Positions 1-64,000 of a stretch of DNA of 64,000 nt are shown here, in pieces. The notes under the pieces were generated by a model. That model saw nothing but the letters and a program-made list of their open reading frames with translations. It searched no databases and was not told the origin of the DNA. Position numbers and translations under genes: made by a program. This DNA comes from Rothia dentocariosa ATCC 17931. GTDB lineage: Bacteria; Actinomycetota; Actinomycetes; Actinomycetales; Micrococcaceae. Positions within the stretch are counted from its first letter, which is position 1; every line of letters begins with the position of its first letter. The stretch is from positions 372,001 to 436,000 of the forward strand of contig NC_014643.1 of assembly GCF_000164695.2 (NCBI RefSeq), given 5' to 3'.

Positions 1-570
1 ACCTACGACGGCATTGATTCCGTTTCTATACTCAAGGTTGTTCCCGAACTTGCCGATACCTGCGTTATTCTCAACGGCGTGGCGAAAACCTACGCTATGA
101 CCGGTTGGCGCGTGGGCTGGCTTATCGGGCCCGAAGATGTGGTTAAGGCGGCCTCTAACCTTCAGTCGCACCTGACCTCGAACGTGAACAATATCGCGCA
201 ACGTGCGGCTCTAAAGGCTCTCACTGGATCGCAGAATGACGTTGAGGAAATGCATGCCGCGTTCAACCGCCGCCGCACCAAAATTGTAGACGGACTAAAC
301 GCGATCGACGGGGTTCACTGCCCCAGCCCCAAGGGCGCCTTCTACGCCTACCCGGATGTGCGCGGGCTTCTTGGCAAAGAAATTGCGGGTAAACGCCCCC
401 AGACTTCTGCCGAACTCGCCGAGCTCATCCTCGAAGAGGCTGAGGTTGCGGTGGTTCCCGGTGAGGCTTTCGGTCCTAGCGGTTATCTGCGCCTTTCCTA
501 TGCGCTGAGCGACGACGACCTGGCGGAGGGCATTGCCCGTCTGCAGAAGCTGCTCGGTTCTGCACGCTAA
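1..570 (+). CDS. Class I/II aminotransferase, 3' part only
   Basis: The reading frame is open from the first base of the window, so the N-terminal half lies outside it. The visible 189 residues carry the pyridoxal-phosphate lysine in the motif [16 protein letters not shown] (Lys codon near base 85), followed by the typical C-terminal small domain with [13 protein letters not shown] and the substrate-carboxylate arginine in [10 protein letters not shown]. This fits the fold-type I aspartate/aromatic aminotransferases (AspB/AspC-like), cytosolic enzymes that exchange amino groups between an amino acid and 2-oxoglutarate. The exact substrate cannot be read from this portion. It ends 548 bases before pfkA on the same strand, with no obvious operon link. 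Confidence 0.88.
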
Positions 571-1018
571 GCTTAGCGTTTTCGCGGCTCTCGAAAGAGG
601 CAGTTACGCGCTTCTGGTCGCACCGCATCATCTCGTGTATGAGGACCCGTTCTGACTTGTATGCAAAGTCCGGCGGGTGCCTCGCATATGCTTTGTAGGT
701 TCGGAGTGAGGAGCTCAAGGTTTTTACTGAACGTTCTCTCATGATCGCGATTATTACCCGAGCTTTGGTTATCCCATGGAGCGAACAGAGAAACGGCTTT
801 CTTGCCTAAAGTCTTGCTTTTCTGGGTTACACCCCAGATACCACACACTCTCTCGGCAGCCTTGAAATACCAACTCGTCTACAGTTCTCTTCCGATAAGA
901 TGCTTTTCCGCGCTTTGAGTATTTAAAACCTGAACTTTAATGCCGTTTCGTGGCAAAACACAAGTAATTCCACAGCTACCCACATAACCCAAACGCGGCT
1001 AAAATAGTATCTAAGAGG
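571..1018. other. Intergenic region without a recognisable gene
   Basis: Both strands were examined between the aminotransferase and pfkA. Short open frames exist, but none has a convincing start signal, codon bias or family motif. A TAAAAT hexamer near 1000 could be the -10 element of the pfkA promoter, but no matching -35 is evident. The rest shows nothing I can name. Confidence 0.5.
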
Positions 1019-1073
1019 ATGGTCTCCCGAGCTCGCGCATCCACTGCACGACGCTGGCGGAGACCATATTTTT
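1019..1073 (+). terminator. Hairpin in the pfkA leader (terminator or attenuator-like)
   Basis: A perfect 9-bp inverted repeat, ATGGTCTCC at 1019-1027 and GGAGACCAT at 1059-1067, is followed by ATTTTTA. It lies 45 bases before the pfkA start codon and downstream of a possible -10 element (TAAAAT near 1000). It could terminate upstream transcription or act within the pfkA leader. The 31-base loop is long for a classical intrinsic terminator. Confidence 0.45.
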
Positions 1074-1118
1074 ACCCACGCGCAGAACACCCAACACGCG
1101 CAGACATAAGGAGCCATC

Positions 1119-2150
1119 ATGAAAATCGGTCTGCTTACCTCCGGAGGCGATTGCCCCGGTCTCAACGCCGTTATCCGCGGCGCAGTTCTCAACGGTGTCA
1201 AAAAGTACGGCTACGAATTCGTCGGTTTTCGTGACGGGTGGCGTGGCGTAGTCGAAGGCGATTTCATGGACCTTCCGCGGCAGAAGGTACGCGGTTTGGC
1301 GTCCCGCGGCGGCACTATTATCGGCACCTCGCGCACCAACCCCTTTGATGGACCTAACGGCGGACCCGAAAACATCGAAATTATGATGGAACGCCACGGG
1401 ATTGACGCCATTATCGCCATCGGCGGTGAAGGCACTCTCGCCGGCGCCAAACGTCTGGCGGATGCGGGTTTGCCCGTCGTCGGTGTGCCCAAGACCATTG
1501 ATAACGATCTGCGCGCCACCGACTACACTTTCGGTTTTGACACCGCTGTTTCTATTGCGACCGAGGCTATGGACCGCATCCGCACTACCGGCGAATCGCA
1601 TCACCGCTGCATGGTCGCCGAAGTGATGGGCCGCCACGTAGGTTGGATCGCGCTGCACTCCGGCATGGCTGCGGGCGCGCACGCTATTCTGATTCCCGAA
1701 GTCAAGGTTTCAATGGACGAAATCTGCCACTGGGTGAAAGAAGTACACGATCGTGGCCGTTCCCCGCTTGTCGTGGTTGCCGAGGGCTTTATTCCCGAAG
1801 GCTTTGACGAGGTTCTGGCGAATAAGGGCACGGAAAAGGACGGTCGCCCCCGCCTAGGCGGTATCGGTGAATACCTCACCCAGGAGATTGAGGAACGCAC
1901 CGGAATCGAAACCCGCAACACTATTCTGGGCCATATTCAGCGCGGCGGCGCACCCACCGGCTACGACCGCGTGCTGGCGACCCGTCTGGGTATGGGCGCC
2001 GTCGATATGGTGCACGAAAAGAAGTGGGGCATGATGGTCTCGGTTCAGGGCACCGAAATCAAGTACGTACCTCTTGAAGAGGCTCTGGACGGCCTCAAGT
2101 CGGTACCGCGAGAGCGCTGGGACGAGGCTGCAGTTCTCTTCGGCCGCTAA
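1119..2150 (+). CDS. pfkA: 6-phosphofructokinase
   Basis: This 343-residue protein phosphorylates fructose 6-phosphate in glycolysis. It opens with the donor-binding motif GLLTSGGDCPGLNA and carries GGEGTLAGA (residues 102-110) and PKTIDND (124-130, with the catalytic Asp128), followed by MGRHVGWIALHSG and the substrate-binding stretch LGHIQRGGAPTGYDR. The glycine in GGEGT is the ATP-type residue. The lysine of PKTIDND is the residue found in PPi-dependent and actinobacterial 'group III' enzymes, where a glycine occurs in the E. coli enzyme. Phosphate-donor preference is therefore not certain, although ATP is usual for this actinobacterial group. A clear Shine-Dalgarno (AAGGAG) precedes the ATG. 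It is monocistronic between a leader hairpin and a strong terminator. Confidence 0.95.
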   Translation: MKIGLLTSGGDCPGLNAVIRGAVLNGVKKYGYEFVGFRDGWRGVVEGDFMDLPRQKVRGLASRGGTIIGTSRTNPFDGPNGGPENIEIMMERHGIDAIIAIGGEGTLAGAKRLADAGLPVVGVPKTIDNDLRATDYTFGFDTAVSIATEAMDRIRTTGESHHRCMVAEVMGRHVGWIALHSGMAAGAHAILIPEVKVSMDEICHWVKEVHDRGRSPLVVVAEGFIPEGFDEVLANKGTEKDGRPRLGGIGEYLTQEIEERTGIETRNTILGHIQRGGAPTGYDRVLATRLGMGAVDMVHEKKWGMMVSVQGTEIKYVPLEEALDGLKSVPRERWDEAAVLFGR

Positions 2151-2189
2151 GGGCTCGGTGACAGCTCTCCTAGCACAGACAGAACGCAG

Positions 2190-2232
2190 CGGGTGCCCGA
2201 TCAGAACATTTCTGACCGGGCACCCGTGTTTT
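2190..2232 (+). terminator. Intrinsic terminator after pfkA
   Basis: A 10-bp GC-rich stem, CGGGTGCCCG (2190-2199) with CGGGCACCCG (2217-2226), is followed by TGTTTTA. It sits between convergent pfkA (+) and ygfZ (-) and may serve both. Confidence 0.8.
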
Positions 2233-2249
2233 ATACGCTTGAAGGTTCG

Positions 2250-3458
2250 TTAACGCTTGAGGAAGTCTTGTCCCGCAAGGGATTTGCGGGCGATTTCGCC
2301 AGCCTCGGGAGAGACGATGAGGGTCTGTGCTGCGGCATATTCGGTCGCAGGAGCTGGGGCTTCATCGGTTGAAGCCTCACTGGTATCTACCGCACGCAGA
2401 GGTGCCGCAGGGTCCACGGCCCGCTTGATGACGGCGAGCGCTATGGGACCCGCCTCATGATGCAGCGCCACCGAGGTTATGCGCCCCACTGCACGGGGTT
2501 TACCCTCTACGAAGAGTTCGCTGCCCGCTGCGGGTAGGGTGTGCTCAGAGCCGTCAAGGTCGAGAAAGACCAGGCGGCGCGGCGGATGCCCCAGGTTGTG
2601 CACACGCGCGACGGTTTCTTGTCCTTTGTAACATCCCTTCTCGAAGTGCACGGCAGTGCGGGTGTAGTCCAGCTCTTGCGGAATGGTCTTATTGTCGATC
2701 TCGGTGCCTGCGCGCGGGCGCCAGGCTTCGATGCGCAGTGCCTCCGCCGCCCAGACGCCCGCCAGCTGAGCGCCTTCCGTGAGGGTGGCGAGCTTTTCGC
2801 GGGGAATAATGCTCAGGTACCGTTCGTAGTCGATGCCGGGATGCGCATCAGGCGTTGCGCTGTAGTGGTAGCCGCCTTCGACGAGTGCCGTCCACGGGTC
2901 GCGCCATATCAGTGCATCCGCAAAGCTCGGATGGATAGCGCCCTGTTCTCCGCGCGGGTTTCGGGCGGTCTCGATGACGGCATAGTCGCCGCTCATGTTT
3001 TCAATATCGACGCGGAGCATGAACTTCATGCGGTTCAGGTAGTCGGTCAGCGGCTCCGCCTGTGCACCCTCGACAATAAGCCAGAGCGCTTGCCCGTCCT
3101 CGACGGTGGCGGGCGCATATTCGATGCGTCCCTGCGGGGAGAGTAGTAAAAATTCGCGGCTGTCCCCCGGGTTCATGTCGGTCAAAATCTGGGATGCAAG
3201 GGAGGTGAGCCAGCTGGCGCGGTCGGGGCCGGAGACCCTCACGACGCCGAGGGAGGAACGGTCCACGACTACGGGTTCTCCCGTAGTGGCTCCACGGTCG
3301 TGGGCTAAGGAACGCTGTTCGGCGAGGGGGTTGCCGTAATGCGCCGCGATGCCCGCATCCGGGCCGTCTGCGGCGAAGGCACCGTGCACCTGCATGAGGG
3401 GGCTGAGTGTGGGGGTGTATTCGGGCGCATCGGTGGCGGTATTCTCGGCGGTGCTCAT
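2250..3458 (-). CDS. ygfZ: Folate-binding YgfZ/GcvT-like protein
   Basis: This 402-residue protein has the YgfZ signature KGCYKGQETVARV near residue 275, with the conserved cysteine, and the GcvT-like fold outline (SSLGVVRVSGPDRASWL near the N-terminus). YgfZ proteins bind tetrahydrofolate and support assembly or repair of certain Fe-S enzymes, including the tRNA thiolation enzyme MiaB. The acidic, Ala/Pro-rich stretch near residues 355-375 is a variable linker. The ATG is preceded by GAGAGGAAC. The next gene upstream on the same strand is a nitrobindin-like gene, but a bidirectional-type hairpin lies between them, so they are probably separate transcripts. Confidence 0.88.
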   Translation of the reverse strand: MSTAENTATDAPEYTPTLSPLMQVHGAFAADGPDAGIAAHYGNPLAEQRSLAHDRGATTGEPVVVDRSSLGVVRVSGPDRASWLTSLASQILTDMNPGDSREFLLLSPQGRIEYAPATVEDGQALWLIVEGAQAEPLTDYLNRMKFMLRVDIENMSGDYAVIETARNPRGEQGAIHPSFADALIWRDPWTALVEGGYHYSATPDAHPGIDYERYLSIIPREKLATLTEGAQLAGVWAAEALRIEAWRPRAGTEIDNKTIPQELDYTRTAVHFEKGCYKGQETVARVHNLGHPPRRLVFLDLDGSEHTLPAAGSELFVEGKPRAVGRITSVALHHEAGPIALAVIKRAVDPAAPLRAVDTSEASTDEAPAPATEYAAAQTLIVSPEAGEIARKSLAGQDFLKR

Positions 3459-3507
3459 GATGTTCCTCTCGTGCTGTCTTTATCGTGAGTGGCGGTCTGG
3501 CGGTCTG

Positions 3508-3551
3508 TAAAGCCCGCATACCGCAGCGGAACGGCGGGTATGCGGGCTTTA
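3508..3551 (-). terminator. Terminator hairpin after the nitrobindin-like gene
   Basis: A perfect 13-bp inverted repeat, TAAAGCCCGCATA (3508-3520) and TATGCGGGCTTTA (3539-3551), lies 18 bases beyond the stop codon of the minus-strand gene at 3569. The A/T-rich ends suit an intrinsic terminator on either strand. Confidence 0.75.
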
Positions 3552-3568
3552 CTCTGCGTGGAGTAGTC

Positions 3569-4246
3569 CTAGTTTTCGGCGGAGCCTTCTTCTGCGCCGT
3601 CGTCGAGGGAACCGAACATGCCTGTGCCCAACGAATCGCCGGTCATGGATGAGGTTTTGCGCAGTTCCGCCGAGGCGTGCTTGTGCAGGTTGCCTTCCTG
3701 ATCGGCGATCTCCCAGTCCCACATGAGGTTGCCGTTCACAAGCCCCCACAGACGCACGGATCCGGCGTAATCGTGCGAGATTTCGTCGCGCAGCAGGTTA
3801 CCGGTCTGCATGCGCACAACCGGGCCCTTAATCATGCCTACGTAGTTCTCGCTGATGCCACCGGGGTGCGCGATGGTGGCGATCAGATTGAATCCGTCGT
3901 CTTCGTTGCGCAGAGTTTCAACCGATTCCGCATCGGCAAAAGCGGGGACGATATCTTTGGGAACCAGCCCAAAGCCGCCGTCGGCATCCGTGAGGGGACG
4001 GTCGATCTGCCAGAAGCCGGTTTCGATGGTGATAGGGCGCAGCTTTTGTCCGTTATCGTCGAGCAGGAAAGACTCGGCGCGGTATTCCAGGTAGGGCAGA
4101 CCGTCTTGTGTGAAGTTAATAATCTGCCCGAAGGGAGTATTTTCTTGCCCTTCATACCACATGGTTCCGGTACCTTCCCAGGTACCCAGAAGCCATGCGA
4201 AGGGAACGAGCTCAGGGGTTAGGTTGGTTGGGATTTCAATTGCCAT
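3569..4246 (-). CDS. Nitrobindin-like heme/fatty-acid-binding-fold protein (FABP family, DUF1794)
   Basis: This 225-residue protein starts with the nitrobindin hallmark LLGTWEGTG (residues 19-27), followed by alternating strands expected of a ten-stranded beta-barrel. The C-terminal half has HKHASAELRK, where a histidine of this family binds heme iron. Actinobacterial nitrobindins (the Rv2717c family) are small cytosolic heme proteins linked to nitric oxide and peroxynitrite chemistry. The C-terminal ~35 residues are a low-complexity acidic tail. Family assignment is firm; heme binding and physiological role are inferred. Confidence 0.85.
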   Translation of the reverse strand: MAIEIPTNLTPELVPFAWLLGTWEGTGTMWYEGQENTPFGQIINFTQDGLPYLEYRAESFLLDDNGQKLRPITIETGFWQIDRPLTDADGGFGLVPKDIVPAFADAESVETLRNEDDGFNLIATIAHPGGISENYVGMIKGPVVRMQTGNLLRDEISHDYAGSVRLWGLVNGNLMWDWEIADQEGNLHKHASAELRKTSSMTGDSLGTGMFGSLDDGAEEGSAEN

Positions 4247-4333
4247 TCCCCTATTCTAGGCGTTTTCTGCGGTCAGCAGTTCAAAACGTGGGCTATTTCG
4301 CCATAGGCTGGGATGCACGAGAGCCGGGCATGC

Positions 4334-4395
4334 AAAAGCCCCCGGCACTGTCTGCACACCCCACCCGGGGTGCCTCAGCGTTAACCGGGGGCACC
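4334..4395 (-). terminator. Terminator-like hairpin after the 38-residue gene
   Basis: GCCCCCGG (4338-4345) pairs with CCGGGGGC (4385-4392). Read on the minus strand the stem is followed by TTTT. It lies downstream of the small minus-strand gene ending at 4429. The loop contains a further GC-rich self-complementary stretch. Confidence 0.5.
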
Positions 4396-4428
4396 GTGAG
4401 CCTTCCTCGGCTCAAAAAATTTTACGCT

Positions 4429-4545
4429 CTACTTCTGCCCTGCGAAGAGACCCTTAAGTACTGCGTATGCACCAACGGCGATGCATACCGAGATGAGAGC
4501 CATCAAACAGATGAAGAAGATCTCTAAGTACAAGATGTTGTCCAT
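4429..4545 (-). CDS. Small single-pass membrane protein, 38 residues
   Basis: The minus strand encodes a 38-residue peptide starting MDNILYLEIF and ending KGLFAGQK. It has one uninterrupted hydrophobic segment of about 22 residues (roughly 8-30) and a short basic C-terminal tail, as expected for a one-span membrane microprotein. The ORF is closed by TAG and followed by a terminator-like hairpin, which supports it being a real gene. The Shine-Dalgarno (TTAAGG) is weak and close to the ATG. I do not recognise a family and assign no function. It is divergent from glnR. Confidence 0.6.
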   Translation of the reverse strand: MDNILYLEIFFICLMALISVCIAVGAYAVLKGLFAGQK

Positions 4546-4738
4546 GCCTTAAAAATACCATAGATAGCTGAACTAAAGCGCGGATCACGGCGCTCTCTCC
4601 TGGGTAAAAATAACTTTAACGCGCACCGCTGCTGCGTGTTTTAGCACCGTTGAAGGTACTGTGCCCGAAGAGCACACAAAGGCATGAGTAAAATAGTACA
4701 AAACCGTGCGAGTAAGGATTGCAGATTCAGGAGGGTGT

Positions 4739-5443
4739 ATGTACCGCATTGCGTTACTGAGCGATGCGCCGCGAGCGCAAGAACTCATTCCTGCCCTCAG
4801 CCTGCTCAGCCACCGTGTGATCGAGCTTCCCCTCGATTCGCCCCTGAGTACTATCGGCACGGAACACGATATTGTTATTCTGGATGCGCGCCAAAATCTG
4901 CTCAAAGCACGCAATACCGCCCAGCTTTTGAAGACCGCGGGGATCACCATCCCGCTCATGATTGTCCTGACCGAGGGCGGAATGGCGGCTGTTTCCGCCT
5001 CGTGGCAGGTGGACGATATTGTGCTCGATCAGGCTTCGCCCTCCGAAATGGATGCTCGCCTGCGCCTGTTGGTTACGGCACCCGAGCTCAAAGATACAGA
5101 CGATCGCAGCCAGCAGATTATCCGCATCGGCAATCTGGTCATTGATGCACAAACCTATTCGGCGCATCTGAACGGAGCGGCACTCAACCTGACCTTCAAG
5201 GAATTTGAGCTTTTGAAGTTTGTGGCTCAGCATCCCGGGCGAGTATTTTCGCGGGCGCAGCTACTCTCGGAGGTCTGGGGCTACGATTCATACTATGGCG
5301 GCACGCGCACGGTCGATGTACACGTTCGCCGACTGCGTTCAAAGCTCGGTTCTGAGCACGAACAGATGATTACCACGGTGCGTAACGTGGGGTATTCGTT
5401 CCACGCGCAGAATACCCATCACGACCCTTCTGCCGAAGACTAA
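4739..5443 (+). CDS. glnR: GlnR, OmpR-family nitrogen regulator
   Basis: The 234-residue protein is an OmpR/PhoB-type regulator with an atypical receiver half and a C-terminal winged-helix domain (LTFKEFELLKFVAQHPGRVF, then YGGTRTVDVHVRRLR and VRNVGYSF). Its receiver stretches VILDAR and VLTEGGMAAV match my memory of Streptomyces GlnR, the orphan regulator that activates glnA, amtB and other nitrogen genes. I choose the ATG at 4739 because AGGAGGGT stands just upstream; the frame is open 11 codons further. No histidine kinase is adjacent, as usual for GlnR. Confidence 0.88.
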   Translation: MYRIALLSDAPRAQELIPALSLLSHRVIELPLDSPLSTIGTEHDIVILDARQNLLKARNTAQLLKTAGITIPLMIVLTEGGMAAVSASWQVDDIVLDQASPSEMDARLRLLVTAPELKDTDDRSQQIIRIGNLVIDAQTYSAHLNGAALNLTFKEFELLKFVAQHPGRVFSRAQLLSEVWGYDSYYGGTRTVDVHVRRLRSKLGSEHEQMITTVRNVGYSFHAQNTHHDPSAED

Positions 5444-5567
5444 CGGCGCGGCGAAATACTTTTCTTTTTCTGGTGCGCCGAAGATTGCGCTTATTGCATC
5501 AAACCGGTTCAAACGCAGGCTTTCACCCGGTAAAGTTAAACAGTAGGCAATGTGAAAGAAGGCGAGA

Positions 5568-6707
5568 ATGGCGGCATCACCCGAAAACTTCACCCTTGAC
5601 TCTGGGCACTACGAAAATATGCCCCTCAATGCTGAGCTTCTAGAGCATTTCACGCAGTTCGCACGCGCCGTACAGAAGCACGACGGCACCCCGGCTTTCT
5701 CCGAACAGACTCTGGTGGAGCTCTCGAAAGCGGTGCACGGTGAGAGTCTGGTTAAACCGCAAGTTTTCGCATTCACTCCGGCCGCCGATAATTCCGAGTT
5801 ACAGGCTGTGCTCGTTGCCGTTCCCTCCCCCGAAGACTCCAACGAGCCCGGTGTACTTGAGGCAGCCGTTCACCCGCAGGTGCGCGGGCAGGGGCTCGGC
5901 CCTGCCTTCTTCACTCGCGTTATTCAGGATTTAGGAAGCGAGGCCGCCAACTACAATCTCTGGGTACACGGAAGCGCAACCGACACCGGTATTGAGAGTC
6001 CCGCCAATGAGCTTGCCGAAGCCGCAGGTTTCACCCCGGTACGCGTGCTGTACAAAATGGTACTTCCGCTTGACGAGCAAACTCGTGAGAATCTTGCCGA
6101 GCTCTCGGATGCGCGCACCCTGCCCAACTCGCTTGAGCTGCGCACCTTCACCCCCGCCGACGAAAACCCCTGGCTTCGCGTTAATGCGGAAGCCTTCGCT
6201 GAGCACCCCGAGCAAGGTCGCCTGACTCTCGCGGATTTACGCGAGCGCACCGGCAGCGACTGGTTCCGCCCGGAGGGGTTCTTTATCATCTCCGAGCGGG
6301 AAGATCCGCATAATATTGCGGCGTTTACGTGGACGAAAATTCCAACCGCTCAGACCGAGCCGGGGCAGCCGCTCGACGATCTGGTGCCTGCGGGTGAGAT
6401 TTATGTGGTGGGGGTCAGTCCAAACGCCCAGGGCGGCGGTCTGGGGCGCACCGTGACCCTGCGTGCCCTAGCGTATTTGGCGCTTGCATCCGACGAAAAC
6501 GGCGAGCCTCTGCACGCAATCGAACTGTATGTGGACGCCGATAACGCCCCTGCGTTGAAGCTCTACGAGTCGTTAGGGTTCGCAGTTGCGACCGTGGATC
6601 GCATGTATGCCCCCGAACGCGGCTCCGGCAAGAGTTCGTCTAACGGTGTGGATGCGGGCGTGCTCTCCGCTGTTACCACGGCGGTTATCTCAACCGGCAG
6701 CATCTAG
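5568..6707 (+). CDS. mshD: Mycothiol synthase
   Basis: This 379-residue protein has two GNAT acetyltransferase domains. The first carries VHPQVRGQGLGPAFF (acetyl-CoA loop, near residue 103). The second has VGVSPNAQGGGLGRTVTLRA followed by LYVDADNAPALKLYESLGF. MshD acetylates Cys-GlcN-Ins in the last step of mycothiol synthesis, the actinobacterial counterpart of glutathione. In the family the C-terminal domain is the active acetyltransferase. The order glnR - mshD - ppk resembles that of other actinobacteria. The C-terminal tail (about 30 residues rich in Ser/Thr/Val) is extra and of unknown use. Confidence 0.92.
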   Translation: MAASPENFTLDSGHYENMPLNAELLEHFTQFARAVQKHDGTPAFSEQTLVELSKAVHGESLVKPQVFAFTPAADNSELQAVLVAVPSPEDSNEPGVLEAAVHPQVRGQGLGPAFFTRVIQDLGSEAANYNLWVHGSATDTGIESPANELAEAAGFTPVRVLYKMVLPLDEQTRENLAELSDARTLPNSLELRTFTPADENPWLRVNAEAFAEHPEQGRLTLADLRERTGSDWFRPEGFFIISEREDPHNIAAFTWTKIPTAQTEPGQPLDDLVPAGEIYVVGVSPNAQGGGLGRTVTLRALAYLALASDENGEPLHAIELYVDADNAPALKLYESLGFAVATVDRMYAPERGSGKSSSNGVDAGVLSAVTTAVISTGSI

Positions 6708-6834
6708 CGTTTATTCGGGGTGGGACGCGGGTTCTTTACCGGCTCACACCCATACCGAACGTTCTTTCTGCGTTGTGCTCGATGACGAGCGGCGCATCGT
6801 AAACTTAGTCCCTCAACATAGTAAGGAATAGCCT

Positions 6835-9087
6835 GTGGCACCCCACCCGCATACCAAAAAGAATACCGAACCGGCACCGATGACCGGGTTGATTCACATC
6901 GGAAACGATATCTCGAAGATTGAGCGTGCCGATACCCGTGCCGACCGCATTGAAGCGGGAGAAAAACTCGATCTACCCAATATCGAAGGCGATTTTGGTG
7001 CCGAGCGTTTTCTCGACCGTGAAAGCAGCTGGCTCGATTTTAATTCCCGGGTGCTGGAGCTTGCCGAAGACCCTGATTTGTACCTGCTGGAGCGCCTGAA
7101 TTTTCTTTCTATCGTGGCCTCGAACCTTGACGAGTTCTTTATGGTGCGCGTGGCGGGGCTCAAGCGCCGCATCGCTACCGGGCTGGCGGTACCTTCCGCC
7201 GCAGGTTTGAGCCCTGACGAACAGATGGAGGCGATCTCGACCGCCGCTCACAGCCTGCAGAAGCGCCATGCCCAGGTATTCCATGAGCAGATACTTCCCG
7301 AACTGAAAAAACAGAACATTCATATTGTGGGCTGGGATGACTTGGATGCAGACGCTAAAACCCGTTTGCGCCAAGAATTCCTGCGCGACATTTTCCCGAT
7401 TCTCACCCCGCTCGCGGTAGACCCGGCGCACCCCTTCCCCTATATTTCAGGACTTTCGCTGAACCTTGCGGTGCTGGTGCGCAACCCGCAGACCGGCAAG
7501 GAATTGTTTGCCCGTGTAAAGGTGCCCGATCAGCTTGACCGCATGATTTCGGTGGATGGTCCCCGCGCCGCCAACACGACCGGCAAGGAATCCCGCTATA
7601 TTCCATTAGAGGTCATTATTGCCGAACACCTTGACACGCTCTTCCCCGGCATGGAGGTTGTTGAGCACCATGTCTTCCGCGTAACCCGTAACGAAGATCT
7701 TGAGGTTGAAGAGGACGATGCCGAGAACCTGCTGCAGGCCCTCGAAAAGGAGCTGCTGCGCCGCCGTTTCGGTCCGCCCGTGCGTCTTGAGGTTGAAGAT
7801 ACGATCAACCCCACGATCCTCGACCTGCTCATTTCTGAGCTCAATATCGACGACTCCGAAGTATACAAGCTCCCCGCGCCGCTGGATCTGCGCGGTATGG
7901 GCGCGATCGTGCGCGCCAACCGTCCCGCCCTGCACTACCCCAAGCATATTGCGCATACCTCCCGCTGGCTTAACGCCGCCGAAACCGCCAAAGAGGCGGA
8001 TGTGTTCGCCGCAACCCGCGATCACGATGTGCTTCTGCACCACCCCTACGATTCCTTCGCCACCAGTGTGCAAGCGTTTCTTGCGCAAGCGGCGGCCGAC
8101 CCGAAGGTACAGGCTATCAAGCAGACCCTCTACCGTACCAGCGGCGACTCCCCCATTGTCGATGCGCTGATCGAAGCCGCTGAGGCAGGCAAACAGGTTG
8201 TCGCACTCGTTGAGATTAAGGCACGGTTCGACGAGGAAGCTAATATCTCCTGGGCGCGCAAACTCGAACGCGCGGGCGTGCACGTGGTCTACGGTCTGGT
8301 CGGACTGAAAACCCACTGCAAGCTCTCCTTGGTAGTGCGCCGCGAAGGCAACCAGCTGCGCCGTTACGCGCACATCGGCACCGGCAACTATCACCCTTCC
8401 ACCGCGCGGTTCTACGAAGACCTCGGCATTATCACCTGTGACGAGCAGATTTGTGAGGACGTTTCGCGCCTGTTTAACCAGCTCTCCGGGTACGCGCCAA
8501 AAACCACCTACAAATCGCTACTCGTCGCCCCGCGTTCGCTGCGCAGCGGGCTCATCGAGTGCATTAACCGCGAAATTGAGAATCATAAGGCGGGTAAGGA
8601 GGCGCGCATCCAGATCAAGTGCAACTCCATGGTGGATGAGGCGATTATCGACTCTCTCTACCGTGCCTCTCAGGCCGGAGTTCCCGTCGATGTGGTCGTG
8701 CGCGGTATTTGCGCCCTGCGCCCCGGTGTGCCCGGACTCAGCGAGAATATCCGGGTGCGTTCGGTGCTTGGGCGCTTCCTGGAGCACTCGCGCGTCTTCG
8801 CGTTTGAGAACGCGGGTGAGCCCATCGTTTATATCGGGTCTGCCGATATGATGCACCGTAACCTCGACCGCCGCATTGAGGCGCTCGTAAGGGTCAAAGA
8901 CCCCCGCCATATCAAGTACCTGCTCGATATGTTCACGGTCTACATGAGCGATGAATCCCGCACCTGGCACCTCTCGGGTGACGGCACGTGGAAGCGTTTC
9001 GATACCGATGCCGACGGCAACCCGCTGCGCGATGTGCAGTCCTATTACCTGCGCTCGCGCTCTCGGAAGAACCACGACAAGATTTAG
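6835..9087 (+). CDS. ppk: Polyphosphate kinase (PPK1)
   Basis: This 750-residue enzyme makes polyphosphate from ATP reversibly. The PPK1 domains appear in order: N-terminal domain with [20 protein letters not shown], the middle domain from about residue 190, and two phospholipase D-like C-terminal domains. His494 in [10 protein letters not shown] matches the phosphorylated histidine of the family, and [20 protein letters not shown] follows. The GTG start at 6835 is preceded by TAAGGAA at good spacing. The N-terminal ~45 residues before the conserved core are an actinobacterial-style extension. In several actinobacteria ppk adjoins a mutT1-like gene, as it does here. Confidence 0.95.
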
Positions 9088-9119
9088 CGTTTTCCCCTTT
9101 CCGTAAAATCCATATGCAG

Positions 9120-9172
9120 GTGGCTTTCAGACCGAAAAGTAGCACTATGCGAATTTTCGGTCTGAAAGCCAC
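9120..9172. repeat. Long perfect inverted repeat (19-bp arms) after ppk
   Basis: Bases 9120-9138 (GTGGCTTTCAGACCGAAAA) are exactly complementary to 9154-9172, with a 15-base loop. No T-tract follows on the plus strand. It may end ppk transcription as a U-less hairpin, or be an RNA structure in the leader of the next gene. Confidence 0.7.
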
Positions 9173-9334
9173 ACTATATGCCCATAATTGTGCTCCACAG
9201 GGTGCCAAGCCACGTAACATTCGGATTTTTACTACGAAGGTGAACACAAGGTTACGGGACGGTGACGCCTCTGAAGATTTTTCCCCTAGAATGGGAGTAC
9301 ACCGCATCATCACTACCAGCTCGTAGAGGATCCC

Positions 9335-10333
9335 GTGACCACCGAATCAACGTACTATTCCGCCCACGTATACGATAATTCACTCGCCATCACCCGCACC
9401 CGCGAAAATACAGCGCCAGTCGTTGCCGCAGGTGCCCTCGTCTGGCGCTTGCACGGCGAAAAACTTGAAGTGCTCATGATTCATCGGCCCCGCTATAACG
9501 ACTGGTCTTGGCCCAAAGGCAAACAGGATGCGGGCGAATCACTCGTTGAAACCGCCATTCGTGAGGTAGGCGAAGAAGTCACCCTCAGAATAACCCTCGG
9601 CGTGCCGCTGGCGGTCACCAGCTATATGGTCTCGGGGCGCCCCAAGGATGTGTTCTACTGGGCCGCACAGTTGCCCGTGGGTGAGCATCCCCGCGCTGAC
9701 GAAGGCGAAGTTGATGAAATCCGCTGGGTAACCCCCAAAGAGGCACGCAAGCTCTTGAGCAACAGCACCGACCACGAGCCTTTGGATGCGCTCGTTGCTC
9801 ACCATAAAGCCGGTACTCTGCACACTCGCCCGGTCGTCATTATGCGGCATGCCAAGGCCAAACCGCGGTCTAACTGGACTGCCGCCGACGACGAGCGTCC
9901 GCTCGCGGGAACCGGTAAACGCCAGGCGCTTGCGCATAGCCGCCTGTTGGAGGCATACTCCCCCACCCGTTTGCTTTCATCTCCGTGGCTGCGGTGCATG
10001 CAGACCGTGGCGCCCTATGCGAACGACCATGCGATCGCGATCAAAGAGAAGAAGTCCCTCTCGGAGAGCGGCGCGGCAGGGCATCCTAAACGCACGGCAA
10101 AAGTGACCGAATCGCTGTTCGTGAAGGAAGTTCCTTCGCTGCTGTGCACGCATCGCCCCGTGCTCCCGTTGGTTTTCAAGGCTCTTAAGGGTCACCTTAT
10201 GAAGGGTTCGGCGAAAATTCTTCCCACCGAAGACCCCTATATGGAGCCAGGGGATGCGGTAATCCTGCAGGTCTCAACCGCCGAGCACGGTGGTATCGTC
10301 TCGGTTGAGACCATCCGCCCGGTTATTGATTAG
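9335..10333 (+). CDS. MutT1-like Nudix hydrolase fused to a histidine phosphatase domain
   Basis: The 332-residue protein has an N-terminal Nudix domain (box GKQDAGESLVETAIREVGEEV, about residues 69-89) and a C-terminal histidine-phosphatase domain starting at IMRHAKAKPRS (about residue 170; the RH of the RHG-like motif). This architecture is that of mycobacterial MutT1, which hydrolyses 8-oxo-dGTP and diadenosine polyphosphates. The Nudix box matches the consensus except for a Thr where a Gly is common at the end. The start is GTG at 9335 with AGAGGA upstream. Its position directly behind ppk is the usual actinobacterial arrangement. The substrate is inferred. Confidence 0.9.
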   Translation: MTTESTYYSAHVYDNSLAITRTRENTAPVVAAGALVWRLHGEKLEVLMIHRPRYNDWSWPKGKQDAGESLVETAIREVGEEVTLRITLGVPLAVTSYMVSGRPKDVFYWAAQLPVGEHPRADEGEVDEIRWVTPKEARKLLSNSTDHEPLDALVAHHKAGTLHTRPVVIMRHAKAKPRSNWTAADDERPLAGTGKRQALAHSRLLEAYSPTRLLSSPWLRCMQTVAPYANDHAIAIKEKKSLSESGAAGHPKRTAKVTESLFVKEVPSLLCTHRPVLPLVFKALKGHLMKGSAKILPTEDPYMEPGDAVILQVSTAEHGGIVSVETIRPVID

Positions 10334-10376
10334 CACCAGAACTTTCGCGGTTCATGCGCATGGAAGTGCGCGAGTT

Positions 10377-10412
10377 TTGAGCCCCCTCGAAAACTTTCGA
10401 GGGGCTCAAGTA
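10377..10412 (+). terminator. Terminator hairpin before the Rhs locus
   Basis: TTGAGCCCCCTCGAAA (10377-10392) pairs with TTTCGAGGGGCTCAA (10395-10409) with one bulged C. It separates the MutT1-like gene from the rhs gene. Confidence 0.7.
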
Positions 10413-10565
10413 TTCCAGATGACTAGACAGGCTCATGCAACGCCTCAGACCCCTACAGGATGTGCTCATATCGGGGGTTCACATCTGGTAACATAAGTTG
10501 AGCTTCAACCTTTCACTTAGGTTCAGCATAGTTTCCAGCCACGCATCACGGAAGATACATAAACT

Positions 10566-13500
10566 ATGGGCGAATACGACAACATGCACGTTCTAGAGCG
10601 TGATGTTGAGTTCGATTTTAATCATGCCGATATTCTGCTCAGTATATTCAGATATTTAAAAAGGAAGTTAGAAATACAGCTTCCGGAACGGCAGCGGTAT
10701 ATTGGCATAGCCCAACGTGAGTTTAAAGGACATTTCGCACGAGTTTTTGATCAGAACTGTAAATATTCCATCTCTGAATGTAAAAACCTGATTACAGCCC
10801 TGGGCGATGCCGCTACCGACCTGCAGAAGTATATTGATGCTGCACACCAAGAAAATGAGAATCGTAAAAAATTCCGTGAGGCTATGGCAAACTGGGAGGA
10901 AGAAAAACGGAAGATCAGAGATAACATTGAAAATGATAATCGAAATACATTTATAAGTTTTCAGAAAGATCCCGCTGCTCATTACCCTCCCCAACCACAG
11001 CCTAATCTAGATAACGAAGGTCCCAAGTTCGACGAACGCGCCCCGATTATCAAATCCCGTAATACGGGCAGAAATGCAGAGGTTATTGGGCGCAACCGTA
11101 CGCATCGCGCCGAAAAGAGAGCTCGGGACGCCGCCCAGGATGCTACCGAGACTACCTCGGCTATTCCCGGCAACCTCGTGACATTTGCGCAAAAGAACTC
11201 TAAGTCAGATCAAAGAATTGCTGAGCTTTACTCCAATATCACGAAAAGCTACAGCTCTTTCGCTGAGCATACATCATGGGGTGTTTTTGATGCCGTAAGC
11301 CTTTTTAACTCGATCGCAAAATGGGTTGATGCCAACCAATCTGATGTTCGTTGGATTCTCACTGTTGCGGAAGCTTTCGCGACGGCTGGTTCTCAAGGAA
11401 TGTTAGGCCCTATTTATTCTGAAGCAGATTTTTTGGATTATCCGCAGTACCTTAATACGGGGTATATCCGGAATTATCTGAAGGAACAGAAAATTTCTAC
11501 AGATCGTCCGAGTATTGACGTTTCTCGTGCGACAATAACCGGCGCGGTATACTCAGCGGGATATGCGCTTGATCCCGTAAATGTTGCCACAGGGAATTTC
11601 ATTGAGCATGAGTGTGATCTCTCCTTCGAGCATGCTCCTGCGGCATCGCTCATCAAGCTTGAACGTATGTACAACAGCGTTGCCGTTACCTATCCCGAAG
11701 AAGCCCCTTCGGGCATCTTTGGTCTCGGTTGGTCTTCTACGCTTGATACTCAACTTACGTTGAGTAACACGGGCGCTGTATGGCACACGCCTGATGGTCG
11801 GACTCTTGCATTCCCTCGTATGGGCGACGGTTTTGGTCGTGTTCCTTCCGAATCATATTGGCTTAGCAAAACTGTTCCCGGCGACGAGCTTTACAGCTAT
11901 GTTTCCACAGCGACGACAAAAGCAATCAAGACGGCAGAGAACGCTGGGCGCAAGGTCAGCGCACCTACTGCACCCGCATATTATTGGGTTGTTTACAACT
12001 CCAAGCACGTTCGATACTTCTACGATCCTTCTGGTGCCTGGACAGGCGTGATGGAGGGGCATTATGCAACCTTAACACTGCCTCTTTACTCATCGGATTC
12101 CGCAACGGGTGCGTTAGAGCTGACTGACATTGTTCACCCGGCCTCAGGTCGAGGTCTTCAGATACGCTACGGCAACTCACCCCGTTATAACCGTATTCGC
12201 CCTGAATCTGCCAGCACCTACCTTATAGATCATGATGTGCAGATACTTGATACCGTCACCTACATTTATGACGATGATGATCTGCTAGCAGCGGTTAACC
12301 GTCCCGACGGTATTCGTCGTTACACCCATAACGCTAAGCGCCTTATTGAAGAAGTGTGGGACGTGAACGGCCACCGTGAAGTCACTAATACCTATGACGG
12401 CCAAGGACGTGTGGTCCACCAGCTGACTGAACATTCCCGTGAAGTGTCTTTCGTCTATGCTCCGGGCATTATGACGATTGTTGCTGACGCGATAACCGGC
12501 GACAGCTCTAATATTTGGCGCTCGGATGAACACGGACGTCTTAGCTCTATGACGGCTGCTGATGGCAGCCGCCAAGTCATGCGCTACGATAAGTTCGGCA
12601 ACCGCATCAGCGTTACTGAACGCGATGGTTCTACGATAAGCCGTTCCTACGACTCTCACAGTCGTTTAGCGAAACAACTTACCCCCGAGGGCGCACTGTC
12701 TAAGTACACCTGGGACGAACATAACCGCCTGCTCACGACCTCTGTATGTGATTTCCGTGATCGGCTCAACCCCGGTGATCCCGTGGTAGTGTCATATACC
12801 TACGAATCAACAGGTGCAAACCCAAACCCCATCACTATGACCGATGGGAATGGGCATACTACAGAATATAGCTGGGATGAGTACGGCAACCTTCTAAGCG
12901 TTACTGACCCCACCGGTGTACGTACCACATACACCTATAACGCACGTCAAGAACTGATCAGCATAACAAACGGCGTTGGCGATACAGTCCATCTAGAGTA
13001 CGACAAACACGGTCGCATAGTGCAGGTTAGGGATGCTCTAGGTCACGTAACCTCTACTCATTGGAACTCCGCCGGGCAACTCGCCTCGGTTACGGATGCT
13101 GCCGGTTCACGCTGGTCTCTCACGTACCCTGAGCTTGCTCCCGAAGAGCTAGATGTTCCTGCTTTTGTACGCCAAAACCTTACTTCAAGCAGCACTCATT
13201 GTATACACAATACTTCGCGCCCTATGGGTCAGCTGCCCGTTTCTTTGACAGATCCTTACGGTCATGTCACACACTTTGAGTACAATAACGGCAACCAAAT
13301 CACCGCTGTCACGGATCCACTGGGTCGTACCAACCGCGCAGTATTTGATGCCTGGGGCAACATGGTCAAGACTATTAATGCCCTCGGTGCCGTAACCAAC
13401 TATGAATACGATGGCCTGTCACAACTTATTGCGGTAACAGATCCTCTGGGTGCCCGGAGTGAGTTTGACTACGACTTGGCTGGCGAAATTAGCCAGATTA

Positions 13501-16500
13501 CGGATGCTACCGGTGTTGTTACGCACCGCACTGTAGACCGTAGAACGGGCAAAGAAACTACGTCCTCCGGCGGAATACTCGGATCTTCATTCCGTCACGT
13601 CGATTATCTGGGACGGGTGATTATTGAGGGCGAGAACAATCCCCAAAATTTCACCTCTTCGCAGCCGGTTAGACGTGCATCTCAAAACTCAAAGTCACCG
13701 AGTGCATCCCCAAGAAACAGCGAAACTGTTACCGAGTTTACAGCCTATGACGCCGCAGGCAATCCCGTTGAAACTCTTGATGCTCATGGCGGACTCACCC
13801 GCCGCACCTACGATGCGGCAAACCGGCTGATACGCGAGGTATCTGCGGCGGGACGCACCCAAACATTCGACTATGATCAAGCTGGGCGTCTGCGGCGTAT
13901 AGGTGTGGGGCTAAGCGTACCCGAGCAGAAGCCGACGGTGGGCGAGAACGTGGAGTGGGAAGAGCCTACCGCTTGGGCGTACACAACGCTAACCTACGAC
14001 GCCGCATCTCGAATTATTGCCCGGACCTATCCTGACGGCACAACTGAGCATACGACGTATGATGCCCTTGGCCGGATTGTACGGGTGCAGCATGGGGCTC
14101 GCACGGCAACGTATGCATACGACCGGTGCTCACGCCTGATCCGCATGAGTGATAACAGCGCTGGTACCCGCAGATTCATCTATGATGCAGCCGGTCAGCT
14201 AGTGACTGCTGTAGATGCCTTAGGGTATCGCACCCATTTCGAGTATGACGCTGCTGGGCAGATGGTGCGCACCCTGGATGCGACCGGCCAGGTCACCACG
14301 TATATTTATGACGCCGCAGGTCAGCTTATCCGCACCATTAAGGGCGCGGGTTCTACGGCAGAGATAACATCTACATACACCTACGATGCCGCAGGTCGTC
14401 TGCTGTCTGAAAATAATGGTGAGCGAACCCGTGCATACTCCTACGACTATCAGGGTGGCGGTCTGCTCGCGTCTTTGAGCGTCAATGGTGTGTGCGCGGC
14501 GGAGTATTCGTACTCCTCCGGAACATCATCTATCGGTCATCGGACCGTGACGGTGCGTGACTACGCCTCAGCTTCTGCACTCAGGGACCGCGATTCTTCC
14601 GCCTTTGCTGGCATCGAAAAGCCGTACCTTGAGCATCGTTTTGTCTATGATTCCTCCGACCGTCTGATCTCTCGCAGCCGTTCAGGATTCCTAAGATCGG
14701 ACGATCAAAGCAACGCTCATGCAGACGATGATATACACGAGCGTCTTCACGCTTTGAATACCTTTATCAAAACCGGCGCATATACGCTGACGTACTCGTA
14801 TGATGCCGATGGTTATCTGATCACGTCAGTAACCCCTTACGCAAAATCTACACGTACCGTAGATGGCGCCGGTCGAACGGTAGCTGTAACAACACACGCC
14901 ACGGGACAGCCCGCTCACGACGTTATCTCTTCAGTATTCTCCTACGATCCTCTGGGACGTCTCACGCGGATTCGGGTGGGAGATATGGTGTCTTCCTGGA
15001 CGCACGAGCGCACTACCGGGCTAATCTCAGACTATGTGCGGGAACAGGTACTCGCCGATGTCCGAGGGTTTGAAGAATCAAAGGTTCTTGAACGCACACA
15101 AGTGATCCGTGACCATAACGGCCGCGTGATTGGGCTGGATTCAACGGGATCTGATACTTCACCGGATGGTCTTGTTCTGTACTCCTATGACTATGCCGGG
15201 CAGCTTGTGGGCGCCCGTTCAGCATCCCACGTGTGGGAGTGGGAGTACACAGCCGGAGTCATGATGCGCGAGCGCGTCTTTGCTCTCGATAGTTCTAACG
15301 GATCTGAACGCTCGGCTGCAGGCTCTCGTGTTCTGGAGGGTGAGCGTATCTTCACCCATAACGAAGCGAACCAGTTAGTCGCCGTTGAGGCTCGCGCATA
15401 CGCAGGTGCACGAGGCGGCGCTGGGGAGCTTGCCGCTCATACCATCACGGATTACTCCTACAACCTGGCAGGCGAACGTAGTGGTGAAGTCACGACCGAT
15501 AAGCTCACCGGTGCCTCATACTCTCGCGAATATAGCTGGGGTGCCTACGGCGGCCTGACATCGGTAACAGACTCTGTTTCCTCACGTGTAGGTATTTCAC
15601 GCACTTCACTGATTTCTGATGCGGTGGGTGAGGTATCCGCTGTTTCTGATGGTGAGGGCATTACAGTGCCTCTCATGTGGGATGCCAGGTCGGATATTCC
15701 GCATCTTCTGGGTGCTGGGGCAACGAGCGCACCCAGCTCTGACGGCGGCTTTTCGCAGGCGGGTATACCCGGCGGAATGATGCCTTGGCATACCCTCAAC
15801 GTCCCCGGATTGACCGGCAGCACCCTCGATTCGGCATTAGGTAGCACACCCGGACTGCCGACAGACTGGGGCGTGCCCTCTGCAAGCGCTACCCCGGTGC
15901 CCGGGATGCCCACCGGTTTCGAGTTCACGGGTGCAGGGTCGCTACGCGTAGCCGGTCTAGATATGCTAGGCGCTCGCGTCTATGACAGCCCTTCACGTCG
16001 TTTCCTCTCAACAGACCCGAAGGCCGCAATAGCTGGTTCATCCTGGTTTGCTGACGTTTACGCATATGCAGGCAATAATCCGCTGGAGTATGTGGACCCT
16101 CGGGGTGAGCGCCCCATGACGGTTGCAGATTACCGTAAGTATCAGAGCCAAGAAGGCGAACGTTTCGTGCAGCAGAGTCTGCGCTTTCTGGCTCTTGTAG
16201 GCGTTATTGGTTCGCTGTTCATAGCGCCGACAAGTATCCTCTTGGCTGGCGGTGTTGGTTTTATTTCTGGTGCCGCCAACGGTGCCGCTGATGGCATGGA
16301 TTTCCATACCCCCGACGGCAATATCGACTGGGATAAAGTGCAGGCTTACGCCCTTCAGGAAGGCGGGAAAGAAGCACTCACAGCCGCACTCATAGGGATG
16401 CTCTTCAAAGCCGGGCCACCCGTAGCACGCGCCACCGGCAACCAGGCGATGAAAGTCCCCGTTATCTCCAGAACGGTTGATCGGGTTAAGACGTCCCCTG

Positions 16501-17558
16501 TTGTCATTAAAACCCAAAACACCGTTAATGCCGTCAAGACCCGCATCAACGGAATCCAAGACCGCATTGCCACATGGACGCGCACCAGCCTGCTGGGCAT
16601 CGAGCATGTAGTGCCCAAAGTGCACCCCACGCCGCACAATAGCCCACATCAGATAGACATACCCAACGGTCCCAAACCTACCCATACCGGCTCTCTCGCT
16701 CACAGGACATCAGGAACAGTACACGAACCCAATGTGCAGCTGAAACCTGTGGAGGAACCGAAGGTTGAGAACCTGCCTCCGGCGAAAGGTGTGGCGAGTG
16801 ATTCTCCATCATTAGAGAAACCTGCTACAGATGGTAAACATGCATCTTGGGTGGAGCATCCTCCGGGTTCTAAGCTGCAAAATGGTGATCAGACGGCCAC
16901 ATATCTCGCTGGTGATGACTTCAAAAAGACTCTTGTGAAGAATACTAAGGACAGCTCTCGGTATGTACCTGCTGAAGAGCCTGGAACGTACAGCGTGTAC
17001 GGGTTTGACGAAGCTAAAAAGTTGGAGCGAGAGTATTACATTAAATTAAATGGTGGAAACTCTCCTGCTGACCTCTCTAAAGGAAAACCAGAGTTTGCCT
17101 TGTGGCGTCCTGAAGTTGGTGAGCCTAATCTAGATACGGCGATGACTAGTTTTAGGGATGTTACCCGACATGGTAATACGGTTGAGGCTCAGGTTGGTTC
17201 CCATAAATTTATGGTGACTAATCTAGATGAGTACACCGGAACAATTCCTGATGATGTAGTTCCTACGGCTAAGTCACTTTACGAGACGGGAGAGGTGCAT
17301 TGGACTGGTCGAGATTATAAACCTGAGGGTTTTGGGAATGTCCCGGATCCTCTGCCTTTTGATAATAAGGAAGCTCGTATCCTTCCCACGCATGATTACG
17401 CTGGGAATGAGATAGATTATACAAAATACAGGGTTAGGCGGTTAGCACGTACTGCAAACCAAGTAAATGACCCAGGCGCAGAACGTTTGATTGTCGGTTC
17501 TAATGGGAGTATGTATTACACTCCTGATCACTATAAGACCTTTGTACGAATTTTCTAA
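10566..17558 (+). CDS. Rhs/YD-repeat polymorphic toxin with barnase/RNase Sa-like C-terminal domain
   Basis: This is a 2330-residue toxin. In order: a helical N-terminal region without signal peptide (1-320), perhaps for specialised export; a DUF6531-type domain near 330-430 (PVNVATGNFI); many YD repeats to about 1790; the Rhs core (RVYDSPSRRFLSTDP ... YAYAGNNPLEYVDPRGE, near 1800-1848); and a variable tip with a hydrophobic stretch at about 1872-1912. The last ~90 residues resemble guanyl-specific ribonucleases: ILPTHDYAGNEIDYTKYRV, then RLIVGSNGSMYYTPDHYKTF. Against RNase Sa, His2322 and Arg2307 match His85 and Arg69, but Glu54 is Lys2287 and Arg65 is Pro2303, so activity is doubtful. The last ~750 bases are AT-rich like the immunity genes that follow. 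An immunity gene starts 8 bases after the stop. Confidence 0.9.
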   Translation: MGEYDNMHVLERDVEFDFNHADILLSIFRYLKRKLEIQLPERQRYIGIAQREFKGHFARVFDQNCKYSISECKNLITALGDAATDLQKYIDAAHQENENRKKFREAMANWEEEKRKIRDNIENDNRNTFISFQKDPAAHYPPQPQPNLDNEGPKFDERAPIIKSRNTGRNAEVIGRNRTHRAEKRARDAAQDATETTSAIPGNLVTFAQKNSKSDQRIAELYSNITKSYSSFAEHTSWGVFDAVSLFNSIAKWVDANQSDVRWILTVAEAFATAGSQGMLGPIYSEADFLDYPQYLNTGYIRNYLKEQKISTDRPSIDVSRATITGAVYSAGYALDPVNVATGNFIEHECDLSFEHAPAASLIKLERMYNSVAVTYPEEAPSGIFGLGWSSTLDTQLTLSNTGAVWHTPDGRTLAFPRMGDGFGRVPSESYWLSKTVPGDELYSYVSTATTKAIKTAENAGRKVSAPTAPAYYWVVYNSKHVRYFYDPSGAWTGVMEGHYATLTLPLYSSDSATGALELTDIVHPASGRGLQIRYGNSPRYNRIRPESASTYLIDHDVQILDTVTYIYDDDDLLAAVNRPDGIRRYTHNAKRLIEEVWDVNGHREVTNTYDGQGRVVHQLTEHSREVSFVYAPGIMTIVADAITGDSSNIWRSDEHGRLSSMTAADGSRQVMRYDKFGNRISVTERDGSTISRSYDSHSRLAKQLTPEGALSKYTWDEHNRLLTTSVCDFRDRLNPGDPVVVSYTYESTGANPNPITMTDGNGHTTEYSWDEYGNLLSVTDPTGVRTTYTYNARQELISITNGVGDTVHLEYDKHGRIVQVRDALGHVTSTHWNSAGQLASVTDAAGSRWSLTYPELAPEELDVPAFVRQNLTSSSTHCIHNTSRPMGQLPVSLTDPYGHVTHFEYNNGNQITAVTDPLGRTNRAVFDAWGNMVKTINALGAVTNYEYDGLSQLIAVTDPLGARSEFDYDLAGEISQITDATGVVTHRTVDRRTGKETTSSGGILGSSFRHVDYLGRVIIEGENNPQNFTSSQPVRRASQNSKSPSASPRNSETVTEFTAYDAAGNPVETLDAHGGLTRRTYDAANRLIREVSAAGRTQTFDYDQAGRLRRIGVGLSVPEQKPTVGENVEWEEPTAWAYTTLTYDAASRIIARTYPDGTTEHTTYDALGRIVRVQHGARTATYAYDRCSRLIRMSDNSAGTRRFIYDAAGQLVTAVDALGYRTHFEYDAAGQMVRTLDATGQVTTYIYDAAGQLIRTIKGAGSTAEITSTYTYDAAGRLLSENNGERTRAYSYDYQGGGLLASLSVNGVCAAEYSYSSGTSSIGHRTVTVRDYASASALRDRDSSAFAGIEKPYLEHRFVYDSSDRLISRSRSGFLRSDDQSNAHADDDIHERLHALNTFIKTGAYTLTYSYDADGYLITSVTPYAKSTRTVDGAGRTVAVTTHATGQPAHDVISSVFSYDPLGRLTRIRVGDMVSSWTHERTTGLISDYVREQVLADVRGFEESKVLERTQVIRDHNGRVIGLDSTGSDTSPDGLVLYSYDYAGQLVGARSASHVWEWEYTAGVMMRERVFALDSSNGSERSAAGSRVLEGERIFTHNEANQLVAVEARAYAGARGGAGELAAHTITDYSYNLAGERSGEVTTDKLTGASYSREYSWGAYGGLTSVTDSVSSRVGISRTSLISDAVGEVSAVSDGEGITVPLMWDARSDIPHLLGAGATSAPSSDGGFSQAGIPGGMMPWHTLNVPGLTGSTLDSALGSTPGLPTDWGVPSASATPVPGMPTGFEFTGAGSLRVAGLDMLGARVYDSPSRRFLSTDPKAAIAGSSWFADVYAYAGNNPLEYVDPRGERPMTVADYRKYQSQEGERFVQQSLRFLALVGVIGSLFIAPTSILLAGGVGFISGAANGAADGMDFHTPDGNIDWDKVQAYALQEGGKEALTAALIGMLFKAGPPVARATGNQAMKVPVISRTVDRVKTSPVVIKTQNTVNAVKTRINGIQDRIATWTRTSLLGIEHVVPKVHPTPHNSPHQIDIPNGPKPTHTGSLAHRTSGTVHEPNVQLKPVEEPKVENLPPAKGVASDSPSLEKPATDGKHASWVEHPPGSKLQNGDQTATYLAGDDFKKTLVKNTKDSSRYVPAEEPGTYSVYGFDEAKKLEREYYIKLNGGNSPADLSKGKPEFALWRPEVGEPNLDTAMTSFRDVTRHGNTVEAQVGSHKFMVTNLDEYTGTIPDDVVPTAKSLYETGEVHWTGRDYKPEGFGNVPDPLPFDNKEARILPTHDYAGNEIDYTKYRVRRLARTANQVNDPGAERLIVGSNGSMYYTPDHYKTFVRIF

Positions 17559-17566
17559 AGGAGATC

Positions 17567-18328
17567 ATGATGACTTACGAAAAAAAATATAAGGATGGGT
17601 TCATTGTTCCGGTGTTCACTCAGGAGAGTGGGTATTGGGAGAAAGTCATGAAGCCTCGTTTACAGGACCAGGGGTGGTATATCGCTGAAGTAGACTGTGC
17701 GAATGTAGAGGATATTGAGGATTGCGGCACAAGGCTTCTACGTGAACTCAACTTTAAAGTTCCTGAGCATGGATACATTAACGCTATGGGGGTCAAAGAT
17801 AATATCACTGACATCTACGGCATTAATATACGCAAAGGTCTCTTTGTGTTTTATAAGAATTTTGAAGACATCTTCTCTACCCATCCGGATTTGCATCAGG
17901 GGTATGGGGCTGAGTTCATGCTTCAGCTAATCGAACACATGGTATATCACTACTCCGATCTTCGTGGGTATATCTATGAAGAGTTTCCTGTAGTGGTGGG
18001 GTATGGCGTTGGTCTTCCCACCTCGTATATTCCGCAGTTTGAGGATGTGATGGGTGCAGAAAATGTGATGATTGCCGGTGAGGGCGTGCGGTATCCCTGG
18101 TCTGATTTCGAAGAAGAACAGCGCAGGAACTTTCCGAACGGAGCCCCTGATCCTCTCTACGATAAGTATGGGGAGCTTTTTGGTGTTACTACCCATAGTT
18201 CGCAGACTACGGGCATCTATGTTGCTGATCCTCGGTATTATCCTGAATCACCATTGTATGACCCTGTTCTTGCCTCCAAGGTACACCTGGTACATAGTGA
18301 ATTTACTGAGCCAGACCCTTCTATATAA
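17567..18328 (+). CDS. Barstar-like immunity protein, sub-family A (copy A1)
   Basis: This 253-residue protein starts 8 bases after the rhs stop codon, behind AAGGAG, and is the probable cognate antidote of the Rhs tip. The N-terminal ~110 residues follow a barstar-like pattern: a beta strand GWYIAEVDCANV, a helix with RLLRELNF, then GLFVFYKNFEDIF. Barstar binds barnase-type RNases and blocks their active site. An additional C-terminal half (VVVGYGVGLPTSY, YPWSDFEEEQRRNFPNGAPDPLYD) is shared by all A members. Its N-terminal half nearly equals the copy at 22949 and its C-terminal part nearly equals the copy at 23716, so it is a mosaic. The specific partner is inferred from position. Confidence 0.78.
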   Translation: MMTYEKKYKDGFIVPVFTQESGYWEKVMKPRLQDQGWYIAEVDCANVEDIEDCGTRLLRELNFKVPEHGYINAMGVKDNITDIYGINIRKGLFVFYKNFEDIFSTHPDLHQGYGAEFMLQLIEHMVYHYSDLRGYIYEEFPVVVGYGVGLPTSYIPQFEDVMGAENVMIAGEGVRYPWSDFEEEQRRNFPNGAPDPLYDKYGELFGVTTHSSQTTGIYVADPRYYPESPLYDPVLASKVHLVHSEFTEPDPSI

Positions 18329-18333
18329 ACGCT

Positions 18334-19086
18334 ATGAAGTATAAATGCGAATATAAGGATGAGTTCATTGTTCCTGTTTTCACTCGGGAGAGTGGGTATT
18401 GGGAGAAGGTGATGAAGCCTCGCCTGCAGGAACAGGGGTGGTTTATTGTTGAGGTGAATTGTGCCGGGGTAGATAGTTCGCATGAACTCGGGCGTAGGCT
18501 TTTACGAGCGCTTGGGTTTAACATTGCTCCAGATCAGTGGGTGAACGGTTTCTGGGTTATGAATGCTGTTACAGAAGCTGACTGGAATGATATGCGTCAG
18601 GGACTTTTTGTATTCTATAAGAACTTTGAGGATCTTTTTAGCGTCCAGGAAAGTTGTTCACCTTTTTATGCTCCGGAGTATGCCCTTCAACTAGCTGAAA
18701 ATATGGTTCACCATTATTCCAAATTCCGGGGAAATATTTATGAACAGTACCCTGTGGTGGTGGGGTACGGCGTTGGTCTGCCCACCTCGTATCTCCCACA
18801 GCTTGAGGATGTGATGGGTGCGGAAAATGTGATGATTGCCGGTGAGGGTGTGCGATACCCCTGGTCTGATTTCGAAGAAGAACAACGGAGGAATTTCCCG
18901 AACGGAGCCCCGGACCCTCTGTACGATAAAGACGGGATCGTCTATGGGTTTACGATTGATGATAAGGATTCTACCGGAGTCTATGTGGAAGACCCTCGGT
19001 ATTATCCTGAATCACCATTGTATGACCCGGAGCTTGCTTCGAAAGTACACCTGGTGCATAGTGAAGATGTTGATGATACAGAATAG
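18334..19086 (+). CDS. Barstar-like immunity protein, sub-family A (copy A2)
   Basis: This 250-residue paralogue begins 5 bases after the preceding gene, so it belongs to the rhs-A1-A2 transcript, which ends at a terminator at 19109. It shares the opening DEFIVPVFTRESGYWEKVMK and the C-terminal signature YPWSDFEEEQRRNFPNGAPDP with the other A copies, but the central segment (residues ~50-110) is divergent and contains WNDMRQGLFVFYKNFEDLF. Divergence in the barstar-like contact region with conserved flanks suggests protection against a different toxin variant. No clear Shine-Dalgarno is visible, so translational coupling with the gene before is likely. Confidence 0.75.
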   Translation: MKYKCEYKDEFIVPVFTRESGYWEKVMKPRLQEQGWFIVEVNCAGVDSSHELGRRLLRALGFNIAPDQWVNGFWVMNAVTEADWNDMRQGLFVFYKNFEDLFSVQESCSPFYAPEYALQLAENMVHHYSKFRGNIYEQYPVVVGYGVGLPTSYLPQLEDVMGAENVMIAGEGVRYPWSDFEEEQRRNFPNGAPDPLYDKDGIVYGFTIDDKDSTGVYVEDPRYYPESPLYDPELASKVHLVHSEDVDDTE

Positions 19087-19108
19087 TATATAAGCACGTT
19101 TGTATATA

Positions 19109-19167
19109 TTGAGGGTTATTCATGATTGGGGTACTGCCACTTCATGGGTGACCCTCAAATTTTTTAT
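19109..19167 (+). terminator. Terminator of the rhs - A1 - A2 operon
   Basis: TTGAGGGT (19109-19116) pairs with ACCCTCAA (19151-19158), with extra pairing inside the loop, and is followed by ATTTTTTATTT. It closes the first toxin-immunity transcript. Confidence 0.75.
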
Positions 19168-19203
19168 TTCCGCATCATGATGAGACGTTTATTTTGATTA
19201 AGG

Positions 19204-19764
19204 AGTAGAAATATTATGGGTTTCTATACTGATGAGTGGGATGACGTCTTTTTCCCGGTTGTTTATGTGCGGGAGGATGGTGTTTTAGAGCGACAATTAG
19301 AGCTGTTGCGGCAGGCTGGGTGGAAGATTATTGAGCTTTCCTGTGAAAAGTTATTGGAGTCTTCGGGGTCTGCGGAAGCTTCTGTGATGGTTTTTGAGGC
19401 TATTGAGTTTCCTGAGGAGATTCCTGATATGCCAGATGATTGGATTCATGAGTATCTTGAGGATTTGCATTGGCTGGATTTGAGTCAGGGGTTCTTTTTT
19501 GCTCTGAAGAATTATGATGCACTATTCCAGAGCCCTCATGATCCTCATTATTATATGGCGAAGTGGGCTGCACAGCTGTTGCAGACTGTGGATACTGAGT
19601 TGAGGTACCGGTATTCGGAGGATGAGGATGGGGAGTATGATCCTGCGAATATTCTTTATGGTATGGAGGTGTCTCAAGAGCATCTTGATCAGGTGTTGGA
19701 GTTTTTTTGAGGGTCGGGCGATCGTGATTCCTGATTTCGATGAAAATGACCCTGGGGCTGAGTA
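19204..19764 (+). repeat. Direct duplication, copy 1 (~560 bp)
   Basis: Sequence from AGTAGAAATATTATGG at 19204 to about 19764 is almost identical to 19889-20448. The copies differ by one extra T in a homopolymer and a few substitutions. They diverge abruptly in the last ~80 bases of the genes. Confidence 0.9.
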
Positions 19765-19846
19765 TCCAGTGTATGTTAGAAATAAGGAAGATACTATTAG
19801 GAGTTGGCGAGGGATGACGGTTGACCCAGAGGATACTGAGGGTTAG
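19216..19846 (+). pseudogene. Barstar-like immunity gene, sub-family C (copy C1), frameshifted
   Basis: From the ATG at 19216 (Shine-Dalgarno AAGGAG) the frame codes for 164 residues and stops at 19710, in a run of seven T residues. The twin gene at 19901 has six T residues there and reads through. In C1 the rest of the protein (GRAIVIPDFDENDPGAEYP and a divergent tail) continues in another frame to 19846. The product resembles barstar (WKIIELSC strand, then DLHWLDLSQGFFFALKNYDALF). The frameshift removes only the last quarter, so the barstar-like core would still be made. It may be true decay, a phase-variable tract or a sequencing error. Confidence 0.72.
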
Positions 19847-19888
19847 AAGTCGTCCGCGCGCACGGAGAAATCTTCACGCCCATTGAGA

Positions 19889-20448
19889 AGTAGAAATATT
19901 ATGGTTTTTTATACTGATGAGTGGGATGACGTCTTTTTCCCGGTTATTTATGTTCGGGAGGATGGTGTTTTAGAGCGACAATTAGAGCTGTTGCGGCAGG
20001 CTGGGTGGAAGATTATTGAGCTTTCCTGTGAAAAGTTATTGGAGTCTTCGGGGTCTGCGGAAGCTTCTGTGATGGTTTTTGAGGCTATTGAGTTTCCTGA
20101 GGAGATTCCTGATATGCCAGATGATTGGATTCATGAGTATCTTGAGGATTTGCATTGGCTGGATTTGAGTCAGGGGTTCTTTTTTGCTCTGAAGAATTAT
20201 GATGCACTATTCCAGAGCCCTCATGATCCTCATTATTATATGGCGAAGTGGGCTGCACAGCTGTTGCAGACTGTGGATACTGAGTTGAGGTACCGGTATT
20301 CGGAGGATGAGGATGGGGAGTATGATCCTGCGAATATTCTTTATGGTATGGAGGTGTCTCAAGAGCATCTTGATCAGGTGTTGGAGTTTTTTGAGGGTCG
20401 GGCGATCGTGATTCCTGATTTCGATGAAAATGACCCTGGGGCGGAGCA
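19889..20448 (+). repeat. Direct duplication, copy 2 (~560 bp)
   Basis: Second copy of the block at 19204-19764, offset by 685 bases before and 684 bases after the T-tract difference. The ~45 bases separating copy 1 from copy 2 are GC-rich and unlike either side. Confidence 0.9.
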
Positions 20449-20509
20449 TCCTTTGTATGTGAAGAATAAGGATGAGGTTTTGGAGAACTGGAAATATGAG
20501 AGTAAGTAA
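19901..20509 (+). CDS. Barstar-like immunity protein, sub-family C (copy C2)
   Basis: The intact twin of the frameshifted gene before it has 202 residues from the ATG at 19901. A TTG 18 bases upstream is in frame but less likely, because the conserved block and the other C members start at ATG followed by FYTDEWDD. The protein has the barstar-like order of strand (GWKIIELSCEKLL), helix and LHWLDLSQGFFFALKNYDALF, then a C-terminal part with ANILYGMEVSQEHLDQVLEFF and an acidic end. It is probably a cytosolic antidote for a relative of the Rhs RNase tip. No cognate toxin is adjacent. Confidence 0.75.
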   Translation: MVFYTDEWDDVFFPVIYVREDGVLERQLELLRQAGWKIIELSCEKLLESSGSAEASVMVFEAIEFPEEIPDMPDDWIHEYLEDLHWLDLSQGFFFALKNYDALFQSPHDPHYYMAKWAAQLLQTVDTELRYRYSEDEDGEYDPANILYGMEVSQEHLDQVLEFFEGRAIVIPDFDENDPGAEHPLYVKNKDEVLENWKYESK

Positions 20510-20684
20510 TACCAGGGGTTCTCATTTTTGGCTCTTTAACCGGATTTTACAATATTTATTCACGTGGAGTTCTCTTCAGGTAAATTAGTGGAGATAGTCT
20601 CATATAAAAACTATTGGTTCCTGCGGTTTTGCTTTGTTGCAGGGGCCAGTGTTTTTGTGTTTTAAATTTATTAGTCGTGTTTAA
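20510..20684. other. AT-rich spacer before orphan toxin tip 1
   Basis: About 175 bases between gene C2 and the orphan toxin tip. Stop codons close all frames leading into the tip, and no rhs core sequence precedes it. I see no gene here. Confidence 0.5.
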
Positions 20685-20936
20685 GGGTTGAGCAGTTCTA
20701 AAGTTTTCGAGAATAGGCCTATGGGCAGTAAAGATGGTAGCATACTCCCAACAAAAGATAAGGATGGTAATCTTATTACATATACTGAATATGATGCAAA
20801 ACCGCCAGAGTATATCATCAAAGAAAATGGTAAACCAAGACTTAATCGGGGAACACATCGTATCGTAGTAGGAAGCAATGGAAGTATTTACTATTCGCCA
20901 GATCACTATTTAACTTTTGTCCGCCTTGTTGATTAA
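20685..20936 (+). pseudogene. Orphan Rhs toxin tip 1 (RNase Sa/barnase-like C-terminus)
   Basis: The frame from about 20685 codes for some 83 residues with no rhs core before it; a stop codon lies at 20682-20684 and only a TTG at 20688 could start it. It aligns with the last ~70 residues of the full-length Rhs protein: SILPTKDKDGNLITYTEYD, NRGTHRIVVGSNGSIYY and SPDHYLTFVRL. Unlike the full-length tip it keeps the residues matching RNase Sa Glu54 (in YTEYD), Arg65 (NRG), Arg69 and His85. It is followed after 18 bases by an immunity gene of sub-family B. This is the layout of displaced Rhs tips, silent cassettes that can be recombined onto the rhs gene. Confidence 0.72.
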
Positions 20937-20954
20937 TTTGGAAAGGAAACGAAT

Positions 20955-21629
20955 ATGCCTTATGAGGCTTTATATTCTAAACCGTTTAATATCCCTGTTT
21001 TTATACGAGATAATAATTATTGGGAAAACTATATGCTTCCTTCTCTGCGTCAGGAGGGGTGGCATGTTGTTATAGTTGATTGCGCAGGGGTTGTGGATGC
21101 CTATGATTTTGCTATTCGTTTTATGAATGCTATCAGTTTTGATTGGAGTTCATTCCCGCATAAATTTGATTTGAAATGGGCTGAAGAATATGCAGAGGAT
21201 ATCGATTGGCTTGATATGCGTCAAGGATTGTTTGTCTACTATAAAAACTTTGAAGATGTTCTATCTATGGCTGACGGTTTAAACATGGAGGGTTATGTTA
21301 GGTATAGTGTGGATATCCTTTACATTATGAATGCTTATTACCCACGGCGTCCTATGTGGCGTGATGACGAATACGAGGTTCTTTTTGGGTATGGGCTTGA
21401 GGTGTCGAAAGATTCCCTTCCTCGCGTTGAGGAGTATTTTGGAGGTCACGAAATAATCTGTGCTGGTCCTGATACTGAATACCCTTGGTCTCAACAGGAA
21501 GAGCGGAAGAAGAAATACTTCCCTAATGGTTTTCCCGATCCTCGGTATGATGAGAATGGTACGGAGTGGATTAATGATCCTGATGAGTACCCCGAGAGCA
21601 CATCCTACACTGGCAGTAAGGACTCATAG
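20955..21629 (+). CDS. Barstar-like immunity protein, sub-family B (copy B1)
   Basis: The 224-residue protein starts 18 bases after orphan tip 1, with GGAAAGGAAAC as ribosome-binding site, and is therefore its probable cognate antidote. The barstar-like part is clear: GWHVVIVDCAGVVDAYDFAI, then IDWLDMRQGLFVYYKNFEDV. The C-terminal half keeps GYGLEVSKDSLPRVEEYF and YPWSQQEERKKKYFPNGFPD, a shorter version of the sub-family A end. Codons are AT-rich and unlike the host genes. The protein is cytosolic with no signal peptide. Confidence 0.76.
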   Translation: MPYEALYSKPFNIPVFIRDNNYWENYMLPSLRQEGWHVVIVDCAGVVDAYDFAIRFMNAISFDWSSFPHKFDLKWAEEYAEDIDWLDMRQGLFVYYKNFEDVLSMADGLNMEGYVRYSVDILYIMNAYYPRRPMWRDDEYEVLFGYGLEVSKDSLPRVEEYFGGHEIICAGPDTEYPWSQQEERKKKYFPNGFPDPRYDENGTEWINDPDEYPESTSYTGSKDS

Positions 21630-21734
21630 TATCAAGGCATCTGGTGGTTAGCTAGATGACGTATATGGGTTACACCTCAGGTCGTGCTCTATATCTTTAT
21701 TTGCCTCGTGAGTTAATTTTGGGAAAGAAACAGT

Positions 21735-22434
21735 ATGCCATATCAACATAATCTTTCAAAACCCTTCATCGCCCCGATCTTCATTGAGGAAGATGGGTAT
21801 TGGCAGAATTGTATGAAGCCCTATCTTGAGCGTGAAGGGTGGTATATCGCAGAGGTTGATTGTGCTGGGGTGGTAGATGCCCGGGACTTTGGGCGTCGTC
21901 TTTTAACAGCCCTGGATTTCGACTGGGACTCTTTCTTGCATGAGTTCGATACAGAGTGGGCTTATGAATACGCTACTGCAGTCGATTGGCTTGATCTGCG
22001 TCAGGGGTTGTTTGTGTACTATAAAAAACTTTGAGGACGTTCTGTCGATGGCGGACCGTTTAGGGAACGATAGTTACGCTATTTATGCCGTGCATATGGT
22101 TGATTATATGCGTCTGGTCTATCCTATGCGTCCTAGCCCACGTCCTCGGTCTGGGGATGATTATGAGGTGACTTTAGGGTACGGGTTCGGGGTGAGTCGG
22201 GCTTCTTTGCCGCGTGTGGAGCAGTTCTTTGCAGGAAATAATGAGATTCTGATTGCTGGCCCGGAGGTGGTGGAGTATCCGTGGACTTGGCATGAGGAGC
22301 GGAAGAAAAAATATTTTCCTCAGGGGTTCCCGGCTCCTCGGTGTGATGAGAGGGGGGAGTGGATTTTTGATCCTGAAAGGTATCCGGAGAGTCCCGCGTT
22401 TACGGGTGATGCAGGATATCCTGTGGATGAATAG
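21735..22434 (+). pseudogene. Barstar-like immunity gene, sub-family B (copy B2), frameshifted
   Basis: From ATG 21735 (GGGAAAGAAAC upstream) the frame encodes 99 residues and stops at 22034, just after DLRQGLFVYYKK. The downstream part (NFEDVLSMADRLG ... YPWTWHEERKKKYFPQGFPAP) continues in another frame to 22434. The cause is a run of six A residues near 22023, where the paralogue B1 has five. Without the shift it would be a ~233-residue B protein starting YQHNLSKPFIAPIFIEEDGY. The break lies inside the barstar-like domain, so the short product is unlikely to work. It could be decay, a slippage switch or a sequence error. Confidence 0.74.
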
Positions 22435-22439
22435 TCGTC

Positions 22440-22748
22440 TTGAGGTTCAGCCTGTATCCGCATAATTCAACCGGTACTGGGTTCGAGAATCAATCTATAG
22501 ATCAGGCATGGGTGCAGGCTTATGAGTTCGATATGGTCAAGGCCGTTCAAACTTTTACAGATTGGTCGCTTGAGAATTTTATGCTGACCCTGACTGCGAG
22601 TAAAGAACCTAGCCTGCAGCAGTACCGGTTTAGTTCTTATGCTGAGTCGCGGTTGTTATCGGCTGCGTTGTGTTCGGTGATGGATTCGGTGGATAAGGCT
22701 GGTATAACCGAGATCGTGCGCTCGAGTATAACCTATTTGGCGGATTAA
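22440..22748 (+). CDS. Unrecognised small ORF within the immunity array
   Basis: The open frame from TTG 22440 gives up to 102 residues; an ATG at 22532 would give about 71. It starts 5 bases after the frameshifted B2 gene, in the manner of a coupled gene. The sequence (for example AYEFDMVKAVQTFTDWSLEN and YAESRLLSAALCSVMDSVDK) looks helical and does not resemble the barstar-like or toxin-tip sequences nearby. I do not recognise it. It may be a small immunity protein of another type or a remnant of a larger gene. Confidence 0.4.
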   Translation: MRFSLYPHNSTGTGFENQSIDQAWVQAYEFDMVKAVQTFTDWSLENFMLTLTASKEPSLQQYRFSSYAESRLLSAALCSVMDSVDKAGITEIVRSSITYLAD

Positions 22749-22948
22749 TAGTCAGAATAATGAAGTCAACTAGCTTGCCGAATAGAGTTTCTGTGTACCC
22801 TAGATGGCCCGAGGCTTATAGAAATGGGATAAACATGATAGTATTTGAGGTTGAAATTTTGGAATGTTGCTTAAGGGTTTATTCATAAGGGACTTAGGTA
22901 GGTTCTTTATGAATCCCCCTGTGTGGGATTTCTTAAGGAAATAACTAT
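22749..22948. other. AT-rich spacer before the second A-type pair
   Basis: About 200 bases with no supported gene. It contains ATTCATAA near 22882 and TTATGAAT near 22907, an 8-base inverted repeat, and ends with the ribosome-binding site AAGGAA of the next gene. A promoter for the A3-A4 pair may lie here but none is clear. Confidence 0.4.
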
Positions 22949-23710
22949 ATGGTTTATGAAAAAGAATATAAGGATGAGTTCGTTGTTCCGGTGTTCACTC
23001 GGGAGAGTGGGTATTGGGAGAAAGTGATGAAGCCTCGTTTGCAGCAGCAGGGTTGGTATATCGCTGAAGTAGACTGTGCGAATGTAGAGGATATTGAGGA
23101 TTGCGGCACAAGGCTTCTACGTGAACTCAACTTTAAGGTTCCTGAGCATGGATATATTAATGCCATGGCGGTCAAAGGAAATCTTAGGGATATCTATGGC
23201 ATTAATATGCGCAAAGGCCTCTTTGTTTTTTATAAGAATTTTGAAGATATCTTCTCTACCCATCCTGATCTATATAATGGCTATGGAGCCGAGTTTATGC
23301 TCCAACTGATTGAAGATATTGTTTATTATTATTCAACCTTACGTGGATATATCTATGAAGAGTTTCCTGTGGTGGTAGGGTATGGTGTTGGTCTTCCCAT
23401 CTCGTATATTCCGCAGCTTGAGGAGCTGATGGGTGCTGAGAACGTGATGGTTGCTGGTAAGGGTACGCGGTATCCATGGTCTGATTTCGAAGAAGAACAG
23501 CGAAGGAACTTCCCGAACGGCGCCCCGGACCCTCTATACGATAAGACAGGTCAGCTCTTTGGTGGGGTTATAAACCATGATCCGCAGGCTACGGGTATCT
23601 ATGTTGCTGATCCTCGGTATTATCCTGAATCACCATTTTATGACCCGGAGCTTGCTTCCAAGGTACACCTGGTGCATAGTGAATTTACTGAGCCAGATCC
23701 CTCTATATAA
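22949..23710 (+). CDS. Barstar-like immunity protein, sub-family A (copy A3)
   Basis: This 253-residue protein is nearly identical to copy A1 over its first ~110 residues (GWYIAEVDCANVEDIEDCG, then GLFVFYKNFEDIFSTHPDL) and again at its end (SEFTEPDPSI), but differs in the middle and late part (PISYIPQLEELMGAENVMVA, GGVINHDPQATG). It pairs with the next gene through the same 5-base gap and junction sequence seen between A1 and A2, so the A-pair was duplicated as a unit. No toxin tip stands directly before it, so the antidote is an orphan. A good ribosome-binding site (AAGGAA) precedes it. Confidence 0.76.
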   Translation: MVYEKEYKDEFVVPVFTRESGYWEKVMKPRLQQQGWYIAEVDCANVEDIEDCGTRLLRELNFKVPEHGYINAMAVKGNLRDIYGINMRKGLFVFYKNFEDIFSTHPDLYNGYGAEFMLQLIEDIVYYYSTLRGYIYEEFPVVVGYGVGLPISYIPQLEELMGAENVMVAGKGTRYPWSDFEEEQRRNFPNGAPDPLYDKTGQLFGGVINHDPQATGIYVADPRYYPESPFYDPELASKVHLVHSEFTEPDPSI

Positions 23711-23715
23711 ACGCT

Positions 23716-24465
23716 ATGGGGTATAAATACGACTACAAGGATGAGTTCATTGTTCCGGTGTTCACTCAGGAGAGCGGGTACTGGGAGAAAATCATGAAGC
23801 CTCGTTTACAGCAGCAGAGGTGGTATATCGCTGAAGTAGACTGTGTTGGTGTGGAAGATATAGTAGATTTTGGCAGGAGGCTTCTACGGGCACTTAATTT
23901 TAGCGTTGGTGATAACGAATATATCAGTCCGATATGGTATGAAAATCTTGTCGGGGAAATATCTGGAGTATCTATGCGGCAAGGTTTTTTTATCTACTAT
24001 AAAAACTTTGGAGACTTTTTATCTATGCATCATGATGCAGATCCAGAGTCTTCAGCAATATATGCGATCAAGCTTCTTGAAAATATGAGCTATCACTACT
24101 CCGATCTTCGTGGGTATATTTACGAGCAGTATCCTGTGGTGGTGGGGTATGGCGTTGGTCTTCCCACCTCGTATATTCCACAGTTTGAGGAGCTGATGGG
24201 TGCGGAAAATGTGATGATTGCCGGTGAGGGTGTGCGATACCCCTGGTCCGATTTTGAGGAAGAACAGCGCAGAAACTTCCCGAATGGTGCCCCGGACCCT
24301 CTGTACGATAAGTATGGGGAGCTTTTTGGTGTTACTACCCATAGTTCGCAGACTACGGGTATCTATGTTGATGATCCTCGATATTATCCTGAATCACCAT
24401 TGTATGACCCTGTTCTTGCCTCGAAAGTGCACCTGGTGCATAGCGAGTTTGACGATCCCGAATAA
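23716..24465 (+). CDS. Barstar-like immunity protein, sub-family A (copy A4)
   Basis: The 249-residue fourth A member follows A3 after 5 bases. Its central barstar-like segment is distinct (ISGVSMRQGFFIYYKNFGDFL), whereas its C-terminal ~110 residues nearly match A1, including DKYGELFGVTTHSSQTTGIY, which is absent from A3. A1 thus combines an A3-like front with an A4-like back. The gene lacks a clear Shine-Dalgarno and is probably translated by coupling with A3. It ends 22 bases before a hairpin terminator. Confidence 0.76.
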   Translation: MGYKYDYKDEFIVPVFTQESGYWEKIMKPRLQQQRWYIAEVDCVGVEDIVDFGRRLLRALNFSVGDNEYISPIWYENLVGEISGVSMRQGFFIYYKNFGDFLSMHHDADPESSAIYAIKLLENMSYHYSDLRGYIYEQYPVVVGYGVGLPTSYIPQFEELMGAENVMIAGEGVRYPWSDFEEEQRRNFPNGAPDPLYDKYGELFGVTTHSSQTTGIYVDDPRYYPESPLYDPVLASKVHLVHSEFDDPE

Positions 24466-24487
24466 TCGATCATGTTCCTTCTTGAGT

Positions 24488-24531
24488 TTAGTTGTCCGTA
24501 GCTTATAGCGAAGTTACGGACAACTAATTTT
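24488..24531 (+). terminator. Terminator after the A3-A4 pair
   Basis: TTAGTTGTCCGTA (24488-24500) is exactly complementary to TACGGACAACTAA (24515-24527), a 13-bp stem followed by TTTTC. It separates the A3-A4 transcript from orphan tip 2. Confidence 0.75.
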
Positions 24532-24559
24532 CTATATCTTTATGCCTGTCAACAAATAA

Positions 24560-24793
24560 GAAAGTTACGGAGGCTGTTCTGCCGCAACTGCTGTTGAGGG
24601 GAATCCTATTACGTATACGGAAATGGATTTCATGGCGCCTCAACCGAAGATTGGTGAAAACGGTAGAGTTGAGTTGAAGCCTAACGGGAAGCCTGAGACG
24701 ACTCGTGGTGATGACCGGTTGATAGTGGGTAGTAATGGCAGTATCTATTACAGCCCGGATCATTATCACACGTTTATCCTATTAGCAGAGTAA
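24560..24793 (+). pseudogene. Orphan Rhs toxin tip 2 (RNase Sa/barnase-like C-terminus)
   Basis: The frame is open from 24560 to the stop at 24793, about 77 residues, with no good start codon and no rhs core upstream. It matches the end of the Rhs toxin: NPITYTEMDFMAPQPK, TTRGDDRLIVGSNGSIYY and SPDHYHTF. The residues matching RNase Sa Glu54 (YTEMD), Arg65 (TRG), Arg69 (DRL) and His85 (DHY) are all present. The segment equivalent to the ILPT strand of other tips is missing, so this copy is shorter at the front than tip 1. A B-type immunity gene follows after 14 bases. Confidence 0.7.
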
Positions 24794-24807
24794 GGGAGAA
24801 AATAACC

Positions 24808-25458
24808 ATGGCTTACAAGCAGGTACGGTCTGCTGAGGGATTCATTGCCCCTTTGTTTATCCGTGAAGATGGGTACTGGGAGAACCATATGCTGCCTTAT
24901 CTGGAAGCGGAGGGGTGGAAGGTTATTGTTGTTGACTGTGCCGGGGTAGAAACCACACTAGATTTTGCGTACCGTCTGGTTGCGAGTATTGAGAGTGTCT
25001 ATGCTATTCCGGATGATTTTAACCTGCGTTGGGCTTCGGAAGATGCCTGCCTGATTAACTGGTTTGATATGCGCCAGGGGCTGTTTGTGTTGTACAAGAA
25101 TTTTGATGATCTCTTCGTGATGGATGACGAGGACGTGAGCTTATGCGTAAATATTCTGGAAGAAATGGAAGTATATTACGCCACTCGCCAATTACACGGC
25201 AGCGGTCTGTATGAAGTTTTGGTTGGGTATGGGTTTGATATTTCACGGGAAAGCTTGCCGCGGGTGAAAGAGTTTTTCAACGATAGCATCGTGATTGCTG
25301 CTGACGGGGCCAAGTATCCTTGGTCACGGGTGGAAAGGTTTAAGAAACTGTTTTTCCCGAATGGTTTTCCGGATCCTCTTTATGAAGATGGAGATGACTG
25401 GATTAATGATCCTGATGAGTGCTCCGAGAGCACATCCTACACCGGCGGGAACAGCTAA
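24808..25458 (+). CDS. Barstar-like immunity protein, sub-family B (copy B3)
   Basis: This 216-residue protein starts 14 bases after orphan tip 2, with AAGGGAG as ribosome-binding site, and is probably its antidote. It has the B pattern: GWKVIVVDCAGVETTLDFAY, NWFDMRQGLFVLYKNFDDLF, then GYGFDISRESLPRVKEFF and an end with FPNGFPDPLYED. It is intact, unlike B2. Both orphan tips are followed by B-type genes, whereas the tip on the full-length rhs gene is followed by A-type genes. This supports pairing by sub-family. Confidence 0.76.
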   Translation: MAYKQVRSAEGFIAPLFIREDGYWENHMLPYLEAEGWKVIVVDCAGVETTLDFAYRLVASIESVYAIPDDFNLRWASEDACLINWFDMRQGLFVLYKNFDDLFVMDDEDVSLCVNILEEMEVYYATRQLHGSGLYEVLVGYGFDISRESLPRVKEFFNDSIVIAADGAKYPWSRVERFKKLFFPNGFPDPLYEDGDDWINDPDECSESTSYTGGNS

Positions 25459-25489
25459 CAACGCACTGATAGCCAAGGAGTAACCAATT

Positions 25490-26101
25490 ATGGGTTTCTA
25501 CAAAAACGAATCAGATGATACATTCTTCCCTGCTATCTACATCACCGAAGACAAGGTGCTAGAGCGCCAAACTCAAGCCCTGCGCGATCAAGGCTGGGCC
25601 GTCATCGAAATCCACTGCAAAAACATACTAGCTTCCCAGGACCCGCAAGCAGGAGCCCTCGAAATCATCCGAGCCGTCAACCTCCCGCACAAACTCCCCG
25701 ATGATAATTACATGACCTGGACCCAAGAAATCATCTCAGACCTCGACTGGCTCGATCTAAGCAAAGGAGTCTTCGTCATCCTCAAAGACTACGATGTACT
25801 CTTCACCCCCTGGAACAGTCCCGACCACTCTGAAGCAAAATGGATGGCACGACACCTACAAACCGTGGACGATAACCTGCGGTACCGGCATAGCCAATTT
25901 GCTTATGGTGATTATGACCCACCATATGTGCTTTATGGTATGGAGGTGTCTCAGGAAAAACTCGACACTGTGCTGGAATTCTTCGAAGGTCGAGCCACTA
26001 TTATCGAAGACTTCGATAAAGACAACCCAGGCGCAGAATACCCACCCCTGGTGGAGTATCGCCATAAAGTCGTTAGGAGCTGGCAGCACAAAAATAATTA
26101 G
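25490..26101 (+). CDS. Barstar-like immunity protein, sub-family C (copy C3)
   Basis: The last array gene encodes 203 residues, with AAGGAG before the ATG. It follows the C pattern: GWAVIEIHCKNIL, SDLDWLDLSKGVFVILKDYDVLF, then VLYGMEVSQEKLDTVLEFFEG. The first two thirds use C-ending, host-like codons, unlike the AT-rich C1 and C2. Around 25890-25960 the codons switch to the T-ending style, and a stretch near 25929-25952 (CTTTATGGTATGGAGG and on) equals C1/C2 at the DNA level. This looks like a gene-conversion patch. It has no adjacent toxin tip. Confidence 0.75.
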   Translation: MGFYKNESDDTFFPAIYITEDKVLERQTQALRDQGWAVIEIHCKNILASQDPQAGALEIIRAVNLPHKLPDDNYMTWTQEIISDLDWLDLSKGVFVILKDYDVLFTPWNSPDHSEAKWMARHLQTVDDNLRYRHSQFAYGDYDPPYVLYGMEVSQEKLDTVLEFFEGRATIIEDFDKDNPGAEYPPLVEYRHKVVRSWQHKNN

Positions 26102-26135
26102 CGCTATACGTTTCTATATCTTAACCATATATTTC

Positions 26136-26163
26136 GCACCTAGCTTGCAGGTGCCTCTTTTCT
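26136..26163 (+). terminator. Short terminator hairpin ending the immunity array
   Basis: GCACCT (26136-26141) pairs with AGGTGC (26149-26154), followed by CTCTTTTCT. The stem is short, so this is a modest call. Confidence 0.45.
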
Positions 26164-26222
26164 GTCCTCCCCTCGTACAATAGAATTTTGACTAAAAATC
26201 TACGCCCAGGAGTCAAGCCACC

Positions 26223-27131
26223 ATGAGTACGCCCGCGCATCACGCCTCTGGTCAGCAGAGCATCCCAACGCCCTATGAGGATTTGCTGCGCGAAATTCTT
26301 GACGAGAACCGTGATGCTATTGCCGCCGATGCTCAGCGCGCGGATCGCACGGGCACCGGCACGTTCGGCGTATTTGGGCGGCAGATGCGCTTCGATCTGC
26401 GTGACTCTTTCCCCCTGATTACCACCAAGCGCGTGCACTTCAAATCGGTGGCGGTCGAGCTTCTGTGGTTCCTGCGCGGTTCCTCAAACATACGTTGGCT
26501 GCAGGAACGCGGCGTGACTATATGGGATGAATGGGCTGACGAAAATGGTGACCTCGGCCCGGTCTACGGGGTGCAGTGGCGTTCATGGCCCACCCCCGAC
26601 GGCGGCACCATCGACCAGATCGCGAAAGTAATCGAATCTCTCAAAACGAACCCGTCGTCACGTCGCCACATTGTCTCGGCATGGAACCCCGCCGAGGTTG
26701 ATGAGATGGCACTGCCGCCCTGCCACGCCATGTTCCAGTTTTACGTACACGAGCGCCCTGACGGCGTGAAGGAACTGTCGTGCCAGCTGTACCAGCGCAG
26801 CGCCGATATGTTCTTGGGTGTACCCTTCAATATCGCCTCCTACGCCCTGCTGACCTACCTGATAGCCCACGAGGTCGGCATGGAACCCGGCGAGTTCATA
26901 TGGACAGGCGGCGACTGCCATATCTACTCCAACCACCTGGAACAGGTGAAAAAGCAGCTCGGTTACGGCAACGATCCCGAAGGTAACCCATATCCCCCGC
27001 GTGAGCCTTACCCGTACCCCAAACTCGTTATCAAAACGAAGAAACCTTCTGTTTTTGATTATGAGTATGAAGACTTTGAGCTCGTCGATTATAAGCATCA
27101 CCCGGGGATTTCTGCCCCCATCGCGGTTTAG
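26223..27131 (+). CDS. thyA: Thymidylate synthase
   Basis: This 302-residue enzyme converts dUMP to dTMP using methylene-tetrahydrofolate. Family motifs are present: [16 protein letters not shown] near the N-terminus, the paired arginines in [14 protein letters not shown], the nucleophile Cys167 in [12 protein letters not shown], and [19 protein letters not shown]. The dihydrofolate it produces is recycled by the folA product 9 bases downstream, so the two form an operon. The N-terminal ~15 residues are an extension before the conserved core. A TACAAT hexamer at 26176-26181 may be its -10 element, without a clear -35. Confidence 0.96.
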
Positions 27132-27139
27132 GACAATCG

Positions 27140-27826
27140 ATGCGTGAGTATGAATCCCCCTCCCTCGCACGACCGTGCCTCGGCGCTATTTGGGCGCAGA
27201 CCGATGCGGGTATTATTGGGCGCGACGGCACCATGCCCTGGCGTGCCCCCGAAGACCTTGCGCATTTCAAAACCGTCACCGTGGGTAAGCCCGTCATCAT
27301 GGGGCGGCGCACTTGGGAGTCTTTTCCACCGCGTTTTCGACCGCTGCCTGAGCGCACCAATATCGTCATCAGCCGCAGTATTACGGGCGGTTCAGCCGCG
27401 CCTCTTAAACGCGATGGCGCGTTTTGGGTTCCGTCGCTGGATGCGGCTCTCACCCTTGCGAGCAACACGCCTTTAACGCCCAACGATAACCAGCACCCGG
27501 ATTCACCACATCAGCAAGTTGATGCTTGGATCATTGGCGGCGGCTCCGTCTATGCGGAGGCACTTTCCCGCGAGGATTTACCCTCCTTTGGCCGCGTCGA
27601 AATTATCGAACGCACCTTCTTCTATTGTCAGGAAGGTAACGAGATTACGGGTGATACCTACGCCCCCGAACTTGCGGTAGAAGGATTTGTGGCTGCGGAC
27701 GAACCGGCGCGATGGCGCATCCTGGGTGAAAGCGCCTGGGAAAAAAGCGAGCGCGGCTACCTGCTGGATGCTTCGGGCGGGAAAAATCCCATGTACTACT
27801 CATTTCAAACCCTAGCCCGCCTCTGA
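27140..27826 (+). CDS. folA: Dihydrofolate reductase
   Basis: This 228-residue enzyme reduces dihydrofolate to tetrahydrofolate with NADPH. Motifs are LGAIWAQTDAGIIGRDGTMPWRAPEDLAHFK (the Trp-Arg-Ala-Pro-Glu-Asp loop holds the acidic substrate-binding residue), then VIMGRRTWESFP and IIGGGSVYAEAL. It is longer than the ~160 residues typical of bacteria because of a loop near residues 108-130 and a C-terminal extension. It follows thyA by 8 bases. This coupling is common because thymidylate synthesis consumes reduced folate. Confidence 0.94.
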   Translation: MREYESPSLARPCLGAIWAQTDAGIIGRDGTMPWRAPEDLAHFKTVTVGKPVIMGRRTWESFPPRFRPLPERTNIVISRSITGGSAAPLKRDGAFWVPSLDAALTLASNTPLTPNDNQHPDSPHQQVDAWIIGGGSVYAEALSREDLPSFGRVEIIERTFFYCQEGNEITGDTYAPELAVEGFVAADEPARWRILGESAWEKSERGYLLDASGGKNPMYYSFQTLARL

Positions 27827-27847
27827 TATACCTGGCGCGGAAATTCC

Positions 27848-27874
27848 GTACAATAACGTTCGCTTGTGCGAACG
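27848..27874 (+). promoter_or_regulatory. Possible promoter -10 with a GTTCGC/GCGAAC palindrome (upstream of asd)
   Basis: TACAAT at 27848-27853 could be a -10 element. Just downstream is the dyad CGTTCGC-TTGT-GCGAACG (27857-27874). A nearly identical dyad occurs before tRNA-Tyr. No good -35 is visible. The arms are in the opposite order to actinobacterial LexA boxes, so this is not an SOS box. Confidence 0.4.
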
Positions 27875-28038
27875 GCAAAGTGTAGTCTCGTTTGTCTGGG
27901 GTACATTCGTTCCCCTCACAACGTCTTACGTCACAGCTCATCACACCTATCTCGCACTTCACCTGGTCTTTCCCATACTGACTAGGGGTTATGACGCTGT
28001 TCCACGCGATATGTGGTACACGGGGTAGACTAGAAATT

Positions 28039-29178
28039 ATGAATTTTAATCCCGGTGACTCAGTAGGTTTTGTAGGTTGGCGCGGCATGGTTGGTTCCGT
28101 GCTGATGAAGCGCATGCTTGAAGAGAACGATTTCAAAGATATTTCTCCCGTTTTCTTCACAACCTCCAATGTGGGCGGTGAAGCCCCCACCTTCGACGGC
28201 ACGCTTGAACCTTCTACGCTGAAGGATGCGTACGATCTGAACGAGCTTCGCCAGCACAAGATTATTGTGACCGCACAAGGCGGTGACTACACGAAAGAGA
28301 TTCACCCGAAGCTGCGCGAGTCCGGCTGGGAGGGCCTGTGGATTGATGCCGCTTCTGCCCTGCGCATGAACGATGATGCCATTATCGTGCTCGACCCAAT
28401 TAACCGTGATGTGATTGACCGCGGGCTCGAATCCGGTGTGAAAGATTTTATCGGCGGCAACTGCACCGTCTCGTGCCTGCTCATGGGGCTGGGCGGCCTC
28501 TTCAAACAGGGTCTGGTGGAATGGACCACCTCGATGACCTATCAGGCGGCTTCAGGGGGCGGGGCCCGTCATATGCGCGAGGTTCTGGGGCAGTTCCGCG
28601 ACCTCGGCAATGAGGTGTCTGCCGAGCTTAACGATCCGGCAGCGGCGATCCTGGAGATCGACCGTAAGGTGCTCGCTAAGCAGCGTTCGGGTGAGCTTGA
28701 TACCGCGCAGTTCGGGGTTCCGCTTTCCGGGTCGCTGATCCCGTGGATTGACTCTGACCTGGGCAATGGGCAGTCCCGCGAGGAATGGAAGTCTGATGCC
28801 GAGACCAATAAAATTTTGGGTCTTGAGGGCGATAACCGTGTGATTATGGACGGTTTGTGTGTGCGTATCGCGGCCATGCGTTCGCATTCTCAGGCACTCA
28901 CGATGAAACTGACCGAAGACCTGCCGGTTGCCGAGATTGAGCGCATTATCGCTGAAGACAACCAGTGGGCCCAGGTGGTGCCAAATACTAAGGATGCCAC
29001 GATGGAGGGGCTGACTCCGGTCGCCGCTTCCGGCTCGCTGAATATTCCGGTGGGGCGCATCCGCAAGTTGGCGATGGGTCCGCAGTACATTAGTGCTTTC
29101 ACGGTGGGCGACCAGCTACTGTGGGGTGCCGCTGAGCCGGTGCGCCGCATGCTCAAAATCGCGGTCGGAAAGCTCTAA
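28039..29178 (+). CDS. asd: Aspartate-semialdehyde dehydrogenase
   Basis: The 379-residue enzyme reduces aspartyl phosphate to aspartate semialdehyde, the branch point to lysine/diaminopimelate, threonine and methionine. It has the N-terminal NADP-binding motif [18 protein letters not shown], the active-site Cys142 in GGNCTVSCL, and the [14 protein letters not shown] segment. Together with its length these resemble the Gram-negative (E. coli-like) form rather than the shorter form of many Gram-positives. I choose the ATG at 28039 because conserved sequence starts immediately ([13 protein letters not shown]); an upstream in-frame ATG at 27991 would add 16 unconserved residues. No strong Shine-Dalgarno precedes it. 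Confidence 0.92.
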
Positions 29179-29198
29179 AGTAGCCTTCTCAAAGTACT

Positions 29199-29236
29199 CG
29201 TGGGCGCGGTGCCGTAAGAGCGGTTCCGCGCCCACG
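29199..29236 (+). terminator. GC-rich hairpin after asd
   Basis: CGTGGGCGCGG (29199-29209) is complementary to CCGCGCCCACG (29226-29236), an 11-bp stem. No T-run follows directly, but the position, 21 bases after the asd stop codon, suits a terminator. Confidence 0.65.
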
Positions 29237-29355
29237 TATGTTAAGCCTAGCCCACAAGCTTTGAACGATATGCATGGGAATAAGCAAAACGTTGCCTGTA
29301 CCCGCCTCTTGGTGAATAAGCTTTCTGGTTGCCCCGAACCTAGCGGATAAGCCTG

Positions 29356-29390
29356 TGCCCCGCATCCTCAATCAGGATGCGGGGCATAAA
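29356..29390 (-). terminator. Hairpin between asd and the PGPGW gene
   Basis: A perfect 12-bp stem, TGCCCCGCATCC (29356-29367) with GGATGCGGGGCA (29375-29386), has a 7-base loop. It lies 33 bases beyond the stop of the minus-strand gene at 29419 and probably ends that transcript. Confidence 0.65.
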
Positions 29391-29418
29391 CTCAAAGTAG
29401 GCAGGTACGTTTTTCAGG

Positions 29419-29763
29419 CTATGCTTTACGCGCTGCCTTCTGGGCTTTTCGTTTTTCACGCCAGGCTATGTAGCGGTGCCAGAGTGAAATCACTAGCTTT
29501 TTGAGTCGCTGATTCAGACGATGCGCCCATGCGAACTCGGTTCCCCAGATTCCCAAACCGATAAAGATAAACAGCCAGCCGGGGCCAGGTGTGACAAGCA
29601 TAATCAGACCGGCAATGAAACAGAAGCCGCCTACGGCAATCACAAGAGGCTTGTAGAGATGTTTCAGCACCGGGTGAGCGTGCATCCGAGCTTTCTTTTT
29701 CTCTAGCCACAGGTGAAACTTGCTGGTTTCACTCTCTGTAACTTCATCCTCTAAGGTTTTCAC
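29419..29763 (-). CDS. PGPGW-motif membrane protein (TIGR02611-like)
   Basis: This 114-residue protein has two hydrophobic segments (about residues 37-58 and 62-80) separated by the family motif VTPGPGWLF. It has charged N- and C-terminal tails, the latter very basic (REKRKAQKAARKA). Proteins with this motif are widespread small actinobacterial membrane proteins of unknown function. It stands alone, divergent from the gene at 30042. The role is not known to me. Confidence 0.75.
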   Translation of the reverse strand: MKTLEDEVTESETSKFHLWLEKKKARMHAHPVLKHLYKPLVIAVGGFCFIAGLIMLVTPGPGWLFIFIGLGIWGTEFAWAHRLNQRLKKLVISLWHRYIAWREKRKAQKAARKA

Positions 29764-29911
29764 ACATCACCTCTTCTCAGGGCGGCTCTCACCTGTGCGT
29801 ACACGATACAGCAACAGCCTAGCACCCGCGCCTGGGAACTCCCTGATAGCCTAACATCGTAAAAAATATCTTTTATGACACCCTCACTATCGCGGCGCCA
29901 AAAGATTATAG

Positions 29912-29968
29912 TATTGTTATCACAACACCTTAATAGCGGACAAGGTTTATAAATATTTGATAACAATA
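29912..29968. promoter_or_regulatory. Spaced 11-bp inverted repeat upstream of the 270-residue gene
   Basis: TATTGTTATCA (29912-29922) is exactly complementary to TGATAACAATA (29958-29968). The arms are 35 bases apart in an AT-rich region 74-130 bases before the start codon at 30042. This suits a pair of regulator half-sites or a large stem. Confidence 0.45.
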
Positions 29969-30041
29969 TGGCAATGTCTTCTATTTTTAGACCTTTTACC
30001 TCATATTAAGGAAATGCACCTCTACACACGCAGAGAGAATC

Positions 30042-30854
30042 ATGGAAAAACTTTCCTATACAACAGAATTTACACTCTGGCCGGTTCCCCATGCCCGACC
30101 CCTGATTGATGGAAAGCCAGAGCCGGGTGCGCATCCGGCAGAATATTTGCATCCCGGTAAGCTGCATCTTGAAACGAGCGATGATAATTACGTTGATTTA
30201 TACATCGTTCCTCCCCTTTTTAAACCCGGATATCCCCCGGGGTACCAGTTTTATGCCGATCTTATTTTTAGCAATATTTATATTGCACAAGATTTACAGT
30301 TTTATTATCGAGCATTTCATGATGAATTACAGTTTGCAGTATCCTCTGATACTATTTGGCAAAATCGCGATCATCAATATGCTGTAGCAATTGTTGACAA
30401 AGATTTGAACCTAAGCTGGACTCTGCGCGATTCCGACCCCTTGCGCATGGAATTTATCGAAACCGTTATCAACACCATTCACGCAAGCATGTTCAAAATG
30501 CCCCCCATTCTTGCCGAGGGCGAGTATATGGAGTTTATGAATGAGAGGAATATTCTGGACTCCGCTCACCTATGCTGCGGCGATCGTGTTCTTCGCGCGA
30601 TTGATGTTAAGGCACACACGAATGACCCCGTACGAGTTCTCACGGAAACCGATTACAGCGCTGTTATACGCGGTACCGTCTATCCCAGTGCCCGCCTCAT
30701 CTGGAGCGTCCCTCTAGAAGATGCACGCTACTGGCACAACGCCTACAACGTTTTGACTGTTGATCCGGTCATTGGCGCCAAGATCCCCGCCGATGTGCGC
30801 GCCATCTTGGAGCATCTGCCCGCCGCGCCCGCCTATACACAGGGACACTCGTAG
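30042..30854 (+). CDS. Unknown protein, WPxP/HPAEYL family, single-domain copy
   Basis: This 270-residue protein belongs to a family I do not recognise that has at least three members in this window. The shared pattern is FTLWPVPHARPLIDGKPEPG with HPAEYLHPGKLH at the front, WTLRDSDP with an IETVINTIH helix in the middle, and ARLIWSVPLEDARYW ... IPADVRAILEHLPAAP at the end. No signal peptide or membrane span is visible, so it is probably cytosolic. Its first 400 bases are AT-rich while the remainder has host-like composition, so the gene may be mosaic. Its nearest relative is the double-length gene at 32911. Confidence 0.6.
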   Translation: MEKLSYTTEFTLWPVPHARPLIDGKPEPGAHPAEYLHPGKLHLETSDDNYVDLYIVPPLFKPGYPPGYQFYADLIFSNIYIAQDLQFYYRAFHDELQFAVSSDTIWQNRDHQYAVAIVDKDLNLSWTLRDSDPLRMEFIETVINTIHASMFKMPPILAEGEYMEFMNERNILDSAHLCCGDRVLRAIDVKAHTNDPVRVLTETDYSAVIRGTVYPSARLIWSVPLEDARYWHNAYNVLTVDPVIGAKIPADVRAILEHLPAAPAYTQGHS

Positions 30855-30894
30855 GTTACTGCGGGTCTTACCCCGCATATCCAATCGGTATTAG

Positions 30895-31098
30895 ATGCGT
30901 GATGGCCTGCCTGTGGGCCGTGATGTGCTGGCACACTGTCAGGTTTCGCAAGATGCGGTACCGCATGCTGCCACCACCCGAGATGCTGATAATACACCCC
31001 AGGCTCCCCTGTTGACGTGGGATATTGTCGATACAAATCACGACCGCATGGCGTATATTCGTGCTGTTTTGAGGGTATCGCCAGGTTCTCGCGGCTAG
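30895..31098 (+). pseudogene. Remnant of a third WPxP/HPAEYL family copy
   Basis: A 67-residue open frame begins 40 bases after the previous gene. Its end, LLTWDIVDTNHDRMAYIRAVLR, lines up with the middle segment of the two neighbours (SLTWELRDEVAGRGSYIEAL and the equivalent WTLRDSDP region). The front half and the conserved C-terminal third are missing, and no ribosome-binding site is obvious. It is best read as a truncated copy left by recombination, although expression as a short protein cannot be excluded. Confidence 0.5.
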
Positions 31099-31165
31099 AC
31101 AGTGCTGTGCTGCCTGCGGGCGAACACTGTATTTCCCGGGACTCTCAGAGGTTTTAAGACCTTAT

Positions 31166-31183
31166 ATGACATGTTTAGGTCAT
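31166..31183 (+). promoter_or_regulatory. Possible operator dyad upstream of the MFS transporter
   Basis: ATGAC-N8-GTCAT (31166-31183) forms a dyad about 100 bases before the transporter start. No regulator can be named from it. Confidence 0.3.
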
Positions 31184-31280
31184 TACTACCTTATGTTGAT
31201 GTAAACTATAGACACGGGAACAAAATTCCCCTTTAGGTACCTAACCCTCGTAACTACCTCCGCATTATCTTAGGCTCCTC

Positions 31281-32609
31281 ATGGCAAAGACCTCTCTGAC
31301 AGCACGATTAGAAACTCTCCCCTTTACTAAGAAACACACCAAGCTCTTGGGCGTCACCGGTATCGGCTGGGCGCTCGACGCCATGGATGTTGGGCTGATC
31401 TCCTTCATCATGGCGGCACTGACCAAACAGTGGGCGCTCTCCCCCACCGAAACAAGCTGGTTAGGCTCCATCGGCTTTTTGGGTATGGCTCTGGGCGCCA
31501 CCGTCGGCGGGCTTCTCGCCGACCGTTTTGGGCGACGCTACATTTTCGCCGCAACTCTGCTCATCTACGGTTTGGCGACGGGCGCATCCGCACTCGCCGG
31601 TTCACTGGCCGTTTTAATGGTTTTCCGGTTTATTGTGGGGCTGGGGCTCGGGGCTGAGCTGCCGGTCGCATCCACGCTGATGTCGGAATTTTCGCCGCGC
31701 GCTATTCGCGGGCGCGTGGTCGTTATTTTGGAGGCGTTTTGGGCGCTCGGATGGATTCTTGCGGCGCTTATCGGCACCTTTGTTGTGCCGAACCCAAACG
31801 GCTGGCGGTGGGCGCTTGCCATCGGCGTGATTCCGGCACTGTATTCGCTGATTATTCGCTGGGGAACACCCGAATCCGTGCGGTTCTTAGAGTCGAAAGG
31901 GCGCATTGACGAGGCAGAACGAGTGGTTGCCGAGTTTGAGAGCTCTGCGGCCCTCAGCACACGAACTCACGCGAATGAAACCAACCGTGACAATGCACCT
32001 GAGGCTCCTGCCAACGACACCCAGGAGGCAGCCTCCATCTGGTCCGCTCCGCTGCGTAAACGCACGCTGGCGCTGTGTACCGTGTGGTTCTGCATCAACC
32101 TCTCGTATTACGGGGCATTTATCTGGATACCCTCGCTACTGAGCGCACAGGGTTTCAGCTTGGTGAAGTCCTTCGCATTCACCCTGATCATGACCCTGGC
32201 GCAGCTGCCCGGCTATGCAGTGGCCGCCTACCTGATTGAGAAGTGGGGGCGCCGAGCCACCCTCGCCGTATTTTTGGCTGGTTCAGCAGGCGCGGCGGTA
32301 TGCTACGGCCTCTCACATTCGGATTTCTTCATTATCCTCAGTGGGTGCTTCCTCTCGTTCTTCAACCTGGGCGCATGGGGCGCGCTCTACGCCATTAGCC
32401 CGGAGGTATTCCCCACCCGGCTGCGCGGCACCGGCACAGGCACGGCGGCCGGACTGGGGCGCATCGCATCAATTCTGGCGCCGCTTATCGTTCCGCCGCT
32501 CATCTCTTTCGGCGGCACCGGGGTACTGTTCGCTGTTTTCGCGGCGGCGTTCCTTCTGGCGGCGGTTACCACCTTCGCTCTGCCCGAAAAGCGCGGGAAA
32601 TCGCTCTAG
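31281..32609 (+). CDS. MFS transporter, NiaP-like (niacin/organic-anion uptake)
   Basis: This 442-residue protein has twelve predicted membrane spans and a charged central loop (residues ~205-250). It has MFS signatures GLLADRFGRRYIF after span 2 and RFIVGLGLGAELPVASTLMSE in spans 4-5. The stretches GWALDAMDVGLISFIMAALT and ELPVASTLMSEFSP resemble what I recall of Bacillus NiaP, a niacin transporter, and related sugar-porter-type carriers. Niacin is the best guess, but benzoate-like acids are possible. No NAD synthesis gene is adjacent. It lies between members of an unrelated family and ends at a strong terminator. Confidence 0.78.
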   Translation: MAKTSLTARLETLPFTKKHTKLLGVTGIGWALDAMDVGLISFIMAALTKQWALSPTETSWLGSIGFLGMALGATVGGLLADRFGRRYIFAATLLIYGLATGASALAGSLAVLMVFRFIVGLGLGAELPVASTLMSEFSPRAIRGRVVVILEAFWALGWILAALIGTFVVPNPNGWRWALAIGVIPALYSLIIRWGTPESVRFLESKGRIDEAERVVAEFESSAALSTRTHANETNRDNAPEAPANDTQEAASIWSAPLRKRTLALCTVWFCINLSYYGAFIWIPSLLSAQGFSLVKSFAFTLIMTLAQLPGYAVAAYLIEKWGRRATLAVFLAGSAGAAVCYGLSHSDFFIILSGCFLSFFNLGAWGALYAISPEVFPTRLRGTGTGTAAGLGRIASILAPLIVPPLISFGGTGVLFAVFAAAFLLAAVTTFALPEKRGKSL

Positions 32610-32651
32610 CGGCTAAAACCTCCAACGCAGGAATGATGTGAAACATAGTGT

Positions 32652-32693
32652 GCCGAGAAGGTGGGAATCTCTCACCTTCTCGGCTTTTTTCTT
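32652..32693 (+). terminator. Strong intrinsic terminator after the MFS gene
   Basis: GCCGAGAAGGTG (32652-32663) pairs with CACCTTCTCGGC (32673-32684), a perfect 12-bp stem followed by TTTTTTC. Confidence 0.88.
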
Positions 32694-32773
32694 TGTTTAT
32701 CAGGTGCTCGTGGAGTCGCAGAAGACATAGGGTGCATAATCTGCGGGGCACGCCGCAGGCACGCTATGAGGCG

Positions 32774-32806
32774 TTGACGTATTTCCAGGTGCCGATACGT
32801 TATGAT
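32774..32806 (+). promoter_or_regulatory. Possible promoter for the 584-residue gene
   Basis: TTGACG (32774-32779) is a good -35. TACGTT (32796-32801) lies 16 bases on, and TATGAT (32801-32806) is a better hexamer but 21 bases away. The leader would be about 100 bases. Confidence 0.4.
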
Positions 32807-32862
32807 GGCTAAACATCGTGTGTTGCCGCCTCATTATTGTGTACAGGGTGGGGCTCAGTGCG

Positions 32863-32878
32863 TATCTCAAGTGAGATA
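32863..32878 (+). promoter_or_regulatory. Perfect dyad TATCTCA-AG-TGAGATA in the leader
   Basis: A 7-2-7 palindrome lies 33-48 bases before the start codon at 32911, downstream of the suggested promoter. It could bind a dimeric repressor. No regulator is identified. Confidence 0.4.
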
Positions 32879-32910
32879 AAACGGTCTAGACATCAACCTC
32901 AAGGAGCGGC

Positions 32911-34665
32911 ATGGCAGAAACCCCCGCAGTCACCTATATTCCCTGGCCAATTGCCCACACGCCCGCACCGCTTGAGAACGGTGAACCGGTCGCAGGCAGG
33001 CATCCTGCTGAGTATCTGGGACCCGGGGTGCTGCACTATATTGGTTCGGAATTTCACCTGATGGCGGAGCTGAACCCCTACCCTTTCGACCCCGAAAACC
33101 CGCATCGGTTTAGGGGTGAACTGGTGCATCGGTACACGTATTTCTCAGGCAATATCACGTTTAGTTTCAAAGCTGATGAGGATTATCTTTACTTCACGGC
33201 GCACGTTTTTCTGACCTGGCAAGAGCCCTCTGACCGCACGTACGCGCGCGCCCGGGTGGATCGTAATTTCGCTTTTCACTGGGAGCAGCACGATGATGAC
33301 CCGCAGCGTTCGGTCTATATTGAGGCGGTCTTCATGGCGCTGTACCGCAGCCTCAGCGTACAGCATCTGGAGCTTGGGGATGGGGAATTTTTTGACCTAA
33401 ACGAAGACAGGCAATACCACTCGTACCACATGCGTCAGGGTGACGATATTATTCGGCTGGCGTACGTTACCAAATGCAGTTCTCGAACATATCTTGACGT
33501 GACGACCGACTACCGGGCAACGGTTTTGAGCTACTGCCACCCTCCGGCGCGGCTGGCATGGAGTGTTCCAACCGAAGATGCGCGCTACACATTCGAACAT
33601 ACCGATCCCCTCATCTATCCCCCGGACACGGGCGAGGATATTCCCGAGTACGTACGCCGTATACTCCCCTACTTGCCGACGGCACCTTACCGACGGGCGA
33701 AACGCACGTATGCGCCCGCCTCCGCTTATCGGGCTACTTTTACCCCCTGGCCCATGACGGTTCAGCAGGGTGAGACCATTCACAATGCGCAGTACCCGTG
33801 GCAGCGGCTTGTGTCCGGGGAATTCCTGATTGAGAGTCGGCAGAACACCCCTTTCAGCATGTACCTGAACGCATGCGAGTTCAGCATGTACCTGGACGCA
33901 TGCGAGTTCAGCATGTACCTGGACGCATGCGAGCCCGATTGGGATTCAATGAAGGGCGACCGCCAAGTCTACGCCGAGCTCATGCCCAATGTGGGCGGCA
34001 GAAGGCCTTGGTTCGGCACTGATTTTACGTTGTGCATGCGCCGCTGGCAGAACAATTTGGTGTTTTCCGCGGAGCATCTGACGAAATGGCGTGCCATCGA
34101 CTGGGAGACTTGCGCCATCGCGATCCTGGATGCTGAAGGGAGCCTGACCTGGGAGCTTCGCGATGAGGTTGCAGGGCGCGGCTCCTATATTGAGGCCTTG
34201 GTGGGGCATATTGTGGATTCTCTGGGAACCGAGCCGCCCGTACTCGCGCCGGGAGAAGGCAAGGTTCTCTACGACCAGGACGGCCAGGTCTCTTCGGTGC
34301 ACGTCAATACGGGTGAAACCATGCTGCGGGCGCTCATCACGCGCATCTGGTACGGGGTAAACCCGGCGACCGGTGAGAGGGCACCGTACCTGTATGAGGC
34401 GCGGGTCAAAGATCAGTTTGATGAGGATTCCGATGGCGGGTTCAGCACGATCGCCTGGAGTTCACTCGAGAAATTCTACTACTGGAGCTGGGATCGGGTT
34501 CCCGGGTTCGTGCCTGCGGTAACCGACCCCGAGATTCTGCGCCGCGACGAGGTGGATCTGCTGATTCCGCATCTTCCGGTTGCCCCCGGCGTACCCTCAC
34601 AGGAGAATGAAGACGATGTAGCGGTGCCGTGGTTTTACGAGGCTTCCACTGCTACGAAAGAGTAA
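32911..34665 (+). CDS. Unknown protein, WPxP/HPAEYL family, tandem double copy
   Basis: This 584-residue protein is two diverged copies of the ~270-residue domain seen at 30042. The first (1-262) runs from YIPWPIAHTPAPLENGEPVAG with HPAEYLGPGVLHY to ARLAWSVPTEDARYTF and VRRILPYLPTAP. The second starts at TFTPWPMTVQQGETI (about 271) and ends at LLIPHLPVAPGVP. At the front of the second half a 9-residue unit, FSMYL(N/D)ACE, is repeated three times from a 27-bp DNA tandem. No signal peptide or membrane span is seen. Start at ATG with CAAGGAG upstream. Function unknown; the pattern of full, double and truncated copies suggests expansion by recombination. Confidence 0.65.
   Translation: MAETPAVTYIPWPIAHTPAPLENGEPVAGRHPAEYLGPGVLHYIGSEFHLMAELNPYPFDPENPHRFRGELVHRYTYFSGNITFSFKADEDYLYFTAHVFLTWQEPSDRTYARARVDRNFAFHWEQHDDDPQRSVYIEAVFMALYRSLSVQHLELGDGEFFDLNEDRQYHSYHMRQGDDIIRLAYVTKCSSRTYLDVTTDYRATVLSYCHPPARLAWSVPTEDARYTFEHTDPLIYPPDTGEDIPEYVRRILPYLPTAPYRRAKRTYAPASAYRATFTPWPMTVQQGETIHNAQYPWQRLVSGEFLIESRQNTPFSMYLNACEFSMYLDACEFSMYLDACEPDWDSMKGDRQVYAELMPNVGGRRPWFGTDFTLCMRRWQNNLVFSAEHLTKWRAIDWETCAIAILDAEGSLTWELRDEVAGRGSYIEALVGHIVDSLGTEPPVLAPGEGKVLYDQDGQVSSVHVNTGETMLRALITRIWYGVNPATGERAPYLYEARVKDQFDEDSDGGFSTIAWSSLEKFYYWSWDRVPGFVPAVTDPEILRRDEVDLLIPHLPVAPGVPSQENEDDVAVPWFYEASTATKE
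33853..33933 (+). repeat. Three tandem 27-bp in-frame repeats
   Basis: Units at 33853-33879, 33880-33906 and 33907-33933 each begin TTCAGCATGTACCTG and end GCATGCGAG. Units 2 and 3 are identical; unit 1 differs by one base (A for G), giving Asn instead of Asp. Copy number can change without a frameshift. Confidence 0.95.
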
Positions 34666-34688
34666 GGTCAGATGTGCTAAGCGCAGCA

Positions 34689-35195
34689 TCATGATGCGGC
34701 AGCAGGCAGAGCTTGGCGTGCATGAATTAGTTTCCACGCTAGTACAAAGGTGCGGCTCATAACCTCGCAGAGAGCCATCATGATAAGGGCGCTGGCCCAT
34801 GCGTCCATAGGAATGGAGCAGTCGAGAGAAAATCGATAAATCTGTTCCGCCCCACCATGTTCTGCATATAAGCCAAAAACAAGACGTCCGCTCATCCCGA
34901 CCAGCCAGAAAACGACAGCCCAGCCGCCTGCACGCGCATATATCTGGCGGTTCTGTGTATATACTGCCGTCGTCATACCGCACGCCACGCCGAGAATTAG
35001 CCCGATCGTTATGCATCCAATGATGAGCATCCACCCGTTGTTGTGCAGGGGGAAGCCCGTCATATATTCAATAACAGCCCATCCGACGAGAAGTATTGGC
35101 CAGATGAGGCTAAAAATTGTGAGTTTTCGCCCTCTAATTTGCCGTAGCACCAACATCATTAGGGCACAAGAAACCAAAATATCTATCAGCGTCAT
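34689..35195 (-). CDS. Small multi-pass membrane protein (CcdC/DUF1453-like)
   Basis: This 168-residue protein has about five hydrophobic spans, starting MTLIDILVSCALMMLVLRQI and including LIIGCITIGLILGVACGM. The layout and the RQIRGRKLT loop after span 1 recall CcdC/DUF1453-type membrane proteins, but the match is only topological. It is divergent from a marR-family gene, and overlapping palindromes overlap its start region, so it is probably the target of that regulator. It may take part in resistance or envelope function; this is inference. Confidence 0.55.
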   Translation of the reverse strand: MTLIDILVSCALMMLVLRQIRGRKLTIFSLIWPILLVGWAVIEYMTGFPLHNNGWMLIIGCITIGLILGVACGMTTAVYTQNRQIYARAGGWAVVFWLVGMSGRLVFGLYAEHGGAEQIYRFSLDCSIPMDAWASALIMMALCEVMSRTFVLAWKLIHARQALPAAAS

Positions 35196-35198
35196 AAT

Positions 35199-35231
35199 TA
35201 TATCTCCACAGATATATCTTAGCAGATATAT
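35199..35231. promoter_or_regulatory. Overlapping palindromes, likely MarR operators
   Basis: Two dyads overlap: TATATCT-CCAC-AGATATA (35199-35216) and ATATATCT-TAGC-AGATATAT (35212-35231). They lie between the start codons of the divergent membrane-protein gene (35195) and marR-like gene (35265), where a MarR dimer would control both. Confidence 0.65.
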
Positions 35232-35264
35232 TCATGTCTGAACCTCACCTTTTATACTGGAATC

Positions 35265-35702
35265 ATGACTCTGGGGGAACTGTATCAACTTGCACGCATG
35301 CTGCGCGATATTACTATCACGGCTGGATCACTTACCCATATGTCGGTACATCCAAGTGAAGCTATGGTGTTTGAGGATATTGTGCAGCACCCCAACACGA
35401 CTATCAATCAGGTAGCAGAGCGCACCCATCTAGCACAGAGCCGTGTTTCAACAATGGTTAATGCCATGATCACAGAAGGTGCGGTTACGGTCAGTACCGA
35501 CTCTCAAGATCAGCGCCGCAAGACGCTTCAAGCAAGCCCTCAGCTACTGCAGGACATCAAAGCCATAGACTATAATAAAGCCATTCGCCAAGCTATACAT
35601 CGACTTTATCCGAGCCTATCGGAACATCAGATAGCGGATGTCACACAACACCTCGACCACATTTTTACCCTGCTCAGCGCAGACTCAAGAAGGGAGTCAT
35701 AG
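35265..35702 (+). CDS. MarR-family transcriptional regulator
   Basis: This 145-residue winged-helix protein has the MarR core: helix pair TTINQVAERTHLAQSRVSTM for DNA recognition, then a wing containing STDSQDQRRKTLQ (the usual D-x-R-x-R-type stretch). Family members are dimers that repress their own operon and a neighbour until a small ligand binds. Here the overlapping AGATATA palindromes immediately upstream are the probable operators. It is followed after 3 bases by a DUF1697 gene, so the two are co-transcribed. The ligand is unknown. Confidence 0.82.
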   Translation: MTLGELYQLARMLRDITITAGSLTHMSVHPSEAMVFEDIVQHPNTTINQVAERTHLAQSRVSTMVNAMITEGAVTVSTDSQDQRRKTLQASPQLLQDIKAIDYNKAIRQAIHRLYPSLSEHQIADVTQHLDHIFTLLSADSRRES

Positions 35703-35705
35703 CAT

Positions 35706-36242
35706 ATGCAGTACATTCTTTTGCTCAGGAGTGTTAACCTGGGGAAGCTGCGCAAGGTGTCGATGCCCGAGCTGAAAAAGCGGCTGGCTGCACTGGGATA
35801 CGAGAACGTCACAAGCTATATAAATTCGGGGAACCTGCTATTTGTGAGCTCGCGGGATAAAACCACCGTGGCACAGGAGATCACCGATCTGCTGGCGAAG
35901 CATTACGATTTCGAGATTCCATTCTCACTTCTCACCGCTGACGAATACCGCAAGGATGCGCACAACCTGCCCGAGTGGTGGAATGAGGACATGCCTCGCC
36001 TGGACGCCATGTTTTTCACCATTGATGCTGATCGCGATGCACTAGCCGCCGAGCTCGAAACGCTGGATGTTCCCGACGAGGTGCTTCACATAGGAACCTG
36101 CGCCGTCTACTTCGGCAACTACAGCACACCCGATTATAAGAAAGCGCAGTACGGCAAGTTCATGTCAAAGAAAGCCTTCGCAAACCAGCTGACCCTGCGC
36201 AACGCCAAAACCTACAACAAGATTCTAGACCTGCTGGATTAA
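35706..36242 (+). CDS. DUF1697 family protein
   Basis: The 178-residue protein matches the DUF1697 outline: YILLLRSVNLGKLRKVSMPEL at the N-terminus, then YENVTSYINSGNLLFVSS, and the C-terminal GKFMSKKAFANQLTLRNAKTYNKIL. These are small cytosolic proteins of unknown biochemical role. It starts 3 bases after the marR-like stop and is likely under the same operators. It ends before a long inverted repeat shared with convergent murB. Confidence 0.82.
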   Translation: MQYILLLRSVNLGKLRKVSMPELKKRLAALGYENVTSYINSGNLLFVSSRDKTTVAQEITDLLAKHYDFEIPFSLLTADEYRKDAHNLPEWWNEDMPRLDAMFFTIDADRDALAAELETLDVPDEVLHIGTCAVYFGNYSTPDYKKAQYGKFMSKKAFANQLTLRNAKTYNKILDLLD

Positions 36243-36259
36243 CGCCGCCCCTGCTAAAC

Positions 36260-36330
36260 CGCGAGCAGATAGTATTTTGACGAGCAGATAACAATCCGCT
36301 ATCTGCTCGTCAAAATCCTATCTGCTCGCG
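36260..36330. terminator. 31-bp hairpin between convergent DUF1697 gene and murB
   Basis: Bases 36260-36290 pair with 36300-36330 through 31 positions with a single mismatch and a 9-base loop. The decamer CGAGCAGATA occurs twice in the left arm and its complement twice in the right. The position suits a bidirectional terminator, but the stem is far longer than needed. Confidence 0.75.
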
Positions 36331-36361
36331 GAATTCGCAGGGAATAAGAGGCTGAAGAGTC

Positions 36362-37471
36362 CTAAATCTTCCCGTTCACCACAACCGGCTCGGGCACCAG
36401 CTCAACCCCGAATTTCTCGGCAACACCGGCGCGCACCGCCCGGGCGATCGCGAAAATATCCTCAGCGGTGGCATCCCCACGGTTCGTAATCGCCAGCGTA
36501 TGCTTGGTCGAGAGCGAGGCGCGACCGCCCGCAATCTCGCGCGCATCGCCTTCGAGCCCGAAGCCTTTCTCGAACCCGGCGTGCTGAATCAGCCAGGCGG
36601 CGGAGAGCTTCACGTACTCCTCGCTTTCCTGTTGCTCGGTTCCGAACACTCCGGTGCGCGTTACTACCGGGAAGCGCGGCGCATCCTCAGGCAAAGAATC
36701 AAGCACAGATACCGGCACAATCGGGTTAGTGAAGAACGAGCCGGTCGAGAAGGTATCGCGGTCGGAGGCATCCAGCACCATCCCCTTGGAGGCACGCAGC
36801 GCCAGAACCTTATCCCGCACCAGCGCGGATTCGGCACGCTTCCCCACCTGCACACCCAGGCTCTTCGCCAGTTCCCCATACTTAATGGGTGAAGACAGGC
36901 TGCCGAGCGTGAACTGGAAATCCACGGTCAGCACCACATAGCGCGGTGAACCGTTCACCATGTTTTGCTTCAGGATTGAATCGCGGTAGCCGAAACGCAG
37001 ATCGGCGTTCGCAAAAGTCTTGAACTTTCCCGTCTCGCGGTCCCAGGTGCGCACGGAGGCAATAAACTCGCCAACCTCCACCCCGTAGGCGCCCACATTC
37101 TGCACGGGGGTTGCACCCACGGTCCCGGGAATACCCGACAGTGCCGCCGGGCCGGACCATTCTTTTTCAATGCTCAGCTGCACGAAATCATCCCACACAG
37201 TACCCGCCTGCACGCGCACATTCGCGCCGCCACATGCGGGAATAGGCAGCTCCTCAACCCCGGTGGATGCAATATGCACAACGGTACCGTCAAACCCGGC
37301 ATCAGAAACCAGCAGGTTTGAGCCGCCGCCCACGATCAGCACGGGTTCGTTGGCGGCATCGGCGGAGGAAACGGCCTCGACAATCTCGGCTTCAGTCGTG
37401 GCGCGGATATATGTGCGGGCAGGACCGCCAACTTGGGCGGTGGTGATCTCACTCAGCAGCTTTTCAGTCAT
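36362..37471 (-). CDS. murB: UDP-N-acetylenolpyruvoylglucosamine reductase
   Basis: This 369-residue flavoprotein reduces the enolpyruvyl group to make UDP-N-acetylmuramic acid for peptidoglycan. It has the FAD-binding motif VLIVGGGSNLLVSDAGFDG (about residues 44-62), ALSGIPGTVGATPVQNVGAYG, the RYGYRDS-type stretch LRFGYRDSILK, and the catalytic serine region STGSFFTNPIVP. It is the long type (type I) with a C-terminal domain containing AAWLIQHAGFEKGFGL. In many actinobacteria murB neighbours a hadA/hadB-like pair, as here. Confidence 0.95.
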   Translation of the reverse strand: MTEKLLSEITTAQVGGPARTYIRATTEAEIVEAVSSADAANEPVLIVGGGSNLLVSDAGFDGTVVHIASTGVEELPIPACGGANVRVQAGTVWDDFVQLSIEKEWSGPAALSGIPGTVGATPVQNVGAYGVEVGEFIASVRTWDRETGKFKTFANADLRFGYRDSILKQNMVNGSPRYVVLTVDFQFTLGSLSSPIKYGELAKSLGVQVGKRAESALVRDKVLALRASKGMVLDASDRDTFSTGSFFTNPIVPVSVLDSLPEDAPRFPVVTRTGVFGTEQQESEEYVKLSAAWLIQHAGFEKGFGLEGDAREIAGGRASLSTKHTLAITNRGDATAEDIFAIARAVRAGVAEKFGVELVPEPVVVNGKI

Positions 37472-37525
37472 GTCTTTAAGAATACCGGTCTGTCACGTTT
37501 TATTCCGTTAGGGTCAGCTAAACCT

Positions 37526-37565
37526 TATGGCAGGCCCGCTCCATAGTCGGAGCGGATCTGCCATA
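37526..37565 (-). terminator. Hairpin after the hadB-like gene
   Basis: TATGGCAG (37526-37533) pairs with CTGCCATA (37558-37565), and CCGCTCC pairs with GGAGCGG inside. It lies 45 bases beyond the stop of the gene at 37610 and separates it from murB. Confidence 0.6.
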
Positions 37566-37609
37566 ATTCAAGGCACAGTCACATAGAGTATCGATTGTAA
37601 GCGCGCGGG

Positions 37610-38071
37610 CTAGGCAAATTTCACCACGGCCTGAGTCTTCATCAGAACCTTTTGCTGATTGCCTTCACCGTCATCAGCGGTAACAGTGAGGTCGATGCGA
37701 ACCGTGCGCGCATCCTCATCCACGGCACCTACCTTGCCGGTGATAGTCAGCGCATTCGTAGGGGTGTCCGGGTTATCGCCGCCGGGCGCATCCGGCACCG
37801 GTACGGGCTTAGTAAAGCGAGTCTGGTAGTCCACGATCGCACCCGGATCGCCCGCCCAATCGCTCACCAGCTGCACGGCGGTGCCCATCGTGAGCATACC
37901 GTGCGCAATCACGCCGGAAAGCCCCACGGACTGGGCAAAACGCTCGTTCCAGTGAATCGGGTTAAAGTCGCCGGATGCACCCGCATACCGCACCAGTGAT
38001 GCACGCGAAATATCAATGGTTCGAGAGCCGATCTCCTGCCCCTTTTCGAGTTCTGCAAAGTTTACGGACAT
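37610..38071 (-). CDS. MaoC-like dehydratase, HadB-type
   Basis: The 153-residue protein has the hydratase/hot-dog signature YAGASGDFNPIHWNERFAQS followed by GVIAHGMLTMG, which holds the Asp/His catalytic pair of R-specific enoyl hydratases. It overlaps the previous hadA-like gene by one base (TAATG), so both are translated together and probably form a heterodimer as HadA/HadB do in mycobacteria. Their reaction would be dehydration of 3-hydroxyacyl chains in fatty acid synthesis. Mycolic acids are not expected in this lineage, so an ordinary fatty acid role is more likely. Substrate is inferred. Confidence 0.85.
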   Translation of the reverse strand: MSVNFAELEKGQEIGSRTIDISRASLVRYAGASGDFNPIHWNERFAQSVGLSGVIAHGMLTMGTAVQLVSDWAGDPGAIVDYQTRFTKPVPVPDAPGGDNPDTPTNALTITGKVGAVDEDARTVRIDLTVTADDGEGNQQKVLMKTQAVVKFA

Positions 38072-38526
38072 TATTCGCCCTCCTCGTCGGCGCGTACCAG
38101 CAGGGATGAGATACAGGTGGTAACGGGTTTACCGTCAGCGTCGGTGATTTCCTCGCGGGTGGTGAGCATGGCGCCCGCACCCATCACTCGCACGGAATCC
38201 ACATGAACTTCGGTGCGCAGTTCGTCCCCCGCCACGATGGGGCGGTGATGCGTAAAGCGCTGGTCGGCGTGCACTACGCGGGAGAAATCGATGCCCGCAG
38301 ATTTATCACCAATCAGAGCGGCATCGGCTGCTTGGGACAGGATGATAGCGAAGGTGGGCGGGGCGATCAGGTCTGCGTAGCCTGCGGCGCGTGCCGCCTC
38401 AACGTCATGATGCAGAGGGTTTTCGGCGTGTACGGCACGGGCAAATTCCCGGATCTTCTCGCGTCCGACGGCGTAGGTGCCCTCGGCAGGGTACACGCGA
38501 CCCACAATGTCAGGGTTAATACTCAT
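38071..38526 (-). CDS. MaoC-like dehydratase partner, HadA/UPF0336-type
   Basis: The 151-residue protein starts at ATG 38526 (SINPDIVGRVYPAEGTYAV). It lacks the full catalytic Asp-His motif of its partner but has the same hot-dog fold features (DLIAPPTFAIILSQAA, FSRVVHADQRFTHHRPIVAGD), as in HadA/HadC-type substrate-binding subunits. The frame stays open 123 codons upstream, but that part is a shadow of the opposite-strand region and shows no family sequence. Its stop codon overlaps the hadB-like start. It is divergent from the flavin monooxygenase gene. Confidence 0.85.
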   Translation of the reverse strand: MSINPDIVGRVYPAEGTYAVGREKIREFARAVHAENPLHHDVEAARAAGYADLIAPPTFAIILSQAADAALIGDKSAGIDFSRVVHADQRFTHHRPIVAGDELRTEVHVDSVRVMGAGAMLTTREEITDADGKPVTTCISSLLVRADEEGE

Positions 38527-38646
38527 ACCCACCAGTCTATCGGGTTGGTGCCGTAGCTGCCGCCGCTTACCGCGAACATGAAGGTATCCATGAGCATAGG
38601 GAGCGTAGCCTAAAAGGGTACTTTTCTCGTTCTGAAAGGAGCCATC

Positions 38647-39642
38647 ATGTCTATCCCGTTCTCGGTCCTTGATCTTATGCCCACGCGCCCCGATGATTCT
38701 CACCCGCAAACCATGCGCAAGACGGTTCAGGCGGCGCAGGCAGCTGAGCGTTTTGGGTTCAACCGTTTCTGGGTTGCCGAGCATCATAACGCGGGCTCGC
38801 TGCTGTCTTCGGCGACGGTCGTGGTAATGGCAGAGCTCGCCGCCGCAACCGAGCGCATCCGGGTGGGTTCGGGCGGCATTATGCTCCCCAACCACGCCCC
38901 CTATGTAGTGGCAGAACAGTTTGGCACCTTAGAGGCGTTCCATCCCGGGCGCATCGATCTGGGTTTGGGTCGCGCGCCCGGTACCGACCCCATGACCGCG
39001 CAGGCGCTTCGTCGCGATAATTCTGCGGCCATGAATTTCCCCGCCGAGGTAGAAGAGATTCAGCGCTATCTGGGTGACCCCTCCCCCATGCGCCGCGTGC
39101 ACGCTATCCCCGGGCAAGGGTCCAATGTTCCGCTCTATATCCTGGGTTCATCAACTTTCGGGGCCTCTTTGGCGGCTAAGCTGGGTCTGCCGTTCTCGTT
39201 TGCTTCGCACTTCGCCCCGGCTGCCCTGCAGGATGCGCTCAACGTCTACCGCAATAACTTCACCCCGTCGCAAACCCTGGATAAACCCTACGTTATTGTG
39301 GGTGCAGGGTCGCTGGTTGCCGAAACAGATGAGCAGGCGCAGCGTCTTTTCACGACTGCGCAACAGCACGCCCTGGGGATTATTCGCGGGCGTCCGCAGT
39401 TCTCTCCGCCAGTCGACGATATGGAAAAGCTGTGGAGTCCTGCCGAGAAACGGCATATCTCCTCAATGCTTCAGGAGGCGGTGGTCGGTTCCCCACAGAC
39501 GGTTCAGAGCAAGCTCGAAGATTTGGTTGCCCGCACCGGTGCAGACGAAGTGATTATCACGAGCACGCCGTGGGAGTTTGAAGACCGCATTCGAAGCTAC
39601 GAATTGCTTTCGGAGCTGCCGATCTTCCAGAAAACCGAGTAA
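38647..39642 (+). CDS. LLM-class flavin-dependent oxidoreductase
   Basis: The 331-residue protein is a luciferase-like monooxygenase of the single-component alkanal type: FSVLDLMPTRPDDSHPQTMR at the front, RFWVAEHHNAGSLLSSAT, then GSGGIMLPNHAPYVVAEQF and LGLGRAPGTDP. These bind FMN in a TIM barrel and act on small organic molecules; the substrate cannot be told. The start ATG has AAAGGAG eight bases upstream. It is followed by a tRNA cluster on the other strand. Confidence 0.88.
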   Translation: MSIPFSVLDLMPTRPDDSHPQTMRKTVQAAQAAERFGFNRFWVAEHHNAGSLLSSATVVVMAELAAATERIRVGSGGIMLPNHAPYVVAEQFGTLEAFHPGRIDLGLGRAPGTDPMTAQALRRDNSAAMNFPAEVEEIQRYLGDPSPMRRVHAIPGQGSNVPLYILGSSTFGASLAAKLGLPFSFASHFAPAALQDALNVYRNNFTPSQTLDKPYVIVGAGSLVAETDEQAQRLFTTAQQHALGIIRGRPQFSPPVDDMEKLWSPAEKRHISSMLQEAVVGSPQTVQSKLEDLVARTGADEVIITSTPWEFEDRIRSYELLSELPIFQKTE

Positions 39643-39856
39643 CGGAAAGCCCTAATATCTCGCCAGGAACACAATTTCCGGCGGAATACCAGGGCTGTTG
39701 GAAGCGATCTAGGCACGCCGCCCGCGCATTAAGAGAGGACTAAGGTCTGCTCCACGACCGAAGGGCGGGCATGCGCGCAGGCGTTGTCTAGACTTCCTCC
39801 ACCCCGGCTTTTCAAGACGCACCTACACTTTGCAGTGAAAAAGCCAGCAGGTACAA

Positions 39857-39884
39857 CAAAAGCCTGCCTCATGTGAGACAGGCT
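39857..39884 (-). terminator. Terminator of the Thr-Met-Thr tRNA cluster
   Basis: On the minus strand AGCCTGTCTC and GAGGCAGGCT form a 10-bp stem with a 4-base loop followed by TTTTGT. It lies just downstream of the last tRNA. Confidence 0.8.
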
Positions 39885-39890
39885 TAGCTG

Positions 39891-39962
39891 AGCCCCGACC
39901 GGGAATCGATCCCGGGACCTCCATCTTACCAAGATGGCGCTCTACCACTGAGCTATCGGGGC
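39891..39962 (-). tRNA. tRNA-Thr (GGT), copy 2
   Basis: 72 bases from 5' GCCCCGATAGCTCAG to the T discriminator, with a 7-bp acceptor stem (GCCCCGA/TCGGGGC). The anticodon loop TTGGTAA between CCATC and GATGG gives GGT. CCA is not encoded. Identical to the gene at 40067. Confidence 0.95.
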
Positions 39963-39963
39963 G

Positions 39964-40037
39964 TAGCGGTGGACGGGCTCGATCCGTCGACCTCACGATT
40001 ATGAGTCGTGCGCTCTAACCAGCTGAGCTACACCGCC
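39964..40037 (-). tRNA. tRNA-Met (CAT)
   Basis: 74 bases from 5' GGCGGTGTAGCTCAGC. The anticodon loop CTCATAA between CACGA and TCGTG gives CAT. Initiator features are not seen, so this is the elongator form, although an Ile-lysidine tRNA cannot be fully excluded. The acceptor stem closes with a G-T wobble at position 1-72. Confidence 0.9.
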
Positions 40038-40066
40038 AGAACATCAACCTTGCAGGCCAATGCGAG

Positions 40067-40138
40067 AGCCCCGACCGGGAATCGATCCCGGGACCTCCAT
40101 CTTACCAAGATGGCGCTCTACCACTGAGCTATCGGGGC
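40067..40138 (-). tRNA. tRNA-Thr (GGT), copy 1
   Basis: Same 72-base sequence as the gene at 39891, with anticodon GGT. It is the first gene of the minus-strand tRNA cluster. Confidence 0.95.
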
Positions 40139-40248
40139 AACAGATAAAAGTTTACAGTATCCTAAACCACCCGCGCAAATAAGGGTTAGGTGTTCTGTGA
40201 CACTTTGTTTTAGCCCTAAAAATAGGCGTTTTTACACCGTTTATTCGC

Positions 40249-40300
40249 GGATGCGCCCGCCGGTTTTTCCGTCCACAATACCGGCGGGCGCATCCCGCTT
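40249..40300 (-). terminator. Strong hairpin after the DEAD-box helicase gene
   Basis: GGATGCGCCCGCCGGT (40249-40264) is perfectly complementary to ACCGGCGGGCGCATCC (40280-40295), a 16-bp stem. It lies about 50 bases beyond the helicase stop. Confidence 0.8.
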
Positions 40301-40345
40301 TTATGAAATAACGAAACGCCTTATTTTACGGCTAACTTTCACAGA

Positions 40346-42355
40346 CTAGTAGCGTTTACCGTGTGACTTTCCGCGGCGATCATCCCGACCGCCACGGTGA
40401 TCATCGCGACGGGAACGGAACCCGCCGTCGCGGCGATCGTTGCGGCGGAAACCGCGGCCACCGCCTCCCTGAGGCCCCCGATCCTTACGGATGTTGATGA
40501 ACTCACCGGCAACCTTGGTATCACGCAGACGATCGAAGAAACCCTTAGGCAGGTCTTCGGGAAGACCCACGATCGTGAAGTGCTGGCGAATATCGATCGA
40601 GCCGATCTGTGAGCCCTTAATACCGCCCTCGTTTGCAAGCGCGCCCACAATGGCAGAGGCTTTAACCCGAGAGGCGCGGCCCACGTTGAGTTTGTAGTTC
40701 ACCATGCCTTCGTCGCTGTGGTTTCGTCCCTTCTTGGGCCCGCGTTTGCCGCAGTCCTTGGTGTCGTCGGCGAAAGCGCGGGATTTACGGGCAATATCGT
40801 CGTTTTCATCGAGGAAGAAGGCGCGACCTTGCTGTGCAATGACGGCGAGCGCGGCGGCGATGTCTTCTGCCGTGGTGTCGTGCTCGTTTTCGTAGTCTTC
40901 GATGATCTTGCGGAAGAAGTTTAGGTCTTCCGTTTCGATCGTTTCGGTGATCTGTTCGGCGAAGCGCTGTTTACGGCTGCTGTTCACGTCTTGCGCGGTG
41001 GGCATGTGCATTGGCTCAACCTTTTGACGGGTTGCCTTTTCGATCTGCCGCAGCATGTATTTTTCGCGCGGAGTTACGAAGAGTATCGCTTCGCCGTCGC
41101 GTCCGGCTCGACCGGTACGCCCGATGCGGTGCACATAGGATTCGGTGTCGTGCGGAATATCGTAGTTCACCACGAGGGAGATGCGTTCAACATCCAGTCC
41201 GCGGGCGGCTACGTCGGTTGCTACGAGAATGTCGATGCGTCCGTCGCGCAGCGCATCCACGGTGCGTTCGCGCAGCTGTTGGGGAATGTCGCCGTTAATA
41301 GCTGCCGCTTGGAAACCGCGTGCCTTGAGTTTATCGGCTACTTCTTCGGTTTCTTTTTTGGTGCGCACGAAGACGATAATGCCGTCGTAGTTTTCGACTT
41401 CGAGCACGCGGGTCATGGCGTCAAGTTTGTGGGAGTGCATGACCTGCATGTAGCGCTGGCGGATGTTCGCCCCGGTGGTGGTCTTGGTTTTGACGCGCAC
41501 CTCGGTGGGGTCGTTGAGGTATTGCTGGGCGATTTTGCGGATCGAGTTGGGCATGGTGGCTGAGAAGAGTGCCACCTGTTTGGCGTCCGGGGTGCCTTCG
41601 AGAATGGTTTCTACGTCTTCGGCGAAGCCCATACGCAGCATTTCGTCGGCCTCATCGAGTACCAGGTACTGCAGGTTTGAGAGGTCGAGCGAGCCCTTTT
41701 CAAGGTGGTCGATCACGCGCCCGGGGGTGCCGACGACTACCTGTGCGCCGCGGCGCAGTCCGGCAAGCTGGGGGCCGTAGGGTGAGCCGCCGTAGATAGG
41801 GAGCACGGTGAAGTCTTCCATGTGGGTTGCGTAGGAGGAGAAGGCCTCGGCAACCTGCAGGGCGAGTTCGCGGGTGGGGGCGAGTACGAGCACCTGGGTG
41901 TCTCGGGAGACGCCGTTGATATCGGCAAGCTCTGCCATGCGGGAGAGCGCGGGCAGCGCGAAGGCAGCGGTTTTGCCGGTACCGGTCTGCGCCAGACCCA
42001 CCACGTCCTTGCCGTCCAGCAGCAGCGGGATGGTCTGTTCCTGGATGGGGGAAGGTTTCTCGTAGCCGACTTCTTCGAGTGCGGAGAGCACTCGGGGGTC
42101 TAGTCCCAGGTCGGTGAATCGGGTGCCTTCTTCGTGGCTTTCGTGAGTATTGTCTTCAGTATTTTTCTTAGTGGCCGCGTTGTCTTCTCTAGGCTCTGCT
42201 GTCATGCTTTCTGCAGCGTCTGCTTTTTCGTTCGTGGGTTTTTCACCGGTTTCTAGGGAAGATTCTTCAACGGTTTTTTCTACAGATAAGGTCTCTTCGG
42301 TATTGCCGAGCGTAGCGCCTTGTTCGGCGTTTTCGGCAGGAATATTTTCAGTCAC
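40346..42355 (-). CDS. deaD: DEAD-box RNA helicase, DeaD/CsdA-type
   Basis: I start this 669-residue protein at the GTG at 42355 (VTENIPAENAEQG), preceded by GAGGAAAAA; the frame is open 49 codons further, but those residues look non-coding. An acidic low-complexity N-terminus (~75 residues) precedes the Q motif (FTDLGLDPRVLSALEEVGY), motif I AQTGTGKT, DEAD in VLDEADEML, SAT, and HRIGRTGRAGR. A DbpA-like RNA-binding domain follows (DIRQHFTIVGLPEDLPKGFF), then an Arg/Gly/Asp-rich tail. DeaD-type helicases unwind RNA in ribosome assembly and at low temperature. A long leader upstream would fit cold-shock control. Confidence 0.92.
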   Translation of the reverse strand: MTENIPAENAEQGATLGNTEETLSVEKTVEESSLETGEKPTNEKADAAESMTAEPREDNAATKKNTEDNTHESHEEGTRFTDLGLDPRVLSALEEVGYEKPSPIQEQTIPLLLDGKDVVGLAQTGTGKTAAFALPALSRMAELADINGVSRDTQVLVLAPTRELALQVAEAFSSYATHMEDFTVLPIYGGSPYGPQLAGLRRGAQVVVGTPGRVIDHLEKGSLDLSNLQYLVLDEADEMLRMGFAEDVETILEGTPDAKQVALFSATMPNSIRKIAQQYLNDPTEVRVKTKTTTGANIRQRYMQVMHSHKLDAMTRVLEVENYDGIIVFVRTKKETEEVADKLKARGFQAAAINGDIPQQLRERTVDALRDGRIDILVATDVAARGLDVERISLVVNYDIPHDTESYVHRIGRTGRAGRDGEAILFVTPREKYMLRQIEKATRQKVEPMHMPTAQDVNSSRKQRFAEQITETIETEDLNFFRKIIEDYENEHDTTAEDIAAALAVIAQQGRAFFLDENDDIARKSRAFADDTKDCGKRGPKKGRNHSDEGMVNYKLNVGRASRVKASAIVGALANEGGIKGSQIGSIDIRQHFTIVGLPEDLPKGFFDRLRDTKVAGEFINIRKDRGPQGGGGRGFRRNDRRDGGFRSRRDDHRGGRDDRRGKSHGKRY

Positions 42356-42794
42356 TTTTTCCTCATTTTGCTGGGGTGTTCGGGCGCACGCTTTTCGGCG
42401 CCGTTCGGATTCCCCTACACATTCCAGCCACATTCTGCGCGCCTTATTGTCAGGCGGGCGAGCAAGACAACACAACCCGGGCATCCGGTAAGGCGGAGGC
42501 ACTCAGGGATAGGATTTCTCTACGCTGGGGGTTGGTCTTGAATTTCTCGGTGACACGCAAGTCTCGGCACATCTGGAATGAGGTGCGATGTGTATTGACG
42601 CCACGAGGCGGCATAGCATACTGAGTTCGGTGATTTTGAGTTCGGCGCCAAGAATGAGGTTAGTAACCGATTCGACCGGTTGGGGCGCACAAGACCTGTA
42701 TCGGGGGTACCCGTCTTTATAAGTGTACCCTACTTTGGTGCGGCAACGCGCCGGATGCGCGCAAACCCCGGTTTTTCGCCGCGGGTTCTAAGCG
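42356..42794 (-). other. Long leader/intergenic region upstream of deaD
   Basis: About 440 bases on the 5' side of deaD with no supported gene on either strand. Several short frames are open only because of GC-rich composition. Cold-shock helicase genes often have long structured leaders. I can point to no specific promoter. Confidence 0.4.
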
Positions 42795-42840
42795 AAATAG
42801 CCCCTTCAGGTCATGGAAACATGGATGTGCAAGGCTATTT
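42795..42840 (-). terminator. Terminator-like hairpin after the DUF2079 gene
   Basis: AAATAGCC (42795-42802) pairs with GGCTATTT (42833-42840), with A/T-rich outer ends. It lies 57 bases beyond the stop codon at 42898. Confidence 0.5.
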
Positions 42841-42897
42841 CCCCATACTACTGCGCGCTTGCGGAATGCAGCGCGCAGGGCGGTGGGATGGGTACGC

Positions 42898-44652
42898 CTA
42901 AGATATTTTACGCACGACCTCAAGGGAACCGTAAGTACCCACCTGCGCATAGGGGTGCCCATAACGGTCAGCAGCATACTGTGCGGTGTTTTGCGGCGGG
43001 TTACCTCCCCACGCTGAGCCGCGCTTATCGATCACCACGTAGTCGGGTGCCGGTTCTCCCGCATGCCCAATCCAGTAGACGGTTCGACCCGGAATCAGCT
43101 GGGTGAGGGTCGAGAGGTCTGCCGCAACGCTTACATCCTGCGGTACCGCCTCAACAGCCTGCATACGGTTCGTTTCGGAGGCCGTCAGCCGGTTGCTTAT
43201 GAACGAAGACTTGGTCAAATCGGCAAGCGGCTGGTCGGACGTGGGCGTAACGGTCGGAATCACCGAGACCAGCAGCGCAACCGCCGGGAAGAACCAGAGC
43301 GGAACACGGCGGACGGACTGGCGCAGATTCTCTACCCATCCGATGGGTTTATCCCCGGTTTCTGCCGGTTCATCCTCTGATTCTTCGTCTTCCGCAAGCG
43401 GCTTAGGATGCGCCAGCACCTTCCCGTACCGCAAGTTGAGGATAACCTCTAGAAGAGCGAGGAAAGCCACGGGCATCAGCACGAGCGAGTAGTGCCAGGT
43501 GCTCAGCCAATACGCCTCCGTATTTGACAGCAGACGCCACAGAAGCGTGGGCAGAATGACGATAGCGAACGGGCTCGCAACCCAGATAATAGCGCCGCAA
43601 AAGAGCAGCAGCAGAATCGTCCAGACCTTCTGGTCATAGTTAAAGATGGTGATCGCAGAACCGAGCGGATCTGCGAAAGCGCCGTATACATCAACCTTAT
43701 CGCCGTAATCGAACTGCCCGTTGGCGTTAAAGAGCGGAAGAATAAGCGCAACCGCTGCATAAGACCAGAAGAGACCCCAGAGTATCAGCATGGTTGATTC
43801 AGCGGCACCCCGCGTCTTCACCCAGGAATTAAAGGTGTTGCGGATGCGCTCACCCCGCGGCAGCGGTTTACCCTCAGGATTCTGGGGGAAGAGTTCGTCG
43901 AGCCCTTTGCGTATCCACCCAGTTCGGATGAATGCGACAATACCGATCATCGCGGCAGTAACGCCCATATCTTCTTTGACGAAGGCAAGCGGTGCCGCCC
44001 ACAGGCAGGCGCGAATAATATAGCGGGAGCGTTCATCGGCGTTGATGCGACCGGCAAGCACCAGGTTACCCAGCGCCCCACACAAGAACGGCAGGGCGAA
44101 GGCAACCTCATGGAACTGCGCAGCCACCGCCTGCTGCACCCCGTAGCTGAGGGCGAAGGCAGCACCCAGAAGAACACCCACGAAAGTTCCCACAGGTTCG
44201 GGTTTGGTGTTTGAGGAGAAGGCACACGCCCGCTGCGTAAACCGCACCATCATATAGACGCTGGCGGCAATCATAAAATTCTGAACCACTAGAAGCGTCA
44301 ATGGCGAGGGGGAAACCGCATATACAGGCCCTAAGAGCACCAGAATAGGATGAAAATGATCGCCCCACAGGTTAAAATCGGTTCCTTTAATCTGCACAAT
44401 TGGTATGCCAAAATGCGAATATGCCTGCGCCATCTGCGTGAAAATCGCAAGATCCCATGAGGGGGTAATCCAGTGCTTAAGCTGCTGAACGGAGTAATAG
44501 CAATAGAGAGCAAAAACCGCTAGGGCAAGCATAATCGCCACTAGTACTCTGCCCGCAGTCACCGAACGATGTGCCCCGGTATGTTGTGATGCAGAAGTTT
44601 TCGCCGATTTCTCGGTAGGTTCCGAGTCGGGTGCACTCACCTCAGCCGCCAT
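42898..44652 (-). CDS. DUF2079 multi-pass membrane protein
   Basis: I start at ATG 44652 (AAEVSAPDSEPTEKS) because GAGGAAAAC stands upstream, giving 584 residues. After a ~45-residue polar N-terminus there are about ten membrane spans. The DUF2079 hallmark region is visible: TPSWDLAIFTQMAQAYSHFG and NLWGDHFHPILVLLGPVY, where conserved acidic and His residues lie outside the first span, as in GT-C-like glycosyltransferase folds. The C-terminal ~130 residues are soluble and probably extracytoplasmic. A role in transferring sugars to envelope molecules is an inference from this resemblance. Confidence 0.78.
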   Translation of the reverse strand: MAAEVSAPDSEPTEKSAKTSASQHTGAHRSVTAGRVLVAIMLALAVFALYCYYSVQQLKHWITPSWDLAIFTQMAQAYSHFGIPIVQIKGTDFNLWGDHFHPILVLLGPVYAVSPSPLTLLVVQNFMIAASVYMMVRFTQRACAFSSNTKPEPVGTFVGVLLGAAFALSYGVQQAVAAQFHEVAFALPFLCGALGNLVLAGRINADERSRYIIRACLWAAPLAFVKEDMGVTAAMIGIVAFIRTGWIRKGLDELFPQNPEGKPLPRGERIRNTFNSWVKTRGAAESTMLILWGLFWSYAAVALILPLFNANGQFDYGDKVDVYGAFADPLGSAITIFNYDQKVWTILLLLFCGAIIWVASPFAIVILPTLLWRLLSNTEAYWLSTWHYSLVLMPVAFLALLEVILNLRYGKVLAHPKPLAEDEESEDEPAETGDKPIGWVENLRQSVRRVPLWFFPAVALLVSVIPTVTPTSDQPLADLTKSSFISNRLTASETNRMQAVEAVPQDVSVAADLSTLTQLIPGRTVYWIGHAGEPAPDYVVIDKRGSAWGGNPPQNTAQYAADRYGHPYAQVGTYGSLEVVRKIS

Positions 44653-44871
44653 GCGTTTTCCTCGTGTTTGTTGTGTTTGGTGCCCGGTGGCAAGCACACA
44701 CGTTCTTAAGTCACGCTACGTCGCCGGTGCGCCCGCTCACCTGTGAAATATATAGTTACTACTCAGGGTATCCTATTATTAAACGTTATCCCGAGATCTG
44801 CGCCTTTTTTACGCAGTTAACTCAAGATATATCTCACGCGCATATTTTCTACCCTACCCGCTAAGGATGCC

Positions 44872-46011
44872 GTGCCCACCGAATCCGTGTCTGATGCCGC
44901 ATACCGCATCGAGCTTTCCCGCTTACCGATGCGCACCTCGGCGCTGACGGCGCGCATCACGGTAGGGATACAGGCGCTTATTTACCCACACGTTCCAGTG
45001 CATGTAGGGCAGACACTCGGTCGTTTACAGCGCGGCCCGACCGATCCGACTTTTCACCGTCTGCGTGCCCCGCGTTCTGAGCGCTCACGCACGGCGGACG
45101 ATACCCTGTGGATCGGGGCGCGCACGCCGTCCCTGCAGCTGCCCGCGACCCTGTACTTTACCCGTCGTTTCGAGGGTGCAACCTCTGCGCTGAATGCTCC
45201 GGTTCAGGTTTGCCTATGGGCGGAGTCCTCCCCCGCTACACCCGACGATGCATTCCCTACCGAACAGGTCTACAGCGAGCTTGAAGACTTTGCTTCCCTT
45301 ATACCCGCGTGGCTGGGCCTGCACGATCCCCGAGAAGAGTTTGCGAAGCTCCCCGCTTTTGAGCATCTGCCGCTAAAAATTCGGCGTGCTTATCGTGAGA
45401 ATCCGGGGCTACGGCTGAGCGCATCCGGGCAGCTTACCCGGCATATGTTAGCGGCGATCGTAGAACAGCGGGTGACCCAACCGGAGGCTTTTGACGCACT
45501 GCGCTGGATTATCATGCGATACGGCGAGTCCGCGCCCTTCAGCGGCAATCCGGCACAGCCTCCTTACCTGCGGATATACCCTACCGCTCAGGTTCTAGCC
45601 ACAATTCCCTCATGGGATTGGCATCGTGCGCGAGTAGATTCCGCCCGATACAGCACGGTTTACCGTTTTACCCAACGTGCCGATGCGCTCAAACGCCTTG
45701 GGGCAACCGGTCGTATCGCGCACCTTGCGGCGGCTCTCGACGATATTCCGGGAGTTGGCCCCTGGTCGGTGGCGGAAACTCTTCAAGGTTTCTGCGGGCA
45801 TCCAGATGCTGTCAGCGTGGGCGACTACCACTTAGCGCATACGGTGGGGTTTGCTTTTACGGGAGAACGCACCGACGATGCTGGAATGCTTCGCTTACTT
45901 GCCCCTTACGCCGGTCACCGGCAGCGGGTTGTGCGCCTTATTCAGGAAGCAGGCATTCACAAACCCAGGTATGGTGCGCGTATCAGTATTCCGGATTACC
46001 GGGATTTTTAA
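44872..46011 (+). CDS. DNA-3-methyladenine glycosylase family protein (AlkA-like, HhH-GPD)
   Basis: The 379-residue protein has an HhH-GPD glycosylase domain in its C-terminal half: LSASGQLTRHMLAAIVEQRV, then the helix-hairpin-helix LDDIPGVGPWSVAETLQG and the catalytic aspartate in SVGDYHLAHTVGF. Such enzymes excise alkylated bases in base excision repair. No iron-sulfur cysteine cluster follows, which fits the AlkA branch. The N-terminal ~170 residues are weakly conserved, like the AlkA N-domain. The GTG at 44872 is chosen because AAGGA precedes it. It is divergent from the DUF2079 gene. Confidence 0.82.
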   Translation: MPTESVSDAAYRIELSRLPMRTSALTARITVGIQALIYPHVPVHVGQTLGRLQRGPTDPTFHRLRAPRSERSRTADDTLWIGARTPSLQLPATLYFTRRFEGATSALNAPVQVCLWAESSPATPDDAFPTEQVYSELEDFASLIPAWLGLHDPREEFAKLPAFEHLPLKIRRAYRENPGLRLSASGQLTRHMLAAIVEQRVTQPEAFDALRWIIMRYGESAPFSGNPAQPPYLRIYPTAQVLATIPSWDWHRARVDSARYSTVYRFTQRADALKRLGATGRIAHLAAALDDIPGVGPWSVAETLQGFCGHPDAVSVGDYHLAHTVGFAFTGERTDDAGMLRLLAPYAGHRQRVVRLIQEAGIHKPRYGARISIPDYRDF

Positions 46012-46059
46012 TATGCGTGTGGAGCCGGTACCGTAAAAAGTACCGACTCCACACGCATA
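46012..46059 (+). terminator. Strong terminator after the AlkA-like gene
   Basis: TATGCGTGTGGAG (46012-46024) pairs with CTCCACACGCATA (46047-46059), extended inwards by CGGTAC/GTACCG after one mismatch. A 19-bp composite stem. Confidence 0.85.
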
Positions 46060-46084
46060 AACCGCCCTTCACCGGGCGGGTTTA
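46058..46084 (-). terminator. Terminator after trxA
   Basis: TAAACCGCCC (46058-46067) pairs with GGGCGGGTTTA (46074-46084) with one bulged G. It lies about 30 bases beyond the minus-strand thioredoxin stop. Confidence 0.65.
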
Positions 46085-46112
46085 TCACCTAACTATCTCT
46101 ATGATGAAATGG

Positions 46113-46478
46113 CTAGTTCTGCTCTGCAGTTGCCATTTCTTCACGAACCTTATCCATATCGAGTTCGCGGATCGAAGTAATCACCTGCTCGAACTGGGAC
46201 TCATTGAGCGCGCCGGGCTGGGAGAAGACGAGAATACCGCCGCGGAAACCCATAATGGTGGGAATGGAGGTAATGCCTGCGGCCTGTGCCAGCTGACTCT
46301 GATCCTCGGTATCCACCTTGCCGAAGACGATATCGCTGTACTTCTCGGAGGCTGCCTCGTAGACGGGAGCGAACTGCTTGCAGGGACCGCACCAGTCTGC
46401 CCAGAAATCGAGGAATACGATATCGTTGCCCTCGACAGTCGAGGTAAGGTTCTGCTGGGTGATTTCAATAGTAGCCAT
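46113..46478 (-). CDS. trxA: Thioredoxin
   Basis: This 121-residue cytosolic thioredoxin has the active site WADWCGPCK with Cys30 and Cys33, the buried Asp in VFLDFWADW, and the cis-proline region ITSIPTIMGFRGG. It reduces protein disulfides with electrons from thioredoxin reductase. The C-terminal ~12 residues (REEMATAEQN) extend past the usual end. It stands alone, between terminators. Confidence 0.95.
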   Translation of the reverse strand: MATIEITQQNLTSTVEGNDIVFLDFWADWCGPCKQFAPVYEAASEKYSDIVFGKVDTEDQSQLAQAAGITSIPTIMGFRGGILVFSQPGALNESQFEQVITSIRELDMDKVREEMATAEQN

Positions 46479-46616
46479 GGAGATAACGCTACACCCTGCA
46501 CGTGTATTGCGCTAATTTTTCACTCACAGACTAACAAATAGTTTAAAGCGCGTCATAAACCCTGTCTTTTTGCCGTGAGCGGGCATTTTTAGCGGGTGCG
46601 CGAAGGTACCACATGC

Positions 46617-46653
46617 AAAGAACCCGGCTACCGAAGTAACCGGGTTCTTTTTA
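46617..46653 (-). terminator. Terminator after tRNA-Tyr
   Basis: AAAGAACCCGG (46617-46627) pairs with CCGGGTTCTTT (46640-46650). It lies just beyond the 3' end of the tRNA on the minus strand. Confidence 0.8.
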
Positions 46654-46656
46654 GGG

Positions 46657-46738
46657 TGGCAGATGAGGGATTCGAACCCCCGTAGGCTGTGCCAGCTGAT
46701 TTACAGTCAGCCCCCTTTGGCCGCTCGGGTAATCTGCC
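46657..46738 (-). tRNA. tRNA-Tyr (GTA)
   Basis: 82 bases with acceptor GGCAGAT/ATCTGCC and discriminator A. The anticodon loop CTGTAAA between GCTGA and TCAGC gives GTA, and a long variable arm is present as expected for bacterial tRNA-Tyr. CCA is not encoded. Confidence 0.95.
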
Positions 46739-46756
46739 GAACTAGCTAGGCTAGAA

Positions 46757-46772
46757 GTTCGCTCAAGCGAAC
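46757..46772 (-). promoter_or_regulatory. GTTCGC-N4-GCGAAC dyad upstream of tRNA-Tyr
   Basis: GTTCGC-TCAA-GCGAAC lies 19-34 bases before the tRNA 5' end. On the coding strand a possible -10 (TACAGT) stands just upstream. The 16-mer differs by one base from the dyad near asd at 27858. Confidence 0.45.
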
Positions 46773-46883
46773 AGAGACTACTGTACAGGTTTTTAATGAA
46801 CTTGTGAAGCCAGAGCCTAGCTTTGTGACGAATACAACTTTTTGGGCTGTTTTTCGTTCTCGGAGGCTGTTTTTCAGGCGGGT

Positions 46884-47240
46884 TTACAGGTCGCCATCCT
46901 GCTCCATCAGAAGCGTAATTTCCAAATGCTCAAGATAGCGTAGCGCCTGTTCAACTGTGCACATCTCGCTTCGAATCTCACGAGCAAGATCGCGCCGCAC
47001 TCCCTCGAAGCGGGCAACGAGTTTGGGATCTGTCAGCGTTGAGCCGATTCCCTCGAAGGCAGGAGGCTCAACAACATCCGAAGAATCTTCGCTCTGAACC
47101 GCATCCACTCGCTCTGCCTCGGGGATGTTCTCAGGCTCAGAACCAATCGAACTGTAGAGGTCAAGGAACAGCAGGGTTTCAGCATCGCGAGCTTCTTCGC
47201 GATTCACACTGCCGGTCGTTGACGAGTATTGTGTAGCCAT
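46884..47240 (-). CDS. Small acidic hypothetical protein, 118 residues
   Basis: I start at ATG 47240 (ATQYSSTTGSVNREE); ten more codons are open upstream but lack a good start signal. The first ~70 residues are acidic and probably disordered. The last ~50 (PKLVARFEGVRRDLAREIRS, then VEQALRYLEHLEITLLMEQD) look helical. No family is recognised and no membrane span is seen. It is divergent from yajQ, and the reading frame lacks any strong overlapping competitor. Confidence 0.6.
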   Translation of the reverse strand: MATQYSSTTGSVNREEARDAETLLFLDLYSSIGSEPENIPEAERVDAVQSEDSSDVVEPPAFEGIGSTLTDPKLVARFEGVRRDLAREIRSEMCTVEQALRYLEHLEITLLMEQDGDL

Positions 47241-47389
47241 GTTTCCATTCTGAAGACCCAAGGTTAACAACAGCTGAGAAACGCATCAAAGAACCTGAAA
47301 ATTATCTGTGAGCGCAACAGAAAACAGGTATTCTATGAGGGACAGATACCGTCGTATTCCGCACAAACACAACGAAAGGACATAGGTTT

Positions 47390-47881
47390 ATGGCAAGCGA
47401 TTCTTCTTTCGATATTGTCTCAAAAGTTGATAAACAAGAGGTCTCCAACGCCCTGCACCAAGCACAAAAAGAGGTTTCGCAGCGCTACGATTTCCGCGGT
47501 GTCGGTGCTGAGATCGACTTCTCGGGCGAGAAGATTCTCATTAAGGCAAACGCCCAGGAACGAGCTCTCGCGGTGCTCGACGTTTTTCAGTCAAAGCTCG
47601 TCAAGCGCGGTATTTCGCTAAAGTCCCTGGATGCGGGCGACCCCTACGCCTCGGGTAAAGAAACCCGCATCGAATGCTCCATCAAGGAAGGTATCGCACA
47701 GGATCAGGCTAAGAAGATTTCCAAGCTGATCCGCGATGAAGGACCTAAGGGTGTGAAGGCTACGATTCAGGGCGATGAGCTGCGTGTGTCCTCGAAGTCT
47801 CGTGACGATCTGCAGAGCGTGATTTCACTACTTAAAGGCGCAGATCTTGACATTGATCTGCAGTTCGTGAATTATCGCTAG
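47390..47881 (+). CDS. yajQ: YajQ-family nucleotide-binding protein
   Basis: The 163-residue protein covers the whole YajQ family: [21 protein letters not shown] at the front, [20 protein letters not shown] and the end [20 protein letters not shown]. YajQ proteins have two RNA-binding-like domains and have been shown to bind cyclic di-GMP or other nucleotides in some species; the ligand here is unknown. GAAAGGACA precedes the ATG. It stands alone, ending at a very strong hairpin. Confidence 0.93.
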
Positions 47882-47917
47882 ATACCTCTGCTGTGCACGT
47901 AGCATCAGTGCACTATT

Positions 47918-47957
47918 AAGGCGGGGCGGTTACCAGTTTTGGTAACCGCCCCGCCTT
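47918..47957. terminator. 17-bp terminator between convergent yajQ and htpX
   Basis: AAGGCGGGGCGGTTACC (47918-47934) pairs perfectly with GGTAACCGCCCCGCCTT (47941-47957), with a 6-base loop. It serves two convergent genes. Confidence 0.88.
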
Positions 47958-47987
47958 CCATCTATAAGACAAACACGTACGCAGGTT

Positions 47988-48869
47988 TTATAGCTGACCG
48001 TTATCGCGCGCCATCTGCTGCAGGCGGGCGATGCGCTTGTCCATCGGTGGGTGAGTAGACATGAGGTTCTTCAGGCCACCGAAGGGGTTCGCAATCATAG
48101 AGGCCGAGGTATTCACAACCTGCTGATTCTTGGGATCCATTGGGTAGAGCGAGACACCCTTCTCCAACTTATTCAGGGCGGAGGCAAGTGCAATCGGATC
48201 GCCCGTGAGTTTTGCACCGTCTTCATCGGCATCGTATTCGCGAGTACGGCTGATAGCCATCTGAATAACCGCCGTAGCAATGGGAGCCAGAAGCGACATC
48301 AGGATTATGCTCAAGAAGTTTCCGCCGCCGCGCTCACGGTTCCCTCCCATCATGGAGCCAAAACCAACAATCTGTGCCGCCGCCGTAATCAGGGTTGCGA
48401 TACCGGCTGCCACCGAGCTTGTAAGAATATCGCGGTTGTAGACGTGCATGAGCTCGTGCCCAAGCACGCCGCGCATTTCGCGTTCGTCAAGAAGCTGCAA
48501 GATACCCTCGGTGCAGCAGACGGCGGCATTGCGCGGATTGCGCCCAGTCGCGAAGGCGTTTGGAGTCTGGGTGGGTGCCACATATAGGCGCGGCATAGGC
48601 TGACCGGCGCGCGAGGAAAGTTCCTCGACAATGTCATACAGAACCGGAACCTCCTCGCGGGTAACGGCGTAGGCGTTCATGGAACGCAGCGCGAGTTTAT
48701 CGGAGTTCCAGTATGAATATGCAACGGTACCCAAGCTCACAAGGGCGAAGCCCCAGATAAAAATTGAGCTGCGGAAGTATGTTGAAAGGCCGCCGCCGAT
48801 AAGCATCAGCAGACCGACCATGCCGCCCAGCAGAAGGGCAGTCTTAAGCCCGTTATAGTGTTTGTGCAT
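47988..48869 (-). CDS. htpX: Membrane zinc metalloprotease HtpX
   Basis: The 293-residue protein is an M48 peptidase. It has two N-terminal membrane spans (about residues 8-55), the zinc motif LGHELMHVYNRD (HExxH from His138), two further hydrophobic stretches (about 157-210) and the third zinc ligand in REYDADEDGAKLTG. HtpX degrades misfolded membrane proteins and is often stress-induced. The active site faces the cytoplasm. The gene is divergent from the PerR-like regulator gene, so the ~290-base region between them may hold both promoters. Confidence 0.93.
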   Translation of the reverse strand: MHKHYNGLKTALLLGGMVGLLMLIGGGLSTYFRSSIFIWGFALVSLGTVAYSYWNSDKLALRSMNAYAVTREEVPVLYDIVEELSSRAGQPMPRLYVAPTQTPNAFATGRNPRNAAVCCTEGILQLLDEREMRGVLGHELMHVYNRDILTSSVAAGIATLITAAAQIVGFGSMMGGNRERGGGNFLSIILMSLLAPIATAVIQMAISRTREYDADEDGAKLTGDPIALASALNKLEKGVSLYPMDPKNQQVVNTSASMIANPFGGLKNLMSTHPPMDKRIARLQQMARDNGQL

Positions 48870-49110
48870 TGCGTATACCTTTAGAAATCGTGTTGCCGTG
48901 AACGTATTAGATTACAGCATACGGGATATATATGAGGCAGACATCCAGATTCGCCACCAGCGTGTATTTCGTATTCTCGCGCCCACAGGCTCCTCGAATG
49001 CGAGCAAGGTCACGTGAAGTCTCGGAGTGTTCTATTATCCCCTAGAAATTCGCGGTTTTAGCGACATAGTTCATGACGAAAGCACCCCGACCACAACACT
49101 TATTATGAAT

Positions 49111-49125
49111 TTATCGTAATTGTAA
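49111..49125 (+). promoter_or_regulatory. PerR-box-like operator
   Basis: TTATCGTAATTGTAA matches 12 of 14 defined positions of the Bacillus PerR box (7-1-7, TTATAAT-N-ATTATAA). It lies 37-51 bases before the start codon of the Fur-family gene that probably encodes the regulator itself. Confidence 0.65.
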
Positions 49126-49161
49126 TTGTGAAAAAGTCAGATTAACGGTAGAGTATTGTTC

Positions 49162-49740
49162 ATGACCGAACCCCTAGATACGAACGCACACCCGGAACCC
49201 GAGCATCCTCTTCACGGATGCTCCCACACCGGCGTGCTACCGTTGGCAGCAGAATCCGCGACCGGACTTCTCACGGAATCTTGGTCGCAAAACTTGCGCG
49301 CTAAGGGGCGCAGGGTCACGAAACAGCGGCTTGCTGTTCTACGTGCGGTTCAGGCTCACCCCCATGCCAACGCCGAAGAAATAGTTACCGCTGTGCGGCA
49401 AGAGATTCCTACCATTACCGTGCAGTCAGTGTATGTGATCCTCACGGATCTGACGAATATCGACATGCTGCGTAAGTTTGAGCCGCCGGGAACCCCGGGG
49501 CTCTACGAGACTCGCACGGGCGATAACCATCACCACGCATTCTGCATCCGCTGCGGAAAAGTTCAGGATGTAGACTGCGCTGTCGGCTCAGCGCCCTGCC
49601 TAACTCCCAGCGACTTCCACGGCATGGCGATTATCAGCGCAGATGTACTGTATCGAGGCGTCTGCGCAGACTGCCAAACTGAGGCAGAAGCAGAACTGGC
49701 GAAGAGCCAGGTGCAAGCCGCTGCGAGCGTTCAGCACTAA
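49162..49740 (+). CDS. Fur-family regulator, PerR/CatR-type
   Basis: The 192-residue protein has the Fur winged helix (RVTKQRLAVLRAVQAHPHANAEE, then VQSVYVILTDLTNIDML) and a metal-binding dimerisation domain with NHHHAFCIRCGKVQDVDC and a second Cys pair, CADC, for a structural zinc. Its neighbour is a catalase gene and a PerR-like box precedes it, the layout of CatR/PerR/FurA peroxide regulators. I choose the ATG at 49162 over a TTG two codons upstream. Loss of repression by hydrogen peroxide would raise catalase. The long N-terminal extension (~40 residues) is unusual. Confidence 0.85.
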   Translation: MTEPLDTNAHPEPEHPLHGCSHTGVLPLAAESATGLLTESWSQNLRAKGRRVTKQRLAVLRAVQAHPHANAEEIVTAVRQEIPTITVQSVYVILTDLTNIDMLRKFEPPGTPGLYETRTGDNHHHAFCIRCGKVQDVDCAVGSAPCLTPSDFHGMAIISADVLYRGVCADCQTEAEAELAKSQVQAAASVQH

Positions 49741-49868
49741 CGAACCACATTCCCACACCTTACTCCGGGCGTGAAACAGCGCCTTGGTGTTCGTTAGCTG
49801 CACCCTAAAACAGGAAGAATGCTCGTCGAAAACCACATAGCATCACCAAAACACAGGGAGAAGCAAAT

Positions 49869-51359
49869 ATGTATCAGACCCCGCAGAACCCCATTCATCC
49901 CGGTTCTTACACCACCACGAGTACTGGCACTCCGGTGGCTTCAGATGATCATTCGCTCACCGTGGGCGCCGATGGTCCCATCGTTCTGCACGATGCTTAC
50001 GCTGTTGAAAAGCTCGCCCAGTTCAACCGTGAGCGTGTGCCCGAGCGTGTGGTGCATGCAAAGGGAACCGGCGCATACGGCTACTTTGAAACTACCGAAG
50101 ACGTTTCGCAGTACACCCGTGCGGCGCTCTTTCAGCCGGGCGTTAAAACCGAGCTGCTGATTCGTTTCTCGACCGTGGCCGGCGAATCCGGCTCCCCCGA
50201 TACTTGGCGTGACCCCCGCGGTTTCGCGGTGAAATTCTATACCACCGAAGGCAACTACGACTTGGTAGGTAATAACACTCCTATCTTCTTCATTCGCGAT
50301 GCCATCAAGTTCCCCGACTTTATCCACTCGCAGAAGCGTATGCCCGGTTCGGGTCTGCGCGATCACGATATGCAGTGGGATTTCTGGAGCCTGAATCCCG
50401 CAACGGCGCACCAGGTAACCTGGCTGATGGGCGACCGCGGCCTACCCCGCACCCTACGCCACATGGACGGCTTCGGCTCGCACACCTACCAGTGGATTAA
50501 CACCGAAGGCGAGCGCTTCTGGGTTAAGTACCACTTCAAGACCGAGCAGGGCAACGAATTCTTCACTCAGGCTCAGGCCGATGAAATGGCGGGCAAGGAT
50601 GCTGACTTCCACCGCCGCGACCTACGCGAGGCTATCGAGCGTGGCGACTACCCCGCCTGGACGCTCTACGTGCAGATCATGCCCTACGAGGACGCGAAGA
50701 CCTACCGCATTAACCCCTTCGATCTGACGAAGATTTGGCCGCACTCGGATTACCCGCTGGTCAAGGTGGGCCGCATGGTGCTGGATCGCAACCCGCAGAA
50801 CTTCTTCGCCGAAATCGAGCAGGCGGCCTTCTCCCCCTCGAACTTTGTGCCCGGTATCGCGGCTTCACCCGATAAGATGCTGCTCGGTCGTATCTTCTCC
50901 TACCCGGATGCGCATCGCTACCGCATCGGCACCAACTTCGCGCAGCTGCCCGTGAACGCACCCCACGCGGCGCCGGTGAACAACTATTCGCATGATGGCT
51001 CGATGCGCTACAACTTCAACGACCCGTCCGTTCCCACCTACGCGCCGAACAGCCTGGGCGGCCCGCATGCGGATGCGGAACGCGCTGGCGAAGGCAGCTG
51101 GGAGTCTGATGGCGAGTTGGTACGCACCGCCTACACCCTGCGCCCGGATGACGATGATTTTTCGCAGGCGCGCACCCTCTACGAAGTAACCATGAACGAC
51201 GAAGAACGCGAACGCCTGATCAGCAACATCTCTGGTCACGTGAGTGCTGTTCGTTCCGACGAGATTCGTGAACGTGCGTTCCAATACTGGGACAACGTTC
51301 ACCCTGAGCTCGGCTCTCGCGTTCGCGAGGCCGTGTCAGCCGCCGCATCTGGTTCGTAA
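49869..51359 (+). CDS. katA: Catalase, small-subunit heme type
   Basis: This 496-residue enzyme decomposes hydrogen peroxide. The distal His63 sits in [16 protein letters not shown], the distal Asn in [12 protein letters not shown], and the heme-ligand Tyr345 in [12 protein letters not shown]. The length fits the clade 3 monofunctional catalases. It follows the PerR-like gene by 128 bases in the same direction and has GGGAGAAG as ribosome-binding site, so regulator and catalase are probably coregulated. A strong hairpin ends it. Confidence 0.96.
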
Positions 51360-51416
51360 GATACGGCAGCGTCTGTTCTCCTGTAGGTTCGAGAACATGA
51401 CGCACGGCTGCAGCAT

Positions 51417-51463
51417 GGGGCCGGTGACTTTCTGTGAGGTGGAGTCACCGACCCCGTATTTTT
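51417..51463 (+). terminator. Terminator after katA
   Basis: GGGGCCGGTGACT (51417-51429) pairs with AGTCACCGACCCC (51443-51455) with one mismatch, followed by GTATTTTTA. Confidence 0.82.
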
Positions 51464-51469
51464 AACCGG

Positions 51470-52831
51470 TTATGTTGTGCTGACAAGTTTGAGGCGGTTG
51501 TACCTCAGTACAGGCGCAAGGTTGGCGAGGCATAGGATAACCCAGGCGCACCCTGCTGATACCGCCGCCACATCCCAGCCAAGTGCGCTGGTCACTTTGG
51601 TCTCGGCGGGGAATCGGCTTGATACAGAAAAACCGACGACGGCCATAACCCCTAGAGCCAGCAGAAACGAGCTGAGCGCATACATCAGAGATTCAAAAAC
51701 CACGATACGCGCTATTACTGCTCGTGAAACACCGGTTAGCACCAGCAGTGCAAAATCACGGCTTCGACTCAAAGAGCCCATAAAAATAATGGTCGCAGAC
51801 CCTATAGTCGCGGTGAGAAGTGCAGGAGATAGAATAACGCTCAACCCACCCGTGTTAGGGCCGGAACCTGAGCTCATGCCCGTTGCTATCGTGTCATATA
51901 CTGTGTAGAGAATTCCAGGCAATCCTACCGCTATCAGAACGGGGGTTAGAGTTGCTGCGCTCCTGCCGCCGCTATGTTGTATGAACCTACGGGCAATACT
52001 CCATGAAGCCGATAACCTCATGGGAATTATGGCGCTCCATACGCTGATAAACCCTGTCGAGAGGAGCGGAGCAAGTGCTGCCAGCAGTGAAATCAGGCAA
52101 AGCCCCAGGAGAATACCTAATCCTATTACACCTGAAATAACCACGCCTACACGCTCTTGGTGAGGGTCAATACGGACAAACTGTATACCCACTGCTAATG
52201 CTATGGTGCATCCTGCCAAAACGAGAGTAAGGATCAAACGTCCACAGCTGAATTTTACGGCAGGTGTTTCTTCTGTTTCACGAAGTGCCCAAAGCGCTGG
52301 CATCAGGCTAGCCGCCCGTGCAGACCGCACTCCGCTGAAGAGTGTTACGACCAGCACGATAAGAGCGCTTATTACTATAGAATGCGCCAGATAAACAACC
52401 GGTACTGTCTGCTGAAGGGTTGTTTGATGAACCGTATAATCAAGCATTGGTTGAGCGCACACTATGCCCAGCCCGCAGCCAAAGACGACGCCTATGACTC
52501 CTACCGCTAGAAGCTGTACGAGCACTATCGTAAAGACCTGTCGAGGAAGTACACCGACCAATTGCAGCCGGGCATACTCTGCACGGGTTGCCGCAACAGC
52601 ATAACGTGCTGTGGAGGCGAGCATTGCCACCGATGCCACGATGAGAAACGCTACTTCGCCATATGCCAACGAGAAAATTGCTCGGGCTTTCTCCGAGGGC
52701 ATAGTACTGGCCGTTGCAAGGTGCAACCTAACCGCTGTAATTCCCGTCGCCCCTACAATCACCATGACAAGGGCGCCTACCCACACGCGCCATGTGCGGC
52801 GCAGCTGTTTCACCGCGACTTTTACCATCAT
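51470..52831 (-). CDS. ABC transporter permease, FtsX/MacB-type
   Basis: This 453-residue membrane protein overlaps the ATPase gene by four bases (ATGA), so the two are translated together. It has eight or more spans: an N-terminal span after a basic start (KVAVKQLRRTWRVWVGALVM), FtsX-like blocks such as YAVAATRAEYARLQLVGVLP, and a second block with SLSRSRDFALLVLTGVSRAV near the end. The repeat of the R-x-x-[FY]-A-x-L-x-L-x-G-pattern is typical of permeases for lipids, peptides or antimicrobials. The substrate is unknown. No periplasmic MacB-like adaptor gene is near. Confidence 0.85.
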   Translation of the reverse strand: MMVKVAVKQLRRTWRVWVGALVMVIVGATGITAVRLHLATASTMPSEKARAIFSLAYGEVAFLIVASVAMLASTARYAVAATRAEYARLQLVGVLPRQVFTIVLVQLLAVGVIGVVFGCGLGIVCAQPMLDYTVHQTTLQQTVPVVYLAHSIVISALIVLVVTLFSGVRSARAASLMPALWALRETEETPAVKFSCGRLILTLVLAGCTIALAVGIQFVRIDPHQERVGVVISGVIGLGILLGLCLISLLAALAPLLSTGFISVWSAIIPMRLSASWSIARRFIQHSGGRSAATLTPVLIAVGLPGILYTVYDTIATGMSSGSGPNTGGLSVILSPALLTATIGSATIIFMGSLSRSRDFALLVLTGVSRAVIARIVVFESLMYALSSFLLALGVMAVVGFSVSSRFPAETKVTSALGWDVAAVSAGCAWVILCLANLAPVLRYNRLKLVSTT

Positions 52832-53598
52832 GATGCATCCGTTTCGTAGGCAGCTGCGCGGTCGAGAGCCGCTAGAATTTCGGGAGTATGTGGGCTTTCT
52901 AATGTTTCGTGAAGAGTTCCGTCACGCATCACATACACGATATCTGTGCGGGATGCCGCCTCTAGGTCGTGGGTTACCATCACGATAGTCCGATGTTCTT
53001 CATCGACGAGATGGCGCAGTATATCCAGAACCAGATTCCCAGTTTTAGTATCAAGGGCACCGGTGGGCTCGTCCGCAAAAATCAGTTCTGCACCGCTTGC
53101 TAAGGCACGGGCGATAGCCACGCGCTGAGCCTGACCACCTGAGAGACGGTTCGGCAAAGAGCGAGAAAAATCTAACATGTGCACCGCATGCAGCGCTTCA
53201 CGAGCACGACGATGCGCGTGTCGCAACCCGGCAAGCTGTGCTGGGAGCAGGACGTTCTCATAAGCTGTCAGCGCCGGAATCAGGTTATACGATTGAAAAA
53301 CAAACCCAAGGTGATCGCGCCGGAATGCCACAAGTTTATTGCCGCGAAGAGAGCTAATATCTGTACCACCAATAGTTACAGTACCGGAGGTCAGCGGCTC
53401 AAGACCTGCTAGACAGTTTAAGAGGGTAGATTTACCGGAGCCTGAAGGTCCTACAATTCCGGTAAAGCTCCCTCGCTGAATCTGCAGGTCAATTCCCTTC
53501 AGCACTGATAGCTGCTCTCGCGAACCGGCGGAGGGGAATGACTTATATATTCCCGCTCCGGTAATTATCTCTTCTGCTGTATGGGGAAAAGCCATCAT
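52828..53598 (-). CDS. ABC transporter ATPase, MacB/LolD-type
   Basis: This 256-residue ATPase has Walker A GPSGSGKST, the Q-loop VFQSYNLIPALTAYENVLLP, signature LSGGQ in NRLSGGQAQRVAIARAL, Walker B LIFADEPTGALD, and the switch histidine in MVTHDLEAA. The block around the Q-loop marks the MacB/LolD/FtsE group that works with FtsX-type permeases. AGGAG lies upstream of ATG 53598. Promoter and gene order show an ATPase-permease operon. It may export antimicrobial or envelope compounds, but there is no neighbouring gene to tell. Confidence 0.92.
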   Translation of the reverse strand: MMAFPHTAEEIITGAGIYKSFPSAGSREQLSVLKGIDLQIQRGSFTGIVGPSGSGKSTLLNCLAGLEPLTSGTVTIGGTDISSLRGNKLVAFRRDHLGFVFQSYNLIPALTAYENVLLPAQLAGLRHAHRRAREALHAVHMLDFSRSLPNRLSGGQAQRVAIARALASGAELIFADEPTGALDTKTGNLVLDILRHLVDEEHRTIVMVTHDLEAASRTDIVYVMRDGTLHETLESPHTPEILAALDRAAAYETDAS

Positions 53599-53670
53599 GT
53601 GTATCTCCTGCTCGGGTCGATAATAGGTATATCGTCATTCCCTGACTGCATGAGAACAGCTTTGCTACAC

Positions 53671-53698
53671 ATTATAGAAGCCGACCTGTATAGTACAA
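53671..53698 (-). promoter_or_regulatory. Promoter of the ABC transporter operon
   Basis: On the minus strand TTGTAC (53698-53693) and the perfect -10 TATAAT (53676-53671) are separated by 16 bases. The 5' leader to ATG 53598 would be about 65 bases. Confidence 0.7.
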
Positions 53699-53710
53699 CC
53701 CCACAGACAC

Positions 53711-53762
53711 AAAATCACCCGGAAGAGACAACACCGTGTGGGTTTTTCTTCCGGGCGATTTT
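53711..53762 (-). terminator. Terminator after the SseB-like gene
   Basis: AAAATCACCCGGAAGA (53711-53726) pairs with TCTTCCGGGCGATTTT (53747-53762) with one mismatch. It lies 24 bases beyond the stop codon of the minus-strand gene at 53786. Confidence 0.78.
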
Positions 53763-53785
53763 AGCGTGACGGATTTTACGACGAA

Positions 53786-55141
53786 CTATGCGGGTGCACC
53801 AGCACCGGCGGGAGAAGCGCCGAAGACCGCTTCCTGTTCACGCACAATATCGAGGAGTTCGCGGATCTGCTTGATGTCGAGCACAGCGCTGGGGTTGAAG
53901 TAGTTGATCTGAATGCCCGGGGCGTTGAGCTGTTCCGCGAGGGTCAGTACCTCAATCGCGTGTGCTACGCGCACCTCAATTGCAGGATCAATAGCGGCAA
54001 CTTCAATCGGCGAGGTGAACGCCAGCATGTTCGTGGGGTTGCCTTCATCATCGGGGACGAATGCCGGCCCCTGTACCTCACTCTTGGGATCAATCGCCAC
54101 CACCAGAATAGAGTTTGGTGCCACCAACGAGCCGAGAAGCTGCTGCATATTGTCGTTGATAAGAGCCATTTTCGCGCCGTCATTGCGGGGCGAGTTCACA
54201 ACCCACTGCACCTGGGCGCGCTCAATATAGCATTCGTGGTTAGAACCCGGATCTATCGCAATCAGATCAAGGTCGGGGTTGCTCAAGAAATCCATGAAAA
54301 TCTTGACGGCCGGTTCGCGCAGAATCAGCTCGTCATCGTCGGAGTTTTCACGCATGTAGCTCTTCGAAACGTACTCTGCCGACGAGAATACGCATAGCGC
54401 CTGCATCCCGTTTTCAAGGCGAATAACCTGGTAGCGCAGCTGCGATTCGGGACCAATGTCAAGGTGCCCTGCGGGAACAATAGTTGAGCCGGAAGCATCC
54501 ACGAGCAAATCGCCGCCGAGCATGGTTCGCACTACGTTAATGAGGGTTCGTTCTTTGACATCCTTCTTAAAGGCTTCGAGTGCGGCGGCGAGGTAGGGAT
54601 TGGGGACCTCGTAATCGGTTTCTTTATGCAAGCCCGAAACATCGCGAGCACGACCGTGCATACGTTCGGTTGCCCAAGCAGGAATACGCTCGGAATCGCG
54701 CGGGAACATGTGCAGATGCTCACGTACATCCGAAGCACTCAGGGTTCCTTCAGTACCCCAGTTTTCCGGTTCTTCGTCGCGGTTATAAGATGCCCCCACG
54801 CTGAACTTCGGTTCGGGCCAGTTATTGGCCGCCACCACCACAGATGCGGTAAACCAGGTGCCGCGGTTGCCGTCGTAGGCGGCGCGCTGGAGTTTGCGCA
54901 GATCGGGCAGTACGGGCGAATCTTCCTTGAGGGGGCCCACCGAACCGATGTACTCTTCGCCGTCACGGAATTCACGCACGCGAATATAAACCTGCCCGGC
55001 GAGGGGTTTTACGTCGAGGATCATCTCGCTCCACCCGGGCTCAGCCTTGACGACATCAAGAAGCCAGCTACCGATACGGTTGAGCGCATCCTGGGTGCGG
55101 GCGGCTCTACTCGTCGGTTCAGAACGTCGGGTATCCGTCAT
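53786..55141 (-). CDS. Two-domain protein: YezG-like N-terminus and SseB-like C-terminus
   Basis: In this 451-residue protein the first ~170 residues (GSWLLDVVKAEPGWSEMILD, then NRGTWFTASVVVAANNWPEP, SVGASYNRDEEP and VREHLHMFPRDSERIPAW) resemble the YezG/DUF600 fold of Bacillus immunity proteins. The remainder (VKERTLINVVRTMLGGDLLV, LRYQVIRLENGMQALCVFSS, then IDPGSNHECYIERAQVQWVV) follows the SseB N-terminal domain pattern. Both families occur in polymorphic toxin immunity and secretion settings, but no toxin is adjacent. It is soluble and cytosolic. The YezG match is tentative. Confidence 0.6.
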   Translation of the reverse strand: MTDTRRSEPTSRAARTQDALNRIGSWLLDVVKAEPGWSEMILDVKPLAGQVYIRVREFRDGEEYIGSVGPLKEDSPVLPDLRKLQRAAYDGNRGTWFTASVVVAANNWPEPKFSVGASYNRDEEPENWGTEGTLSASDVREHLHMFPRDSERIPAWATERMHGRARDVSGLHKETDYEVPNPYLAAALEAFKKDVKERTLINVVRTMLGGDLLVDASGSTIVPAGHLDIGPESQLRYQVIRLENGMQALCVFSSAEYVSKSYMRENSDDDELILREPAVKIFMDFLSNPDLDLIAIDPGSNHECYIERAQVQWVVNSPRNDGAKMALINDNMQQLLGSLVAPNSILVVAIDPKSEVQGPAFVPDDEGNPTNMLAFTSPIEVAAIDPAIEVRVAHAIEVLTLAEQLNAPGIQINYFNPSAVLDIKQIRELLDIVREQEAVFGASPAGAGAPA

Positions 55142-55395
55142 GGTTTTCCATTCCTTTATCGTCAGCTTGCATCTTAGGTCCCGGCGGGAAGCTACCCGCT
55201 ACTCTATTGATTTTAGCGAAGCATCCGCCGTCACGCCGATTTATAACGTCATGATAGGTTAGGGAACACACTTTTGCGTGTGTGCTCTAGCATCGGTTAC
55301 CGAGTTGTCTCTTGTTCAAATTTTTTCTCCATCCGACCTATAAAATTGGTGCAGTTTGTGGGTACTCACACCAAAAAGGTTGTTACCCTTAACCT

Positions 55396-56901
55396 ATGAC
55401 GAATTCTTTGCAGGATCTTATTGACGCATCAATCTTTATCTCGACCGAATACCAGGCGCGGTTGGCTGAACTTATTGGGTCTGCTGACTATGATGTAAAC
55501 TTCGCCGAGCAGTCCCTCACGTTCAAGGCCGCCGATCCGGTGTCTTTTCAACCCTACCTGCTCGGTACCGAATCTGAAAACCGTGGAACCTGGATTTGGT
55601 CGTGGCAGCAATTGGGATATTTTCCAGATTCGGTAGTCTCAGCGGCGCTGCAGGCGCGAGATACCGGTGAACGCGACTCAGTGCTGGAGCTGAGTACCGA
55701 CGAAATTCCGCTCTCAGAGGGATTGGCGCGTCGCCTGACTTTGGCGACGAAAACGGTGACCGGTTTATACGCTCACTATCCCCTGCCGTCGGGGTCTGTG
55801 CGGGCGTGGTGCCTGATTGACAGCCCCGAACTGACCCTGGATGCGCCCACGTACAAAGGTGTAGGGCGCGTGATTGCGAAGGCTCTGCAAAGCGAAGATA
55901 TTCACGATCATCCGCTCGCCATTAATTCTTATGCACGTCAGCGCGGATTCCATACCGCCTGGGATACCGAGGCCACCGTGGTACTCACCATGACCGACGG
56001 CGCCCTACGGCTGTGGTTCGATGAGGGGCGCATCAGCGGTATTGAGCGCGCGAAGCCCGAGGTGACCGCCCAAGAACTTGAGCAGCTTGCCTCAGAGGCT
56101 GAGCAGTACCGTGCGGAATTGGCGGCTGAACGCGCCGAAGTTGAGCAGGCTGCCGCCGCCGAGGCTGCAGAGCAGGTGGCTCTGCGCGAACAGCAGTCGG
56201 CAGAGCGTGCGGCGGCACGTGCCGAAGCCGAGCAGGCACCCACCGCGCAGAAGCCCGAGGCAGCACAGGTAGCAGAGAGCACCCCCGCGCAGGAAAATGC
56301 ACAGCAGGAAGAGGCAGCACCGGCTCAGCCTCAGGCTCCTGCGGCGGCCGCAGAGCAAGCTGTACCCGCTGGCACAGCGCAGAAACCGGTGGCGGGTGTG
56401 CGCACGACCGAGAACCTCTACCCGGATACCGAGGCTCCTTTCGATCAGGATCCGCGTGAGGATTCCGAGCACGGTCGCGTAACGGTCAATACCCTACCCG
56501 GCGATGTCGTTCCGAACGCTGCCGCGGCACAGAAGACCGGCGCACCTGCGGGTCAGGCTAAGTCGGCGAACCCCGGTGCCTCCGAGACCTCGAAGTCCCG
56601 CACATCGATCACCCCGCGTGCAGCTGGCAAACCCGGTGCGAGTGCAAGTCAAGGACAGACCACTCCTCAGCCCGGCGCACAGAAGCCCGCTGCGGCAGGT
56701 GCCCAGCAACAGCCGAAGCAGGCACCCAAACCTGCCGCTTCAGGTACCGACGCATCCGCACCGCAGACCGAGAACACCCCGGCAACTGCAATTCCGGTGA
56801 TCAAGCCCTCCGAGCAGAAGGCCGATCAGCCCGAGGAACAGGAGCAGGCTCAGGAAACCGGCAAGAAGAAGGGCTTCTTCTCGCGGTTCTTCGGTCTGTA
56901 G
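55396..56901 (+). CDS. DUF6882-like protein with long Ala/Pro/Gln-rich linker and amphipathic C-terminus
   Basis: In this 501-residue protein the first ~195 residues form a domain with LGTESENRGTWIWSWQQLGY, the GTWIWSW pattern of DUF6882. A predicted coiled-coil rich in Ala/Glu follows (LASEAEQYRAELAAERAEVE and on, about 220-285), then a long low-complexity Ala/Pro/Gln/Thr linker. The last dozen residues, KKKGFFSRFFGL, form a basic-aromatic amphipathic end that could bind membranes. No signal peptide is present. The function is unknown. It is divergent from the SseB-like gene, 254 bases away. Confidence 0.7.
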   Translation: MTNSLQDLIDASIFISTEYQARLAELIGSADYDVNFAEQSLTFKAADPVSFQPYLLGTESENRGTWIWSWQQLGYFPDSVVSAALQARDTGERDSVLELSTDEIPLSEGLARRLTLATKTVTGLYAHYPLPSGSVRAWCLIDSPELTLDAPTYKGVGRVIAKALQSEDIHDHPLAINSYARQRGFHTAWDTEATVVLTMTDGALRLWFDEGRISGIERAKPEVTAQELEQLASEAEQYRAELAAERAEVEQAAAAEAAEQVALREQQSAERAAARAEAEQAPTAQKPEAAQVAESTPAQENAQQEEAAPAQPQAPAAAAEQAVPAGTAQKPVAGVRTTENLYPDTEAPFDQDPREDSEHGRVTVNTLPGDVVPNAAAAQKTGAPAGQAKSANPGASETSKSRTSITPRAAGKPGASASQGQTTPQPGAQKPAAAGAQQQPKQAPKPAASGTDASAPQTENTPATAIPVIKPSEQKADQPEEQEQAQETGKKKGFFSRFFGL

Positions 56902-57146
56902 ATAACGCGGTATCAGCAGGTGTACAGGGTCTTTACCCCGTACCTGCGGCATATTATCCTGACCTAGGAATTTCATCATTCCGGTGGGGTGCAACGCTGT
57001 ATTATGTTGCGCCCCATCGGCGTTTAATAGGCGACTCACCTCCGCCAGTCGGCGCCTCATACTCGTGCAAGAGTACGGTGAAGAGTAGAGTTGTTAGAAG
57101 TTCACATCTCATCTTTCGTTCACAGATAGGGAGGATCCCCCACACC

Positions 57147-58256
57147 ATGGCGCAGCACGCTCACAGCGCTACAGCATCCACATCCGCACCAGGCACGGCG
57201 GCACACGCTGCACAGACCCGCAACGGTTTTATCTGCCTTTTCACCACCTACGCGATCTGGGGTATGCTGCCGCTGTATTTCTATCTCATGGCGTCTTCGT
57301 CTGCGCTGGAGATTGTGCTCTCGCGTGTGATTTTTTCACTGGCATTCTGTGCGGTTCTGCTCCCTATTTTCCGGTTGACCAAGCCGTTTAACCAGGCGGT
57401 GCGTACCCCGCGCACTATGGGTATTTTGACGGTGGCGTCTTTGCTGATCGGCGCGAACTGGATGATCTATGTGTACTCCACCACGCACGGGCATACGATC
57501 GACATGTCGCTGGGGTACTTTATTAACCCGCTGGTCTCCGTAGTGTTGGGGGTTGTGTTCCTGCACGAGCGGCTGCGAAAAGTTCAGTGGCTCGCCATCG
57601 GGATTTCGACCGTGGCGGTGCTGATTATGAGCGTGGTGTACGGGCAGATTCCGTGGCTGGGCTTAGGTGTTGCCTTCACCTTCGGAACATACGGACTGCT
57701 CAAGGCGCGGGTGGGGTCGAGTGTGCATCCGGTAGTGTCGCTATCGCTTGAGACTTTTATTTTGCTTCCGGTGGCGCTCGTGGTGCTGTGGTGGATGAAT
57801 ACGCAGGGACAGCTCACATTGTTTTCGCAAGGCCCCGGGCATTTCTGGCTGCTCGCTTCCACCGGCATTGTCACGGTGACTCCGCTGGTTCTTTTCTCGG
57901 CGGCGGCGCGGGCGCTGCCTCTGTCGGTGATCGGCATGGTGCAGTATATGGGACCGACCATTCAGTTCTTCCTGGCGCTCTTCGTGCTGCACGATAGGAT
58001 TACCCCGGACAAGTGGATTGGCTTATCTCTGATTTGGGTGGCTATCGTAATTTTCACGGTGGATGCGATGCGCGCCTCACGCACCTCGCGCCCGTCGAAG
58101 CTCACGGCGGTCGAGACCGGCATGATCCCTATTGTGCAGATTTCTCAGTCCTCTGAGGGTGGCGAAGACCGCGAGCAGAACTATCTTCTGGATGCGGTGC
58201 AGCTCTCGCCCGAAGACACCGAGGATTCTGCGGCGAGCGCCCGCGACAAATCCTGA
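57147..58256 (+). CDS. rarD: EamA/DMT-family transporter, RarD-like
   Basis: The ATG at 57147 is chosen because GGGAGG stands upstream; an in-frame GTG 69 bases earlier would add an unlikely extension. The 369-residue protein has ten membrane spans in two EamA halves and RarD-type sequence: FTTYAIWGMLPLYFYLM, RVIFSLAFCAVLLP, WMIYVYSTTHGHTIDMSLGYFINPL and GMVQYMGPTIQFFLALFVLHD. RarD carriers were first linked to chloramphenicol sensitivity and are thought to export small molecules. A soluble C-terminal tail of ~60 residues (SQSSEGGEDREQNYLL) is extra. Confidence 0.88.
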   Translation: MAQHAHSATASTSAPGTAAHAAQTRNGFICLFTTYAIWGMLPLYFYLMASSSALEIVLSRVIFSLAFCAVLLPIFRLTKPFNQAVRTPRTMGILTVASLLIGANWMIYVYSTTHGHTIDMSLGYFINPLVSVVLGVVFLHERLRKVQWLAIGISTVAVLIMSVVYGQIPWLGLGVAFTFGTYGLLKARVGSSVHPVVSLSLETFILLPVALVVLWWMNTQGQLTLFSQGPGHFWLLASTGIVTVTPLVLFSAAARALPLSVIGMVQYMGPTIQFFLALFVLHDRITPDKWIGLSLIWVAIVIFTVDAMRASRTSRPSKLTAVETGMIPIVQISQSSEGGEDREQNYLLDAVQLSPEDTEDSAASARDKS

Positions 58257-58279
58257 GCCCTTGCCGCAGATGCATAAAA

Positions 58280-58326
58280 GTGTTGGCACGAGAACCGGTT
58301 GAAGTTCTCATGCCAACACCTTTTTT
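58280..58326 (+). terminator. Strong terminator after rarD
   Basis: GTGTTGGCACGAGAAC (58280-58295) pairs with GTTCTCATGCCAACAC (58304-58319) with one mismatch, followed by CTTTTTTA. Confidence 0.88.
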
Positions 58327-58403
58327 ATTCGCGCCGAGTGCGCGAGTATTCTATGTTTCTACGTGCCGGGCACAGTCCGCAAACCTGCCTGCGCGTGACG
58401 GTA

Positions 58404-58541
58404 TTATTCGGTGGCTGCCTGCTCGACAGTATCATCCTCAGGTTCTTCGGGGTGCCTGCTCAGGTTTACGAGGGCAAACACTAGGCCTCCCCAGATAATG
58501 AGGATTGCCACGATCATCATAGCGATAGCTGCACCGCTCAT
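58404..58541 (-). CDS. metS: Small subunit of a methionine/alanine NSS importer
   Basis: The minus strand encodes a 45-residue peptide: SGAAIAMMIVAILIIWGG, one membrane span, then a soluble tail (LVNLSRHPEEPED) with acidic end. This is the pattern of MetS, the small partner of Corynebacterium MetP. It starts one base inside the stop codon of the large subunit gene (TAATG), so it is translated with it. Together they take up methionine (and perhaps alanine) with sodium. Its short length is normal for this family. Confidence 0.85.
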   Translation of the reverse strand: MSGAAIAMMIVAILIIWGGLVFALVNLSRHPEEPEDDTVEQAATE

Positions 58542-60151
58542 TATGCCTCCTCACCCTGTGCTTTTGCGTGTGCTTTCAGTGCGGCATCGTCCACATGCGT
58601 GTGGGCGAGTTTACCACCGATAACGGGCGGTGCCGGGGGTTCCTCGGCGGCGCGTGACTTATGCGACCATGGCAGGAATGAAATCACGATGGAACCAACG
58701 ATCAGGAGTACGACCATGCCCCAGCCGAAGATGCCGAGCAGATCTGCTGGGTAACCTTCGTAGGGTTTATTAATGGTTTTCACGAGCGTGGAGATCAGGC
58801 TGTACCCCAGGATCAGCGGGGTAACGCCCGCCAAGAGAATCATCCAGAGCCAGCCCACTTTCAAGGAGGAAACGGAGTTCAGGTGATCCCGCAGGGTCGG
58901 CAGTGCCCGCAAGCAGTAGACAACCACAACAATGGAGGTGAGGCCAGCAGCAAGAATGCCGAAATTATTCACGAAGTTGTCGAGAATATCCAGCACGTAC
59001 AGGCCGGATGCGGTGGGCATCAGCAGTGTCGAGATAATCGCCAGCGGGATAATCACGATCATAGTCGAGGTCAGGCGTGAGGTGCCTGCTTTATCCTGCA
59101 CACCGGCGATAATGACCTCAAGAACCGAGATGAGCGAAGTGAATCCTGCGAAGAGGAGCGAACCGAAGAACAGGAATCCGATGAGCGCACCAGCCGGCGC
59201 CTGCGAAATAATGGTGGGGAAAGCGATGAACGCCAGGCCGGTACCTTTTTCGACGACTTCGCCTACGGCGATGCCCTGTGCCTGCGCCATGAAGCCCAGC
59301 GCCGCGAACACACCAATACCCGCCAGCAGCTCAAATCCGGAGTTGGCGAAGCCCACGACGGCACCCGAGCCGGTCAGGTCGGTCTTGGGCTTCAGGTAGG
59401 ATGCGTAAGTCACCATAATGCCGAAACCGAGGGAGAGCGAGAAGAAGATCTGGCCGTAGGCGGCGACCCACACCTCGCCATTAGTTAGCGCACCCCAGTT
59501 GGGAGTAAACAGGGTGTTCAAGCCGTTCATCGCGCCGGGCAGGGTGAGCGAGTACGCAACCAGACCTACGAACATAAAGATAAGCAAGGGCATAAACACC
59601 ACATTGGCGGCACCCACGCCTTTTTGTACGCCCAACGCCATGATGACGATCAGGGAAATCCATACCAGCACGAGCGGAATAAGAATGCCGGGGTTAAAGT
59701 CAAAGGAAAGCTTTGGATCCCCCACTTTCAGGAAGTCCTTCATGAAGAAGGATTTCGCGTCGTTGCCCCATTCCTGGTTGAACGAGAAAATCATGTACCG
59801 CACCGCCCAAGCGATAATCGCGGCATAGTAGATGGCGATAACCGCGCTAATACCCATGTGCCACCAACCGATGAACTCGGTTTTGCGGTTGAGGCGGCGG
59901 AATGCCAACGGGGACGATGCGCGCCCGCGGTGGCCAATCGCGTAGTCGAAGAAGAGGAAGGTGAGGCCTGCGGTCAGCAACGCCACGATGTACGGGATCA
60001 TGAAGGCGCCGCCGCCGTTCTCGTAAGCAACAGCGGGGAAACGCCAAATATTTCCCAGACCAACAGCTGATCCGATGGCGGCAAAAAGGAAGACCCTGCG
60101 GCTGGAGAAGCCTTCACGCTTCGCCGGGGTCTTGGCGGGTTTTGTACCCAT
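58541..60151 (-). CDS. metP: Sodium-dependent methionine/alanine transporter, NSS family
   Basis: This 536-residue protein has twelve predicted spans. The neurotransmitter-sodium-symporter signature starts at FSSRRVFLFAAIGSAVGLGNIWRFP (unwound span 1 with the sodium-site residues), followed by YENGGGAFMIPYIVALLTAG. The small subunit gene overlaps its stop codon, as in the metP-metS pair of corynebacteria. The C-terminal ~45 residues are soluble and rich in Ala/Pro. Methionine is the likely substrate by analogy, with alanine possible. AACCGAGGTAACC lies upstream of the ATG. Confidence 0.9.
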   Translation of the reverse strand: MGTKPAKTPAKREGFSSRRVFLFAAIGSAVGLGNIWRFPAVAYENGGGAFMIPYIVALLTAGLTFLFFDYAIGHRGRASSPLAFRRLNRKTEFIGWWHMGISAVIAIYYAAIIAWAVRYMIFSFNQEWGNDAKSFFMKDFLKVGDPKLSFDFNPGILIPLVLVWISLIVIMALGVQKGVGAANVVFMPLLIFMFVGLVAYSLTLPGAMNGLNTLFTPNWGALTNGEVWVAAYGQIFFSLSLGFGIMVTYASYLKPKTDLTGSGAVVGFANSGFELLAGIGVFAALGFMAQAQGIAVGEVVEKGTGLAFIAFPTIISQAPAGALIGFLFFGSLLFAGFTSLISVLEVIIAGVQDKAGTSRLTSTMIVIIPLAIISTLLMPTASGLYVLDILDNFVNNFGILAAGLTSIVVVVYCLRALPTLRDHLNSVSSLKVGWLWMILLAGVTPLILGYSLISTLVKTINKPYEGYPADLLGIFGWGMVVLLIVGSIVISFLPWSHKSRAAEEPPAPPVIGGKLAHTHVDDAALKAHAKAQGEEA

Positions 60152-60438
60152 GATAGTGGTTACCTCGGTCTAGATGTTCATGTATGCACGTCACGCGACG
60201 ATGCCTTAAGGGTAGACGGGGCATGTCGCCGTGAACGGAGGCGCGTTAGGGTTTTGGCGCGGCTCTCCGGGTGCTCTGTGCGCTCAATGGTGTGTGGGCA
60301 CAGACGTTCTTTAGGTTTACCTGATGTAGGCTATTTGGTCAATGATAGCCCATCATGTGGGATTCTGTGGGATTTATGAGGGGAATGTAACAGATAAACA
60401 CAAGCATTCTTAAATTAACGCTTCTCGATATTCAGCCC
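60152..60438. other. Intergenic region between metP and the flippase-like gene
   Basis: 287 bases without a supported gene. It contains imperfect dyads (GATGTAGGCTAT near 60323 with ATAGCCCATCAT near 60345) and a repeated TGTGGGATT. Either could be part of a transcription end. No promoter of metP is clear. Confidence 0.35.
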
Positions 60439-61749
60439 TCACGACCTCTCGTGCCGAGTGGCAGGTGCATCCTGGAAGAGACCGGATTTATCGGTGCTTT
60501 TACCGCTCTCTCCCTTTGAAGCCCTCAAGATTCCCACCAGAATTACCGTGAATCCGCACAGCGGAGCAGCCCCGAGGGCGAGCTCGGTACGGCTCACCAC
60601 GTCCAGCGGCACGTGCAGCATAAGCAGGGCCAACGCAGCCGCACAAACCCAACCGCTCACATATAAACGGTGCATATTCAAGGCAATAGCCAGATTTCCA
60701 GCGAGCACGAGCACGGCGATAATCGCGGACTCAAAGGTCAAAACGGCAAGCATCATTCCGGGTGCAAGACCGGCATATTTAGAGTAGAAAATGTCAAAGA
60801 GAAAAGGACCGATAAGATAGGCAAGCAGTGCGCCGAAACCGCCGATTCCCAGAACCCACAGACACGGGCGGGCTAAAGCGCGCAGTGGGTAATCTTGGTG
60901 CTTCAAGAAAGCCGATATAGCAACCCCTTGAAAGGCCTGAAGCGGCATCATAATCGGCGAACGTGTAACGCCAATAGCAGCAACCAAGGCATTGAACTGT
61001 GCGCTTTGATCCTGCGTTGTGAACTGTAAGAAAAAGGGGAACGCCGTCATAAGAATCGATGCACCGGCGGATGAAAGCATGAGCATCACAATATTTCGTG
61101 CATACCGCCGCGAACTAACATCAATGCTCGCGTACCAGACGCGCCGCCCGGTACGTGAAAATACGACGCACGGAAGCCAGATCAGCGAAGCAACAACCAC
61201 GGCGGTCTCAAATCCGAGCAGGTGCCACGACAACGCTACCGCCGCCAGTGTTGCCGCCAAGCGTATCAGTGCCTCACCGCTGCCTAAAGCGGCGTAAAAA
61301 TACCAGGAATCCCGCCCTGCGGATGCGCCGCTGACCGCAGCGTAGACGGCGTACATCACGACGCCGAACGCTATCAGTACAACACTCATCTGCGGGTAGA
61401 TGGGGAAAGCAGAGGACCACAGTGGTGAGGTCATGACGACGATCGCGGCAATACCCAGGCCTAACAGGGCTGCCACGGCGGAATATGAAAGTCTATTGGT
61501 GTGTGTTCGTGATTCCGGCTTCTGCAGAAGGGCCGCCCCGACTGCCCGCGTTGTCTCCTGCTGAATAGCGCCGGTTATACCGTAAATTCCGAACACGAGA
61601 GGCCAGAATGCGGACTGAAACTGCCTAAATTCACTGTGCGATAAAAAATATGCAGCAATAACCGATATAGCAAACGTTGCCGCAGCCGCTATAACCGAGC
61701 TGAAGAATATTGCGGCAGATTGATATGCGGTAACGGTTTTGTGGGCCAT
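60439..61749 (-). CDS. Multi-pass membrane protein, polysaccharide/lipid flippase-like (MOP superfamily)
   Basis: This 436-residue protein has about twelve hydrophobic spans, with the arrangement and N-terminal pattern of oligosaccharide flippases (SVIAAAATFAISVIAAYFLS, followed by SEFRQFQSAFWPLVFGIYG). Mid-protein spans and the RRYARNIVMLMLSSAGASIL stretch also fit MOP transporters such as Wzx/MurJ relatives. It may carry a lipid-linked sugar across the membrane. No glycosyltransferase genes are adjacent, so the substrate is unknown. AAGGGA precedes the ATG. An upstream gap of about 120 bases separates it from the polyprenyl synthase. Confidence 0.65.
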   Translation of the reverse strand: MAHKTVTAYQSAAIFFSSVIAAAATFAISVIAAYFLSHSEFRQFQSAFWPLVFGIYGITGAIQQETTRAVGAALLQKPESRTHTNRLSYSAVAALLGLGIAAIVVMTSPLWSSAFPIYPQMSVVLIAFGVVMYAVYAAVSGASAGRDSWYFYAALGSGEALIRLAATLAAVALSWHLLGFETAVVVASLIWLPCVVFSRTGRRVWYASIDVSSRRYARNIVMLMLSSAGASILMTAFPFFLQFTTQDQSAQFNALVAAIGVTRSPIMMPLQAFQGVAISAFLKHQDYPLRALARPCLWVLGIGGFGALLAYLIGPFLFDIFYSKYAGLAPGMMLAVLTFESAIIAVLVLAGNLAIALNMHRLYVSGWVCAAALALLMLHVPLDVVSRTELALGAAPLCGFTVILVGILRASKGESGKSTDKSGLFQDAPATRHERS

Positions 61750-61868
61750 AGTTTCCCTTAAAGAGCTCTATCGAGTTCAGCTCCACCTGGGCGTTCTTCA
61801 CACACTATGCTGCATCAATATGCGCATTCTCGTGAAGAAGTCTTCCTGAAACAACCGTATCACGCGGT

Positions 61869-62930
61869 TTAGCCCTCGCGATGTACCACGGCATGCGCGA
61901 AGGATTCCAGTGCCGCCTTCGCGGTGGAATCCGGCAGCGGCGCAATGGCTGCAATCGCACGATCCGCCCAGTCATAGGCTATCTGCCACGCTTCCTGCGT
62001 GACCGGATGCGCGGCGAGCGCGGATACAGCGGCGGCAAGCGCATCGTCACTCGATAGGTCTGCCTCAATGAGCGTTCGAACCTGACGGGCTGATTCGTCC
62101 CCGGCCTCTGCAGCACGGTTGAGCAGAATAGTCGGCAGGGTCGGCACACCCTCACGCAGATCGGTGCCCTGGGTTTTTCCGGAGGATGCACCATCGCTGA
62201 CAATATCGATCACGTCATCAGCGAGCTGGAATGCCACGCCCACGAGTTCGCCGTAGGTGGCGAGCATCTGAATAACCTCTTCGGAGGCCCCCGCCAAGAG
62301 TGATCCGTACTCCCCCGCCGCCGCGATCAGCGAGCCGGTTTTCCCTTCAATCACGGCGATATAGTGGTCGAGAATATCCTGGTTTTCGCGTACACCGGTT
62401 GTTTCGTAGAGCTGCCCCAGCACCAGGCGCTCGAAGGTTTGCGCCTGAATTTTCATGGGTCGCGTGCCCAGATCGGAGACCAGCAGCGAGGCACGGGAGA
62501 AAATGAGGTCACCCGTCAGGATGGCGACGGAATTTCCCCAAATGGTCTGGGCGGTATCGACGCCGCGGCGTTTGGGCGCGTCGTCCATCACATCGTCGTG
62601 GTAGAGGGTCGCCAGATGAGTGAGTTCGACAACCACCGCAGCCTCAATCACGTCGTCGTTAATCTGTCCATCCACGGCGGCGGCAAGCAGGGTCAGGAGG
62701 GGACGCACGCGCTTTCCACCGGCGAGCAGTAAATGTCGGGCGGCAACATCGGCGAGCTTATCGGTGTAGCTGATAGCCTCGGCAAGCCGCTCTTCAATCC
62801 GCGCCAGCGAGGTAAGAATCTGGGGGCCAAGCTGCGGGTCGGACGCAATGAGCTCAAACCCGGCGGGCAGGTTGAAATCGAGTCCTGCCATCAGGTCGGT
62901 GGCTGCAATGGATTGCTCTGAGGTGCTCAC
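61869..62930 (-). CDS. Polyprenyl diphosphate synthase
   Basis: The 353-residue enzyme (from GTG 62930, preceded by GAAGAAGG) is a trans-isoprenyl chain synthase. It has the first aspartate-rich motif in LYHDDVMDDAPKRRG, a GKRVRP motif (LAGGKRVRPLLTLLA), GKTGSLIAAAGEYG and the second aspartate-rich motif QLADDVIDIVSD. Next to menG, its product is probably the menaquinone side chain (heptaprenyl to nonaprenyl). The frame is open 17 codons further upstream to an ATG at 62981, so that start is a possible alternative. It follows menG in the same direction. Confidence 0.9.
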   Translation of the reverse strand: MSTSEQSIAATDLMAGLDFNLPAGFELIASDPQLGPQILTSLARIEERLAEAISYTDKLADVAARHLLLAGGKRVRPLLTLLAAAVDGQINDDVIEAAVVVELTHLATLYHDDVMDDAPKRRGVDTAQTIWGNSVAILTGDLIFSRASLLVSDLGTRPMKIQAQTFERLVLGQLYETTGVRENQDILDHYIAVIEGKTGSLIAAAGEYGSLLAGASEEVIQMLATYGELVGVAFQLADDVIDIVSDGASSGKTQGTDLREGVPTLPTILLNRAAEAGDESARQVRTLIEADLSSDDALAAAVSALAAHPVTQEAWQIAYDWADRAIAAIAPLPDSTAKAALESFAHAVVHREG

Positions 62931-62998
62931 GATGCCTTCTTCGGTGTGTTGGTGCGTAGCTGTATGCTGTGTGTTGCTCAATGATGGTGTGCTGAGTG

Positions 62999-63724
62999 TT
63001 AGTTTTGGGGTTTGAAACCACGGTGAATGGCAACAATTCCGCCGCTGAGATTACGATATTTGACGTCCTGCCAGCCCGCCTGCGCGAACTTGTGGGCAAG
63101 GGTTCTCTGATCCGGCCAATCGATAATCGACTCCGCCAAATATACATAGGATTCCGGGTTTGAGGAGATCGCGCGCGCTACGGGCGGTATCGCCTTCATA
63201 ATGTATTCCTTATATACCTTACCGAAAGGGGCGAAGGTTGGGGTTGAGAATTCCAGCACCACGATGCGCCCGCCGGGCTTAGTAACCCGGTACAGTTCGC
63301 TCAGCGCACGAGGGTAATCTGCAACGTTACGCAAACCGTAGGACATGGTGACGGCATCGAAGCTGTCGTCCTCGAAAGGAAGGTCGGTAACATCCGCCCG
63401 CACGAAGGTCATATCGGGGCGGCGTTTACGCCCGACCTCCAGCATCCCTTCGGAAAGGTCCGCAGCGATAACATCAATCCCGGCGTCGGCGAAAGGCTCG
63501 GATGAGGTTCCGGTACCGGCAGCAACGTCGAGAACCTTCTGCCCGGGACGCGCATCCACGGCGGCGACGGTCTGCTTGCGCCAGTAGATGTGCCGTCCCA
63601 GCGACAAGATGCCGTTCATCAAGTCGTAGCGCTTCGCGACGGTGTCAAACATGGCGGCGATATCGCCGGTCTTCTTGTCAAGGGTTGCGCGGGTACCCTG
63701 AACATTTTTCTCTACGTTGCTCAC
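62999..63724 (-). CDS. menG: Demethylmenaquinone methyltransferase
   Basis: This 241-residue SAM-dependent methyltransferase completes menaquinone (vitamin K2) synthesis. The UbiE/MenG family motifs are seen: [18 protein letters not shown], the SAM-binding [19 protein letters not shown], and the family signature [20 protein letters not shown]. The GTG at 63724 is the start. It precedes a polyprenyl synthase gene on the same strand by 69 bases, so the pair serve menaquinone synthesis. Confidence 0.94.
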
Positions 63725-64000
63725 GCCTTCAATTGTGGCATGTTCTACCGCCCGTGGGGTAGTTGAGCACCTCCTGATACGTCATCTGAGGTGGCGAACA
63801 CTTTAACTCACGAAAATATGCACTCTTGTGCTCGGTGTTGCGCACGTGCAGTACGCTTCTCCCGCCGTCCGCTGCGGCGCGGCAGCATTCCTGGTTTTAT
63901 GCATACTATGCATACATAATTCGTCATTTCCTCAGAAAAATAGTGAATATTTATAGGCATACTTGCATTCTTTATCGTGCAGGTGCACAATGGAAAACAT
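63725..64000. other. Upstream region of menG and right end of window
   Basis: About 275 bases. It contains the tandem palindromes listed separately and an ATG at 63993 (ATGGAAAA) that may be the start of a plus-strand gene continuing outside the window. No ORF can be confirmed here. Confidence 0.35.
63898..63914. repeat. Tandem palindromes TATGCATA
   Basis: TATGCATA occurs at 63898-63905 and 63907-63914, one base apart, in the region upstream of menG. Two adjacent perfect palindromes could be a DNA-binding site for a dimeric regulator. Confidence 0.55.

What the first reader, a model, noticed from the sequence alone, without database searches (positions are those of the whole stretch)
17250..17558. 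The full-length Rhs toxin tip has lost two ribonuclease catalytic residues that both orphan tips keep
The tip aligns by eye with RNase Sa/barnase: ILPT, then the Glu54 segment, RxIVG, and DHYxTF. In the full-length protein the Glu54 position is Lys2287 (codon AAA at 17424) and the Arg65 position is Pro2303 (CCA at 17472). Arg2307 and His2322 remain. Orphan tip 1 has YTEYD and NRGTHR; orphan tip 2 has YTEMD and TRGDDR, so both keep Glu and Arg. Either the displayed toxin is inactive (a neutral recombination acceptor or decaying allele), or it uses different chemistry. If the former, the intact nuclease information is stored in silent cassettes downstream.
Basis: partly seen in the sequence, partly recalled or inferred. 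Interest (0 to 1): 0.8.

Follow-up and report, generated by a model that had tools for sequence, protein, structure and literature searches.

The report
Barnase-like Rhs tip lacking its glutamate
A bacterial toxin protein ends in an RNA-cutting type of domain whose usual acid residue is replaced by lysine; the replacement is common among its closest relatives and looks maintained rather than decaying, so it either cuts RNA in an unusual way or is a weak form that is kept.

Summary
The last 99 residues of the 2330-aa Rhs protein are a barnase/RNase Sa-type domain (PF00545) with Lys2287 at the catalytic-Glu position, Pro2303 at the first-Arg position, and Arg2307 and His2322 kept; both orphan tips have Glu and Arg. 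(1) That Arg is absent from all 120 listed homologues with this tip, including 48 with Glu, and from 41 of 166 other Glu-bearing rows: not a sign of inactivity. (2) Glu/Lys is a polymorphism of one tip: 72 Lys, 48 Glu. (3) Lys-type tips vary mostly outside family-conserved columns (1 of 21, P=0.005; looser cut P=0.052): drift is unlikely. (4) The window's orphans are N-terminally truncated, match the tip's DNA over at most 63 bp at 76%, and lack the module junction; a second full-length Rhs in the genome displays a Glu/Arg tip. (5) The downstream immunity protein contains a barstar-like fold; its group is under purifying selection. Most likely a maintained glutamate-less barnase variant with altered or weakened chemistry (0.52); main rival a kept pseudo-enzyme (0.3). 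The tree implies about three further origins of Lys. An acid three residues upstream is over-represented where Glu is lost (small sample).

The parts
10566..17558 (+). Rhs protein, 2330 aa, YD repeats and Rhs-associated core, C-terminal toxin tip
   Evidence: NCBIfam TIGR01643 and TIGR03696
16734..16789 (+). Junction before the variable C-terminal module, shared at 96% over 56 bp with the second full-length Rhs (L008:8190-8244); no other match in the window or L008 beyond 10-base words
17256..17555 (+). Barnase/RNase Sa-type tip domain (PF00545; profile match covers residues 2260-2329)
17415..17417 (+). Asp2284, three residues before Lys2287; Asp or Glu in the 12 distinct Lys-type tips, Ala or Lys in the 8 distinct Glu-type tips
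17424..17426 (+). Lys2287 at the catalytic Glu position (Glu54 of RNase Sa, Glu73 of barnase; numbering from the finding and recalled)
17472..17474 (+). Pro2303 at the Arg65/Arg83 position; Pro, Ala or Val in the 120 listed homologues
17484..17486 (+). Arg2307 (Arg69/Arg87 position), kept in 120 of 120 listed homologues
17529..17531 (+). His2322 (His85/His102 position), kept in 120 of 120 listed homologues
17567..18328 (+). First immunity gene (role inferred from place), 253 aa, 8 bp after the Rhs stop; contains a barstar-like fold
18334..19086 (+). Second immunity gene of the same group, 250 aa, 66% identical to the first
20688..20936 (+). Orphan tip 1 (Glu and Arg present), 82-aa ORF, lacks the N-terminal part of the domain
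20955..21629 (+). Immunity gene after orphan tip 1
22949..23710 (+). Paralogue of the first immunity gene, 87% identical, dN/dS 0.14
23716..24465 (+). Further paralogue of the first immunity gene, 74% identical
24581..24790 (+). Orphan tip 2 (Glu and Arg present); open frame after a stop, no Met before the tip, lacks ILPT and what precedes it
24808..25458 (+). Immunity gene after orphan tip 2

Best explanation
The displayed tip is a maintained natural variant of the barnase/RNase Sa toxin family in which the general-base glutamate is replaced by lysine. The module works as an ordinary Rhs toxin-immunity pair: the tip reaches a neighbouring cell, meets RNA with a barnase fold, and is held off in the producer by barstar-like immunity proteins encoded just downstream. 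Shown by computation: the fold, the lysine, the retained second Arg and His, the Lys/Glu polymorphism among close homologues, the conservation pattern, and a barstar-like fold in the immunity protein. Inferred: delivery, the pairing of tip and immunity, and that the tip still cleaves RNA, with an altered or weakened active site. In that site Arg2307 and His2322 do the phosphate and acid work, the Arg-rich segment before Pro2303 (VRRLxR) and Lys2287 supply positive charge, and the base role is relaxed or taken by another acid, Asp2284 being the first candidate.
Against: Glu is nearly universal in the cores read (92 of 94), which says that it matters; from barnase/RNase T1 enzymology as I recall it, its removal costs much activity (my paper searches gave no numbers). 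The precomputed Pfam listing gives PF00545 to the 43 Glu/Val-type homologues and to none of the other 77 of the 120, Lys types included: Lys tips sit at the edge of the profile. Conserved columns are also structural, so their conservation does not prove catalysis. One Lys-type variant (P0044) changes a highly conserved column (LP to LS). Tips recombine (P0239), so the Lys clade's divergence need not all postdate the Lys. Extra basic residues are not a general answer to Arg loss: 45 other Arg-less rows average 1.0 in that segment. The -3 test was made after seeing Rothia, has few rows and related ones, and in the usual strand register that side chain should face away (recalled geometry). No dN/dS of the tip itself: no nucleotide sequences of other alleles.
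Confidence: 0.52

Rival explanations
1. Pseudo-enzyme: the Lys-type tip has no useful nuclease activity but keeps its fold, because it still binds RNA or immunity protein, or because the Rhs shaft and the immunity genes are what selection keeps. The allele is a harmless form carried at high frequency.
For: The general-base Glu is absent; Glu is kept in 92 of 94 distinct cores read. Zhang et al. 2012 (PMC3482391, passages) describe catalytically inactive domains in polymorphic toxins and in proteins derived from them.
Against: His2322 and Arg2307 are unchanged in the 72 Lys rows. Several copies of the immunity group are kept under purifying selection, although they may serve against Glu-type tips of other strains.
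Confidence: 0.3
2. Decaying or neutral allele: a chance replacement in a locus where toxins are often swapped, not yet removed.
For: Glu against not-Glu needs 8 changes on the tree, so loss recurs; the locus holds debris (truncated orphans, an immunity gene split over two frames).
Against: Lys in 72 of 120 listed homologues and in two subclades (Pro- and Ala-type) that differ at many tip sites; full-length frames; variation mostly outside conserved columns.
Confidence: 0.1
3. Register artefact: Asp2284 is the true Glu54 equivalent after a shift along the strand, and the site is in effect canonical.
For: phmmer aligns Asp2284 with the Glu of RNase Sa; an acid at -3 is over-represented in Glu-less relatives.
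Against: Sister tips of equal length have Glu at 2287 itself and Ala or Lys at 2284; a shift by three turns the strand face over unless there is a bulge (general structural knowledge).
Confidence: 0.08

Closest known systems
Tox-Barnase with Imm-Barstar in polymorphic toxin systems (Zhang et al. 2012, PMC3482391; passages seen)
   Same: Barnase-type domain at the C-terminus of an Rhs protein, barstar-like immunity immediately downstream, further immunity genes in an array
   Different: Catalytic Glu replaced by Lys and first Arg by Pro; the immunity proteins are about 215-255 aa with a barstar-like core and do not match PF01337
RNase Sa / Sa2 / barnase / binase (PF00545; PDB 1ay7, 1py3, 1a2p, 1gou)
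   Same: Fold, second Arg, His, F-x-N motif before LP (a guanine-loop motif, recalled), DHYxTF strand
   Different: Glu and first Arg absent; longer, Arg-rich segment between them
BECR-fold toxins with other active sites (RelE, colicin D/E5, CDI toxins, Ntox50 YxiD; PMC9086364 and PMC12700104, passages seen; table in PMC3482391)
   Same: Same broad fold; Lys, Arg or His used where barnase has Glu
   Different: Other families; here only part of a barnase site has changed. The likeness is of principle, not of membership
Salmonella rhs main/orphan rearrangement (Koskiniemi et al. 2014, PMC3967940; passages seen)
   Same: Full-length Rhs followed by orphan tips with immunity genes
   Different: There 522 bp at 95% identity allow the switch; here the window's orphans match the tip over at most 63 bp at 76% and the junction is not beside them
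Other Rothia Rhs effectors in print: RdnE of R. dentocariosa C6B (PMC12483513, passages); R. mucilaginosa rhs (PMC3667864, passages)
   Same: Rothia toxin-immunity pairs
   Different: RdnE is a PD-(D/E)XK DNA nuclease; the second paper does not treat this tip in the passages seen

Membership tests
PF00545 ribonuclease (barnase/RNase Sa) | Profile match over the curated cut-off | tested here: met
   28.8 bits against 24 for the tip alone; not listed for Lys-type full-length homologues in the precomputed column
PF00545 ribonuclease (barnase/RNase Sa) | Barnase/RNase Sa fold | tested here: met
PF00545 ribonuclease (barnase/RNase Sa) | Catalytic Glu | tested here: not met
   Lys2287; so it is placed in the sequence and fold family only, not called a canonical ribonuclease
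PF00545 ribonuclease (barnase/RNase Sa) | Second Arg and catalytic His | tested here: met
   Arg2307, His2322
PF00545 ribonuclease (barnase/RNase Sa) | RNase activity | not testable with these tools
   needs an assay
Imm-Barstar | Barstar fold | tested here: inconclusive
Imm-Barstar | PF01337 profile | tested here: not met
   no PF01337 match in the six immunity-type proteins scanned at E 10
Rhs polymorphic toxin | YD repeats, Rhs core, variable C-terminal module with a gene of immunity type next to it | tested here: met
   three homologues against a fourth: 80-88 identical per 100 columns in the two blocks from column 2101 and 23-26 of the last 31, against 88-100 per 100 before
Silent-cassette donor (Salmonella type) | Long homology shared by displayed and orphan copy | tested here: not met
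   at most 63 bp at 76% for the window's orphans, 67 bp at 76% for one in the second locus; junction not found beside the orphans

The most novel reading that the evidence does not exclude
Barnase-family toxins can escape the near-obligatory glutamate: a lysine-bearing active site, with the general base moved three residues upstream on the same strand (Asp/Glu2284) and phosphate charge supplied by an Arg-rich segment, has arisen several times and is kept in Rothia as a polymorphism beside the classical Glu form, perhaps tuned to different barstar-like immunity proteins.
Probability: 0.17. Interest if true: 0.75.

Novelty: new variant of a known kind. Interest (0 to 1): 0.5.

Why it matters
Barnase is a textbook enzyme. 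A natural, common and apparently maintained allele without its general base, with sister alleles that have it, allows a direct test of whether the glutamate is needed in a delivered toxin, and of whether polymorphic toxins tune potency or immunity specificity through the active site itself.

Tried and rejected
Genus search: 1 of 35 genomes matched, the window's own. Genome-contig scan with the tip: 3 loci, one Caballeronia and two of one Myxococcales MAG. A regex tally of catalytic residues misread many rows and was replaced by a profile alignment, in which 216 of 217 short relatives aligned (P0206 did not). Its Val for P0228 is an alignment slip (that protein reads YREWDV); P0228 was left out. 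One search failed by a script error and was rerun. Tip dN/dS could not be computed: no nucleotide sequences of other alleles were reached. Paper searches for residual activity of Glu-less barnase, RNase T1 or RNase Sa gave nothing usable (listings; no hit; passages of PMC11408511). I saw no paper on a Lys-bearing barnase toxin in the listings; most subscription papers are not in that library. Promoter and terminator scans were not above shuffles. The immunity model's best rows are AAA+ chains; I read these as a shared parallel sheet, an inference.

The survey covers loci in hand (L009-L113), that is, matches that received loci and 15 stretches fetched, not every match listed; repeated cores were counted once; the window's own tip (L084) and the three loci are among the 94. 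One search was searched with an alignment (A4) that holds the window tip and Glu-less rows, so it leans towards them.

Full report

Is the lysine at the catalytic position? Very probably. A profile of 131 Glu-bearing relatives places K, P, R, H in the window tip and E, R, R, H in both orphans and in the second full-length Rhs. More directly, full-length homologues with the same tip carry Glu at that same residue: of 120 listed (180 found, 60 not listed), 72 have Lys and 48 Glu. These are cluster representatives; the tips of other cluster members were not seen, and some Glu-type clusters are large (for example 491 members for P0107), so 72 to 48 is not an allele frequency. The one contrary register, phmmer against RNase Sa, puts Asp2284 under Glu.

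Is the arginine a second loss? No. The 120 homologues have Pro (44), Ala (33) or Val (43) there. Among 166 Glu-bearing rows outside this clade, 41 lack Arg; the tree needs 5 changes. This clade has instead an Arg-rich segment (VRRLxR; mean 4.2 Lys/Arg, against 2.0 in 129 Arg-bearing rows and 1.0 in 45 other Arg-less rows). It may stand in for the Arg here (inference), but other Arg-less lineages manage without.

How unusual is the lysine? Among 94 distinct cores read from loci of the phylum, order and class searches and, 92 have Glu, one Leu (L105) and one Lys, this tip. Among 187 short relatives with a letter at the column, 174 have Glu and 8 Lys, of which 4 are of the Rothia clade (P0130, P0132, P0234, P0237) and 4 are not (P0176, P0194, P0205, P0250); 2 have Ala, 1 Asp, 1 Cys, and 1 is an alignment slip. 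P0194 has both Lys and Pro. The tree needs 4 changes for Lys (188 rows, 66 columns, 100 of 184 inner branches unresolved).

Is it decaying? The pattern says probably not. In 12 distinct Lys-type tips, 17 of 65 core columns vary, 1 of the 21 most conserved (P=0.005) and 5 of the 32 in the conserved half (P=0.052). The 8 distinct Glu-type tips give 3 of 21 (P=0.08) and 4 of 32 (P=0.007). Arg2307 and His2322 do not vary in the 120. Fold-keeping alone could give the same pattern: this shows maintenance, not catalysis. In the precomputed Pfam column the 43 Glu/Val-type homologues carry PF00545 and the other 77 do not, so the Lys tips are at the edge of the profile.

The acid at -3. The 12 Lys-type tips have Asp or Glu at 2284, the 8 Glu-type tips Ala or Lys. 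Having seen this in Rothia I tested it elsewhere: acid at -3 in 3 of 8 Glu-less rows (P0243, P0250, P0225) against 4 of 166 Glu-bearing rows, Fisher P=0.002; in the survey 1 of 92 Glu-bearing cores has it. Of the four Lys rows outside Rothia only P0250 has it. Rows are related, numbers small, and the side chain would normally face away: a lead only.

Orphans and storage. Orphan 1 covers PF00545 positions 44-96 and orphan 2 positions 53-96 of 98. They match the displayed tip's DNA over 47 bp at 74% and 63 bp at 76%, and the 56-bp junction at 16734-16789, present in the second full-length Rhs, was not found beside them. In Salmonella a switch used 522 bp at 95% (PMC3967940, passages). The orphans read better as remnants than as ready replacements for this tip. 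A second full-length Rhs (L008:1530-9002, 2490 aa) displays a Glu/Arg tip of orphan-2 type, so the strain encodes both kinds in full length. A Lys-type tip on a 207-aa ORF (P0130, on a 2.51-Mb contig) shows that short ORFs carry Lys too.

How it most likely works. A delivered Rhs tip with a barnase fold, held by barstar-like immunity, in which the acid-base pair is reduced to His2322 with Arg2307, and Lys2287 plus the Arg-rich segment supply charge (inferred, 0.52). The main rival is a kept pseudo-enzyme (0.3).

Noticed in passing
window 19170-23079 and L008:13970-17896: A 3.9-kb cassette block (orphan tip 1 with several immunity genes) is 99.3% identical at two Rhs loci about 1.2 Mb apart: recent copying between loci.
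   Followed up: partly
proteins P0172, P0174, P0175, P0178-P0180, P0183-P0186, P0188, P0193: Twelve ORFs join an immunity-type protein (like the 25490-26101 gene) to the last residues of a tip like the Lys/Pro type, at a DNPGAE/DNPDAE stretch that resembles the tip's NDPGAE: apparent deletions at a short similarity.
   Followed up: partly
window 21735-22434: An immunity gene lies in two overlapping frames here, while its copy at L008:16553-17251 is one 232-aa frame.
   Followed up: no
window 19197-20475: Two tandem copies of another immunity-like gene, 97.5% identical over 595 bp, the first frame ending earlier.
   Followed up: no
L008:11498-11752 and L008:13138-13287: The second locus holds further orphan tips: one with YTEMD and TRGTER (Glu and Arg), and one without the Glu segment.
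   Followed up: partly
L105: Another Glu-less PF00545 core (YYRLFEV, Leu at the Glu position), with a gap at the first Arg.
   Followed up: no
P0239: A Glu/Ala-type tip carries upstream residues typical of the Lys/Ala type: tips recombine within the domain.
   Followed up: no
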